From Lepisosteus oculatus (lineage: Eukaryota > Chordata > Actinopteri > Semionotiformes > Lepisosteidae), in NCBI RefSeq assembly GCF_040954835.1, contig NC_090703.1:21341444-21405443 (forward strand): a stretch of 64,000 nucleotides of DNA, written 5' to 3'. The notes beneath the pieces were generated by a model, which did no database searches, had not been told where the DNA came from, and worked only from the letters and a program-made list of their open reading frames with translations. The position numbers were made by a program, and so were the translations under genes. Numbering within the stretch: the stretch's first letter is position 1; each line of letters starts with the position of its first letter. Positions 1-64,000 of this stretch are shown piece after piece.

Positions 1-2480
1 AATGAGAAGGTATTTTAGAATCCTTGTTTTTTAGAAATTGAATCTAGAATAAACAGCAAATGAGCAAACATGAACCAGCTCCAGATGGAGTTCTGATGAG
101 TTCTTGTCAAGTGGCACTCACTCACACGGTGTTGTACCCTGATATTTCTAATTATTTGTCAAGACAAGTGCAGCACACTTTTTTTGCAGTACATATCCCA
201 CCCAAACCGTGCAGTAGGACTGTTATGTGTAACTGTAATGTACATGTGCTTACAGTTTCAATAAAAGCATTATTAAGTCATGGTTCTAAAGTTCTTTCCT
301 CCTCAGGAGAAAAACAAAACAACCCGCTTATAAAAAACACATATGTGCTGTTAACAGCACTGCATGAATTTTGTTGGAGACTCCACCCAAATATCTTCCT
401 GAAACTACTGTACTTTCTAAGAACAGAAAAAACGACTTTATAAAATGACAATAAAACGAATTAAAATCTGTGGTGTAAATCATTCAGAATAAAAATACAA
501 GTAAATTTAGAGCAAATTCTGCCAAGCCTAAAACACATAAAAACTGCCTCTGAACCCACATATCTAAAGGGTTTTTTTCTTCTAACAAGATTATGTTCTG
601 CAATTTGCAAAGTAAAAAAATAACACAATGAAGGGGTTGTGGCCCTGGGGCACTGTCTGCAAGAAGTTTGTAAGTTTTCCCCATGTTCGCTTGGGTCTTC
701 TCCAGGTGCTCCAATTTCCTCTCACAGTCCAAAAACATACTAGTAGGTTAATCGCTTCGAGTAAAACTGGCCCTGGTGTGAGTGTGTGCATGTTTGTGTC
801 TGTGTGAAACAGAAAATGGACGAATGCTTGAGATAGCTCATGACAAAATGAATCACATGATCCTTTAGCTTTTCCATCAGCTGCTGCGATTGAAATATGT
901 TCAGGGAGTTATAAGATTGGTTCACGTAATGCTAATACAGGCGTTAAGCCCCTGATATCATGTCCAATATTTTACCTAATTTAAGCAAGTCTTCATCCTG
1001 TGTGATTACTTCCTTTAAGGTGTATCCCAGTGAATTATTCACATACAATAGTTTTGACAACCTTGTGTTTTTAAGGGATAATCACCAACAGACAGCCTTG
1101 CATTTTTAGGGTATATAATTTAGGTTATATGCATATTATTCATGGCATTGTTTTCTCTGCACAGCTTAATCAATACTTAGGGGATTTGAGGGGGAAAGGA
1201 GAATAAACCATCCATATTTACACAAAATGATAATACCAGATAGTCAATAGACAATCATCACAAACTAAACAAAGATACAACTGTGAATAGCATTGAGGAA
1301 AAGCAAAATACAGATATGTTGATATGTTTTTCCCTTTAAATATTGAATTACAGGGGGGCCTACTAATACAGTAAAACATACCAGAAAACACTTTAGAAAA
1401 TGTTTTCTTCATTGAGATGTGGATCTTGAGCCACATAATTTTGATCCAAACCAGGTGTCTGCGTGCATAGTATTGAAGGGGCAAAACTCAAGAAGCGATT
1501 TTTGTTCTATAATGAAAGAGAGCTCAGTACACGCTTCTATGAAATATAAGTAGAGATACACAATTCATGCGCTGCAAAATTATTAACGAAAATCTACAGT
1601 GGTAATAACATACAGTATCAACAAGCGTCAACCAGCCCTCAATAAAAATGCATCTTTCTCTGGCTTCTTGTCAACTTAACGTCTCAGAAACAGACACTTG
1701 ATCAACTGGCCTCATATCATTCATGTCAACATTCCATATTTTCTAATAAGGCTCAGTGTTATTGTGTTAATATTTTTATGGAGCACACCTCTGGTATAAA
1801 AAAATCAAGCTGCACTGTCTTTGAGCTACAGTAGTAGATCCTAACGTGCTTCCTAGCCTTTTCCCGAATCAAACACAGCTTTCAAATATATAAGTTGCAT
1901 ATGTTTCAGCTATGTACTGTAAGTATTTTCATTTTTTTGACAGCGCCAACCTTCCTGAGAAATGCATCCTTAATACCTCTAGTTCAGCCAAGCCGTGGAA
2001 ATAATTCTTTCATGCATAGTCTTCGTAATGAATTGTGCCACAGCTTAAAATGAATAACGTGGGAAATTAGATAGCCTAATCTATTATGTTTCTACTTAAT
2101 ATTAAAAAAAATCCAACACACCACATGCACGATTAATCACAACCCAATTTTGCTATCCGACTCCCACAACCGAAAATAAATCGCAGAATCGCACGGACCC
2201 ACCTAACATCTTTAATGGGCATTACAGAACAGCTTGCAGGTGTGAAAGACAAAAATGCCTACGCTAGCCATCCTCTTGTTTTACATGAATCTAGTACATC
2301 TCGCTTGCATTTCTTACAGAGAAGATGGCTTATGTCGAAAATAACAAAATACATACAATATTTAATAAATTTTGTTTTTTTTTTAATGTTCGCGTATAAA
2401 GTATTCTTGGAAAAAAGCGGGGTACCAGATAGCACCTTCACCGAGACCTAATATACCTATCTTGTAAAGATGTCACTTAC
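1..2480 (-). other. crip2: crip2 intron 1 (5' part; continues beyond window)
   Basis: On the minus strand the first crip2 exon ends at 2481 and a consensus donor (GTAAGTGAC, read on minus, 2472-2480) begins the intron. I looked for the next LIM-domain exon in the remaining 2.4 kb and found nothing like it, so the intron runs off the left edge. Apart from a V-SINE fragment the sequence is AT-rich and unremarkable. Confidence 0.75.
636..808 (+). repeat. V-SINE fragment
   Basis: The segment carries the V-SINE central core in degraded form: 'ttttccccatgttcgc', then 'aggtgctccaatttcct', then 'cacagtccaaaaacat', followed by the 'ggccctggtgtgagtgtg' stretch seen in the other copies. The tRNA-like head and the LINE-like tail are missing. 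It lies inside crip2 intron 1. Confidence 0.7.
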
Positions 2481-2523
2481 CGAAATATACGGTTTTGTCG
2501 CATTTGGGACATTTGGATGCCAT
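2481..2523 (-). CDS. crip2: crip2 exon 1, coding part (cysteine-rich LIM protein 2)
   Basis: Read on the minus strand, the ATG at 2523-2521 opens the peptide MASKCPKCDKTVYF plus one base, then a GTAAGTG donor. The first residues match the start of vertebrate CRIP2, where the two Cys of C-x2-C begin the first LIM zinc-binding domain. CRIP1 and CRIP3 begin differently, which is why I call CRIP2. The split base fits an Ala codon (G|CN) in the next exon, the expected next residue. Known of the family: CRIP2 has two LIM domains, binds zinc, and acts as an adaptor in nucleus and cytoplasm, notably in vascular and cardiac tissue. Only 14 complete codons are in the window. Confidence 0.9.
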
Positions 2524-2760
2524 GATTTTGAAATTCAACGTCACGGTCTACTTTCTCTGACTGCTGCTTGCTATCTCCCTATCCTCCCAGGCACAAGCGC
2601 TTTTTTTCCAGGGAGAGCAGCATCACTTGCACAGCCCTTCTAGGTTTGCATAAACACGCCCAGTACTCAGTGTAGACCACGCCTCCTCCGACGCTGGTTG
2701 GTCACTCTTCGGCCAGGTTGGGGGCGAAATGGACAACGACAGTGGGCTGGGCCGGTTGCT
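2524..2760 (-). promoter_or_regulatory. crip2: crip2 5' UTR and promoter region
   Basis: This is the segment directly upstream of the crip2 start. It is richer in G+C than its surroundings and has KLF/Sp-type boxes (CACGCCC near 2656, CACGCC near 2689), but no clear TATA box. The transcription start cannot be fixed from the sequence. The role is inferred from position. Confidence 0.5.
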
Positions 2761-5007
2761 GAAATTCAGAAGAAATCAATGGGGTCTTTCACTTGGTAAT
2801 GAATAACGTTTCAAACGAAACAAACCGTTACGTTTCGAATTGCTCTAGCTATTGTAGGAGACGAACTTCACATTTACTTCATGGCCAGAGCTGTACACGT
2901 GAGGTACTATGAAAACAGGAAAACTGAAATTCTAACATTCAAATATGAGCAGTAAAAACTCATGTAGCTAGCTATAAAGTACTGTTAAATTGCCTTTTAT
3001 GAATAATATATTTTCTTTGCTGGGGATATTTTGGCTTTAACATGATAACGTAATAAAAGATCCGTGTTCTTATTTTTCCCATGAGAAAATAAGATAGTTG
3101 AACGCTAAAAGAGCAAAATCTGAATGTCTTTCTGTGATTCGTACTGTGTTCTGGGAAAAAGACAAAGGGTGAAGAACTTTAATCCTGAACATTAGCAATA
3201 CTTGCGGTCTTATGCAGTATGTCTCTGCATATCCCCGCTAAAGTTTGGACATCCAGGATACTGTAGGGTTCAGTTCGCTTTGCTCAGACCACAGCAGCGA
3301 AGCGGAGGGTTTTGGACTCCTGGCCGTCTTCATTGAAAAATTCCATAGGTTCTATAGGCGATATCAACGTCTCCACTTCATTAGTGCTAAGTCATCCGTG
3401 CGTGACCTCTGCACATACCCAGTCTTTAGGTTCAGCAGTCCTTTTATCTCTTCAGAAATTCAACTAAAGCTTAGTGAGGCTCATGTATAGAAGCTCAATA
3501 CATATAACAAGCTCAGTCAACTTTAAATCCGGTGAACCTGTAGGGGCTATAATTTATCATTTTCCAATGAGTGAGTACAGAAGCATGTTTGAGTTTACCT
3601 CTGTGCCACTAATGTCGCTGAACACTGTTACACAGCTGACTATATTGGGTTTACTGAATTCAAGTGGAGGCTGAAGAAAAATATTTGTGTGGACAGGGAG
3701 AGACCAAGGCAAGGCAAACAAGGACTGAGAAAGCAGACTAAACCTGCAGTTTCCAGCCCCACTTCCAGGAAACAGCTGTGCCTTCTGTTATTATGCTGCA
3801 GCAGAGTTTTTAATCACAGTCTGTATCATATCAACTTTCTATTTAGGGGGTATTTTAAAATTTGGTCTTTAATCTGTTTAAACCTTTGCTGTGATGAAGT
3901 TGTTTGGAATAGTAAGAGTGCAGGCTTACTTATTTCTGTATATGAATTGCCTGCATCAATGAGTTCTTAATTTTAGGATAAAAAAAATACAAGAGAATGT
4001 TTTGCAGATATGGGCCTGTTTACTGAGGGCTTGTTTATAAAAGCTGAACTCCCCACTCCTACAGACGTAGTCACTGACAGAAGCTAAGAGATTTGTCACA
4101 AGGGCTTTAATATGTCAGAGGGCATTCTGTTTCCTGCCCTCCATAGCAGACAAGAAGAAATATTGGTAAGGCTTTACTTGTTATCAAAGCCTGGTTGGTA
4201 ATAAGTAAAGTGGTAAAAGGATTTATTGTATTGTGTAATAATTATGAAGAAGTTAAGTATGAGTGTTTTTTTTGCTTCATTCAAGTTAAGTGCTGCCAAA
4301 GTACTTGTGCCTTTTATCGACTGGGGTAATAGGCAAACCTATCACCAAGACACATTTTGAGTGGACAGCTTGATAGCATGAAGACATGAGTGTCACTCGA
4401 TAAAACATGTCAGGCAATACACACTGAAATATATCTTTTGTCCTTTATTCTAAGATTTTGGCTTTCTGCTATGTACTGTATTATTTTTTGTCTGCAACTT
4501 CAAAAATATGCCATAAACTTTGCAGTAGCAAATAATGAAACCAAAGCAAAAACAGTTTTTAATTCATCATAGTTAAATGTAATTAGTCTTTGAAGGTTCA
4601 GATTCTTTAAATAAGAACCATACTCTTTGTAGCTTCATAACACACTCATTAACTTTAACACATAGCAATGTTTATCAAGCACAAAAGAATTTCATACAGA
4701 AAATAAAATCTGCAAAACAGGTTTAAATGACCATCAATCCAAAAAGTTTGCATTTCAGTTTTACATACACAACAGTCTTAATACCTTTGACATTTTAGAT
4801 CTGTCTCATCAATGTGATCATTTGAAATATTCTTCTAAAATCAGTTTAATATCAGATCAAATAAGGAGGTTTTGTTCATCATTTAAGATAACAGTTGTTG
4901 AACAGTGTGAACAAATGAAAACATTGATATACCATGCTTTGAAGATTAATAGTTTTAAACACTCATAATTAAAATTAAATTTTACCTCATACATTTTGTT
5001 ATAAACG
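2761..5007. other. intergenic, no gene seen
   Basis: AT-rich sequence upstream of crip2. Open frames of 60-93 codons occur on both strands, but none has exon boundaries or recognisable protein content. No repeat family was recognised. Confidence 0.5.
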
Positions 5008-5083
5008 GGGGGTTACGAAAATGGAGAAAATCGGAATTGACCGAGCGGATTAGTCAATAATAAAATCAATATTCGTAACCCCC
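5008..5083. repeat. 12-bp perfect inverted repeat around a 52-bp loop
   Basis: GGGGGTTACGAA (5008-5019) is followed by its exact reverse complement TTCGTAACCCCC (5072-5083). The arms are GC-rich in an AT-rich setting, so this is unlikely to be chance. It lies just outside the LTR-like segment 5093-5914 and may belong to the same element. Confidence 0.6.
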
Positions 5084-5092
5084 AACTTGTAA

Positions 5093-5914
5093 GTGATTTC
5101 TGCAGAATATACCCAAGCGACTGGTATAATTAGAGATATTGTATGTGAATTCTTTGTTCTCTGGCACAGCTTTGGTGAAAAGAGTAATAATCCAGGAATA
5201 CTTGGTTAAACAAATATTTCTTAATGATGAAATTATTATAAACACTACACTTCACACAACATAAACATACAACACACAGGTTACTGTATTTACAGTCTAT
5301 ACAGTCACGGCGTTTCAGAGGCCTAAAGTTCTAATCACGCAGAAAACCAGACTGCTACCAAGTATTTGATTCTTGAATTATGCCAACAGAGGCCAAAATA
5401 AGAGATAAGCTGCCTTATATACAACCGGCAGTAAATCTCTCTCTCATCAAACTTGGATGCCACAAAAAACTGGGTTTCTTTAAAAACGAAAATAGCAAGG
5501 TCTCTGCGTCAAGGTCCAGATACTTAGCTCCAATCGCGATTTGTTCAGATGATCGTGAAGATCATGAAAGGGCTCTTGCCTGGTGCAAGCTTCAAGTTCC
5601 AACTCCTCCTCACTCCTCTGTCTTTTGTGGTCCAACCTTCTCTTTTTCTCCTTTTTACTTTCCTCTCTCTGTGGTCCTGATCTGATCTTATATGGTTTCT
5701 TTCTGGACTGTTCATTGGTAATCATTAACCCAGACCGAATGATAGGTAATAATTTACCCAGAACTTAATTAACTAGGTAAACCAAGGTAAACTTTATGAT
5801 TGATTTTGATCACAGGAGCTGGACCCCCTACATCCCACCAAACATCCTCCCTGGAAATGGAAATGTTTATGGAGCCAGGTGTTACACACTTCCTAGTCAA
5901 CCATATGTGTAACA
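5093..5914 (-). mobile_element. possible LTR relic with TATA-type promoter
   Basis: Read on the minus strand, the segment starts TGTTACACA at 5914, has a good TATA box (GTATATAAGG near 5412-5421), and reaches CACTTACA at 5093. It is then followed by TTGGGGG, which could be a primer-binding-like start. No target duplication and no internal genes are visible, so the element would be truncated. A simple unrelated promoter-like stretch is the alternative. Confidence 0.28.
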
Positions 5915-6724
5915 ATCTTATACCGACATGCAAGAACATCACTGTTTGATAGGCAACCCAACAGAAAGAAAGACAGGAAGTGAAGCCCCTGAAGAGTTTC
6001 TTAAACTTGTGGTGAACTAAAGGACAGAATCAGAGTTTTAATTACTGAAGACTACTCTTATCAACAATTGAAGCCCATTTTCATGTTTTAGGGGGCTGTG
6101 AAATTGTAATTGTAATGTGGTAACTTAGATATTAGAACATGTTGAAGAAGAAACCAAATTCCCTAAAATGAATGTCAGTTTCCAGCATGAAAAAAAACAC
6201 AATTCTTTTAGAGAATTGATCAAGAGTTCTATCCATTCCGCTTCTAATTGAATCCTAAAGTATCTCAATTCATAACATTTGTTTGATTTGTACATGCAGC
6301 CGTTAATACTAGTGTTCTATCACTGAATGCCAGAGGCATTCTTTTAAGTTTATAACACAATTTAAGCAAAAATAAAAGCACACAGAAAACAGAATATAGA
6401 GACTTTTAAAATTTTCGTTGATGTTTTGTAAATATGACACTCTACCAGAGAGCTCTGAGTGACTAAGAAGCCTGGCTTATAATTCTGTGAGTCATCGTGC
6501 AAACATTAATGCATATCAGGATTAAAATCAGTTGACCTTGAAAGTGTAAACATTTTGTCTTAATGGAACAGAGGTGCTTCACTGTTATCCCACTTGGACT
6601 GATTTCAACATAGACACTATTTAACTGGTGCTTGTAATATTTAGCTTAGAGACATGAACATCTTGCCAAGGTAATCATTAAATACCACCAGATAATAATC
6701 AATGAATGCATGTTTTTATACGAA
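5915..6724. other. intergenic, nothing recognised
   Basis: AT-rich DNA without exon-like signals or repeat families that I recognise. Confidence 0.45.
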
Positions 6725-6935
6725 CAGTTACCAATGAGAGGAGGGTATTTGGCCCATACAGTCCATTTGGTAGTTAGTAGTTAATTGATCCAAGTATCTC
6801 ATCCATCCATTTCTTGAAAGACACCAGGGTATTGGCTTCCGCAACATGGCTAGATAGCTTGTTCCACACTCCCACAACCCTTTGCGTAAAGAAGTGCCTG
6901 CTGTCCTCTGCTTTAAATGCACTTCCATGTAGTTT
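6725..6935. repeat. interspersed repeat fragment (fish family, class uncertain)
   Basis: The stretch contains phrases I associate with a repeat common in ray-finned fish genomes: 'atttggcccata', 'gttaattgatccaagtatct', 'atggctagatagcttgttcc', 'aaagaagtgcctgctgtcc'. The 66-codon minus-strand frame across it is a by-product of the repeat, not a gene. I cannot say whether it derives from a non-LTR element. Confidence 0.4.
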
Positions 6936-8430
6936 ACAATTATGTAAGTATCAGGATATACATAAACAGTAGCTTGGACTTATTCAGGGAATTGTCACAT
7001 TGTGGAACAAGGCAGTGTCTTCTTTATGCTGTAATAACAAACATAGATCACTGCTGTCTTAGTAGTCTTTAGACTACTTCTTAAGTCTAGAATAAACATG
7101 AATGACCTAGTCAAACTAGTTGTGTGTGAATGCATTATGAAAATACATGACATAGAATCAACTTAATAAAAAATTATTACCTAAATACAAAACTTCAGCA
7201 ATAAGTGTACCTATTTAGATATTGTGAGGCATATCTTCTTATAAAAAACTGTCGTTTTTACATCTGGGTACAAGATTTTAGCCCTGTACAGGATAAGCCC
7301 TATACAGAATTAATAGATTATTTCTGAGATGTATACATCTTTTTACACACCAGTATTAAAACTTAATACATAATTCTACAGTGGGAGACTTTCGCTACAA
7401 ACATACTATATTCAAACAAAAGGAACAATTAAAATCCTTCAAGAAATCCTAACAAGCTTACAAAAAACAGCAATAAGTAATAAGAGGTTCTATATATATT
7501 TCAATATATACAGTACATGTAGACTATAACTGTACAAAGTTCTAGTATAGCCCCATCTGTAATATTGTATTTGCTGTATATGCGATCTCTGTCTTACAAA
7601 AAGCATAAACAAAATATGAGACAAACACAACACCTTCTAAGTGAAGAAAACTATTAAATGGAAAAAAATAGATTGGCTGTGGTACATAGTTTTAAATTGC
7701 GTGGCTAGCAGAAAGCTTAATAGGATGCAATTTCACCCCAGCAGTATTTTTATACAGAATTAGCAATAAATACAGGCCTCCCTAGAGACCCAATCAATGA
7801 AGGTGTTCACAACAGCAAACGCTGAGCTCTGTGATTTAGTTTCCGCAGTTCGATGGGATGGGATTCTCCAAGAAGTGTTGCACAATTGGCTGAGCATGGC
7901 TGGGTGAGATAAGTCAGAGATCAGTTCGACCCCTGTGGTCTCCCAGGGGTTTTGCAGTCTTGCCAGTGCCATTGGTGAGGAACACAACTCTCCTCCAATT
8001 AGCACTTGTCCTGCAAAAGGGGGCGGTACTGCCTGTGATGTGTAAAAGGCAATTGGCTTGTAGTGGGGTGGGACAGAAAAGGAAAATGTATAGCTTACAT
8101 AGCCTAAATGCCTTGCTGTTGTCATAATGTTTTTCTGTCTTTTGGGCTTGAGCCCTTTTCCCTGCTGAGTCTTTCTCTGCGTTGGTAGAAAGGAGACTAT
8201 ACAGAATATACAGTGGGCACCACCCCTCCACACACACATACACATTCTCACGTACACAGATGTGAACGCTCCAGATGTGAATACTTTTCTGAGACTTGGG
8301 ATCTTTGTGGTATAATCTGAGAAATCCTAGCGGTGCCTTGTGGTCTTAAAAATATTCCTCCTTTCACGCTGCTTGCTCTATTAGCGTGTTGTTGTAGCTT
8401 GTTTGAACTGAGCAAAGAAAGCTTTATGTT
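6936..8430. other. intergenic, nothing recognised
   Basis: A 165-codon minus-strand frame (7760-8257) is the longest here. It has no domain, no promoter and no splice context and looks like chance. A short CA-rich stretch lies at 8228-8245. Confidence 0.45.
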
Positions 8431-9013
8431 ATAATAATAATAATTAATAATTTCTTACACTTATATAGCGCTTTTCTGGACACTCCACTCAAAGCGCTTT
8501 ACAGGTAATGGGGACTCCCCTCCACCACCACCAATGTGCAGCATCCACCTGGATGATGCGACGGCAGCCATAGTGCGCCAGAACACTCACCACGCATCAG
8601 CTATCAGTGGGGAGGAGAGCAGAGTAATGAAGCCAATTCATAGATGGGGATTATTAGGAGGCCATGATTGGTAAGGGCCAATGGGGAATTTGGCCAGAAC
8701 ACCGGGGTTACACCCCTACTCTTTTCGAGAAATGCCCTGGGATTTTTAATGACCACAGAGTAAGGACCTCGGTTTTATATCTCATCCGAAGGACGGTGCC
8801 TGTTTACAGTATAGTGTCCCCATCACTATACTGGGGCATTAAGACCCACATGGACTACAAGGTGAGCACCCCCTGCTGGCCCCACTAACACCTCTTCCAG
8901 CAACAACCTTAGTTTTTCCCAGGAGGTCTCCCATCCAGGTACTGACCAGGCTCACACCTGCTGAGCTTCAGTGGGCTGCCAGTTGTGAGTTGCAGGGTGA
9001 TATGGCTGCTGGC
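8431..9013 (-). mobile_element. 5S rRNA-derived SINE, full length or nearly so
   Basis: Read on the minus strand from 9013, the head follows 5S rRNA in order: 'ggccatatcaccctg'-like, 'gaagctcagcaggtgtgagc', 'ctggtcagtacctggatggg', 'agacctcctggga'. These include the pol III internal control region of 5S genes. The 3' end at 8431 has the 'agcgctatataagtg' stretch followed by repeated ATT, a LINE-type tail. The element is about 580 bp. The frame at 8664-8888 on the plus strand is a by-product. Confidence 0.8.
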
Positions 9014-10414
9014 ATGTTAGCATTGTCAATCATCTTGGTTTCGTACAGAATTTTAGGAGATTATTTAAAGTATCAAGAACTAGGATCGCAAACCCTAGGA
9101 ATTATCACCCACATATTACTGTGAAACATACTGCCTGAATGCCTCCATATTAAAATAAGCAATATTACATAACCCTAAGCACAGAATGGAACAGGCACAA
9201 ACACTGCAAAATCTGGTAGGATGGCCTTGTGCAAGACCAGACACAGAAACACGTGTTGAATCAGTACTGCAGTTTTGTATAATGAGTAGAAAGTTCCTGG
9301 ATAGCCACTGACATCTGTAGTTAGGTTATTTCATTAAAAGCCCAGTTCATTAAGATGTGATGCATTATGATTCTATTTTTTCTGGCCTCTGGCAATATAC
9401 AGTCTCATGACTTGCTGAGTCAGTGTCAAATGTAAAGAAAATTATATTTGAAATAGCCCTGTATTTCCCAGTAAAAGCCACTATTCTCAGGAACCCACTG
9501 TTCCCATTTCATCCTTGCATTACAGACATTTCAGCTAGCCAGTTAACCTAGAGAAGAGCAGGGAGCAGACTGCCCTTGCTCTCATACACAGTAGACTGTA
9601 TGACTCTCAATGGAATGCTTTATCTACAGCATTTTAAGTACTTTCCATTACCAGCAAGCTTTATAAATAAAATGTGTTTGGAACACATGTCCTTTAAGGT
9701 TTAAGGAATGGACAATGGCTTTAACTCCATGTTGACTGATACTGATGGTAAATATCACAATTCTCCAGTGCAGGTTTAAGAATTGGTGTTTCTTAATTCT
9801 GGGCACTTTCAAGAAACAAAATGAAAACTGTGATTCACTTACTATCCTTCTCCCTCTATGAATTGGCTACATTACTTTGTTCTCCTCCCCCTCCCCTGAC
9901 GGCAGGCGGAATGACGCGCAGGTTGGAGTATTCTCGGTCGCATTTAATGGCACTGTCAGTTCAAAGATTTGGTTCAAACAACCAAATGGAGACGGGCGTT
10001 GCCGACAAGCGGACCCTGCTGATGCGGGATTAACGCTAGGATGAGAGAGATTCACTTACTATCCTTATCCTTTCTTACTATTTGGGTGGACACCAAACTA
10101 CCAATGAAGCAAGATGGTCTGAATGACATCCTCTCTTTTCCAACATTTCTGTAATTAAGGCTTAAAATAGGAAACAGAAATTAACCAACTATATGCTTCT
10201 TGACTAATTAATACCTTTGTAACATTCAGTCCATAATAAAAGAATAATTGTTTTGAATGTGTGTTTTCCTTGTCTTAACTGACTGAAAGCCCAGCATTAG
10301 AATATGTGGGGTGAGTGTGCAAGGTTGATATATTTTGACTGTGGAAATTAACATGGTTCTATAAATGAAACTTAAGGAGTTAAACTTAAACTTAATATTG
10401 ACAAACAGCCGATA
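9014..10414. other. intergenic; includes a short GC-richer block
   Basis: Mostly AT-rich DNA with no exon signals. The block 9890-10050 is clearly richer in G+C and CpG than its surroundings and includes octamer-like and E-box-like words. It could be a non-coding element or a promoter fragment, which cannot be decided here. Confidence 0.4.
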
Positions 10415-10560
10415 CAAGCCAGGATACACCCTGGACAGGACGCCAGTCCATCACAGGACAAACACAAACACACACACTCACACCAGGGCCAGTTTTTCCT
10501 GATGATTATCAACCTACTAGAATATCTTTGGACTATGGGAGGAAACTGGACCATCTACTG
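10415..10560 (-). repeat. V-SINE fragment
   Basis: Antisense V-SINE words are present in order: 'caccctggacaggacgcca', 'tccatcacaggacaaac', 'actcacaccagggccagttt', 'aacctactagaatatctttg', 'gactatgggaggaaactgga'. Only the central and 3' part is kept. Confidence 0.75.
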
Positions 10561-12077
10561 TAGCAATGTGAAGATGGGGAAAACATACAAACTATACATA
10601 CTACCATGCCAAAATAATGTAACAAAAAGGCAAAATATAATTAGCAGCATTTCCATTCAGTAGTTAATTACACATGTATGCATAGAGAGATTAATTATGT
10701 GCGTCACACAGTGTTTTTCGTAATATTCTCCATACTGACAAATATGTACATTTATTTATTGCTTGAGTGTGCTACTATCTTCAAAACTAAGCTGTTACAA
10801 ATGCACGCTACATTACAATCAAGTCTTAGCTGGGCTGCATGGTTACTGAGATGGTTCACAATTTGCATGTCAGTAGGTAAACCAAAACTTTTTTCTCTTT
10901 AACCTCTCTCTCATACAAATAAAAGAAAACACACAAACTTCCACAACATGACAATTTTCTCTTTTTTTTGCGAACTAAACAGTTCTATACACATATAATA
11001 CCGGTGTGGCTCTGTTACTGATTTTTTTTTCATTTTTTTAAGTTAAAAAGGATACAAAGGCAGGCTCAAGTAAAAAGAAAGAGCTGGTTCAACATTGTTG
11101 GTTTATTAGCTAGATATTTCCATTATACTTGTCCACGACTGCACAAACAATGTTCATTTTTCACACGAAGACATGGAGCTCCCACTGGGGTTTTGGAATG
11201 TTGCATATCTTAAAATAAACTATCTGGATTTTTAAACATGGAACCGGGCTGTCAGATGGAAGAATTGGGCGTACAGCATGGAGAGACTGACAATTTTCCA
11301 GCCCAGATATCACCTTTCCCTCTCCTGATAGCTGAGTCCACTTGCTGGGGAAGCAGCAGATGGATATCTATCAATGGGTTTATGAAACCCAAGGGCTTTC
11401 TTTCCCTTTTAGAGCTGTACAGCTGTAACAGAAAAAGAGAAGCCTGCTGATTCTGAGCTTTTTTCAGTGGTTTTTGCAGTCCTTAAATCCTCTGCTCCCA
11501 GCAGAAAGCAGCTTTTTGCATAAAGCACATTTGAATAACATACGTAAGTAGTGGATTTTTTAATTTATCAAACCTTAGATGTTCTGTATTTTAGGGTCAA
11601 ATTACCAGAATCAGGGCATTGTAAACAGCCTTGTAGCTCACAGTAGTTTGATTCATGATCTCAGGCCCTGCAACAAAAATGATTTTTCAAAGCTTAGTGT
11701 TTGTTTACAGGGTAAACTGTGCAGAATAAAATATCCATGGTGAAAACAGTAAAAGAACACCCATATTCGAGCCACCACAGCTCATTGGGTCAGAGCCCAG
11801 TCCTATACTGGTTGCCTGGCAGAAAAGAGAGCAAATCACTTCCTACTGTATTACCTCCACAGCAATGCTGGTTCCCACTTCTGCAGCTGGGTGAACTGGA
11901 GCAAATGGGGTAAAGTACTGTGCCTCTCACTACAATAGCATTTCCAGTAGCAGAGACTTGGACCCACAACCTGCAAGTCAAAGTAGAGATCAAAGACATA
12001 CCCACTACTCTATGCCACCCGCAAAAATTGTAAAACTACTTCCTTAAGAAATATATCACATCATCACATCACTTTCA
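10561..12077. other. intergenic, nothing recognised
   Basis: AT-rich DNA with small open frames only. No domain or splice context was found. Confidence 0.45.
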
Positions 12078-12395
12078 ATTACTGCTTATCCAATTCAGGG
12101 TCAAGGTGGCCTGGAGCCTGTCCCAGAAAGTACTGGGCACAAGGCAGGAGACACCCTGTACAGGACACCAGTCCATCGCAAGGTACACACAGACACAAAT
12201 ATACATACACTCACACCTGGGCCAATTTTTACAGAAGCCAGTAAAAATATCAGTATGACTTTGGACTGTAAGAGAATCTGTAGCACAAAGAAAAGCCACA
12301 TGAACACAGGGAGAACTTGAAACATCCACACATATCACCCCATGAAATGAACCTATTGCTGCAAGACAGCAATGCTCACCACTGTGCCACTATAC
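12078..12395 (-). repeat. V-SINE, nearly complete but diverged
   Basis: On the minus strand it runs from a tRNA-like head ('gtggcacagtggtgagcatt' near 12390) through the core ('tttggactgtaagaga' in antisense near 12260) to the LINE-like tail ('tgaattggataagcagtaat', read on minus, near 12080). Diverged core words show it is an old copy. Confidence 0.75.
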
Positions 12396-15300
12396 TGTAT
12401 CTCGAGAAACACGGTGTGTATTACACTATAATGCATTTTGTTATGAGACAATGATGAATGATGCACATGAAGTACACAGATACAGTCATATACTGTAGAG
12501 TGAAGAGTATTTATTTGTCTGCAGCTGGATGAAATTGCCCGTGAAACTGTGGGCTCTTTTAAGCCGTATTTTCAAGCATGTCACAAAAAAACAAACTGTC
12601 TTTAATCAAAAGCCTAACCATAAAGATGTTTTAATTCAGGAGCAAAAGCTGAGGTTGTCACAGAAGTACAGAGGCCAGCGTGCCTTGAATGTTTACAATG
12701 TCTCAAACGCGAGAATGGGGATGCTTTGGATAACTGATGGTGTCTGATAAATGACTGAAGAAATATCCCTGTCGTCGCGATGCTGTGATTCACAGACCCC
12801 AGGCTTTCTTCCAACTCGTTTTTTCTAACGTTCCTCCTCTGCCACCCGCAAAGAAAGAGTTCTGAAGACACAAAGACATGACGCCCTCACAAGTGTGCCG
12901 TGTCTGTAGGGCTGGAATCCTGCCACACAGTTGCTCAGGACACTCTTTTCCTTTCAAGTGTGAAACCTACACATTGCTGGGGTGGGGGCTGGAGAAAAGC
13001 TCCCTGTGTCTGAACTGGCAGTTGTTCGTACCCCTTCCTGTCTCTTGGCATCTGCACACTTCCCTTCCCAAAGACTGCTGTCTGCGTAAGTATTTACAAG
13101 CGTCTGGCAGTTGTCTGTCACCCGAGTTACAAAGAAAGTCTCCTCATGTTCAGCATACCCCCACTCTAGGGTGGGGATGCCATGTAAATCTTTAAGGACA
13201 CAGTAGCACACATGAGTTTCTGCTAAATCTCTTACTATAGAAATTTGGCCACCTCCTGCACTTTCATCACCCCCAGAGACTGTAAATCAGTCAGGGTCGG
13301 TCTCACTTACAATGCTTCTATTTTCACCTTGTTTTGTCCTGGTGGCGACATTTAATTTGGGCTGTTTCTACCTTTTGTGTTCTGACAAATTGGCTTTGTT
13401 ATGGAGAGCAAAAACGTTTTTTTTTTTTCAAATGTGCTTTTCACCTTCCGGAAGAACCATTCTGTGCCACTTTTCCTTGTTAAACATTGAGACATTGTTT
13501 TCAAATACCCCTGGTTTTGCTTTCCGGATAACAAAGTCGGTACAGGAAAATCTAAATCATGGCACCCGCTATTCTTAAAATTAAAATGCATTATCAAAAC
13601 ATACACACCAATATTTTTATGTAAAATGACATTTGGACACTACAGAACCTGAACACCAAAGGGAAACTTCCAAACTCAGAAGTTACTATGTGGAAATCAA
13701 TGCTTGTACTTCTTATTTTCTGTACTTGGTTGTGGTGAATCTAAACATTGTGACTTAGCAGTTTAAGCATTTTCATTACCTCCAGCCCTCAAGAGCAACA
13801 GTTTGGCAGGTTTTTTAGATCTTATTATTCCTTGTAGACGTGAGGGAAGTTACTGTACACGATATTCCAATTAAGAGCTTTGGTGGAATTAAAATTGGAA
13901 CAAGCTTTGGCCCACAGTAAAAAAAAAAACGCACCACATTTGTGTTTTTGTACTTGATACATATCTCGTACGATTTTTTTTTCTATACTATGTGTGGACT
14001 CCATCTGCGTTGCAGTGGCTATCACTGTTCACATCTATTAGATTTCATGAGGACTTCAATACACCCACATCATCAAAAATGTACTCATAAATGTAGAGTA
14101 CGAGCCTTTGCCATGAGCTATCAAATATCAAGATTTTGCTGATACAGAAAAGAGATAAGTAGCTGGGCACCATGTGTGTGTTTTTGGTCACAGGGACTGA
14201 AGATCATGTTGAATTGCAACATGCCATTATACCGTATGCTCTGTGATTGAACACTCAACATTTCAGCATGTTTTCTTGCTCAAAATAAATGCTTCTGCAT
14301 GTGCCAGCAGGAGGGGAGATTAAAAATCACACAGCAAGATGAAGTTGAGACCAGTGTCCTCAATTAGCACATTCATTTTACAAAATGGTATGAAAGTTGC
14401 TAAAACCTTAAAACCCTTATGTACAGTACAAAAAACATTTGAGATTATATTGTAAGAATCCTTAAAACTGCAGCAACATCAGTCTGTAACACTGTATGTG
14501 GCCATGTTGTATCATATAAAAATACAACCTTAACCACTTGTTGCTGACATTATATGTGCTCTATATGTACTGTATGTCCATATTTTCAAGAAGAAATCAA
14601 ATGAAACCATATTTGAAGGTTGAAGTGTAGCACTGTATCATACCTAATTTAGCCAGTTAAGCAGAGATTGTTAACACAGTATTAATAAAGAAATTTGTGA
14701 AAAGTGATTCATATATCATTTCCCAGGAAAATGTTTCATTTTCTGGGAAAATTAAATAAATGAAACAATAATTCCAAATCAGTTTCATTCAGAATTGGGC
14801 ATACCAGTGAAGTACTGCCATGTTTTTATAGTATAGTATATGCGTAGTTATTCATCTGTGGTTTCAGCTGGCTACTCTGTTCATCAAAAACAACCAAGAT
14901 ACTCACAAGACGTTGAGTTACAGTAGGTATGAACTGAGAGAGATAATAAAAGGTTTGTGTTTAACCTTACCTGCTGAACACACAAGCAAATTGGCTTAAA
15001 CAGCAGTATATACAATGCAATATACAGTATGCAGTGTATATATTACAGGTCCCAGAAATTACAAAAGTGGGATCACCATAACTGTAATAAAGAATATTAA
15101 GAGGCGATGGTTAGTCTTAGTGCTTTCATTATCTTTGTTTATTTAAAATGAGAACGCGACCTGCCAAAATATACACAGTGTATAGTTAAAATAAACTGAA
15201 AAAGATCCTTTCAACAGAATAATGCGAAGGCCATCAGACCAACTTTCTTTTGTTTTTTTCCAGATCACATTTTTGTGACTCTTTCATATGACATGCAGGA

Positions 15301-15572
15301 TTGGCTCCTAACCATGCTCACATGACTGATATTGTACCAGACCCTGTGTCCTAACAGTGTATATCCCATGATCAGTGGAAGACCATGCCTGTGATGCTGG
15401 AGGATATGTTGTTCGCTGCAATCATAAACTGGGCAGTGAGCTGGCTGTACGGGACAATTCTGATTAAGCCCATCGTGACATTGCATCACAGTGGTTTCTT
15501 CATTTGTAACCCCTATCTGTGCTTCATTTCCATTTCTTGCATAAATACAAGCTTTGGAAGATCTTTTGTCTC
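12396..15572. other. intergenic, nothing recognised except a hairpin
   Basis: AT-rich sequence with scattered frames of up to 157 codons on both strands and no exon evidence. A near-perfect hairpin with 14-bp arms and a 3-base loop sits at 14718-14752. Sequence from about 15265 is the left flank of the solo LTR. Confidence 0.45.
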
Positions 15573-15577
15573 CATGC

Positions 15578-16052
15578 TGTAACGAACAGTTCTTTCCGGA
15601 CCCTATGCGGACGACACAATCCGACGAAGTGGGGGAACACTGGGGAAACGTCATGCAGGAAAACGGGGCTGAAGACAGGGGGGCGTGTCCAAGGTGCGCT
15701 GGTGCACGGGGGAGGTGTGGCCGAGGCGAACAATCCAAGAGTAATCCTTAGGGAAAATCCAAAAACACACGAGAAAGTCCAAAACCAGGAGATCCATCAG
15801 AACAAGAATTAAAAACCACGAAGACCGGGTCGGAACCGGCGGACAGGGACAAGGAACAGGGGTTAAAACCTTAACGGGACCAGGCGCTACCTGGTCCCGG
15901 ACTCGCACGATATGGAAATCAGATGAAGAGCCCAGAAGAGCGTCAGCGCCTGGCTTTTAAGGTGGGCAGGGAATGAGAAACAGGTGCAGGGAATGAAGTC
16001 TTTAGTGAAAGGGCTGGAGCACCCTTAAGGAGGGGGGACTATAGTCGTGACA
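15578..16052 (-). mobile_element. solo LTR (475 bp) with 5-bp target duplication
   Basis: The plus strand begins TGTAACGAAC and ends GTCGTGACA, so on the minus strand the LTR runs TGTCACGAC...GTTCGTTACA with canonical TG/CA ends. It is flanked by perfect 5-bp duplications, CATGC at 15573-15577 and CATGC at 16053-16057. No internal retrotransposon sequence remains, which is the product of LTR-LTR recombination. It is of the same family as the LTR after each zc2hc1c copy: both share 'gtgtcgtccgcatag', 'aaagaactgtt', 'ggacacgcccccctgtct' and 'cacctgtttct'. Several open frames overlap it and are by-products. Confidence 0.88.
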
Positions 16053-16057
16053 CATGC

Positions 16058-17925
16058 TAGACCTTGCACAGTAGAGAGATTTGGCTTTTCAATACCGCAT
16101 ACTGGATCACAACCAGAACTCCTTAAAAGGAAATTTAAATATACATCTGCAAGTCTCTTAGGTCCTTTACAAGACAACCACTAACTTCCAAGTTGCTTCA
16201 TAAATACTTGTTTCTCACAAATGCATTAAACAATAATTTATTAAAGCATTAAAACAACATCAGAGCAGGTAACTTCTGTGATTAATTCTGTCACAGCTAT
16301 ATTCATCTCTCTGGAGGCAGTTCAGTCATGTGAACAAATGCCATGGGTGCATTTTGAGCTCTGTTGCTGTTGCAGGCAATCAGCTGCAGAGGAAGTATAT
16401 AACTCTAATTTCTCCCCTCTGTTTGAGGTTCTTTGGTGAACTGTGAGAGACCCCGCTGTCATCTTGCTTCCAGCGCCGCCAGCGTTGCTCTCTTCACAGC
16501 TCTTCATCATCCTTCACATTTTCAGTAGATTTTCATGTTCTAAAATAAGCATGTCTCTTGGACGTGCTTTTTTCTTGCATGAAAGGTTATTAACAATTCA
16601 AAGTTAATTTGTCATCTTAAAGGTTGTTTCAGCCTAAATATGCCCCAATATACTCCTTTTTTGTACTTTATGGATGTACCAGCATCACAGTATTATTGTT
16701 AAGATCTAAATTATGTTTTTGATGAATCATCATCATTAATGCTGTTGCTGGTAAACAAGCAGATGTTAAGTGTAATTGGCGATAACAGGAACTTTGTAAT
16801 AACAGATTTCCAACATAATTTCTTGCAAGCTTAAGTAAACAGTTACTTTAGATGTTTTTCAGAACTTACTTTTTTTCAGGCTTACTTTTCTATTTCTAAA
16901 TTCAGTACATGTCCGTGCACTGCAAAGGACATCTCTTTTACTTCAGGAATTTCAGTTTTATTTTTAGTATTTTGCAGCTGCATAATGTTCCCTGTCTACG
17001 AGCTATTTTTTTTAGCTTTGATATGAGAAGTCCCATCTGCTTTGAGATCTGAGGCTTAAAATCCCCAAGGAACTATGTATCTAATGCTCAAATGCTCCTG
17101 TCTTTGCCATGCATGGATATTTCTCTCCTGTACCCCGGAACAGGTGTGTCAAAATCAGCCCTCGATGGATGTGCAGTCTTATAGTTTTAATCCATAAAAG
17201 ACTCATGTTATCACAGTTTGATTGTTGGATTGAGTGGGTAGGATTCTCGTTTATTTTCAGGACTCCAGATGTGGTAGAGATTTGCTACAGACAAATGAAG
17301 AGTACAGTAAGTATGCTTTATTAGGCAAACATTTAAAAACTATAGTATGTGGCAACTGAAACCAGGAAATGAAATGAATGTGAGCCTAAAACCTCTGAAA
17401 TCCAGTTTCTGGGTAGAGATACTGTCATCTTTAGGCACCTCTGCTTCACTATATAACAAAGATACATATATGAGTACTTCATAAAATGAATGTGGCTTTT
17501 CCTCCTTATTTTTTGTATTGCTTATCTGTTTCTTATATATGCATCATTATTACTCGGAGAGGAATCACAGGCACTCCTGCACATTTCAAAGTGCACTATC
17601 AAGTATTCTAAGTCCTCTTTGTTGATGACAATGTTTAATGTGGTTGGGTCCCATGCTCCTCATTTTTTATGCTTTTTACATTAAGTTTGTATGTTGTACG
17701 TACATTTTGTACCACACAGAAGTCATCCTTTGAAATCAATCCTTTTTCCAGTCTTGCATCATAATGGATCATATCCTCCTCTTCAGATTGTAAAAACCAT
17801 CCACAGTGCACAGGATTTATCATTCCGATTCCTCTACACACCCAGACTGCCTTGCCTCTTAACTGGTCTATTAATAAACCTATTCAGCAGCAGGAAAATA
17901 CCAGTCTCCCCACCCACTGGACCTT
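16058..17925. other. intergenic left flank of the tandem array
   Basis: No gene or repeat recognised. The sequence changes at 17926 into the first array unit; the array-side sequence recurs at 25705, 33474 and 41247 and the flank does not. Confidence 0.5.
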
Positions 17926-18190
17926 TTATCTGCAGCTCTTACACTCCAGGCACCTGATAAAGTGGAACACAGTGTCTTTGCCTTACATGGCGCTCAGCTC
18001 TTCCTCAATCCCAGCAGAAGCACCAGCAGAAGCAGCAGCCTCCGAGTCCTGCCTCATGCACAGCTTAAAATGCAACACCGAGTCATACAACAAACAACAG
18101 GGAAAACCATTCACGAAGAGACACATCCATTGATTGCTGGCTTTCAGTTGAGGGACATTGTTGTGGTCCACGCATGAATCTGTTTTCTTA

Positions 18191-18952
18191 GTGCCTTATC
18201 CAATACAGTGTTGAGGCCAGTTTTCCCAGAAGCCAATTAAAGGGGAACACACAATAACTTGTAAAACCTCCAATTTACATCACAAAATAGACTACATTTC
18301 AAGGTTAAAGAATTACCATGTTCTGCGATTCAGAACGAGGCAGCAAAACTTCCTGTAATCTGATGTTGCCCTCTGACATTGTAAAGGAGCAGGCTTGTGA
18401 ATACATCTCGTTTAATCCAATAGAAATATTGCTCTCAACTTCAAGATGTTTTTGCCAATAAATAATGCTACCTTGTTAACTCTACATAAAGAAACTTGGA
18501 ATGGAACGTTTTTTGAAGTGAATTGCTTGCTGCATAACCTATACCTTTTCTCTCCTACATCACATTGCATTAGTCATTACAGTGATTAGTGAGCAGGAAA
18601 GGCTGCATCACATCGCAATTTGTGTGGAACTTGAATGCGAATTTGTTACAACATGGCGTAACTTACAGTACTTTCACAAAGTTCATGATTTTGTGCTTAA
18701 TATTGAGTTTGTAAAGATTTTCTATAATGTCAATGATTTTATTTTGTGACTGAAATTAAATAACTGGTCTGAAAAATTGGGACTGTAGTTCCACCTTACC
18801 CTACTAGTACTGTATGTCTTTGGACTGTGGGAAGAAACTGGAGCACCTGGAAGAAATCCACACAAATGAAGGGAGAACATACAATTCCATCCAGACTGCA
18901 CCCCAGGAATTGAACCCAGGACCCCAGCTCTGTGAACCACAGTGCCACCTCA
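18191..18952 (-). mobile_element. V-SINE interrupted by an insertion (unit 1)
   Basis: The two halves are 18191-18240 ('gccttatccaatacagtg' to 'cagaagccaattaa') and 18796-18952 ('ctactagtactgtatgtctt' to 'aaccacagtgccacc'). In undivided copies, such as 49975-50010, the words 'cagaaaccaattaacc' run straight on to 'agtatatctttg', so the gap is an insertion. The same split is in units 2-4 (about 25960-26722, 33729-34491, 41502-42264), so it predates the array. Confidence 0.8.
18241..18795. mobile_element. 555-bp insert flanked by TTAA (unit 1)
   Basis: It begins AGGGGAAC directly after TTAA (18237-18240) and ends GTTCCACC directly before TTAC (TTAA in units 2-4). The ends are weak inverted repeats, matching at 6 of 8 positions. 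A TTAA duplication is typical of piggyBac-type transposons, but the ends do not begin with the CCC usual for that group and no transposase is present. It would be a non-autonomous element of unknown family. Units 2-4 have it at about 26008-26565 and the equivalent places. Confidence 0.5.
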
Positions 18953-19847
18953 TTGCTATAGTCAATATAATTAATGTCAAAACTCATTTGCAAATGAGCA
19001 GCCTGGGATCCAAAAGGATCAAGACAAGGATTCAAACAAAGCACTATCCCAAAGCTTTGCTTTGTACAGTATATCATACAGGGCTTGATGCAGAAGGCAG
19101 ATAATCTAAGTCCATGCAATAATTGCTAAGGGAAAGTGACTTTGTGTTTTTGGAGGGAAGTCACTCAACAGGGAGCTGTGTTAGTGAAATGATTGTTCTG
19201 ATGTACGGCTGATGTCCAAACACTGAAAACATGATTGTGTATGCAATCACACTCCCGAGCTCCATTGGGTATGGTTAAAATAACTTTTTATAGTTCTTCA
19301 CATTCAAAGTGTGTGTACTTGATGAAAGTGTAACACACATTTGGAGGAGTTATCCAGGATTTTCTTTCATTCAACTATTTCAAAACCCATAATTTTCAGA
19401 TGTTGTAGTATACGTGAATAATGAAAGGCCTTCATATTACACAATAAAGGAATGACTTCGCAGGTGTGAAGAATAAAAGATTAATTCAGTTCACTTTGGG
19501 GAGTTTCACAATGGCACTCCTTATAGAAATGTGGGTTTGATTAAAGGAGTGAAGAAAAAGCACTGAATAATATTTGCTATTCTAAACTTAATCATCTCAA
19601 AATATGGTTAAAGAAATGAAAGAAATTGAAGAAGGTAAAACATAATCCAAAACGTATAAGGTCAATTTAAGTACAATCAGAATTTTAGTGTTTATGCAAT
19701 GCATCTGTGGGATGATATGAAATACGACCGTATTTAAACTAAACGAGGTTATCGAGAGCATATTCCGAGTACGGCTGTGTCCAGTTGTACTGTGAACTGC
19801 GAGGACCGTATCTTATCCTGAACTGGCTGTGGAAATACCGCCCTCTG

Positions 19848-19864
19848 CTGGCAGAAGGAATAGA
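19848..19864 (-). promoter_or_regulatory. CTCF-like motif (unit 1)
   Basis: CCGCCCTCTGCTGGCAG resembles the reverse complement of the CTCF core (CCNNCAGNGGGCG). Units 2-4 have one change in the core (CCGTCCTCTGCTGGCAG), which should weaken it. Motif resemblance only. Confidence 0.3.
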
Positions 19865-20396
19865 TTACAACGGCACTGTATTGGCGATTAGTCCTATTGC
19901 TAGAATATTGAAACAAGGAGTCCGCGGAGTCAAGCAATGCTGACAAAACAAGTACCTGAAATTCAATAGGATTTTGTGTATTGATTACAAATAGGTGTGG
20001 AATTCTCATGTACAGTAGTATTCATGGATTCCTTACACAAGCAGCCGTTGTTATGATACTTTCGTAATCTGAATATAAATCTGTTATCTACTTAAAACTG
20101 TAATTATTGAATAGATTAATGTCTTTGAAATGCTTCATTAACTGGGCAGTTTCCATGTTTGGAAATGTTTTTATTTTGATTGCTGATTGCTAGATACTGT
20201 ATGTTTAATAGGCATGCTGTTAATATTTTCTACAAGAGCCAAATAAGACAGTTATGCTGTAGTAAGTTCTATATAAGTTATATAACATGAGTTATATTTT
20301 GTTCTGAGGTCAATTTGAATCTCATACTAAATTACTGGTGTCCTTTTATCTGAGAAACACTACCTCAGAACAGGATCACCTGATGCCTACAAATTA

Positions 20397-20742
20397 GCAT
20401 GCACAGTAGCGCATCGTTTAGCATTGCTAGCTCACAGTGCTGAGGCCCAGGGTACACTTCTGGACCTGGGGTGCTATCTGTATGGAGCTTGTATGTTCTC
20501 CCCATGTTTGCATGAGTTTGCTTTGGGTGCTCCGGCTTCCTCCCACAGTTCAAAGAACTACTGGTAGGTTCATTGGCTTCTGGGATAATTGGTGAGTGTC
20601 TGTGTCTTCCCTGCATTGGACTACCATCCAGTCCCAGGTATCTCCTGCTTATTACTTTCTGAGGCTCTGGCTCCCCCGTGACCCCCCAACCCCCTGACCC
20701 CCTGACCCTGAATTGGATGAAGCGGTTAGAAAATGGGTGGTT
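20397..20742 (+). repeat. V-SINE, nearly full length (unit 1)
   Basis: It has a tRNA-like head ('gcacagtagcgcatcgttta', 'gctagctcacagtgctgagg'), the complete core ('atgttctccccatgtttgc', 'gggtgctccggcttcctccc', 'cacagttcaaagaactac') and the LINE-like tail ('gaccctgaattggatgaagc', 'ggttagaaaatgggtgg'). The other units carry it at about 28166-28511, 35935-36280 and 43708-44053. Confidence 0.85.
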
Positions 20743-20799
20743 TCTGTTATGCTCTGGTCATGCTCTGCCATAGCAACAACGTGTAAAAAATGCAGATGC

Positions 20800-21095
20800 T
20801 AGGATTTAACTCAAAGAAGGAGCTCAGAGCACTGTGTTGGCATCACTGTACAGGTGTCCGGTGTGTTTTAGAACATATGTTAAAATCTTATTTACTAACT
20901 TCTAGACTTTTTACCCCCCATATCAGTCTGCAGGTGCACAGTGGTCTGTGGACACCCTCCTTGCTCTGTCGTAAAACAGGAAATAAAAACCAACTGGTTT
21001 TGACTTTAATGCACTGAGACTGTGGAACTCACAGAACTCTCTTGTCAGAAAGGCAGCTTCTAACAGCTTTTAAGTGAAGACTAAGAACACTTTTC
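20800..21095 (+). mobile_element. L2-like LINE 3' fragment (unit 1)
   Basis: Near 21015-21090 the frame reads like the C-terminus typical of L2/CR1-group reverse transcriptases: an LWNS motif, then a run ending with an F-plus-basic tail, broken by stops. The end is followed by AT-rich DNA. The frame at 20790-21017 is a by-product. The family assignment is from memory of the motif and is tentative. Confidence 0.4.
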
Positions 21096-21354
21096 TATTT
21101 TATTAAAATAGATTATATATGTTTTGTTTAAATATATGTTATAAATGTTAAAACGACAGCTCGTATAAGCTTGTATTTTTACCTTTCGATCATTTTTAGA
21201 ATTGCTTTGAGTTGCTTTTACCATGATAAACAGTACAAAATATGAGGTGTTGAACTTGTCAAAAGTTTTAAAGCGCTTTATGACGTAAAGTGTGATGACA
21301 GTCCTTGGCGGTCTATGTAACAATTCTTCTCGAAGTAGGTCATCGGGCCAACAG

Positions 21355-21645
21355 TATATAAACATTACAGCTCAAGTGCTTTTGTATCTGAACGCTTTTA
21401 GGTAAGTAATTTAGCAGCTGCGGTATTAATAATGATTGTAATGGCAAATTCAATTGCAGGTAAAATAAAAATGGCGGATAACTTTCTTTCTAGCTTCGTG
21501 AAGCGGTCGCGCCATATTATACATATATACCATAATAGAAAACATAATATGTACAGTAGAATTTTTCACTTTAAGCTGGCATTATCCAGAACCGGGTCAG
21601 GGCCCGGACCCGGACCGTGCAGTGTGGTCCGTCGGCCTTCTTAAG
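21355..21645 (+). promoter_or_regulatory. TATA-containing promoter-like stretch (unit 1)
   Basis: A TATATAAA box at 21355-21362 is followed about 35 bases later by a strong donor-like word (TTTTAG|GTAAGTAA near 21400) and an acceptor-like TTGCAG near 21460. After these comes ATGGCGGATAAC in a short open frame that runs to a GC-rich end near 21644. These signals recur in units 2 and 3; in unit 4 the miniature LTR element interrupts the frame. No protein family is recognised, so whether a transcript starts here is unknown. Confidence 0.25.
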
Positions 21646-22103
21646 ATGTTTAGGAGATGGAGGCGCCCTTGGATTTGATTAGAAACTTGCATAATTTCTT
21701 AACTTGACCCCATTATCTTAAAAAAAAAAACGGCCAGGCCAAGACCAAAGCATGAAGGCTGCGAGGATCGGGGGACTCTCATTTTTGGTCACAGCGTACA
21801 GTAGTAGATCAGTAACCTCTGTTTATCGTGATAACCTTTAATTATTTTCCAGTACTTTTCCAAATGATAAAACACATTGTCTCGCCAGTTTTGCTAAAGA
21901 TACGGTTTTAGTGATTACGCGTAAATTTGTAACCTTTAGGCTTAAATCTCGTGTTCTTATTTTCTGCATTTTCATCGTAAGGGAAGGCACTCGTTTGCGA
22001 TTTACGCGCTGAACATTGTAAGCAGAGGAGCCTTAAGGCACAGCCTCGCCTTAACACCATCGTTTGCATTGACATTGTCATCCAGAAAAGCAGTCGTAAG
22101 AAA

Positions 22104-22277
22104 ATGAATCTGTGGCGGCTCCGAACATTAAAAAAACTATATCTAGACTGCAAATACATCCCAATCTTACTATCAACACGTTTTAAGAGCCCTCTCCTTT
22201 CAACCGGTATACAAGCTAAGAGAGAAATATTGGAAATCCCATCTGAAGTAGCCCTCGTCTCACCTTCGGAGCTGTGA
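22104..22277 (+). CDS. unidentified 57-codon open frame, possibly a first exon (unit 1)
   Basis: ATG at 22104 opens 57 codons beginning MNLWRLRTLKKLYL, with six basic and no acidic residues in the first 14, like a mitochondrial targeting helix. The frame is open at the same place in units 2 (29873-30046) and 3 (37642-37815), and one difference between units (TCA/TCC) is silent. A donor-like GTGAGC overlaps the last codons (22274), so it could be a first exon whose partner I cannot find. Unit 4 lost it in a 1.1-kb deletion. I do not recognise the protein; chance remains possible. Confidence 0.25.
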   Translation: MNLWRLRTLKKLYLDCKYIPILLSTRFKSPLLSTGIQAKREILEIPSEVALVSPSEL

Positions 22278-22862
22278 GCGATGGGGATCATAATTAAAAA
22301 GGGTACAGTTACTTTGAAAATGTGTATGTGATACTTAAATTTAAATAAAATAAAATATAAATTATATAACACAGACTGTGCTATCTACGTCCATGTGTTT
22401 AAGACGTATGAATCGGTTTTAAAACAGGCACACCCCTTCTCACAAATCCGACTGGAGTCTCAGTCCGTCGTCGCGATGAAATAGGAGCTCAGATGTAGGC
22501 TAAGTGATTGCAATTTACTTATTTAAAAGAACCACTTCAAATCAAAAGGGAGACATTTTGTAATGGTAGTTATCATATTATACAGTAAACGTAATTGTAG
22601 ATATACAGTACATAAAGGGTATGAATAGGTGTGAGCTTATACTATATATTTATTATTTTATCTGACCCATTTGTAGAAACCGCTTACTCAGATTTAGTTA
22701 AGTGGTCTGCCACCATAAAGACAGAAAAATATAATGACATCCTGTTACATTAACTGTAAAATAAACGCCGTAACTGCAGCCATATGAAAATTTGCATAAA
22801 GATTATACAAACATCCTAAGGAGCTCTATGACATATGAGCGTCGTAATTATGGTTGGTGACC

Positions 22863-22996
22863 TGACGTAACAGTGCTCCCTGAATTACGTGATCTGTATA
22901 TACCCAAATACAGATATATCACATAGGGAGATGCAGTCAAACATTGCATTGCTATCGTCGTGGTGAACTATTTCTCCGCTGTTTGAGACTTGTTTG
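22863..22996 (+). promoter_or_regulatory. zc2hc1c: zc2hc1c unit 1 promoter and non-coding exon 1
   Basis: A CRE-like TGACGTAA (22863-22870) and a 34-bp imperfect palindrome (22889-22922) lie just upstream of a likely untranslated exon ending at 22996 with a consensus donor (TTTG|GTAAGTG). The matching acceptor (CCTTTTCCAG) is at 23479, giving an intron of 483 bp. The same signals are kept in all four units, with TGACGTAA at 45592 in unit 4. The start site itself is not determined. Confidence 0.5.
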
Positions 22997-23514
22997 GTAA
23001 GTGTCATCAAATATGCTTGTCAATTTGTAGCGAAATCGATATACTGTATCATAATCCTTCAGCTATCTATAATGTAGTGAAATGGCTAATTAATATTGAT
23101 AAATTCCCTTATTCACAGTGACTTTTGCTCAAACTCCTGTTGCATAATGGGTTAATTTTATATCAAAAACATTCATATCATAGATATAATACAAGCTTTG
23201 AAATGAAATAGTACATTTCCAGGTTTCAGTTAAACATTTTTAAAAAAGCTCATGACTTTAAGCATTCTGAACATTGAGAATGTTATTTGGGAAACAAATG
23301 TTTATTATAATGTTTATGTTTAGGATCTGTCTCCTACTGAGTCAGCATGCAGCATTCAACACCATTAGGTTTAATATTAAAAAGTTGTGTATTTCCTGAA
23401 TTGTTTTTTTTATTCTTTTCTATTAGACCATACTAGACTGTGCAGGATATCATTTATTTGCCATTTTTGCCTTTTCCAGATACCTGGGAAACAAAGCTCA
23501 TATCTCATTTGCCA

Positions 23515-24774
23515 ATGGAGCCCAGTCCTAAGCCTGGTGCTCTGTCCCCCTCCCCGAAGGACACAAACTCGAATCGACCCGCGCCCTTAAGGCGACAGGA
23601 TCTGATCTCCACGTACTGCCCGCCTCCCAAGATACAGCTTCTGAAGGACACCTTCCAAGAGAAACTGATGCAGGAAAAGGAGAAAAAAATGATCGCCATG
23701 TACAATCGGCGGCAAGAGGCAGCTCTACAGAAGATGAGAAAATCTTTCCAATATGTCAAATACGCTGCGGAGAAGAAGACGGGGAACAGCTATCGCTTCC
23801 AAGCCCAACAGGGCCCCGAGAAGAACATTGTGGGGTATGATCGGTCTTACCCCCTGAAGCCTATGGGTAACAGGAAAGTCTCCGGCCCTGGTGAGGTTTG
23901 GGCTGTGGACCGCCCGGAAGCACAGAGTGATTCCTTGTTTGCCCCCACCCCGCCTCAGGATGGTCATGAGAGGCCCTGCGAGAGGCCGGGCAGGAGGGGC
24001 TCAAGAGTACGCAAACCTAAGGACAGGACTGTCCTCCCCATGGTGGCGACCCCTCAAGGGCAATGCCCTTCTAATGCCAATGGGAAGGAGTACTTTGAGT
24101 TGCAAGAGGAGCTACGAAAAGTGGCCAAGGCAGAGGCCGCGCTGAAGGAGGAGCATCGCCGGAGGGAGGCCAGCCTGCAGGATGAGATGCGCCAGAAGGA
24201 GGCCATGATGAAGGACGAGATTCGCCAGAAGGAGGCCATGATGCAGGCGAAGCTCTTCAGAGCTCAGGAGGAGCTGAGGATGGTTCAGAGAGAGGTGGCC
24301 GGAAGGGAAAATAGAGGACTCCTGACCCGAAGGAAGACACTCCAGGCGAGGCAGAGCGAGCTTCGCCCCAGAGGACCATGGGCCAACCACCGCTCTAAGG
24401 CCGTGCCTCTTCTGACCTGCAGAATGGAGAAGCAAAAAGCCTTCACTCCAAGGAAAGCCCTTCCTTTCAGAGGAGACAACCTTGATTATGATTCTCCAAT
24501 GGAAGATGGCGGATGCGCAGAATCGCACTTTCCCTCTGCGCTTTCCCATCAGGAGAGACGTCAAGTGAGCCCTTGCAGACGTGGGCTAGAAGACGTCCCC
24601 TGTGGAAGGAGAAAGTATCTCAAGAAAGCAAGGCTCTCTGAAAGCGACGTGTCAGCGGCACAGGCCGCGCAGGCCCACTTCAGAAATAACACCGCATGTC
24701 TGGATGAACAAATGTCATCCCCAAGTGTCAGCACATCAGGAGCCTCCCTCCTCCTCCTTGCAGATGAAAACTGA
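23515..24774 (+). CDS. zc2hc1c: ZC2HC1C-like protein lacking its zinc fingers (unit 1)
   Basis: The coding exon opens after the CCTTTTCCAG acceptor (23479). The first in-frame ATG inside the exon is at 23515, giving 419 residues; codons before it lie partly in the intron. Residues about 37-87 form a charged helix starting PPKIQLLKDTFQEKLMQEK. Residues about 193-268 are a coiled coil with a duplicated 11-residue repeat (QKEAMM twice). The rest is basic and low-complexity. In family members two C2HC zinc fingers follow at the C-terminus; here a deletion fuses the exon (after ...CLDEQ) to sequence beyond the second finger in another frame, giving a 20-residue tail ending LLLLADEN. Little is known of the family's function. 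The open frame suggests a coding product, but it cannot bind zinc as its relatives do. Confidence 0.7.
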   Translation: MEPSPKPGALSPSPKDTNSNRPAPLRRQDLISTYCPPPKIQLLKDTFQEKLMQEKEKKMIAMYNRRQEAALQKMRKSFQYVKYAAEKKTGNSYRFQAQQGPEKNIVGYDRSYPLKPMGNRKVSGPGEVWAVDRPEAQSDSLFAPTPPQDGHERPCERPGRRGSRVRKPKDRTVLPMVATPQGQCPSNANGKEYFELQEELRKVAKAEAALKEEHRRREASLQDEMRQKEAMMKDEIRQKEAMMQAKLFRAQEELRMVQREVAGRENRGLLTRRKTLQARQSELRPRGPWANHRSKAVPLLTCRMEKQKAFTPRKALPFRGDNLDYDSPMEDGGCAESHFPSALSHQERRQVSPCRRGLEDVPCGRRKYLKKARLSESDVSAAQAAQAHFRNNTACLDEQMSSPSVSTSGASLLLLADEN

Positions 24775-24819
24775 TGTGAAGAAGAGCAAGAGAGTCGTGA
24801 TCGTGGTTCACGACTCACA

Positions 24820-25258
24820 TGTCACGATCGTTACTCCTCCTCTAAAGGGCGCTCCAGCCCTTCCTCGTTCTGTCCCTTTCCCCACACCTGTTTCTTATTC
24901 CAGCCCCTCTTTAGTTCCACCTTTAAAGCCAGAAGCAGGCGATTGCTGCGTCTGGCTCTGTTATGGTTTTAGTTTCCTGTTCCTGATTCCCTGTCCCGCC
25001 GGTCCCGACCCGGTTCTGGTTTTTAGTTATTTTGGATGAATACCCTGGTCTTGGACTTCGCTTCCCATTTTGGATTCCCCTTTTTGGATTTCTGCTTGGA
25101 TTTTTTGCCCCGGACTCACTTCCCCTGGACACCTGCTCACCTCGGACACGTCCCCCTGTCTCCTGACCGACTCCTGCATGATATTTTTCCCTCTTGTTTC
25201 TTCACCTTTCGGATCGTGTCGTCCGCATAGACATACATGAAAGAACTGTTTCCTGACA
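24820..25258 (+). mobile_element. solo LTR (439 bp) in the zc2hc1c 3' UTR, unit 1
   Basis: It runs TGTCACGATC...TTTCCTGACA with TG/CA ends, 45 bp after the stop codon. The flanks are TCACA and TCACG, a 5-bp target duplication with one change. It is related to the solo LTR at 15578-16052. The same insertion is in all four units (32589-33027, 40358-40796, 48400-48839), so it is older than the array. Overlapping frames on both strands are by-products. Confidence 0.85.
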
Positions 25259-25339
25259 TCACGTCCTGCCTTTTTCTTTTTAGAAATATATTTAGCACAG
25301 TTCATCCGTATGATGATAAAAAAAATGTTACCTTGTTTT

Positions 25340-25345
25340 AATAAA
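25340..25345 (+). terminator. zc2hc1c: poly(A) signal AATAAA, zc2hc1c unit 1
   Basis: AATAAA lies 82 bp after the LTR in sequence shared by all units (33109, 40878 and 48921 in the others). It is the most likely 3' end signal of the gene; the LTR may have its own. Confidence 0.45.
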
Positions 25346-25676
25346 ATGATTTTTTTTTTGGTGGACTGGTGTTTGCGTAGCTGTAGTTATTTCAGTTTTT
25401 TTCCCTTGTGATAAATGTGTCGACCGTGAAAATAAATTTCAAGCTGTTCTTATCATTCATACACCTTGACCTCCTAAAAATAATTTTTCAACCTGGAACG
25501 TACAATTAGCAGGCAATAGAACAGGTCACATTGGCCTTGGAACCATCAAAAAGTAGTATTCACACATTCTCGGCATCAATTTTCCTTAAAAACAACTGAA
25601 AAAGCAAGGTAAAGAGTGATTGATTTTTTTAATGAAAGTTATTTGATTTAATGTATTTAATCTTCATAATATTTGA

Positions 25677-25704
25677 AATATGTTGGGATTAATGTGACTC
25701 AATA
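25677..25704. repeat. 28-bp inverted junction insert between units 1 and 2
   Basis: After the shared unit end 'atatttga' comes 'aatatgttgggattaatgtg' and eight more bases before the next unit begins. Its reverse complement is found at 49250-49280, in the single-copy flank beyond unit 4, with one base difference. The same insert is at 33446-33473 and 41219-41246. Confidence 0.9.
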
Positions 25705-28700
25705 TTATCTGCAGCTCTTACACTCCAGGCACCTGATAAAGTGGAACGCAGTGTCTTTGCCTTACATGGCGCTCAGCTCTTCCTCAATCCCAGCAGAAGC
25801 AGCAGCCTCCGGGTCCTGCCTCATGCACAGCTTAAAATGCAACACCGAGTAATATAACAAACAACAGGGAAAACCATTCATGATCAGACACATCCGTTGA
25901 TTGCTGGCTCTCAGTAAAGGGACATTGCTGTCGTCCACGCACTAATCTGTTTTCTAAGTGCCTTATCCAATACAGTGTTGAGGCCAGTTTTCCCAGAAGC
26001 CAATTAAAGGGGAACACATTATAACTTGTAAAACCTCCAATTTACATCACAAAATAGACTACATTTCAAGGTTAAAGAATTACCATGTTCTGCGATTCAG
26101 AACGAGGCAGCAAAACTTCCTGTAATCTGATGTGGTCCTATGACATTGTAAAGGAGCAGGCTTGTGAATACATCTCGTTTAATCCAATGGAAATATTACT
26201 CTTAACTTTTTTACGTTTCTGCCAATAAATAATATTACATTGTTAACTCTGCATAAAGAACCTTGGAATGGAACGTTTCTTGCAGTGAAATGTTTGCTGC
26301 ATAACCTATACCTTTTCTCTCCTACATCACATTGCATTAGTCATTACAGTGATTAGTGAGCAGGAAAGGCTGCATCACATCGCAATTTGTGTGGAACTTG
26401 AATGCGAATTTGTTACAACATGGCGTAACTTACAGTACTTTCACAAAGTTCATGATTTTGTGCTCAATTTTGAGTTTGTAAAGTTTTTCTATAATGTCAA
26501 TGATTTTATTTTGTGACTGAAATTAAATAATTTTGTGTCTGCAAAATTGGGACTGTAGTTCCACCTTAACCTACTAGTACTGTATGTTTTTGGACTGTGG
26601 GAAGAAACTGGAGCACCTGGAAGAAATCCACACAAATGAAGGGAGAACATACAATTCCATCCAGACTGCACCCCAGGAATTGAACCCAGGACCCCAGCTC
26701 TGTGAACCACAGTGCCACCTCATTGCTATAGTCACTATAATTAATGTCAAAACTCAATGGCAAATGAGCAGCCTGGGATCCAAAAGGATCAAGACAAGGA
26801 TCCAAACAAAGCACTCTCCCAAAGCTTGGCTTTGTACAGTATATCATACAGGGCTTGATGCAGAAGGCAGATAATCTAAGTCCATGCAATAATTGCTAAG
26901 GGAAAGTGACTTTGTGTTTTTGGAGGGAAGTCACTCAACAGGGAGCTGTGTTAGTGAAATGATTGTTCTGATGTACGGCTGATGTCCAAACACTGAAAAC
27001 ATGATTGTGTATGCAATCGCACTCCCGAGCTCCATTGGGTATGGTTAAAATAACTTTTTATAGTTCATCACATTCAAAGTGTGTGTACTTGATGAAAGTG
27101 TAACACGCATTTGGAGGAGTTATTCAGGATTTTCTTTCATTCAACTATTTCAAGACCCATTATTTTCAGATGTTGTAGTATACGTGAATAATGAAAGGCC
27201 TTCATATTACACAATGAAGGAATGACTTTGCAGGTGTGAAGAATAAAAGATTAATTCAGCTCACTTTGGGAAGTTTCACAATGGCCCTCCTTATAGAAAT
27301 GTGGGTTTGATTAAAGGAGTGAAAAAAAAGCACTGAATAATATTTGCTTCTGTAAATGTAATCATCTCAAAATATGGTTGAAGAAATGAAATAAATTGTA
27401 TAAGGTTAAACATAATCCAAAACGTATAAGGTCAATTTAAGTACAACCAGAATTCTAGTGTTTATGCAATGCATCTGTGGGTTGATATGAAATACGACTG
27501 TACTTAAACTAAACGAGGTTATCGAGAGCATATTCCGAGTACGGCTGTGGCCAGTTGTCCTGTGAACTGCGAGGACCGTATCTTATCTTGAACTGCCTGT
27601 GCAAATACCGTCCTCTGCTGGCAGAAGGAATAGATTACAACGGCACTGTATTGGCGATTAGTCCTATTGCTAGAATATTGAAACAACAAGGAGTCCGCGG
27701 AGTCAAGCAATGCTGAATAAACAAGTACCTGAAATTCAATAGGATTTTGTGTATTGATTACAAATAGGTGTGGAATTCTCATGTACAGTGGTATTCATGG
27801 ATTCCTTACACAAGCAGCCGTTGTTATGATACTTTCGTAATCTGAATATAAATCTGTTATCTACTTAAAACTGTAATTATTGAATAGATTAATGTCTTTG
27901 AAATGCTTCATTAACTGGGCAGTTTCCATGTTTGGAAATGTTTTTATTTTGATTGCTGATTGCTAGATACTGTATGTTTAATAGGCATGCTGTTAATATT
28001 TTCTACAAGAGCCAAATAAGACAGTTATGCTGTAGTAAGTTCTATATAAGTTATATAACATGAGTTATATTTTGTTCTGAGGTCAATTTGAATCTCATAC
28101 TAAATTACTGGTGTCCTTTTATCTGAGAAACACTACCTGATTGATCACCGGATGCCTACAAATTAGCATGCACAGTAGCGCATCGTTTAGCATTGCTAGC
28201 TCACAGTGCTGAGGCCCAGGGTACACTTCTGGACCTGGGGTGCTATCTGTATGGAACTTGTATGTTCTCCCCATGTTTGCATGAGTTTGCTTTGGGTGCT
28301 CCGGCTTCCTCCCACAGTTCAAAGAACTACTGGTAGGTTAATTGGCTTCTGGGATAATTGGTGAGTGTCTGTGTCTTCCCTGCATTGGACTACCATCCAG
28401 TCCCAGGTATCTCCTGCTTATTACTTTCTGAGGCTCTGGCTCCCCCGTGACCCCACAGCCCCCTGACCCCCTGACCCTGAATTGGATGAAGCGGTTAGAA
28501 AATGGGTGGTTTCTGTTATCCTCTGGTCATGCTCTGCCATAGCAACAACGTGTAAAAAATGCAGATGCTAGGATTTAACTCAAAGAAGGAGCTCAGAGCA
28601 CTGTGTTGGCATCACTGTACAGGTGTCCAGTGTGTTTTAGAACATATGTTAAAATCTTATTTACTAACTTCTAGACTTTTTACCCCCCATATCAGTCTGC

Positions 28701-29872
28701 AGGTGCACAGTGGTCTGTGGACACCCTCCTTGCTCTGTCGTAAAACAGGAAATAAAAACCAACTGGTTTTGACTTTAATGCACTGAGACTGTGGAACTCA
28801 CAGAACTCTCTTGTCAGAAAGGCAGCTTCTAACAGCTTTTAAGTGAAGACTAAGAACACTTTTCTTTTTTTTTAAAATAGATTATATATGTTTTGTTTAA
28901 ATATATGTTATAAATGTTAAAACGACAGCTCGTATAAGCTTGTATTTTTACCTTTCGATCATTTTTAGAATTGCTTTGAGTTGCTTTTACCATGATAAAC
29001 AGTACAAAATGTGAGGTGTTGAACTTGTCAAAAGTTTTAAAGCGCTTTATGACGTAAAGTGTGATGACAGTCCTTGGCGGTCTATGTAACAATTCTTCTC
29101 GAAGTAGGTCATCGGGCCAACAGTATATAAACATTACAGCTCAAGTGCTTTTGTATTTGAACGCTTTTAGGTAAGTAATTTAGCAGCTGCGGTATTAATA
29201 ATGATTGTAATGGCAAATTCAATTGCAGGTAAAATAAAAATGGCGGATAACTTTCTTTCTAGCTTCGTGAAGCGGTCGCGCCATATTATACATATATACC
29301 ATAATAGAAAACATAATATGTACAGTAGAATTTTTCACTTTAAGCTGGCATTATCCAGAACCGGGTCAGGGCCCGGACCCGGACCGTGCAGTGTGGTCCG
29401 TCGGCCTTCTTAAGATGTTTAGGAGATGGAGGCGCCCTTGGATTTGATTAGAAACTTGCATAATTTCTTAACTTGACCCCATTATCTTAAAAAAAAAAAC
29501 GGCCAGGCCAAGACCAAAGCATGAAGGCTGCGAGGATCGGGGGACTCTCATTTTTGGTCACAGCGTAAAGTAGTAGATCAGTAACCTCTGTTTATCGTGA
29601 TAACCTTTAATTATTTTCCAGTACTTTTTCAAATGATAAAACACATTGTCTCGCCAGTTTTGCTAAAGATACGGTTTTAGTGTTTACGCGTAAATTTGTA
29701 ACCTGTAGGCTTAAATCTCGTGTTCTTATTTTCTGCATTTTCATCGTAAGGGAAGGCACTCGTTTGCGATTTACGCGCTGAACATTGTAAGCAGAGGAGC
29801 CTTAAGGCACAGCCTCGCCTTAACACCATCGTTTGCATTGTCATTGTCATCCAGAAAAGCAGTCGTAAGAAA

Positions 29873-30046
29873 ATGAATCTGTGGCGGCTCCGAACATTAA
29901 AAAAACTATATCTAGACTGCAAATACATCCCAATCTTACTATCAACACGTTTTAAGAGCCCTCTCCTTTCCACCGGTATACAAGCTAAGAGAGAAATATT
30001 GGAAATCCCATCTGAAGTAGCCCTCGTCTCACCTTCGGAGCTGTGA
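29873..30046 (+). CDS. unidentified 57-codon open frame (unit 2)
   Basis: Counterpart of the frame at 22104 in unit 1, still open, with the same basic N-terminus and donor-like end. The protein is not recognised. Confidence 0.22.
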   Translation: MNLWRLRTLKKLYLDCKYIPILLSTRFKSPLLSTGIQAKREILEIPSEVALVSPSEL

Positions 30047-31283
30047 GCGATGGGGATCATAATTAAAAAGGGTACAGTTACTTTGAAAATGTGTATGTGA
30101 TACTTAAATTTAAATAAAATAAAAGATAAATTATATAACACAGACTGTGCTATCTACGTCCATGTGTTTAAGACGTATGAATCGGTTTTAAAACAGGCAC
30201 ACCCCTTCTCACAAATCCGACTGGAGTCTCAGTCCGTCGTCGCGATGAAATAGGAGCTCAGATGTAGGCTAAGTGATTGCAATTTACTTATTTAAAAGAA
30301 CCACTTCAAATCAAAAGGGAGACATTTTGTAATGGTAGTTATCATATTATACAGTAAACGTAATTGTAGATATACAGTACATAAAGGGTATGAATAGGTG
30401 TGAGCTTATAGTATATATTTATTATTTTATCTGACCCATTTGTAGAAACCGCCTACTCAGATTTAGTTAAGTGGTCTGCCACCATAAAGACAGAAAAATA
30501 TAATGACATCCTGTTACATTAACTGTAAAATAAACGCCGTAACTGCGGCCATATGAAAATTTGCATAAAGATTATACAAACATCCTAAGGAGCTCTATGA
30601 CATATGAGCGTCGTAATAATGGTTGGTGACCTGACGTAACAGTGCTCCCTGAATTACGTGATCTGTATATACCCAAATACAGATATATCACATAGGGAGA
30701 TGCAGTCAAACATTGCATTGCTATCGTCGTGGTGAACTATTTCTCCGCTGTTTGAGACTTGTTTGGTAAGTGTCATCAAATATGCTTGTCAATTTGTAGC
30801 GAAATCGATATACTGTATCATAATCCTTCAGCTATCTATAATGTAGTGAAATGGCTAATTAATATTGATAAATTCCCTTATTCACAGTGACTTTTGCTCA
30901 AACCCCAGTTGCATAATGGGTTAATTTTATATCAAAAACATTCATATCATAGATATAATACAAGCTTTGAAATGAAATAGTACATTTCCAGGTTTCAGTT
31001 AAACATTTTTAAAAAAGCTCATGACTTTAAGCATTCTGAACATTGAGAATGTTATTTGGGAAACAAATGTTTATTATAATGTTTATGTTTAGGATCTGTC
31101 TCCTACTGAGTCAGCATGCAGCATTCAACACCATTAGGTTTAATATTAAAAAGTTGTGTATTTCCTGAATTGTTTTTTTTATTCTTTTCTATTAGACCAT
31201 ACTAGACTGTGCAGGATATCATTTATTTGCCATTTTTGCCTTTTCCAGATACCTGGGAAACAAAGCTCATATCTCATTTGCCA

Positions 31284-32543
31284 ATGGAGCCCAGTCCTAA
31301 GCCTGGTGCTCTGTCCCCCTCCCCGAAGGACACAGACTCGAATCGACCCGCACCCTTAAGGCGACAGGATCTGATCTCCACGTACTGCCCGCCTCCCAAG
31401 ATACAGCTTCTGAAGGACACCTTCCAAGAGAAACTGATGCAGGAAAAGGAGAAAAAAATGATCGCCATGTACAATCAGCGGCAGGAGGCAGCTCTACAGA
31501 AGATGAGAAAATCTTTCCAATATGTCAAATACGCTGCGGAGAAGAAGACGGGGAACAGCTATCGCTTCCAAGCCCAACAGGGCCCCGAGAAGAACATTGT
31601 GGGGTATGATCGATCTTACCCCCTGAAGCCTATGGGTAACAGGAAAGTCTCCGGCCCTGGTGAGGTTCGGGCTGTGGACCGCCCGGAAGCACAGAGTGAT
31701 TCCTTGTTTGCCCCCACCCCGCCTCAGGATGGTCATGAGAGGCCCTGCGAGAGGCCGGGCAGGAGGGGCTCAAGAGTACGCAAACCTAAGGACAGGACTG
31801 TCCTCCCCATGGTGGCGACCCCTCCAGGGCAATGCCCTTCTAATGCCAATGGGAAGGAGTACTTTGAGTTGCAAGAGAAGCTACGAAAAGTGGCCGAGGC
31901 AGAGGCCGCGCTGAAGGAGGAGCATCGCCGGAGGGAGGCCAGCCTGCAGGATGAGATGCGCCAGAAGGAGGCCATGATGAAGGATGAGATTCGCCAGAAG
32001 GAGGCCATGATGCAGGCGAAGCTCTTCAGAGCTCAGGAGGAGCTGAGGATGGTTCAGAGAGAGGTGGCCGGAAGGGAAAATAGAGGACTCCTGACCCGAA
32101 GGAAGACACTCCAGGCGAGGCAGAGCGAGCTTCGCCCCAGAGGACCATGGGCCAACCACCGCTCTAAGGCCGTGCCTCTTCTGACCTGCAGAATGGAGAA
32201 GCAAAAAGCCTTCACTCCAAGGAAAGCCCTTCCTTTCAGAGGAGACAACCTTGATTATGATTCTCCAATGGAAGATGGCGGATGCGCAGAATCGCACTTT
32301 CCCTCTGCGCTTTCCCATCAGGAGAGACGTCAAGTGAGCCCTTGCAGACGTGGGCTAGAAGACGTCCCCTGTGGAAGGAGAAAGTATCTCAAGAAAGCAA
32401 GGCTCTCTGAAAGCGACGTGTCAGCGGCACAGGCCGCGCAGGCCCACTTCAGAAATAACACCGCATGTCTGGATGAACAAATGTCATCCCCAAGTGTCAG
32501 CACATCAGGAGCCTCCCTCCTCCTCCTTGCAGATGAAAACTGA
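31284..32543 (+). CDS. zc2hc1c: ZC2HC1C-like protein lacking its zinc fingers (unit 2)
   Basis: 419 codons from the first ATG after the exon acceptor, laid out as in unit 1, with the same zinc-finger deletion and 20-residue tail. Differences from unit 1 include Asn to Asp at residue 18, Arg to Gln in the helix (NQRQEAAL), Trp to Arg near residue 140, and EELRKVAKAE to EKLRKVAEAE in the coiled coil. The non-coding first exon ends at 30765 with GTAAGTG. Confidence 0.7.
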   Translation: MEPSPKPGALSPSPKDTDSNRPAPLRRQDLISTYCPPPKIQLLKDTFQEKLMQEKEKKMIAMYNQRQEAALQKMRKSFQYVKYAAEKKTGNSYRFQAQQGPEKNIVGYDRSYPLKPMGNRKVSGPGEVRAVDRPEAQSDSLFAPTPPQDGHERPCERPGRRGSRVRKPKDRTVLPMVATPPGQCPSNANGKEYFELQEKLRKVAEAEAALKEEHRRREASLQDEMRQKEAMMKDEIRQKEAMMQAKLFRAQEELRMVQREVAGRENRGLLTRRKTLQARQSELRPRGPWANHRSKAVPLLTCRMEKQKAFTPRKALPFRGDNLDYDSPMEDGGCAESHFPSALSHQERRQVSPCRRGLEDVPCGRRKYLKKARLSESDVSAAQAAQAHFRNNTACLDEQMSSPSVSTSGASLLLLADEN

Positions 32544-32588
32544 TGTGAAGAAGAGCAAGAGAGTCGTGATCGTGGTTCACGACTCACA

Positions 32589-33027
32589 TGTCACGATCGT
32601 TACTCCTCCTCTAAAGGGCGCTCCAGCCCTTCCTCGTTCTGTCCCTTTCCCCACACCTGTTTCTTATTCCAGCCCCTCTTTAGTTCCACCTTTAAAGCCA
32701 GAAGCAGGCGATTGCTGCGTCTGGCTCTGTTATGGTTTTAGTTTCCTGTTCCTGATTCCCTGTCCCGCCGGTCCCGACCCGGTTCTGGTTTTTAGTTATT
32801 TTGGATGAATACCCTGGTCTTGGACTTCGCTTCCCATTTTGGATTCCCCTTTTTGGATTTCTGCTTGGATTTTTTGCCCCGGACTCACTTCCCCTGGACA
32901 CCTGCTCACCTCGGACACGTCCCCCTGTCTCCTGACCGACTCCTGCATGATATTTTTCCCTCTTGTTTCTTCACCTTTCGGATCGTGTCGTCCGCATAGA
33001 CATACATGAAAGAACTGTTTCCTGACA
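32589..33027 (+). mobile_element. solo LTR in zc2hc1c 3' UTR (unit 2)
   Basis: Appears identical to the unit 1 copy, with the same TG/CA ends and the same TCACA/TCACG flanks. Confidence 0.85.
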
Positions 33028-33445
33028 TCACGTCCTGCCTTTTTCTTTTTAGAAATATATTTAGCACAGTTCATCCGTATGATGATAAAAAAAATGTTAC
33101 CTTGTTTTAATAAAATGATTTTTTTTTTGGTGGACTGGTGTTTGCGTAGCTGTAGTTATTTCAGTTTTTTTCCCTTGTGATAAATGTGTCGACCGTGAAA
33201 ATAAATTTCAAGCTGTTCTTATCATTCATACACCTTGACCTCCTAAAAATAATTTTTCAACCTGGAACGTACAATTAGCAGGCAATAGAACAGGTCACAT
33301 TGGCCTTGGAACCATCAAAAAGTAGTATTCACACATTCTCGGCATCAATTTTCCTTAAAAACAACTGAAAAAGCAAGGTAAAGAGTGATTGATTTTTTTA
33401 ATGAAAGTTATTTGATTTAATGTATTTAATCTTCATAATATTTGA

Positions 33446-33473
33446 AATATGTTGGGATTAATGTGACTCAATA
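33446..33473. repeat. 28-bp inverted junction insert between units 2 and 3
   Basis: Same sequence as 25677-25704. Confidence 0.9.
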
Positions 33474-36400
33474 TTATCTGCAGCTCTTACACTCCAGGCA
33501 CCTGATAAAGTGGAACGCAGTGTCTTTGCCTTACATGGCGCTCAGCTCTTCCTCAATCCCAGCAGAAGCAGCAGCCTCCGGGTCCTGCCTCATGCACAGC
33601 TTAAAATGCAACACCGAGTAATATAACAAACAACAGGGAAAACCATTCATGATCAGACACATCCGTTGATTGCTGGCTCTCAGTAAAGGGACATTGCTGT
33701 CGTCCACGCACTAATCTGTTTTCTAAGTGCCTTATCCAATACAGTGTTGAGGCCAGTTTTCCCAGAAGCCAATTAAAGGGGAACACATTATAACTTGTAA
33801 AACCTCCAATTTACATCACAAAATAGACTACATTTCAAGGTTAAAGAATTACCATGTTCTGCGATTCAGAACGAGGCAGCAAAACTTCCTGTAATCTGAT
33901 GTGGTCCTATGACATTGTAAAGGAGCAGGCTTGTGAATACATCTCGTTTAATCCAATGGAAATATTACTCTTAACTTTTTTACGTTTCTGCCAATAAATA
34001 ATATTACATTGTTAACTCTGCATAAAGAACCTTGGAATGGAACGTTTCTTGCAGTGAAATGTTTGCTGCATAACCTATACCTTTTCTCTCCTACATCACA
34101 TTGCATTAGTCATTACAGTGATTAGTGAGCAGGAAAGGCTGCATCACATCGCAATTTGTGTGGAACTTGAATGCGAATTTGTTACAACATGGCGTAACTT
34201 ACAGTACTTTCACAAAGTTCATGATTTTGTGCTCAATTTTGAGTTTGTAAAGTTTTTCTATAATGTCAATGATTTTATTTTGTGACTGAAATTAAATAAT
34301 TTTGTGTCTGCAAAATTGGGACTGTAGTTCCACCTTAACCTACTAGTACTGTATGTTTTTGGACTGTGGGAAGAAACTGGAGCACCTGGAAGAAATCCAC
34401 ACAAATGAAGGGAGAACATACAATTCCATCCAGACTGCACCCCAGGAATTGAACCCAGGACCCCAGCTCTGTGAACCACAGTGCCACCTCATTGCTATAG
34501 TCACTATAATTAATGTCAAAACTCAATGGCAAATGAGCAGCCTGGGATCCAAAAGGATCAAGACAAGGATCCAAACAAAGCACTCTCCCAAAGCTTGGCT
34601 TTGTACAGTATATCATACAGGGCTTGATGCAGAAGGCAGATAATCTAAGTCCATGCAATAATTGCTAAGGGAAAGTGACTTTGTGTTTTTGGAGGGAAGT
34701 CACTCAACAGGGAGCTGTGTTAGTGAAATGATTGTTCTGATGTACGGCTGATGTCCAAACACTGAAAACATGATTGTGTATGCAATCGCACTCCCGAGCT
34801 CCATTGGGTATGGTTAAAATAACTTTTTATAGTTCATCACATTCAAAGTGTGTGTACTTGATGAAAGTGTAACACGCATTTGGAGGAGTTATTCAGGATT
34901 TTCTTTCATTCAACTATTTCAAGACCCATTATTTTCAGATGTTGTAGTATACGTGAATAATGAAAGGCCTTCATATTACACAATGAAGGAATGACTTTGC
35001 AGGTGTGAAGAATAAAAGATTAATTCAGCTCACTTTGGGAAGTTTCACAATGGCCCTCCTTATAGAAATGTGGGTTTGATTAAAGGAGTGAAAAAAAAGC
35101 ACTGAATAATATTTGCTTCTGTAAATGTAATCATCTCAAAATATGGTTGAAGAAATGAAATAAATTGTATAAGGTTAAACATAATCCAAAACGTATAAGG
35201 TCAATTTAAGTACAACCAGAATTCTAGTGTTTATGCAATGCATCTGTGGGTTGATATGAAATACGACTGTACTTAAACTAAACGAGGTTATCGAGAGCAT
35301 ATTCCGAGTACGGCTGTGGCCAGTTGTCCTGTGAACTGCGAGGACCGTATCTTATCTTGAACTGCCTGTGCAAATACCGTCCTCTGCTGGCAGAAGGAAT
35401 AGATTACAACGGCACTGTATTGGCGATTAGTCCTATTGCTAGAATATTGAAACAACAAGGAGTCCGCGGAGTCAAGCAATGCTGAATAAACAAGTACCTG
35501 AAATTCAATAGGATTTTGTGTATTGATTACAAATAGGTGTGGAATTCTCATGTACAGTGGTATTCATGGATTCCTTACACAAGCAGCCGTTGTTATGATA
35601 CTTTCGTAATCTGAATATAAATCTGTTATCTACTTAAAACTGTAATTATTGAATAGATTAATGTCTTTGAAATGCTTCATTAACTGGGCAGTTTCCATGT
35701 TTGGAAATGTTTTTATTTTGATTGCTGATTGCTAGATACTGTATGTTTAATAGGCATGCTGTTAATATTTTCTACAAGAGCCAAATAAGACAGTTATGCT
35801 GTAGTAAGTTCTATATAAGTTATATAACATGAGTTATATTTTGTTCTGAGGTCAATTTGAATCTCATACTAAATTACTGGTGTCCTTTTATCTGAGAAAC
35901 ACTACCTGATTGATCACCGGATGCCTACAAATTAGCATGCACAGTAGCGCATCGTTTAGCATTGCTAGCTCACAGTGCTGAGGCCCAGGGTACACTTCTG
36001 GACCTGGGGTGCTATCTGTATGGAACTTGTATGTTCTCCCCATGTTTGCATGAGTTTGCTTTGGGTGCTCCGGCTTCCTCCCACAGTTCAAAGAACTACT
36101 GGTAGGTTAATTGGCTTCTGGGATAATTGGTGAGTGTCTGTGTCTTCCCTGCATTGGACTACCATCCAGTCCCAGGTATCTCCTGCTTATTACTTTCTGA
36201 GGCTCTGGCTCCCCCGTGACCCCACAGCCCCCTGACCCCCTGACCCTGAATTGGATGAAGCGGTTAGAAAATGGGTGGTTTCTGTTATCCTCTGGTCATG
36301 CTCTGCCATAGCAACAACGTGTAAAAAATGCAGATGCTAGGATTTAACTCAAAGAAGGAGCTCAGAGCACTGTGTTGGCATCACTGTACAGGTGTCCAGT

Positions 36401-37641
36401 GTGTTTTAGAACATATGTTAAAATCTTATTTACTAACTTCTAGACTTTTTACCCCCCATATCAGTCTGCAGGTGCACAGTGGTCTGTGGACACCCTCCTT
36501 GCTCTGTCGTAAAACAGGAAATAAAAACCAACTGGTTTTGACTTTAATGCACTGAGACTGTGGAACTCACAGAACTCTCTTGTCAGAAAGGCAGCTTCTA
36601 ACAGCTTTTAAGTGAAGACTAAGAACACTTTTCTTTTTTTTTAAAATAGATTATATATGTTTTGTTTAAATATATGTTATAAATGTTAAAACGACAGCTC
36701 GTATAAGCTTGTATTTTTACCTTTCGATCATTTTTAGAATTGCTTTGAGTTGCTTTTACCATGATAAACAGTACAAAATGTGAGGTGTTGAACTTGTCAA
36801 AAGTTTTAAAGCGCTTTATGACGTAAAGTGTGATGACAGTCCTTGGCGGTCTATGTAACAATTCTTCTCGAAGTAGGTCATCGGGCCAACAGTATATAAA
36901 CATTACAGCTCAAGTGCTTTTGTATTTGAACGCTTTTAGGTAAGTAATTTAGCAGCTGCGGTATTAATAATGATTGTAATGGCAAATTCAATTGCAGGTA
37001 AAATAAAAATGGCGGATAACTTTCTTTCTAGCTTCGTGAAGCGGTCGCGCCATATTATACATATATACCATAATAGAAAACATAATATGTACAGTAGAAT
37101 TTTTCACTTTAAGCTGGCATTATCCAGAACCGGGTCAGGGCCCGGACCCGGACCGTGCAGTGTGGTCCGTCGGCCTTCTTAAGATGTTTAGGAGATGGAG
37201 GCGCCCTTGGATTTGATTAGAAACTTGCATAATTTCTTAACTTGACCCCATTATCTTAAAAAAAAAAACGGCCAGGCCAAGACCAAAGCATGAAGGCTGC
37301 GAGGATCGGGGGACTCTCATTTTTGGTCACAGCGTAAAGTAGTAGATCAGTAACCTCTGTTTATCGTGATAACCTTTAATTATTTTCCAGTACTTTTTCA
37401 AATGATAAAACACATTGTCTCGCCAGTTTTGCTAAAGATACGGTTTTAGTGTTTACGCGTAAATTTGTAACCTGTAGGCTTAAATCTCGTGTTCTTATTT
37501 TCTGCATTTTCATCGTAAGGGAAGGCACTCGTTTGCGATTTACGCGCTGAACATTGTAAGCAGAGGAGCCTTAAGGCACAGCCTCGCCTTAACACCATCG
37601 TTTGCATTGTCATTGTCATCCAGAAAAGCAGTCGTAAGAAA

Positions 37642-37815
37642 ATGAATCTGTGGCGGCTCCGAACATTAAAAAAACTATATCTAGACTGCAAATACATCCC
37701 AATCTTACTATCAACACGTTTTAAGAGCCCTCTCCTTTCCACCGGTATACAAGCTAAGAGAGAAATATTGGAAATCCCATCTGAAGTAGCCCTCGTCTCA
37801 CCTTCGGAGCTGTGA
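37642..37815 (+). CDS. unidentified 57-codon open frame (unit 3)
   Basis: Same as unit 2 and still open. The protein is not recognised. Confidence 0.22.
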   Translation: MNLWRLRTLKKLYLDCKYIPILLSTRFKSPLLSTGIQAKREILEIPSEVALVSPSEL

Positions 37816-39052
37816 GCGATGGGGATCATAATTAAAAAGGGTACAGTTACTTTGAAAATGTGTATGTGATACTTAAATTTAAATAAAATAAAAGATAAAT
37901 TATATAACACAGACTGTGCTATCTACGTCCATGTGTTTAAGACGTATGAATCGGTTTTAAAACAGGCACACCCCTTCTCACAAATCCGACTGGAGTCTCA
38001 GTCCGTCGTCGCGATGAAATAGGAGCTCAGATGTAGGCTAAGTGATTGCAATTTACTTATTTAAAAGAACCACTTCAAATCAAAAGGGAGACATTTTGTA
38101 ATGGTAGTTATCATATTATACAGTAAACGTAATTGTAGATATACAGTACATAAAGGGTATGAATAGGTGTGAGCTTATAGTATATATTTATTATTTTATC
38201 TGACCCATTTGTAGAAACCGCCTACTCAGATTTAGTTAAGTGGTCTGCCACCATAAAGACAGAAAAATATAATGACATCCTGTTACATTAACTGTAAAAT
38301 AAACGCCGTAACTGCGGCCATATGAAAATTTGCATAAAGATTATACAAACATCCTAAGGAGCTCTATGACATATGAGCGTCGTAATAATGGTTGGTGACC
38401 TGACGTAACAGTGCTCCCTGAATTACGTGATCTGTATATACCCAAATACAGATATATCACATAGGGAGATGCAGTCAAACATTGCATTGCTATCGTCGTG
38501 GTGAACTATTTCTCCGCTGTTTGAGACTTGTTTGGTAAGTGTCATCAAATATGCTTGTCAATTTGTAGCGAAATCGATATACTGTATCATAATCCTTCAG
38601 CTATCTATAATGTAGTGAAATGGCTAATTAATATTGATAAATTCCCTTATTCACAGTGACTTTTGCTCAAACCCCAGTTGCATAATGGGTTAATTTTATA
38701 TCAAAAACATTCATATCATAGATATAATACAAGCTTTGAAATGAAATAGTACATTTCCAGGTTTCAGTTAAACATTTTTAAAAAAGCTCATGACTTTAAG
38801 CATTCTGAACATTGAGAATGTTATTTGGGAAACAAATGTTTATTATAATGTTTATGTTTAGGATCTGTCTCCTACTGAGTCAGCATGCAGCATTCAACAC
38901 CATTAGGTTTAATATTAAAAAGTTGTGTATTTCCTGAATTGTTTTTTTTATTCTTTTCTATTAGACCATACTAGACTGTGCAGGATATCATTTATTTGCC
39001 ATTTTTGCCTTTTCCAGATACCTGGGAAACAAAGCTCATATCTCATTTGCCA

Positions 39053-40312
39053 ATGGAGCCCAGTCCTAAGCCTGGTGCTCTGTCCCCCTCCCCGAAGGAC
39101 ACAGACTCGAATCGACCCGCACCCTTAAGGCGACAGGATCTGATCTCCACGTACTGCCCGCCTCCCAAGATACAGCTTCTGAAGGACACCTTCCAAGAGA
39201 AACTGATGCAGGAAAAGGAGAAAAAAATGATCGCCATGTACAATCAGCGGCAGGAGGCAGCTCTACAGAAGATGAGAAAATCTTTCCAATATGTCAAATA
39301 CGCTGCGGAGAAGAAGACGGGGAACAGCTATCGCTTCCAAGCCCAACAGGGCCCCGAGAAGAACATTGTGGGGTATGATCGATCTTACCCCCTGAAGCCT
39401 ATGGGTAACAGGAAAGTCTCCGGCCCTGGTGAGGTTCGGGCTGTGGACCGCCCGGAAGCACAGAGTGATTCCTTGTTTGCCCCCACCCCGCCTCAGGATG
39501 GTCATGAGAGGCCCTGCGAGAGGCCGGGCAGGAGGGGCTCAAGAGTACGCAAACCTAAGGACAGGACTGTCCTCCCCATGGTGGCGACCCCTCCAGGGCA
39601 ATGCCCTTCTAATGCCAATGGGAAGGAGTACTTTGAGTTGCAAGAGAAGCTACGAAAAGTGGCCGAGGCAGAGGCCGCGCTGAAGGAGGAGCATCGCCGG
39701 AGGGAGGCCAGCCTGCAGGATGAGATGCGCCAGAAGGAGGCCATGATGAAGGATGAGATTCGCCAGAAGGAGGCCATGATGCAGGCGAAGCTCTTCAGAG
39801 CTCAGGAGGAGCTGAGGATGGTTCAGAGAGAGGTGGCCGGAAGGGAAAATAGAGGACTCCTGACCCGAAGGAAGACACTCCAGGCGAGGCAGAGCGAGCT
39901 TCGCCCCAGAGGACCATGGGCCAACCACCGCTCTAAGGCCGTGCCTCTTCTGACCTGCAGAATGGAGAAGCAAAAAGCCTTCACTCCAAGGAAAGCCCTT
40001 CCTTTCAGAGGAGACAACCTTGATTATGATTCTCCAATGGAAGATGGCGGATGCGCAGAATCGCACTTTCCCTCTGCGCTTTCCCATCAGGAGAGACGTC
40101 AAGTGAGCCCTTGCAGACGTGGGCTAGAAGACGTCCCCTGTGGAAGGAGAAAGTATCTCAAGAAAGCAAGGCTCCCTGAAAGCGACGTGTCAGCGGCACA
40201 GGCCGCGCAGGCCCACTTCAGAAATAACACCGCATGTCTGGATGAACAAATGTCATCCCCAAGTGTCAGCACATCAGGAGCCCCCCTCCTCCTCCTCGCA
40301 GATGAAAACTGA
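39053..40312 (+). CDS. zc2hc1c: ZC2HC1C-like protein lacking its zinc fingers (unit 3)
   Basis: 419 codons, the same as unit 2 except near the C-terminus, where Ser becomes Pro (ARLPESDV) and the tail reads GAPLLLLADEN. The zinc-finger deletion is at the same base as in units 1 and 2, so all three descend from one deleted copy. Confidence 0.7.
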   Translation: MEPSPKPGALSPSPKDTDSNRPAPLRRQDLISTYCPPPKIQLLKDTFQEKLMQEKEKKMIAMYNQRQEAALQKMRKSFQYVKYAAEKKTGNSYRFQAQQGPEKNIVGYDRSYPLKPMGNRKVSGPGEVRAVDRPEAQSDSLFAPTPPQDGHERPCERPGRRGSRVRKPKDRTVLPMVATPPGQCPSNANGKEYFELQEKLRKVAEAEAALKEEHRRREASLQDEMRQKEAMMKDEIRQKEAMMQAKLFRAQEELRMVQREVAGRENRGLLTRRKTLQARQSELRPRGPWANHRSKAVPLLTCRMEKQKAFTPRKALPFRGDNLDYDSPMEDGGCAESHFPSALSHQERRQVSPCRRGLEDVPCGRRKYLKKARLPESDVSAAQAAQAHFRNNTACLDEQMSSPSVSTSGAPLLLLADEN

Positions 40313-40357
40313 TGTGAAGAAGAGCAAGAGAGTTGTGATCGTGGTTCACGACTCACA

Positions 40358-40796
40358 TGTCACGATCGTTACTCCTCCTCTAAAGGGCGCTCCAGCCCTT
40401 CCTCGTTCTGTCCCTTTCCCCACACCTGTTTCTTATTCCAGCCCCTCTTTAGTTCCACCTTTAAAGCCAGAAGCAGGCGATTGCTGCGTCTGGCTCTGTT
40501 ATGGTTTTAGTTTCCTGTTCCTGATTCCCTGTCCTGCCGGTCCCGACCCGGTTCTGGTTTTTAGTTATTTTGGATGAATACCCTGGTCTTGGACTTCGCT
40601 TCCCATTTTGGATTCCCCTTTTTGGATTTCTGCTTGGATTGTTTGCCCCGGACTCACTTCCCCTGGACACCTGCTCACCTCGGACACGCCCCCCTGTCTC
40701 CTGACCGACTCCTGCATGATATTTTTCCCTCTTGTTTCTTCACCTTTCGGATCGTGTCGTCCACATAGACATACATGAAAGAACTGTTTCCTGACA
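40358..40796 (+). mobile_element. solo LTR in zc2hc1c 3' UTR (unit 3)
   Basis: Same insertion as in the other units, with several bases shared only with unit 4, such as ACACGCCCCCCTG. Confidence 0.85.
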
Positions 40797-41218
40797 TCAC
40801 GTCCTGCCTTTTTCTTTTTAGAAATATATTTAGCACAGTTCATCCGTATGATGATAAAAAAAATGTTACCTTGTTTTAATAAAATGATTTTTTTTTTTGG
40901 TGGACTGGTGTTTGTGTAGCTGTAGTTATTTCAGTTTTTTTTCCCTTGTGATAAATGTGTGTCGACTGTGAAAATAAATTTCAAGCTGTTCTTATCATTC
41001 ATACACCTTGACCTCCTAAAAATAATTTTTCAACCTGGAACGTACAATTAGCAGGCAATAGAACAGGTCACATTGGCCTTGGAACCATCAAAAAGTAGTA
41101 TTCACACATTCTCGGCATCAATTTTCCTTAAAAACAACTGAAAAAGCAAGGTAAAGAGTGATTGATTTTTTTAATGAAAGTTATTTGATTTAATGTATTT
41201 AATTTTCATAATATTTGA

Positions 41219-41246
41219 AATATGTTGGGATTAATGTGACTCAATA
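41219..41246. repeat. 28-bp inverted junction insert between units 3 and 4
   Basis: Same sequence as at 25677 and 33446. Confidence 0.9.
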
Positions 41247-44200
41247 TTATCTGCAGCTCTTACACTCCAGGCACCTGATAAAGTGGAACGCAGTGTCTTT
41301 GCCTTACATGGCGCTCAGCTCTTCCTCAATCCCAGCAGAAGCAGCAGCCTCCGGGTCCTGCCTCATGCACAGCTTAAAATGCAACACCGAGTAATATAAC
41401 AAACAACAGGGAAAACCATTCACGATCAGACACATCCGTTGATTGCTGGCTCTCAGTAAAGGGACATTGCTGTGGTCCACGCACGAATCTGTTTTCTAAG
41501 TGCCTTATCCAATACAGTGTTGAGGCCAGTTTTCCCAGAAGCCAATTAAAGGGGAACACACAATAACTTGTAAAACCTCCAATTTACATCACAAAATAGA
41601 CTACATTTCAAGGTTAAAGAATTACCATGTTCTGCGATTCAGAACGAGGCAGCAAAACTTCCTGTAATCTGATGTGGTCCTATGACATTGTAAAGGAGCA
41701 GGCTTGTGAATACATCTCGTTTAATCCAATGGAAATATTACTCTCAACTTTTTTACGTTTTTGCCAATAAATAATATTACATTGTTAACTCTGCATAAAG
41801 AACCTTGGAATGGAACGTTTCTTGCAGTGAAATGTTTGCTGCATAACCTATACCTTTTCTCTCCTACATCACATTGCATTAGTCATTACAGTGATTAGTG
41901 AGCAGGAAAGGCTGCATCACATCGCAATTTGTGTGGAACTTGAATGCGAATTTGTTACAACATGGCGTAACTTACAGTACTTTCACAAAGTTCATTATTT
42001 TGTGCTCAATTTTGAGTGTGTAAAGTTTTTCTATAATGTCAATGATTTTATTTTGTGACTGAAATTAAATAATTTTGTGTCTGCAAAATTGGGACTGTAG
42101 TTCCACCTTAACCTACTAGTACTGTATGTTTTTGGACTGTGGGAAGAAACTGGAGCACCTGGAAGAAATCCACACAAATGAAGGGAGAACATACAATTCC
42201 ATCCAGACTGCACCCCAGGAATTGAACCCAGGACCCCAGCTCTGTGAACCACAGTGCCACCTCATTGCTATAGTCACTATAATTAATGTCAAAACTCAAT
42301 GGCAAATGAGCAGCCTGGGATCCAAAAGGATCAAGACAAGGATCCAAACAAAGCACTCTCCCTAAGCTTGGCTTTGTACAGTATATCATACAGGGCTTGA
42401 TGCAGAAGGCAGATAATCTAAGTCCATGCAATAATTGCTAAGGGAAAGTGACTTTGTGTTTTTGGAGGGAAGTCACTCAACAGGGAGCTGTGTTAGTGAA
42501 ATGATTGTTCTGATGTACGGCTGATGTCCAAACACTGAAAACATGATTGTGTATGCAATCGCACTCCCGAGCTCCATTGGGTATGGTTAAAATAACTTTT
42601 TATAGTTCATCACATTCAAAGTGTGTGTACTTGATGAAAGTGTAACACGCATTTGGAGGAGTTATTCAGGATTTTCTTTCATTCAACTATTTCAAGACCC
42701 ATTATTTTCAGATGTTGTAGTATACGTGAATAATGAAAGGCCTTCATATTACACAATGAAGGAATGACTTCGCAGGTGTGAAGAATAAAAGATTAATTCA
42801 GCTCACTTTGGGAAGTTTCACAATGGCCCTCCTTATAGAAATGTGGGTTTGATTAAAGGAGTGAAAAAAAAGCACTGAATAATATTTGCTTCTGTAAACG
42901 TAATCATCTCAAAATATGGTTGAAGAAATGAAATAAATTGAAGAAGGTTAAACATAATCCAAAACGTATAAGGTCAATTTAAGTACAACCAGAATTCTAG
43001 TGTTTATGCAATGCATCTGTGGGTTGATATGAAATACGACTGTACTTAAACTAAACGAGGTTATCGAGAGCATATTCCGAGTACGGCTGTGGCCAGTTGT
43101 CCTGTGAACTGCGAGGACCGTATCTTATCCTGAACTGGCTGTGCAAATACCGTCCTCTGCTGGCAGAAGGAATAGATTACAACGGCACTGTATTGGCGAT
43201 TAGTCCTATTGCTAGAATATTGAAACAACAAGGAGTCCGCGGAGTCAAGCAATGCTGAATAAACAAGTACCTGAAATTCAATAGGATTTTGTGTATTGAT
43301 TACAAATAGGAGTGGAATTCTCATGTACAGTGGTATTCATGGATTCCTTACACAAGCAGCCGTTGTTATGATACTTTCGTAATCTGAATATAAATCTGTT
43401 ATCTACTTAAAACTGTAATTATTGAATAGATTAATGTCTTTGAAATGCTTCATTAACTGGGCAGTTTCCATGTTTGGAAATGTTTTTATTTTGATTGCTG
43501 ATTGCTAGATACTGTATGTTTAATAGGCATGCTGTTAATATTTTCTACAAGAGCCAAATAAGACAGTTATGCTGTAGTAAGTTCTATATAAGTTATATAA
43601 CATGAGTTATATTTTGTTCTGAGGTCAATTTGAATCTCATACTAAATTACTGGTGTCCTTTTATCTGAGAAACACTACCTGATTGATCACCTGATGCCTA
43701 CAAATTAGCATGCACAGTAGCGCATTGTTTAGCATTGCTAGCTCACAGTGCTGAGGCCCAGGGTACACTTCTGGACCTGGGGTGCTATCTGTATGGAGCT
43801 TGTATGTTCTCCCCATGTTTGCATGAGTTTGCTTTGGGTGCTCCGGCTTCCTCCCACAGTTCAAAGAACTACTGGTAGGTTAATTGGCTTCTGGGATAAT
43901 TGGTGAGTGTCTGTGTCTTCCCTGCATTGGACTACCATCCAGTCCCAGGTATCTCCTGCTTATTACTTTTTGAGGCTCTGGCTCCCCCGTGACCCCCCAA
44001 CCCCCTGACCACCTGACCCTGAATTGGATGAAGCGGTTAGAAAATGGGTGGTTTCTGTTATGCTCTGGTCATGCTCTGCCATAGCAACAACGTGTAAAAA
44101 ATGCAGATGCTAGGATTTAACTCAAAGAAGGAGCTCAGAGCACTGTGTTGGCATCACTGTACAGGTGTCCGGTGTGTTTTAGAACATATGTTAAAATCTT

Positions 44201-44941
44201 ATTTACTAACTTCTAGACTTTTTACCCCCCATATCAGTCTGCAGGTGCACAGTGGTCTGTGGACACCCTCCTTGCTCTGTCGTAAAACAGGAAATAAAAA
44301 CCAACTGTTTTTGACTTTAATGCACTGAGACTGTGGAACTCACAGAACTCTCTTGTCAGAAAGGCAGCTTCTAACAGCTTTTAAGTGAAGACTAAGAACA
44401 CTTTATTATATATGTTTTGTTTAAATATATGTTATAAATGTTAAAACGACAGCTCGTATAAGCTTGTATTTTTACCTTTCGATCATTTTTAGAATTGCTT
44501 TGAGTTGCTTTTACCATGATAAACAGTACAAAATGTGAGGTGTTGAACTTGTCAAAAGTTTTAAAGCGCTTTATGACGTAAAGTGTGATGACAGTCCTTG
44601 GCGGTCTATGTAACAATTCTTCTCGAAGTAGGTCATCGGGCCAACAGTATATAAACATTACAGCTCAAGTGCTTTTGTATCTGAACGCTTTTAGGTAAGT
44701 AATTTAGCAGCTGCGGTATTAATAATGATTTTAATGGCAAATTCAATTGCAGGTAAAATAAAAATGGCGGATAACTTTCTTTCTAGCTTCGTGAAGCGGT
44801 CACGCCATATTATACATATATAGTGTAACGCTTACGGCCGACAGGCACTGTGTAAGAGCCGGCGTACCAGAGCGGGTGACGTCACCGCCCTTCCCTGTGA
44901 TAGGAGGACTACAGCTACTGGGCTGTAGAGAGATCTCTCTT

Positions 44942-44995
44942 TACCTCACGGGGCTAGGTCGCTGCAGAGAGACGCGGAAGTCCCGGGTTCGAGCC
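44942..44995 (+). promoter_or_regulatory. tRNA-like A and B boxes in the first LTR
   Basis: TACCTCACGGG (44942-44952) resembles a pol III A box. GGTTCGAGCC (44986-44995) is a near-consensus B box, at normal tRNA spacing. A 14-bp perfect palindrome AGAGAGATCTCTCT (44927-44940) lies just before. The flanks do not pair as an acceptor stem, so it is not a tRNA gene. Confidence 0.5.
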
Positions 44996-45237
44996 ACCTA
45001 TACTTTGGGCCGACCAGATGCGGCAAGGGCGCCCGCCTGAGCCCCCGTTGTGTTACATTGGGGTCAGAAGCGGGGCGGGATAGCCCTTCGCCGGGGACGG
45101 CGATTTAAGCGGGGGAGAGTGTAACGCTTACGGCCGACAGGCACTGTGTAAGAGCCGGCGTACCAGAGCGGGTGACGTCACCACCCTTCCCTGTGATAGC
45201 AGGACTACAGCTACTGGGCTGTAGAGAGATCTCTCTT

Positions 45238-45281
45238 TAGCTCACGGGGCTAGGTCGCTGCAGAGAGACGCGGAAGTCCCG
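45238..45281 (+). promoter_or_regulatory. tRNA-like A and B boxes in the second LTR
   Basis: TAGCTCACGGG (45238-45248) fits the A box better than the first LTR does, having TAGC instead of TACC. The B box GGTTCGAGCC is at 45272-45281. Confidence 0.5.
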
Positions 45282-45591
45282 GGTTCGAGCCACCTATACT
45301 TTGGGCCGACCAGATGCGGCAAGGGCGCCCGCCTGAGCCCCCGTTGCGTTACAATACCATAATAGAAAACATAATATGTACAGTAGAATTTTTCACTTTA
45401 AGCTGGCATTATCCAGAACCGGGTCAGGGCCCAGACCCAGACCGTGCAGTGTGGTCCGTCGGCCTTCTAAAGATGTTTAGGAGATGGAGGCGCCCTTGAA
45501 AACTGCGGCCATATGAAAATTTGCATAAAGATTATACAAACATCCTAAGGAGCTCTATGACATATGAGCGTCGTAATAATGGTTGGTGACC

Positions 45592-45725
45592 TGACGTAAC
45601 AGTGCTCCCTGAATTACGTGATCTGTATATACCCAAATACAGATATATCACATAGGGAGATGCAGTCAAACATTGCATTGCTATCGTCGTGGTGAACTAT
45701 TTCTCCGCTGTTTAAAACTTGTTTG
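45592..45725 (+). promoter_or_regulatory. zc2hc1c: zc2hc1c unit 4 promoter and non-coding exon 1
   Basis: TGACGTAA (45592-45599), the palindrome and the TTTG|GTAAGTG donor (near 45725) are kept, although the 1.1-kb deletion now ends only about 90 bp upstream of TGACGTAA. Transcription may therefore be altered even if the core is intact. Confidence 0.45.
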
Positions 45726-47526
45726 GTAAGTGTCATCAAATATACTTGTCAATTTGTAGCGAAATCGATATACTGTATCATAATCCTTCAGCTATCTATA
45801 ATGTAGTGAAACGGCTAATTAATATTGATAAATTTCCTTATTCACAGTGACTTTTGCTCAAACCCCTGTTGCATAATGGGTTAATTTTATATAAAAAACA
45901 TTTATATCATAGATATAATACAAGCTTTGAAATGAAATAGTACATTTCCAGGTTTCAGTTAAACATTTTTAAAAAAGCTCATGACTTTAAGCATTCTGAA
46001 CATTGAGAATGTTATTTGGGAAACAAATGTTTATTATAATGTTTATGTTTCGGATCTGTCTCCTACTGAGTCAGCATGCAGCATTCAACACCATTAGGTA
46101 TAATATTAAAAAGTTGTGTATTTCCTGAATTGTTTTTTTTATTCTTTTCTATTAGACCATACTAGACTGTGCAGGATATCACTTATTTGCCATTTTTGCC
46201 TTTTCCAGATACCTGGGAAACAAAGCTCATACCTCATTTGCCAATGGAGCCCAGTCCTAAGCCTGGTGCTCTGTCCCCCTCCCCAAAGGACACAGACTCG
46301 AATTGACCCGCGCCCTTAAGGCGACAGGATCTGATCTCCACGTACTGCCCGCCTCCCAAGATACAGCTTCTGAAGGACACCTTCCAAGAGAAACTGATGC
46401 AGGAAAAGGAGAAAAAAATGATCGCCATGTACAATCGGCGGCAAGAGGCAGCTCTACAGAAGATGAGAAAATCTTTCCAATATGTCAAATACGCTGCGGA
46501 GAAGAAGACGGGGAACAGCTATCGCTTCCAAGCCCAACAGGGCCCCGAGAAGAACATTGTGGGGTATGATCGATCTTACCCCCTGAAGCCTATGGGTAAC
46601 AGGAAAGTCTCCGGCCCTGGTGAGGTTCGGGCTGTGGACCGCCCGGAAGCACAGAGTGATTCCTTGTTTGCCCCCACCCCGCCTCAGGATGGTCATGAGA
46701 GGCCCTGCGAGAGGCCGGGCAGGAGGGGCTCAAGAGTACGCAAACCTAAGGACAGGACTGTCCTCCCCATGGTGGCGACCCCTCCAGGGCAATGCCCTTC
46801 TCATGCCAATGGGAAGGAGCACTTTCAGTTGCAAGAGGAGCTACGAAAAGTGGCCGAGGCAGAGGCCGCACTGAAGGAGGAGCATCGCCGGAGGGAGGCC
46901 AGCCTGCAGGATGAGATGCGCCGGAAGGAGGCCATGATGCAGGCGAAGCTCTTCAGGAGGAGCTGAGGAAGGTTCAGAGAGAGATGGAAGACTCCAGAGA
47001 GGTGGCCGGAAGGGAAAATAGAGGACTCCTGCCCCGAAGGAAGACACTCCAGGCGAGGCAGAGCGAGCTTCGCCCCAGAGGACCGTGGGCCAACCACCGC
47101 TCTAAGGCCGTGCCTCTTCTGACCTGCAGAATGGAGAAGCAAAAAGCCTTCACTCCAAGGAAAGCCCTTCCTTTCAGAGGAGACAACCTTGATTATGATT
47201 CTCCAATGGAAGATGGCGGATGCGCAGAATCGCACTTTCCCTCTGCGCTTTCCCATCAGGAGAGACGTCAAGTGAGCCCTTGCAGCCGTGGGCTAGAAGA
47301 CGTCCCCTGTGGAAGGAGAAAGTATCTCAAGAAAGCAAGGCTCCCTGAAAGCGACGTGTCAGCGGCACAGGCCGCACAGGCCCACTTCAGAAATAACACC
47401 GCATGTCTGGATGAACAAACTCTGTCAGTGGAAAACAGATATTTGTCCCCTACAAGTCTGATGTGCCCTACCGCTGAGCAATTTCCATATGAAAATAGCC
47501 AGAGTGGAAACCCTCAGTTGGTGCCC

Positions 47527-47586
47527 TGTGAACTGTGTCACAGGAAGTTTGCTGTAGAGAGGTTGGAGAAACACAGCAAGATCTGC
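47527..47586 (+). other. zc2hc1c: first C2HC zinc finger of zc2hc1c (unit 4 only)
   Basis: CELCHRKF...EKHSKIC has the spacing C-x2-C-x11-H-x3-C. It is absent from units 1-3. Confidence 0.88.
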
Positions 47587-48248
47587 AAGAAGCTTCAGAA
47601 TTCAAAGAGGAAGGTTTTTGACTCTTTCAAGCACAGGGCCAAGGGAACAGAACTGGAGACATACATCCATAAGAAGAAGGTTAAACCGCCAATCGTGGTA
47701 AGGGCTATCCTTAAACTCTTTCCAAGCTTCCCTTGTTTTCTCCTAGAGTCAGACTCAGCTTATAAATCAATGTAAACAATAAATAAGTGTTTAATGAAGT
47801 ACTCTTCTGAAAAACTGCCACAAAGGCACATTTGCCAGACAGAATAAATGGATCTTAGTGACTTCTGAATTCTGTTGTTAAAATCTACATGAGATATCAA
47901 GCAAATAGCACTCACAGGAAACAAAACCATAACTAAATTGTACTCTCTACCAAATAACCTGAAAGGTAGCCCCAGTAAGCTAAGTTATTGCTGTATTGAT
48001 ATTTTCTTGCCTTGTTAATGGTTTGTGACCAGACTATGTACGCAGTGCTAGTCTGGAGTTTTTCTGGAAGCTGTTTTATTGGTTTCATTTCCTGTTCCCA
48101 GCTGAGAAAGAACAACTGTAGGCAGAAGCACGAGGATTTCATTCGGAGCATCAAACAGGCCAGGGAGGTGCAGCAGGTGATCACGCAAGGAGGGAAGGTT
48201 ATGAACCTGCCCCAGCCCCCCGCGAATCCAAACCCCGACTACGTGCCC

Positions 48249-48308
48249 TGCCCTCACTGCGGCCGGCGCTTTGCCCCCAGGCCGGCACAGAGGCACATCC
48301 CCAAGTGT
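48249..48308 (+). other. zc2hc1c: second C2HC zinc finger of zc2hc1c (unit 4 only)
   Basis: CPHCGRRFAP...QRHIPKC has the same C-x2-C-x11-H-x3-C spacing and is followed by a Pro/Arg-rich end. In units 1-3 only the DNA from 48298 onward survives, read in another frame. Confidence 0.88.
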
Positions 48309-48399
48309 CAGCACATCAGGAGCCGCCCTCCTCCTCCTCCTCGCAGATGAAAACTGATGTGAAGAAGAGCAAAAGAGTCGTGATCATGGATCATGACTC

Positions 48400-48839
48400 A
48401 CATGTCGCGATCGTTACTCCTCCTCTTAAGGGCGCTCCAGCCCTTCCTCGTTCTGTCCCATTCCCCACACCTGTTTCTTATTCCAGCCCCTCTTTAGTTC
48501 CACCTTTAAAGCCAGACGCAGGCGATTGCTGGTTCTGGCTCCGTTATGGTTTTAGTTTCCTGTTCCTGATTCCCTGTCCCGCCGGTCCCGACCCGGTTCT
48601 GTTTTTTAGTTATTTTGGATGAATACCCTGGTCTTGGACTTCGCTTCCCGGTTTGGATTCCCCTTTTTGGATTTCTGCTTGGATTGTTTGCCCCGGACTC
48701 ACTTCCCCTGGACACCTGCTCACCTCGGACACGCCCCCCTGTCTCCTGACCGACTCCTGCATGATATTTTTCCCTCTTGTTTCTTCACCTTTCGGATCGT
48801 GTCGTCCGCATAGGGACCGCAAAGAACTGTTTCCTGACA
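48400..48839 (+). mobile_element. solo LTR in zc2hc1c 3' UTR (unit 4)
   Basis: Same insertion as in units 1-3. Near its end it reads GCATAGGGACCGCAAAG, closer to the intergenic LTR (GCATAGGGTCCGGAAAG) than units 1-3 are (GCATAGACATACATGAAAG), so unit 4 keeps the older LTR state here. Confidence 0.85.
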
Positions 48840-49258
48840 TCACGTCCTGCCTTTTTCTTTTTAGATATATATTTAGCACAGTTCATCCGTATGATGATAA
48901 AAAAAATGTTACCTTGTTTTAATAAAATGATTTTTTTTTTGGTGGACTGGTGTTTGCGTAACTGTGGTTATTTCAGTTTTTTCCCTTGTGATAAATGTGT
49001 GTCGACCATGAAAAGAAATTTCAAGCTGTTCTTATCATTCATACACCTTGACCTCCTAAAAATAATTTTTCAACCTGGAATGTACAATTAGCAGGCAATA
49101 GAACAGGTCACATTGGCCTTGGAACCATCAAAAAGTAGTATTCACACATTCTCGGCATCAATTTTCCTTAAAAACAACTGAAAAATCAAGGTAAAGAGTG
49201 ATTGATTTTTTTCATGAAAATTATTTGATTTAATTTATTTAATTTTCATAATATTTGA

Positions 49259-49877
49259 GTCACATTAATCCCAACATATTGTTTTTAAATATTGGAGTCT
49301 TTTTTCACACAAATCTTGAAATAAACAGCTTTACTGTGTTGTTGAAGTAGAAGTTTCCTTAAATCCTAATAAGAGCTCAACTGATCCTTGAATGAGTTAT
49401 TGACGATCAAATGAGCCAGAACCGTCATAGGGGCTCTTTAATTCTGCAGCTTTTCTTCTTGTTGGTATACTAGTTTATTGGTATACAACCTGCAGACAGC
49501 TGGTATGTAGTGTTGTAAAACTGTGGCTTTTGATAAATGGCCAAATGACAAATTGCACAAAAAGAATTAATTATTGACATTTGGAAACTTGTCAACACTT
49601 GTCGAGTAGAGATTTAACAGTGGGCATTATACAAGAAGACCTGAATACTGCTCGTATCTGGGAAGTATTGTGGCTGACAAAGGGAGACAGTTCTTTATAA
49701 GGGGAGCTGTGGAAATCTATAACACAATTTCATGCTTTACTGTTGGAGCTGGCTCTGGAGGAACCTTTCATAAAGGACTTCCAGGGATGTAGTGAATCAT
49801 TAAACCAGCAATAACCAAAAACAGCCCGAGGGGCTGAAGGACCTCCCTCCTTTGTGTCTTTTTTTATAATATGTTCA
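49259..49877. other. single-copy right flank of the array
   Basis: It begins GTCACATTAATCCCAAC, the sequence found inverted in the three junction inserts. No gene or repeat recognised. Confidence 0.6.
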
Positions 49878-50165
49878 ATATCCATCCATCCATTTTCTGA
49901 CTGCTTCTTCCAACTCAATATCACGAGAGAGCCACTCAAGGCCCTGGACACAGGACACTTACAGACACCAGTGCCAATTTTCCCAGAAACCAATTAACCA
50001 ACCAGTATATCTTTGAACTGTGGGAGGAAACCGGAGCACCTGGAAAGCCTGGAACGCCACACAAACACATGGAGAACATACAAACTCCACACAGATAACA
50101 CCCCAGGTCCAGAATTTAACACAGGATGCCAGCGGCTCCAATGCAAACCTCTGTGCCACGGTACT
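49878..50165 (-). repeat. V-SINE
   Basis: Antisense words run from 'ccatccatccattttctgac' (tail) through 'aactgtgggaggaaaccgga' and 'catggagaacatacaaactc' (core) to 'aacctctgtgccacggtact' (head). The middle reads straight through CCAATTAACC, so it shows the undivided state of the V-SINE split in the array. Confidence 0.8.
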
Positions 50166-51912
50166 GCCCTTTTATCTATGTTATGTTTATTGTAATCATG
50201 ATAAAGTCTGCTTTTATGACTTTCTCAGAGTTATCCGATGCTCTCAAAAAAAATAATAAAGATCCCAGTTTATGCAATTGGAGGACCTTATGATGGAAAG
50301 CTGCACTACATGTCAAAAGGCAGTGTAATGGATCATAATTATACTGAAAACTTGTACATAAATGCAGGAATCTTAAAATGTAATGATGTTTGGAGTTTCA
50401 TCATGGGATGATTACAGAAGATCTTCAGGTGCTAACAATCTGCTGATGATCTAATTAGGATAATTACTCTGTTGGCTAACTTCAACTTGAACAGCTGGAA
50501 TGATACAAATTGCAGCATTGCGTTTGAGTGGGTTGGTCTGAATTTGTAAGTGCAGTTTAGTCTTCATTCTGGGTGGGAAAGCTTGCAGTAGAACAGCTAA
50601 TTGGAAAAAGGATGCTGTCTGGTAAATCTGAATTTCAGTTTACAAAAACTTACTACCTCTCAATTACCAAAATCATGTGTTTGAAGTCTTTATTTCACCC
50701 TTCTTTAAACACCACATATTCATGCAAGTCTGTGGCCCTAAGTGAACCTTGTGATGTTCTGTAGTTTCATCATAGCCAAACAGTTTTTCCAGCTTACAAT
50801 TTAACAGTGCTTGAGAGATGTGTTTTTTGTGACTGCAGCATTTGTTGTGACTGTGAGTATATAGGCATGCTTTAGGCTTTTCTTTCCCTCTGTTTAAACT
50901 ATGTTGAAACACAAAACTCACTGCAAGAAAGCGAGTGGGCTGTTATTAAAGAGGCCTTCATGCATCTTCATGGAATGTTGAAAGGTAAGGTAAAGGTTAT
51001 TTGTTATTTTATTAATAAATGTAAAGATAGCTGTTAGCCATCAGAGGGAAAACAAATATCGGAAGTACTATCAAAAATATATACAGTATACTGTACATTA
51101 CAACACATACTGTAGCTTGTAATTCTGACTATACAGAAGTGATGTTTTCATGACTGATAAACCAGTCCTTTGCATTAAAGTAAACGTGTCAATCTGAAAC
51201 TTAATTCCTCATTTGACCAACAGATGGAAGTGCTGAGAAGACACTGCATATTGTACAAAGTGAAAGAAATGCCCTATTCCTTGGGCCTAAGACGTTCTGT
51301 TCAATAGCAATAATATAAAGAATTACAGTTTTAATTGTGGAATATTCTGGGTTTTCTGTGTGCGAAAAGGTGATATGAAAACGTGGTATATAGTAATAAC
51401 AGTAAAAAAAAAATATTAGGCTACCAAATGATAAATGTCCACATTGTTAAAGTGACAATATTCAGAATAGTAATTAATGCTATTTGTTATGGCTTTTGGT
51501 TACCAAGGTGATGATTTAAGTGACCCAATTATTTTAACTCTGGAGAGTTAATGCAGCACAAACGTTAGCAACCACTGCTGGAGCCATTGAGAGGTGTGAC
51601 AAAATGAGAAGTCAAAGTGTTTTACAGTTCAAAAAGCATGATGAAAGAGGGGAAGGATGGGAGAATAAATAGTCCCTTACAGTCGTCATGGCCTCCAACT
51701 AGAGTAAAGATCTTAAACATATACCACACAGGGGCAAAGAGCCCTGTGGAGCTGGATGAAGCAAGCTTTGCACAATACATACAGCCTGCTCTGCGTATAT
51801 TTTGTTCTGTGTCTGACTGAAAAAAATACACGTGACAGAAAACCGCATGTCCAAACAAAAAAAAACAGCTAAATGTTTTTCTTAACAGATGCAAAATACT
51901 CAACACCATGTT
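50166..51912. other. intergenic, nothing recognised
   Basis: AT-rich DNA with no exon signals or recognised repeats. Confidence 0.45.
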
Positions 51913-52134
51913 CATATGGGTTTCATCCGGAGGCTCTGTTTTCATCCCACAGCCCAGAGACCATACTGGCTTCTGGGAAAATTGCCTGTACAGTAAGTGT
52001 CTGTTTGTCAGCCCTGTGATGGACTGTGTATCCTGTGCTGGGCGTACAATGTCTTGCGCCCATTGTTAGCCAGGATGGGCTTTGGCTCCCTTGTAACTCT
52101 GAATTGGAAAAAAGTGGATAGAAAATGGATGTGT
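51913..52134 (+). repeat. V-SINE fragment
   Basis: Carries 'catcccacagcccagagacc', 'agccctgtgatggactgtgt' and the tail 'tctgaattggaaaaaagtgg' followed by 'atagaaaatggatg'. The head is missing. Confidence 0.7.
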
Positions 52135-55100
52135 GTTTTGAAATGGCATCATGATGCATCTTAATATAAACTAGATATGCCGGCCTTTTTCTTAGTTCCT
52201 TGAATAACTTCCAGTTCTCTGCAGTACGGAAACTTTCCTAATTTATAAGGCATACAAGCAATTCCCAAACGTATGTTTGAAGTATCAAAAGATTGGAACA
52301 GTCCAAATTAAACCGTTTCTCTTGTTTGTTATGTTATGGTGATGTGTAGCTGTTGTGAACGATTCTTTAAATAATTGTTCGCAATTTATTACAGACTCTT
52401 GATTCTCCACCAAACCAAACTGGGGCTGAACCCAGCAATGTGACAGAAGAGGGAGGGAAGACTGCAACAATAGCTCTATTGAGGGTGCCTGCACACAGAA
52501 GCTGGTTGTAATTATAAGAAGGAACACCAAGAGCTTGGAAGGGTAGCTGCAAAGCTCTAATTGATTTCTTCTGTTCTTACCAAGCTGGCCACTGCAGGGA
52601 GCAGGCACAGACGTCACAATCTGGGACACCACAGTCTTCGAGTCACCCAAATCGAGTTCCAGCAGTCATCCTAGTGCACTGTCTACACACAGTAGTGTCT
52701 TAAAAAGGCAGGGTTAGTCTGTCGGTCACTGTCTTAGTAGAAAAACCAAGCGGGTTTCAAGAAAACAGTCAGCAAGCTGCTTTTAATGGTGACATGGAAA
52801 ATACTTAACATATTCCAATATGAGTACGTCTCTAACCCCATGTTTTTAAATAAAGACATATTGTAAATCATATTCAATTATACAAATCATATTGTAAGAC
52901 CCGGCACATTTTAAAGATATTTCTAATCAAAAGACATTAGGAATTATTTCCGAATGACATGCTCTCATTTTTTTCCACTTTAAAAGCTCTCCTCGAGAAC
53001 CTACAGAATTATCCATAGATCTTATCCCTCAAACAGAATATTAACCTTGAAAATAGTTCTAACCCTTCCCTTAATCCCCACAGTAAAATTGCAGGAGTTG
53101 TGGGGACTTAGAGACTCTTTTTCCACGAACATAGTAGATGCACATGGTATATTTGCTATTAGCTTGGGAAACCTTGCAACAGTGGAGCAATGCTGGAACC
53201 CTGGGACCTCAGTGAGCCTCTCATAGTTTCTTCTGCTTCCTGTGCCAGTAAGAGATCAATCAGAGAGCTGAGGTTTATCAGGAAACACCACTCTGCAAAT
53301 AACAAATTGTTATCATCAACAATAAAGCACAAACTGGAGCTGTATAGCCCAGTGATATTGAGTCATGGCATTGTAGAGGTACCTGATGACTGTAATCAGG
53401 TTTATGCATTTTCAAGGAAGCCTAGTTAGGTAAGATTGTAGTTGTTCCTGTGCGGAAATGATCTATCAGCCAGCCATTGCAAATCTGATCCTTTTGATCA
53501 GATTTTGTCATTACATTCAGTTAAACAGGTCTAGACATTGCTGGAGCACGACAGAGGAAGATGGAGAGACACTGAGTGCTTTAATCACTTCATGTTATAA
53601 CTTTCAACAAGGCAAAATTCATAGATTTCATTCCATTCCTGTTTTAATGAGCCTTTTCATTGATGCAACATGACTGAAATGGGAAAAATCTGTGCTATTT
53701 ATGTGCACAGTGCACGCATCACTTTTTCATTTGCATACTCACAAGTACATTTCCCATCATGCTCGTGCCACCTGACTCCATGTCATTTCATGGTCTGGGG
53801 GTAATGAGGATTGTAAAATGGAGATGTGAGCTCTAACATGTTGTGTAGTGAAATCCCTCAAACAGATCAGCTTGGAGGGAACAATCCATATTTAAGGCTG
53901 AAAGAACCACATTTTGAAAGTGTATCTGTACTTATTTACATTCACTCACCACGTTCAGTAAAGTGCTGCATGATTCTGGCACCAGTACAGCTGCACAGTG
54001 TAACACTTGGGCTGCACGCAGTCTGTTGGCCACGTGACAAGGCCAGGCAGGGAAGCACTGAGGTATTCTAGTGCTGCTGCAGGTGCTGTACAAACTCTCT
54101 CTCCACGTGAGCACATGCACTGTCACACTGGGCTTCATGAAGGTATGAGAAAAAGACTTCATCGTCACAGTCACAATATGAGAGGGGCATCTTCTTAAAA
54201 AAGAGAGGAGGCGGCAGAACATCACAGGATACCTACACTAATCCCTTCTCCCTGTCTGTTTAGGAATAGCAAAGTGGATTAACTAGAGCAGGGCATTTTC
54301 TTCCAACGCCTTTCCATTGGTGAAGATCCTGCTGATAACCCAGCACAGACCTCCTCTGGCCCCTTTTCTCATCACTCCGTTGTCATAGTGACCACCTTCC
54401 CACAACCACCAGGGGCACTGGGTACAGCCAACCCATCAGTGAAAGTTTTCTTTAATCAGCTGTGTCAGGGTTACTATATTTCCTCCTATGGCTCTCCTGT
54501 TAATACAGTCATTTTAAAGTGCTTTGAAATGCAAAATCACTCTCCCTTTCAGAGCCTACTAAGCATATTTAATACTGCTGCTTATTGCCAACTGTTTGGA
54601 TATTATAATACTTTTAATATTATTAACTCTGATTCTGAGAATGCATGTGTACAGTACATATGTCATTTGTATAGATACTGGATATACAGTACATGGCAGG
54701 TTGCACAGAAGCATTGTACAAAACGGTGATGGACAAAATCCCCCAGTGTCAGTGATTCTGTGATTCATCAGCTAGTTAATGATCTGATATTATTGCAGTG
54801 GGCTTTATGAAAAAGATGTAATTCAAAACAGGGAGACTTGTAATGGAGCAGACAAGAAGCTCCTTACCAGCCACCCCCAAACACTGAACACAGAACAGTT
54901 GTTCTGACACACTGCCTGCTGGGAAGGGAGCCTTTGACACAGTTAACAGAGGCAGTTCCAATGATGCGAGCAGCAGTTTTGTACACCACATAGATCACAA
55001 CATGTAGCAGCATTTTGTAAGCGTGACCAGACAGGAAGTTACACATAATTATAAGGTAATCAAGCAGCTTATTAACTCTGAAGAAACTTTTTCAAAGAGA

Positions 55101-57302
55101 TTTTCTAATTGAGTTAAAATACATGCTCTGTGACAGCTTTTTTCCATAGGTTTCTCTAGAATTGCTGCATCACATTCCATAATGAGTTCATTATTTTTTT
55201 CTATATTATGACAGGAAGCATTGCAGTTCATTTTAGGTTACTTAGCTGATCCACAATTAGAAACACTCTCAAAATACAGATGGGAATAATATACTGTAGT
55301 AGACTATATAAGAGACAATGATTTGAGTATATTGTGTGGCAAACATGGTAGCGTATTTGTAAATGCACCATAGCTTGTGCATTTCTTCTGGCAAAGATTG
55401 ATGTTTTCACTTCATTACCTAGTGTGAAATTCAAAAACAGACTTTTCTGAGAATACTGATGGCTTATTTATGTCTCCCATGAAATCTGCTCTTCTCAGAC
55501 GTTTTGCTTTGCATACTGTAGGTTACAGTCCCAGTAGATCTTAGAGTCAACTGACTCTCAGTTATATGTCTCTTATGTCTAACATGACACTGTTCTCAAT
55601 AATGTGAAAATATGTGATTCTTGTTGTGTATTCAAACTGACTCAAACAAGGCAGTACTGTAAGTATAAAATATTTTGAATCTTCAAGGGCTTCAAAATGT
55701 CTCTTTTATTCCATGGAACAAACTAAAATAGTCTTTGGCAAAATATATACTCATCTGGAACACAAGGAATGAAATGTAATATTTTCTTACACAATGTTAT
55801 ATTAAATATATTATATATATTAAATGTTCATAAGTAACATGATCATAATTTCCTTGATAATGTTTTTTCATTTTCTTATTTTTAATATTTTGAATTATTT
55901 CTCCTAAAGTAAAAACTATTCTGAGATTTTGAAATAAACAGCCTGGCAATATAACTTTTTTTTTGTGGGTGGAGGTGGGGTTAACCATTTTGACAGCTAC
56001 ATTTGATTATATATAAAAATTCTAATTTTGACCGAGTCTTAACATTTGAAATGAAACTCCTCACTTGGTATATGTATACCACCAGTTACCTGATGAATGA
56101 AAATTGCAGCAACTTTCTTTAACAGGAGGACTCATAGGTTACTCATTTAAAATGTCTAGTTAATGTACAGTAGGTCTATGTTGCTGTAAGGACAAAATAC
56201 TATGAATAGCTAAATCATACTCCATTATAAGTATGAATACAGACTACCAACACTTTTGATATTATAACTACTATAACAGATCATAACCATGGTCTAATTT
56301 CCCTACAATCAGATTGATTTATTACAAAAATAAAAAAAAAGATTTAATTGCAGTTAGTGGTTAACTAATGTCTCAGATGTCAAACAAGTAATGCTCTGAG
56401 CTGAACTACCTATGGTAGGTCTTACATATAAAAGCTTAGTTTGCATTCTTTTCCAATTTTGATAATTTCCTGAAAGTAAACATATTCCAGCGGGATGGAG
56501 GGATAAATTAAGAATGCAGAGGAGTGTTCCAGTTCAAGAGCACCAGTGACATTGAATGTTTTTATTCTATTTTCACACATAAACAGAACTAAAAATACAG
56601 TGAAACCATTATCCACAGTACTCGACACATCCCTTTTGAGAATACAAAATTACTGTGCAATCACCACAAAAACAGGACACCCCAGATTCTGTGGAGGTTT
56701 TTAAGAGTGGATACAGTTTTTTTTAAATTTGGCTTATTGTTGTCACCAAGGCTAGATAATTAATTTCCAAACATTTTTCAGTGATTAATTTCATGTCAAA
56801 TGTAGACTTAACTCTGAGGCATGCTCAAAATGTCTTCAAATCTGTACAATGAGCTGATGGTTGTGTTTGTTCATGGGGTCCAACTCACTTTTTGAAGTAG
56901 TGAAAAATGGCTTTAGGCAAGAGGGCCTATTAAATTGTTTTTCAGGATGAACAAGAGAGAAAAAAGGACTAATTTCATGGAGGGTCAGTGCTTTCCCAAA
57001 GAACCACAAAAGACAGTCTATCAGCACTGTGCTCTTTTTGTAATAATTAATAATGTCCAACGTTCAGGGACTTTCCTGGCTGTCAACACCCAGCCTAACT
57101 GGCAGAGATGAAAATCACAAAATATGGCTCAAGAAAAATACTCACTCTAGATGACCTTGATGCTTTGACATGCTGTTTTCATATTTTTGTATCACCCAAA
57201 AAATAGATGACTAATTTCCTTAAAAAATTATTTTGTCTGCAATTCAGTTTTCTTCACTTGCTGCACTGATGTTGTTTTGGCAAAATTATTCTACCTGTGG
57301 GG
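52135..57302. other. intergenic, nothing recognised
   Basis: More than 5 kb without a convincing exon or recognised repeat. Open frames up to 121 codons occur on both strands and look random. An AT-only stretch lies near 55797-55830. Confidence 0.45.
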
Positions 57303-57476
57303 TAGATCAATTGGTTTCTGGGAAAATTGTCTCTAGGTGTGAATGTGTATGTGTCTGTGTTTGCCCTGTGATGGACTGGCATCCCATCCAGGGTTTTCCT
57401 TGGGCCTGTTGCTGGGATAGGCTCCGGCTCCACCACGGATGTGAAGGTGAAGAAGCAGTAAGAAAATGGATGGATT
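57303..57476 (+). repeat. V-SINE 3' part
   Basis: Has 'ggtttctgggaaaattgtct', 'tgccctgtgatggactggca', 'gctgggataggctccggctc' and ends 'aagaaaatggatgg'. Confidence 0.75.
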
Positions 57477-57689
57477 CTATGTTTGATTAACCAGACACAC
57501 AGAGCAGAGTCAGGGCATAGTTGAGTAAAAACTTCTGTAATACGTATCAAGCTACACAATACTAGTTTATTTCTGTATTATTGGTTTGTTCCATGTCTGA
57601 CAGGCAACACTTACATGACGCATTTCCTTGTGCGACAAAATGATACCTGATTGTTTAAGAGAGATGTGGTTTTCCAACGGATGTTTTTC

Positions 57690-57956
57690 AGATGGTACTC
57701 CTTATGTGTGGAGTCTGTATGGTTCCCCATAAGTCTACATCAGTTATCTCAGGGTGATCCTTTTTCCTCCCAGAGTCCAAAGGCATGTATGTTGGGAGAA
57801 TAAGAGTTTCTAGATTTTCTGTGTTAGTATGTGCCCTGCAGTGGGTTTGCATCATGTCTATGATATGGTTCTGCCCTGTGCCCTGTGCTTGTACGGTGCT
57901 CTCCATCTTATGAGCCTTGCCAGGAATAAGCAGTTTTCTGATTATTAATGGATAAA
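57690..57956 (+). repeat. V-SINE, diverged
   Basis: A second copy close to the first: 'tgtgtggagtctgtatggtt', 'cctcccagagtccaaaggca', 'gtgccctgcagtgggtttgc'. The core is heavily changed, so it is an older insertion. Confidence 0.6.
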
Positions 57957-58786
57957 TGGGTTTCCCAGCATTCCGAGGGAATTTCCCAACCGCTAATGCG
58001 TCTACAGTGACCAATTTGTACTGTAAATTTCACTAATCTAATGGTTTAGACAGTACAGTACAGTTATAGACTGTAAGAATTGGGGATTTCTAAGATCTTA
58101 ATGATGGAAATCATCACTTTTTCACTGAAGAAGAGCTAATCTCCCACCAATTTACCACCAATACATGTAGGGGGTGGATGATTGTAAGGGGTCAAGAAAC
58201 ACAAGTTTCTTGTGTAAATTAAGGTAGAACAAATTCAAATGGGTCTTAATCTTTAATGCCCTATTCTAGGCAGAAGAGAGTCACCAACTGATACCTTAAA
58301 TTCTCATGGGAGTATAAACCAGACCACAGGTTACATAAAAAATACCCAAGAGTGGTTAAAATAATAGGAGGTCTTGTGACCACATCCAGCTTCAATGTGG
58401 CAAAGGTACTGGCATAAAATTGAAATGGGGACATCTATCGTTCTTGTGTGTAATACTGCCATAATTTGAGAATTGTGCATTCGGAGAAGACTGCCTTTTC
58501 AGGCATAAAAAGTTCCTAAACTGTCTTTCAGACATTATAGGTAGATGTGAATTTAGATGCTTATGCTTAATATTTTTACAGTAGTTTGGGGAAGGGGGGC
58601 AGGGGAGTTGAGAACATTCCAGATTTTTGTCATTCCAGATTATGCTGAACTGAATTGGACTCTGGGAATGAATTAATCATGACGCATTATTATATGCTAA
58701 AATCACTGAATAAAACTTGTAGAGAAAAATAATGGTCAAAGCAGTTGTGTGAGCATTATTATTCATTTAGAAAAATTCATCTGTAA
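57957..58786. other. intergenic, nothing recognised
   Basis: AT-rich DNA without exon signals. Confidence 0.45.
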
Positions 58787-59100
58787 ATCCATTTTCTAAC
58801 CACTTTATCCAATTCAGGGTTGTAGGGCAATTGGAACCTATCTTGACAAGCAACAGGCACAAGACCGGGTACACCCTGAACAGCCATCGCAGGGCACACA
58901 CAGAAACAGACTTGCACACACTCACAGCAGGGCCAATTTTCCCAGAAGCCATTGTATCTACTAGTATGTCTTTGGACTATAAGAGGAAACCAGAGCACCC
59001 TGAGGAAACCCACTCAAACATGTGAACATACAAACTCCCCTCAAAGAGCAGCCAAAGAACTGAACCCAGGGCCCCAGCGCAGCAAAGCACCATGCCATAC
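58787..59100 (-). repeat. V-SINE, nearly complete
   Basis: Antisense from the tail ('ccattttctaaccacttta', 'tccaattcagggttgtaggg') through 'tctttggactataagaggaa' to the tRNA-like head ('ctgaacccagggccccagcg'). Confidence 0.8.
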
Positions 59101-61260
59101 CATTGCCATACCAACACCATTGAAAAATATAAACAAATACGACTTATTCTAGAACATGTTTTGTCCTCCTGAACACTACATACAGAGTATTACTCTGTGT
59201 AAGTACATCTGAAGGAAAAATAATGTATTGGTCAACCTGTAGGTGACACTCTTCCTTCTGGAAGAATTTTCAAGCTGATACCTCTTATAGTGAGTTGATA
59301 CACTCTTGCCACAAGGAGTGCTGTGCTTTGGATGAGATGTAAACTTAGGCCTGGACTCTTGGTCATTAAAAATCATATGGACCCTTGAAAAGACTTTGGG
59401 TTTAACACTGGCATTTTAGCTAAATTTCACTTTAGCCTTTTACCATAGGGCTTGCCTCAAGTTTGTCCTTAGTTTAACTGCTGAAGTCATTAATCACTTT
59501 TCCACCTGTTTTGCTGTGTTTGACCCAGGTGGAACTTCACTTTATAAGTGAACGGCTTTGGGACACTTCTGAATGACAAATGTTTTATAAATACGATGAT
59601 AATGAACTAATTAAGGGTAAATATGTCTATTTTTTTAAATGGATCCCTATATGTGTTTGGTATGCACAAACAGTTTAATACTCGGATACATTGCATGGGT
59701 ATTGACACCCAGATCTGAAACTGAATAGGGTAGGCCACTGCATCAGCTTGCTGACACGAAAAGAAAAACACTTGATGTTGCTTTTAAAATACCAAAAGTC
59801 CAATAATGCTGTGCGCATGTTGTTTAAAGAACAACAGTAGTGTGATAATAATCTCAAGAACTTGGTAGGTTCAGCAGGAAATTCAGTGTGTTAGTGTTAT
59901 GCACAAAGGCCAGTAATGGATTAAGTTAGTAAAGGTGATACAGTGTTGCAGTCCCCACTCATTGTTTCCACCCATGACAGAAACATCACCAGATCACAGA
60001 GGGCCTCATTTCAGTGCTGGAGCTCTGGTCAGGAAGGGGAGATATAGGCCTCAGCCAGGAAGACCAAGCAATAGAAACTCGGGGAGATCAGAGACCGGGG
60101 GGAGACTCTACAGAGAGCAGAGGAAAGCTCAGAAATCATCTTCCAGGGTTGCTGGAGCATAATGGGACATATTCTTTGGGATTGGCGGAGTTGAAGGACT
60201 TTGGGAATTTCGTCCTATTCTCCGGTGTGATGGAAGGAGGCAGCCCATGATACTGGACGACACTTATACATGAGAGTGGGGCTCTTGGACTTTCTTTTTC
60301 ACTGCTGGGACTTTTCTTTGGGTTACTGGGGTCTATGAATCTCATTTGTATTGAGTGTGAATGTATATTTCTAGCAGACGCTTCTGTGTCCATGCATTCT
60401 GTCTCTGGTCAGATAGTGATGTATTGTAAATGTTAGAAAAATAAAAAGGGCAATTATACAATTACGTAGCACTAATAACTTGTGCTGGACTGTGGGTACA
60501 GACGTGGTTCTAGAAGATACAAAGAACCTGTTGCTGGGGGAAAAGTGTCCTGGCACCGTTAAAATTTCTAGGTGGTGTATTCGGCTATAAATTAAATTAT
60601 CCTGCATGTTGGGGTCACTACCTGTGATAAATACTCAATGCTGGTCCTTCTAATAAGTGTAGTTCCACATGAAACAGAATTATCTTTTATATCTGTTCAG
60701 GAGATTGCTCAATTCAATACACTTACTTCAGTGGTCAGCGGTGAGCTAATTTCATTGAATGCAATACACTTTATATTCTGAAGTACAGTGAAAAAAATGG
60801 AAGTACAGTTCAACTGTTTGTACAACGGTGTCTGTAAGACAAGCTCATCCTTGGGCAAATATTAATGTTAATTGTGTTACCCAATACACAGAGGATGTTT
60901 TCAGGAAACATTGCTTTAAATTCAGAAAGAAATAAGGGGATGAAGATAACCTTTGAAGGCGTTTATATTGCTTTGGCGAAATAAAAACGGGCAGAAAGCC
61001 ACTCAAAGTTCACATGAGCTTGGCTCATGGAGGTCCCTAGGTGTACTTAAACAGGATAAGAGTGCCACTGGTGAAAACGCCAAAAACGTTTATTTTGCAA
61101 ATAGTTTTTTGTAAAACGTACGCGAGTAAAAGGTTACATGTTGTACCACTAAATCAGTTAATCACACTGAACCATATTCCAGCGAAATAGAAATTGGGGA
61201 AATACATGGGAAATACCCCATGCGCCTCCAGGTACCTTTAATTTAACAAATAGGCCCCGT
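59101..61260. other. intergenic; possible LTR-like stretch near 59944-60610
   Basis: Within this region 59944-60610 is richer in G+C than its flanks, has an AATAAA near 60441, and ends CCTGCA before TGTTGGGGTCAC, which could be a primer-binding-like start. No target duplication is convincing, so I do not call an element. The rest shows nothing. Confidence 0.25.
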
Positions 61261-61655
61261 TTTAACAACCCCGACAAGGAGCGTTAAAAGCAACGGTAGC
61301 CATATGTTATGTCCCCAGCTGGGGGCAACAACACGTACAACCGCATGCTCTCTGTTAGCATTTGTTAATGCCCACAAAATGCACCGTCCCCCCCAACCCA
61401 CTCACGATAGTAACGAAACGGGTACTGGGCTTTGAGGCGGACTGTGTATCCAAATTTATGCGGGTCCCCGGGGCTGCATTAATTCTACGTGATACCCGGA
61501 CTGATTTAGTAATATGTGTACTGTCGCTTTAAATACCCCTGCCTGGTGCGCTCTCCATTGATCAATCCACCATTTTCCAACACTAAACAGCAGCAGCAGA
61601 GACCGTAGCGACGGAGAGATACCCCTACCTGGAGACACCAGGACCCGGGGCAGAC
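61261..61655 (+). promoter_or_regulatory. mta1: mta1 promoter and 5' UTR
   Basis: The G+C and CpG content rises here compared with the flanks. There is a TTTAAATA near 61530 and a palindromic ATTGATCAAT near 61557, followed by a purine-rich leader with AGCAGCAGCAGAG before the ATG. The start site is not determined. Confidence 0.5.
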
Positions 61656-61683
61656 ATGGCTGCGAATATGTACCGGGTCGGAG
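61656..61683 (+). CDS. mta1: mta1 exon 1, coding part (metastasis-associated protein)
   Basis: ATG at 61656 opens MAANMYRVG plus one base, followed by a donor (G|GTAGGAG at 61684). This is the invariant start of MTA1, MTA2 and MTA3, in which the next residues DYVYFEN begin the BAH domain; the split base G fits the Asp codon. The nine residues cannot tell the paralogues apart. I choose mta1 because crip2 lies on the other side of the window and human MTA1 and CRIP2 are neighbours. Known of the family: MTA proteins scaffold histone deacetylases in the NuRD chromatin-remodelling complex in the nucleus. Confidence 0.8.
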
Positions 61684-64000
61684 GTAGGAGAAGATAGTTT
61701 TTGTGTCGTACACGCATATACATGTATTCTGCACGGCGTGGACTGCTTCTGCACACTCGCAGTCTTCCTCTTTTATTTCTTGTGAAGTGTGCGGCTCCAG
61801 TGAGGATGATGAGGGTGACTGAGGAGGATGAGGATGGTGGTAACTGGGACCTCCGGGTTTCTCTATTGTGAAATGTTTCACGAACGATCGACCAAACCGA
61901 AGTCCGTGTAGGCTTTTGTAAAGGCACATTCACACTCTTCTTGCGTGTAAAGTTTAGTTTGATTGTTGTTTCACGGATATCTTCTTTTTAAGCGAGGCTT
62001 ACTTGTGCCATCGCATGGTTTTTAATTTTTTTCAAAAGTGAATCTCCTGTCTCGTCTTAGCCTGTAAGGCTTTTCGGGTGGTGCTCTCTCTTCAACAAGA
62101 AAGTCGAAGGGCAGTCATACATGGTTGAGGTTCGTGTTTTGGGACTTACTTGTGAAGGACAACACACACTATTTACTGTATTTTAAAAGTTTTTTTTTCT
62201 GCCTTCCTCTCACTTCGCTCCCAACCCCCACCCACCGCCAATAGAAATGAATGGAGGGAGAAATTGAAACATAAATATTGAATCTTTGAAAATAATCCAC
62301 ATATATAGCACTAATCATATTGTGAAGACTTTTATTTTAATTCCATCTGCATTTTTTTCTACCTGTTAGGAGCTTCCCCGTTATGAGCTCGAATTTGTCG
62401 TTTCGTTTTCTCTTCACTGGGGGGCTTAGACTTTGGAGTTCGGGGTACTTTTTAAAATTTGCTCTTGAAATGTTTTTCACATTATTATATAGTTACTCTG
62501 CTGCAACCATTTGTTGTCCCGCAGAACTATTTTCTTAATGCCCTAACATCGCTATTAAATATCACGGTGTACTTAGTGTAATTTTATTTTTGACTGAAAG
62601 TGAATTTGATTATTTTTACTCAAGCTCTGAATTTGGCGGTGCGAAGAGTTCGGGTGGTTTTCAGGCTTAGGCTGTATTTTTATTTTCTGGGGGAACGGTG
62701 GTGGGGGTCTTTATTGTTGCCCTTAAAAAACTCTGCAACCTTTAGATTTTAAATTGTACCAAAACATGAAAATACAGTGCTCCTGGCAAGATGTTTGGGA
62801 GTGCTGCCTTCTGAGTCTGTTTTGAACCGTGCTGAAGAACTGAAAAACTGAACAGAGTTACAAACTGACTTATTAGATACATTTATATACCCTCCTTCTT
62901 TTTTCAACATGAGGGACTATTGATGACCATAAAGAGTGCAACTTTGCAATTCACTACAGCTACTGTAATGCCTGGCCGTCAAGTCCTGATCGTGGGTGGG
63001 CCGGTGTGTCTGCTGCTGTGCATTCCAGCTCTACTCTTGATAAGCTGTACCATCTGGTTACTGGTTTAACTGGACCATTTAACAGCTTCTGCCAGCTAAG
63101 AGACATTGAAAAACACTATGGACTATGCAGGCCGTCTGGGACCAGGACGGGACAGTCCTGCTGTATCATGCTGAACAGTAGGTCATTTTGACAGGCTTTA
63201 ATTTGACCAAAAGCAGTAAGTAATAAGTTGTGAGGGTTAGTTCTGAAGAACAGGATGCCATGGTGAAAGCCAGCTTGCTTACTTGATACTCCATTTGCGT
63301 GTTATTGATTGGTTAGACTTTTTCCAGAAACCTCCCCCTAAATCCCTTGGTTCTGCAATCCCTGCAGAATTGAGCAGTTTCAGGGGATTGTTGGACAAGT
63401 CCTGAAAACCATGTGTGATTTTCAAGAAGACCGAAGTGTGTCATCCTCCAGTTGCACAGAAGTGAAGGATCACATCATTTTGAGATCATGGTGCTTTGCT
63501 TAGGATGCTGTTGAATTGTGAAGTCTAGAGAGACTTGTGCTGGACTTGGGTGATATTACATTGGCTTTGGTGGTGCCAGCTTCCTAAGGGATACGTAGCT
63601 TAAATTGTAGCATTGGCTTCTGTAACATTTTTCCTCTTGTGCCAGCAGTTCTAGCAAAGTTAATAGAGTTATCCTGAGGTTGTCCCGGCTCCTGCTTGCA
63701 ATCAAAAGGCAAATATATGCAATCTCTCCTTGAAGGAGAGTTATGCATAGGATTATTTCAGGGTTTTGAGTATCTGATATAATATCTGTAGGAACAAAAA
63801 CTCGCTGCATTGAATTTATTCTTTCATTTGGAGATTTTGAATAATATGGGGTCACCTCATGGTCCTCTCTTTCAAAGACTAAAAAGGTTCCATTTCTTGA
63901 GCGTGCTGGTGTAGGATGTTCCCTTAAGCCTTGGAACGTATCTAGTTGCTCTTTTCTAGGTTGATTCCAGAGCATCAATGGCTTTTATGGTCTAAATCCA
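61684..64000 (+). other. mta1: mta1 intron 1 (5' part; continues beyond window)
   Basis: It starts with the donor GTAGGAG. No sequence encoding the next MTA segment (DYVYFEN...) is seen before the window ends, so the intron continues. The minus-strand frames at 61456-61933 (157 codons) and 63556-63978 (140 codons) have no recognisable content. Confidence 0.7.

Follow-up and report, generated by a model that had tools for sequence, protein, structure and literature searches.

The window, that is, the whole 64,000-nt stretch analysed, contains at 17926-49258 four tandem units of ~7.77 kb each with copies of a C2HC zinc-finger-type gene, which we take to be ZC2HC1C. Because of this neighbouring zf-C2HC gene the host was taken to be a vertebrate. 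Unit 4 carries an element of 530 bp (44824-45353) composed of two 234-bp LTRs and a 62-bp interior. Its features are as follows.

44820..44823, no strand: left target-site duplication ATAG, differing from the right copy at one base
44824..45057, + strand: 5' LTR, TGTAACGC...GTGTTACA
44875..44886, + strand: palindrome GGTGACGTCACC (12 bp) with CRE-like TGACGTCA core, 5' LTR
44927..44940, + strand: palindrome AGAGAGATCTCTCT (14 bp), 5' LTR; putative RNA start and cDNA 3' end
44942..44953, + strand: box A-like TACCTCACGGGG, 5' LTR; the usual form in the family is TAGCTCACGGGG
44986..44996, + strand: box B-like GGTTCGAGCCA, 5' LTR, 44 nt from box A
45058..45119, + strand: interior, non-coding, 62 bp
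45059..45076, + strand: primer-binding site TGGGGTCAGAAGCGGGGC, putatively of tRNA-Leu type
45109..45119, + strand: polypurine tract GCGGGGGAGAG
45120..45353, + strand: 3' LTR, TGTAACGC...GCGTTACA
45171..45182, + strand: palindrome GGTGACGTCACC, 3' LTR
45223..45236, + strand: 14-bp palindrome AGAGAGATCTCTCT, 3' LTR
45238..45249, + strand: box A-like TAGCTCACGGGG, 3' LTR
45282..45292, + strand: box B-like GGTTCGAGCCA, 3' LTR
45354..45357, no strand: right target-site duplication ATAC
45389..45393, + strand: first downstream T run TTTTT, a possible pol III stop
37065..37068, no strand: empty target site ATAC in unit 3 (equivalents 29296-29299 and 21527-21530)

The 234-bp LTRs, 62-bp interior, start resembling a primer-binding site (PBS) and purine end reported in the first-pass annotation were all recovered when the coordinates were re-measured, and the 14-bp palindrome it mentioned was located in both LTRs. 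With two LTRs, a 62-bp interior, a length under about 1 kb and no proteins, the element has the features of a TRIM. Its 5' and 3' LTRs differ by 4 substitutions over 234 bp (1.7%), two of which are CpG-type transitions. The TGACGTCA core of the 12-bp palindrome (LTR 52-63) is CRE-like. Neither AATAAA nor TATAAA occurs in the element; a T4 run is absent from it as well, and from 411 of 1000 shuffles. BLAST (E 1e-3) found no further copies in the 64-kb window.

The PBS is complementary at 14 of 18 positions to a tRNA-Leu(CAA) 3' end, a value reached by none of 1000 shuffles and none of 63452 other positions. Other tRNA ends gave 13 (Leu-CAG), 12 (two Lys), 10 (Pro) and 9 (His); the primer would be a tRNA of the Leu type. 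A PBS word looked for in the literature was found in no paper. The usual form in the family is TGGTGTCAGAAGCGGGG, followed by C or T. Of 48 interiors, at least 34 have a PBS that starts with TTGGTGTCAGAAGCGGGG, the G at the fifth interior base of the window copy being atypical, and 46 have the polypurine tract (PPT) GCGGGGGAGAG.

The uninterrupted site ...CATATATACCATAATAG... is present in units 1-3, all three of which read through the target, as the first-pass annotation had noticed. The duplication around the window copy is 4 bp long with one mismatch (left ATAG, right ATAC; empty sites ATAC). The annotation had concluded that recent integration of the LTR type took place: the empty sites and the 4-bp duplication bear out the type of integration, and "recent" is not convertible to years. 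Between unit 4 and units 2 and 3 the divergence is 0.84% on the left side of the site and 2.8-2.9% on the right; together with the LTR value of 1.7%, which represents four changes only, these figures do not fix the order of unit duplication and insertion.

Several other properties of the window were recorded. To the left of the site, 3591 aligned bases of units 2 and 3 show no difference; unit 4 diverges more on the right side. A zinc-finger-coding stretch of ~877 bp (47419-48295) is kept by unit 4 and missing from units 1-3; conversely, ~1100 bp of units 1-3 (37210-38309 in unit 3) are missing from unit 4. A full-length 5S rRNA match (49 bits) lies at 8895-9013 on the - strand, at the head of a repeat that, we assume, resembles the fish SINE3.

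Copies in the genome and their target sites

A search of the 1.2-Gb assembly (813 contigs) with the element gave 54 rows, resting on 40 scored of 2345 candidates; 44 of them span positions 1-530, the window copy and overlapping tandem units included. A 30-base LTR word occurs 126 times in the genome, and its reversed control 0 times. The TRIM assignment had been made dependent on further copies in the first-pass annotation, and the genome-wide search with LTR and interior that it proposed revealed a multicopy family. Exact LTR words were not found in viral and other genome contig collections, nor did distant BLAST against plasmids and phages find anything.

The 119 fetched loci and the window copy comprise 54 complete clusters, 36 single LTRs and 8 LTR-interior-LTR-interior-LTR arrays, the rest being partial or longer; since the loci were selected for similarity to the window copy or for an exact word, the frequencies of solo, tandem and inverted forms among them are not those of the whole genome. 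Bounded insertions numbered 99, or 91 after eight rows repeating an already counted flank were dropped. The 4-bp duplication is perfect in 80 of these 91 distinct-flank insertions, has one mismatch in 9 and more in 2. A central TA is found in 79 of the 80 perfect duplications, the commonest being ATAT (42), GTAT (15) and ATAC (9). Six loci on contig C14 (L125, L126, L128-L131), many kb apart, have one common flank around a single LTR, so that a larger unit carrying the LTR would have multiplied there.

Six of the nine one-mismatch duplications, the window copy included, have ATAG on the left against ATAT, ATAC or ATAA on the right; the mirror case, with AG on the right side, was not seen among the nine. 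If sites, sides and bases were equally likely, the chance of this excess would be ~4e-7, in a test framed post hoc. The PPT ends in AG immediately before the LTR. Left duplications ending in AG could result from two 5' bases left by integrase processing and sometimes kept at gap repair; the six cases suggest that PPT-side bases may occasionally be retained at left ends.

Promoter boxes and head-to-head copies

TRIMs with tRNA-derived sequence in their LTRs were defined as Helenus by Kojima 2024 (PMC10886601). The Helenus box patterns A (TRGCY...YGG) and B (GGTTC) are both present in the 3' LTR of the window element; box A is altered in the 5' LTR. In both LTRs, 44 nt separate the word resembling box A from that resembling box B. 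No case among 2000 dinucleotide shuffles or 1080 other window stretches (234 nt, overlapping, both strands) reached the box-pair score of the 3' LTR (15). The 5' LTR, with its changed box A, scores 14, a value reached by 31 of the 2000 shuffles and 11 of the 1080 stretches. Read on the reverse strand, each LTR likewise scores 14. In a set made up of the window and the first 39 loci, TAGCTCACGGGG is found in 76 of 84 full LTRs and the spacing of 44 in 75 of 77 LTRs measured; TACCTCACGGGG is unique to the 5' LTR of the window copy among the 84. The A-box and B-box words at tRNA spacing noticed at first are thus supported.

Scans for tRNA likeness, which the first-pass annotation had proposed together with a B-box scan, gave little support for a tRNA structure. 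With Rfam, neither the element nor 11 other loci matched a tRNA, and the few non-tRNA matches in those loci (an inverted copy, a flank) were under curated scores. ARAGORN found no tRNA in the window and called one in 2 of 25 loci scanned outside it. In these two related loci only (L144 and L151), a tRNA-Arg (acg) is placed at 57-151 on the - strand, inside a Helenus-type LTR. The fold of the box stretch is not better than that of shuffles (z 0.42). A local match to a human tRNA-Val is equalled by 2-3 of 1000 shuffles. Another LTR subfamily, located beside coding copies, has CCGGG-TTCGAGC-CCCGG, which by eye resembles a complete T arm. The loose box pattern also matches repeats at 24953, 32722, 40491 and 48536. 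Descent of the element from these was rejected: an alignment with three of the four revealed little in common in the LTR box region. Judged by its boxes, the LTR promoter would be used by RNA polymerase III.

The start of the transcript could be indicated by inverted copies. Among the 119 copy loci, 16 had adjacent head-to-head LTR matches, as did 4 of the 12 partner loci (see the next section), in a scan that left out LTR matches of <46 bases and in which at least one flag (L088) rests on a weak match. A strict scan for inverted repeats with arms of >=24 nt, positioned on or beside the 14-bp palindrome, hit 8 of the 119 copy loci (L014, L060, L073, L081, L082, L092, L099, L124) and 4 of the 12 partner loci (L143, L144 and L151, which are alike, and L147). 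The centre in L082 is slightly off the palindrome, and L060 has an additional tail-to-tail join. In the 64-kb window the strict scan found no palindrome-centred inverted repeats.

The inverted spans are flanked by perfect duplications in 6 of 13 cases (L020, L073, L076, L087, L092, L139) and by a duplication with one mismatch in L061; no duplication match was found within the locus for L014, L047, L060, L082, L099 and L124. L082 and L124 continue into coding bodies, at the far ends of which a perfect duplication match is found. Only L073 and L092 among the six copies with perfect duplications pass the strict centre scan; one chimera, too, is centred on the palindrome. By eye, L020 looks palindrome-centred over a short arm, followed by a jump; in L076, L087 and L139 only one of the two arms stops at the palindrome, and in L047 and L061 neither arm stops there. 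In L092 and L124 the short arm terminates exactly at the U5 end adjoining the duplication.

Such copies could be formed if cDNA ends finishing in the palindrome annealed to themselves or to each other. A cDNA ending in the palindrome would place the RNA start near LTR 104, ~15 nt before box A, which is the usual start distance for tRNA-type pol III genes. This start would also fit transcription by pol II from the CRE-like site. The element could then be a TRIM transcribed by pol II from ~LTR 104 via the CRE-like palindrome ~45 bp upstream, its A and B boxes being relics. We consider this doubtful, though worth keeping in mind: the TGACGTCA core is perfect and a tRNA fold is absent by Rfam and the folding test, but the boxes and their spacing are kept across family copies, and the element lacks AATAAA and TATAAA, whereas the LTR of the partner has AATAAA.

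Formation of the head-to-head copies on the chromosome, by palindrome-mediated rearrangement outside reverse transcription, is unlikely. Many inverted centres do lie on a DNA palindrome, as it would predict. However, at six loci whole inverted units with two U5-type ends are enclosed by perfect 4-bp duplications, and the exact stop of the short arms of L092 and L124 beside the duplication argues in the same direction.

The presumed partner element and chimeric insertions

A partner was sought by the PBS pattern, excluding the usual Helenus interior. This gave 111 places, and the 100 of them listed are mostly of two forms, GCGGGAG and GCGGGCA. For the former, the locus L140 revealed an unrelated LTR and nothing but the PBS in common with Helenus. 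Of the latter form 13 loci were sampled, and in 10 of them Helenus LTR sequence stands directly before the PBS and a coding-type interior: the full LTR in L146, L148, L149 and L150, a part of it (from ~LTR 96-104) in L124, L143, L144, L147 and L151, and 40 bp in L152. The remaining three (L141, L142, L145) have other LTRs. L143, L144, L151 and L152 have a common upstream arrangement and were counted as about one event. This inverted Helenus-Gypsy chimera recurs on the small contigs C283, C326, C35 and C412. The outer flank is common to L143 and L152 at least, so that the insertion may have been duplicated afterwards.

The Helenus interior matches the coding interiors by BLAST over its first 17 nt, the PBS, only. 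In the C3 copy a frame of 704 aa matches RVT_1 (1.8e-36) and RNase H, and a gag-like frame of 259 aa, with a stretch resembling a zinc knuckle by eye, matched no Pfam family; the C18 copy has a terminal frame with two integrase-type matches, both under curated cut-offs. From the domain matches and the 4-bp duplication, the partner family is likely of the Ty3/Gypsy type. The 3' ends of eight coding copies were fetched (seven of the ten Helenus-LTR loci and L082). Five of them end in a 353-bp LTR unlike that of Helenus, which runs TGTAACGCC...AACGCTACA in L155 and contains AATAAA. No Helenus LTR was found in any of the eight 3' stretches, and L154, L159 and L160 have an LTR of neither kind in the stretch fetched.

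Chimeric insertions are enclosed by perfect duplications on C3 (ATAT/ATAT), C14 (GTAT/GTAT) and C1 (GTAC/GTAC); the C18 chimera has one mismatch (CTAT/ATAT), and in the C326 chimera agreement extends over the three bases visible on the left. The C3 chimera has the simplest order, Helenus LTR, coding body, partner LTR, as intermolecular plus-strand transfer at the shared PBS would give. On C18 the order is partner LTR, Helenus interior and LTR, coding body; the C14 and C1 chimeras start with inverted Helenus arms. The likely mover of Helenus copies is therefore a family of the Ty3/Gypsy type whose PBS is the same but whose LTR, of 353 bp, is different. A search for a larger partner with the same LTR ends had been proposed in the first-pass annotation: one with the same PBS was found, and the eight 3' stretches fetched contained no Helenus LTR.

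The first-pass annotation held that coding gypsy elements with the same LTRs would make the element a simple deletion derivative. At their left ends 10 of the 13 loci look so, four with the full-length LTR, yet we regard this origin as very improbable. Among the eight 3' stretches the 353-bp LTR occurs in five, neither LTR in three and that of Helenus in none; the C3 copy has a Helenus LTR on the left and the partner LTR on the right with ATAT on both sides; and by BLAST the interiors have nothing beyond the 17 nt in common.

Proposed cycle and comparison with known systems

The anatomy, the target duplications, the common PBS, the chimeras within single duplications and the inverted insertions bounded by duplications are established from the sequence. 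In our reading, to which we assign a probability of about 0.7, the element belongs to a multicopy TRIM family of the Helenus type, transcribed by pol III and mobilised in trans by a Ty3/Gypsy-type element. RNA polymerase III would initiate at the 14-bp palindrome, which lies ~15 nt before box A, and the transcript would extend across the interior (62 bp) and the 3' LTR. The RNA would be copied in trans by the Ty3/Gypsy-type element using the same tRNA-Leu-type primer site, and the integrase of the partner would insert the DNA at NTAN sites with a 4-bp duplication. Chimeras would come from intermolecular strand transfer at the PBS, and inverted copies from annealing of palindromic cDNA ends.

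Several observations weigh against this reading: Rfam without a tRNA in the element and 11 loci, ARAGORN calls in just 2 of 25 and the fold z of 0.42; a perfect CRE-like palindrome that could serve pol II equally; three of eight chimeras without either LTR in the stretch fetched; the strict palindrome centre in just two of six perfectly duplicated inverted copies; and the gag-like frame without a Pfam match, with integrase-type matches below cut-offs. That the boxes are chance matches in the GC-rich LTR of a plain TRIM is scarcely credible, for although the 5' LTR score was equalled in shuffles and reverse strands score alike, the 3' LTR score was unmatched in shuffles and window stretches, the boxes are kept across the family, the other LTR subfamily has the T-arm-like sequence and ARAGORN calls tRNA-Arg in two related loci.

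We give even odds to the broader proposal that the genome preserves a fossil record of trans-mobilisation of a pol III-type TRIM, in which RNA starting at the palindrome, 15 nt before box A, gave a self-complementary cDNA 3' end that led to inverted homodimers and to heterodimers with cDNA of the Gypsy helper, integrated by the helper at TA-centred sites. If it is true, a helper can be recognised by joint products rather than by resemblance. Chimeras within single duplications point directly to the helper and suggest that one integrase takes two different LTRs. The inverted copies would be a genomic readout of the RNA start and bear on the pol III origin of tRNA-type TRIM transcripts.

The first-pass annotation regarded a vertebrate TRIM with a tRNA-type promoter as a new combination. 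This was wrong: vertebrate Helenus families are described from coelacanth, sterlet, paddlefish and Ostariophysi (PMC10886601), the only article found in a literature search for Helenus, TRIM and retrotransposon. As outlined there, animal Helenus elements have 4-bp duplications and an apparent dependence on Gypsy, deduced from PBS similarity. Among the defining features, the boxes, PBS, PPT, 4-bp duplication (80 of 91) and TRIM size are present in our family; for tRNA structure ARAGORN gave 2 of 25 and Rfam 0. Similar to Helenus are the short TRIM form, tRNA-like boxes A and B in the LTRs, the PPT, the duplication, a PBS to a tRNA 3' end (tRNA-Leu is among those of vertebrate Helenus), tandem arrays, solo LTRs and a Gypsy partner suspected from the PBS. 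Partner chimeras, inverted insertions and the TA target seen here are not described for Helenus in the accessible text of that source. Membership is judged here by these described features.

Cassandra, the plant 5S TRIM (as cited in PMC10886601), likewise has a pol III-type promoter inside its LTRs. The boxes of the window element are of the tRNA type, in contrast to 5S, and a relationship was rejected: Rfam gave no match, 5S included, at E up to 10 in 44700-45450.

In the literature searched, as far as its accessible text goes, we found no earlier description of direct chimeras with the presumed helper and of inverted insertions, which are new to us. The nearest cases differ in defined ways. 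In Triticeae, template-switched complex LTR insertions have been reported (PMC1950507), in which, as here, two LTR elements are fused in reverse transcription and inserted as one; unlike the cases outlined there, the present ones combine a miniature with a presumed coding partner, have different LTRs and include inverted forms. In HIV-1, a foldable 3' end of minus strong-stop cDNA primes itself and produces aberrant DNA (PMC4668388); that report, in the part available, concerns cDNA during reverse transcription, whereas here integrated genomic copies with target duplications are observed. The element itself is ordinary in kind, already described as Helenus, and its interest lies in the chimeras and the inverted copies.
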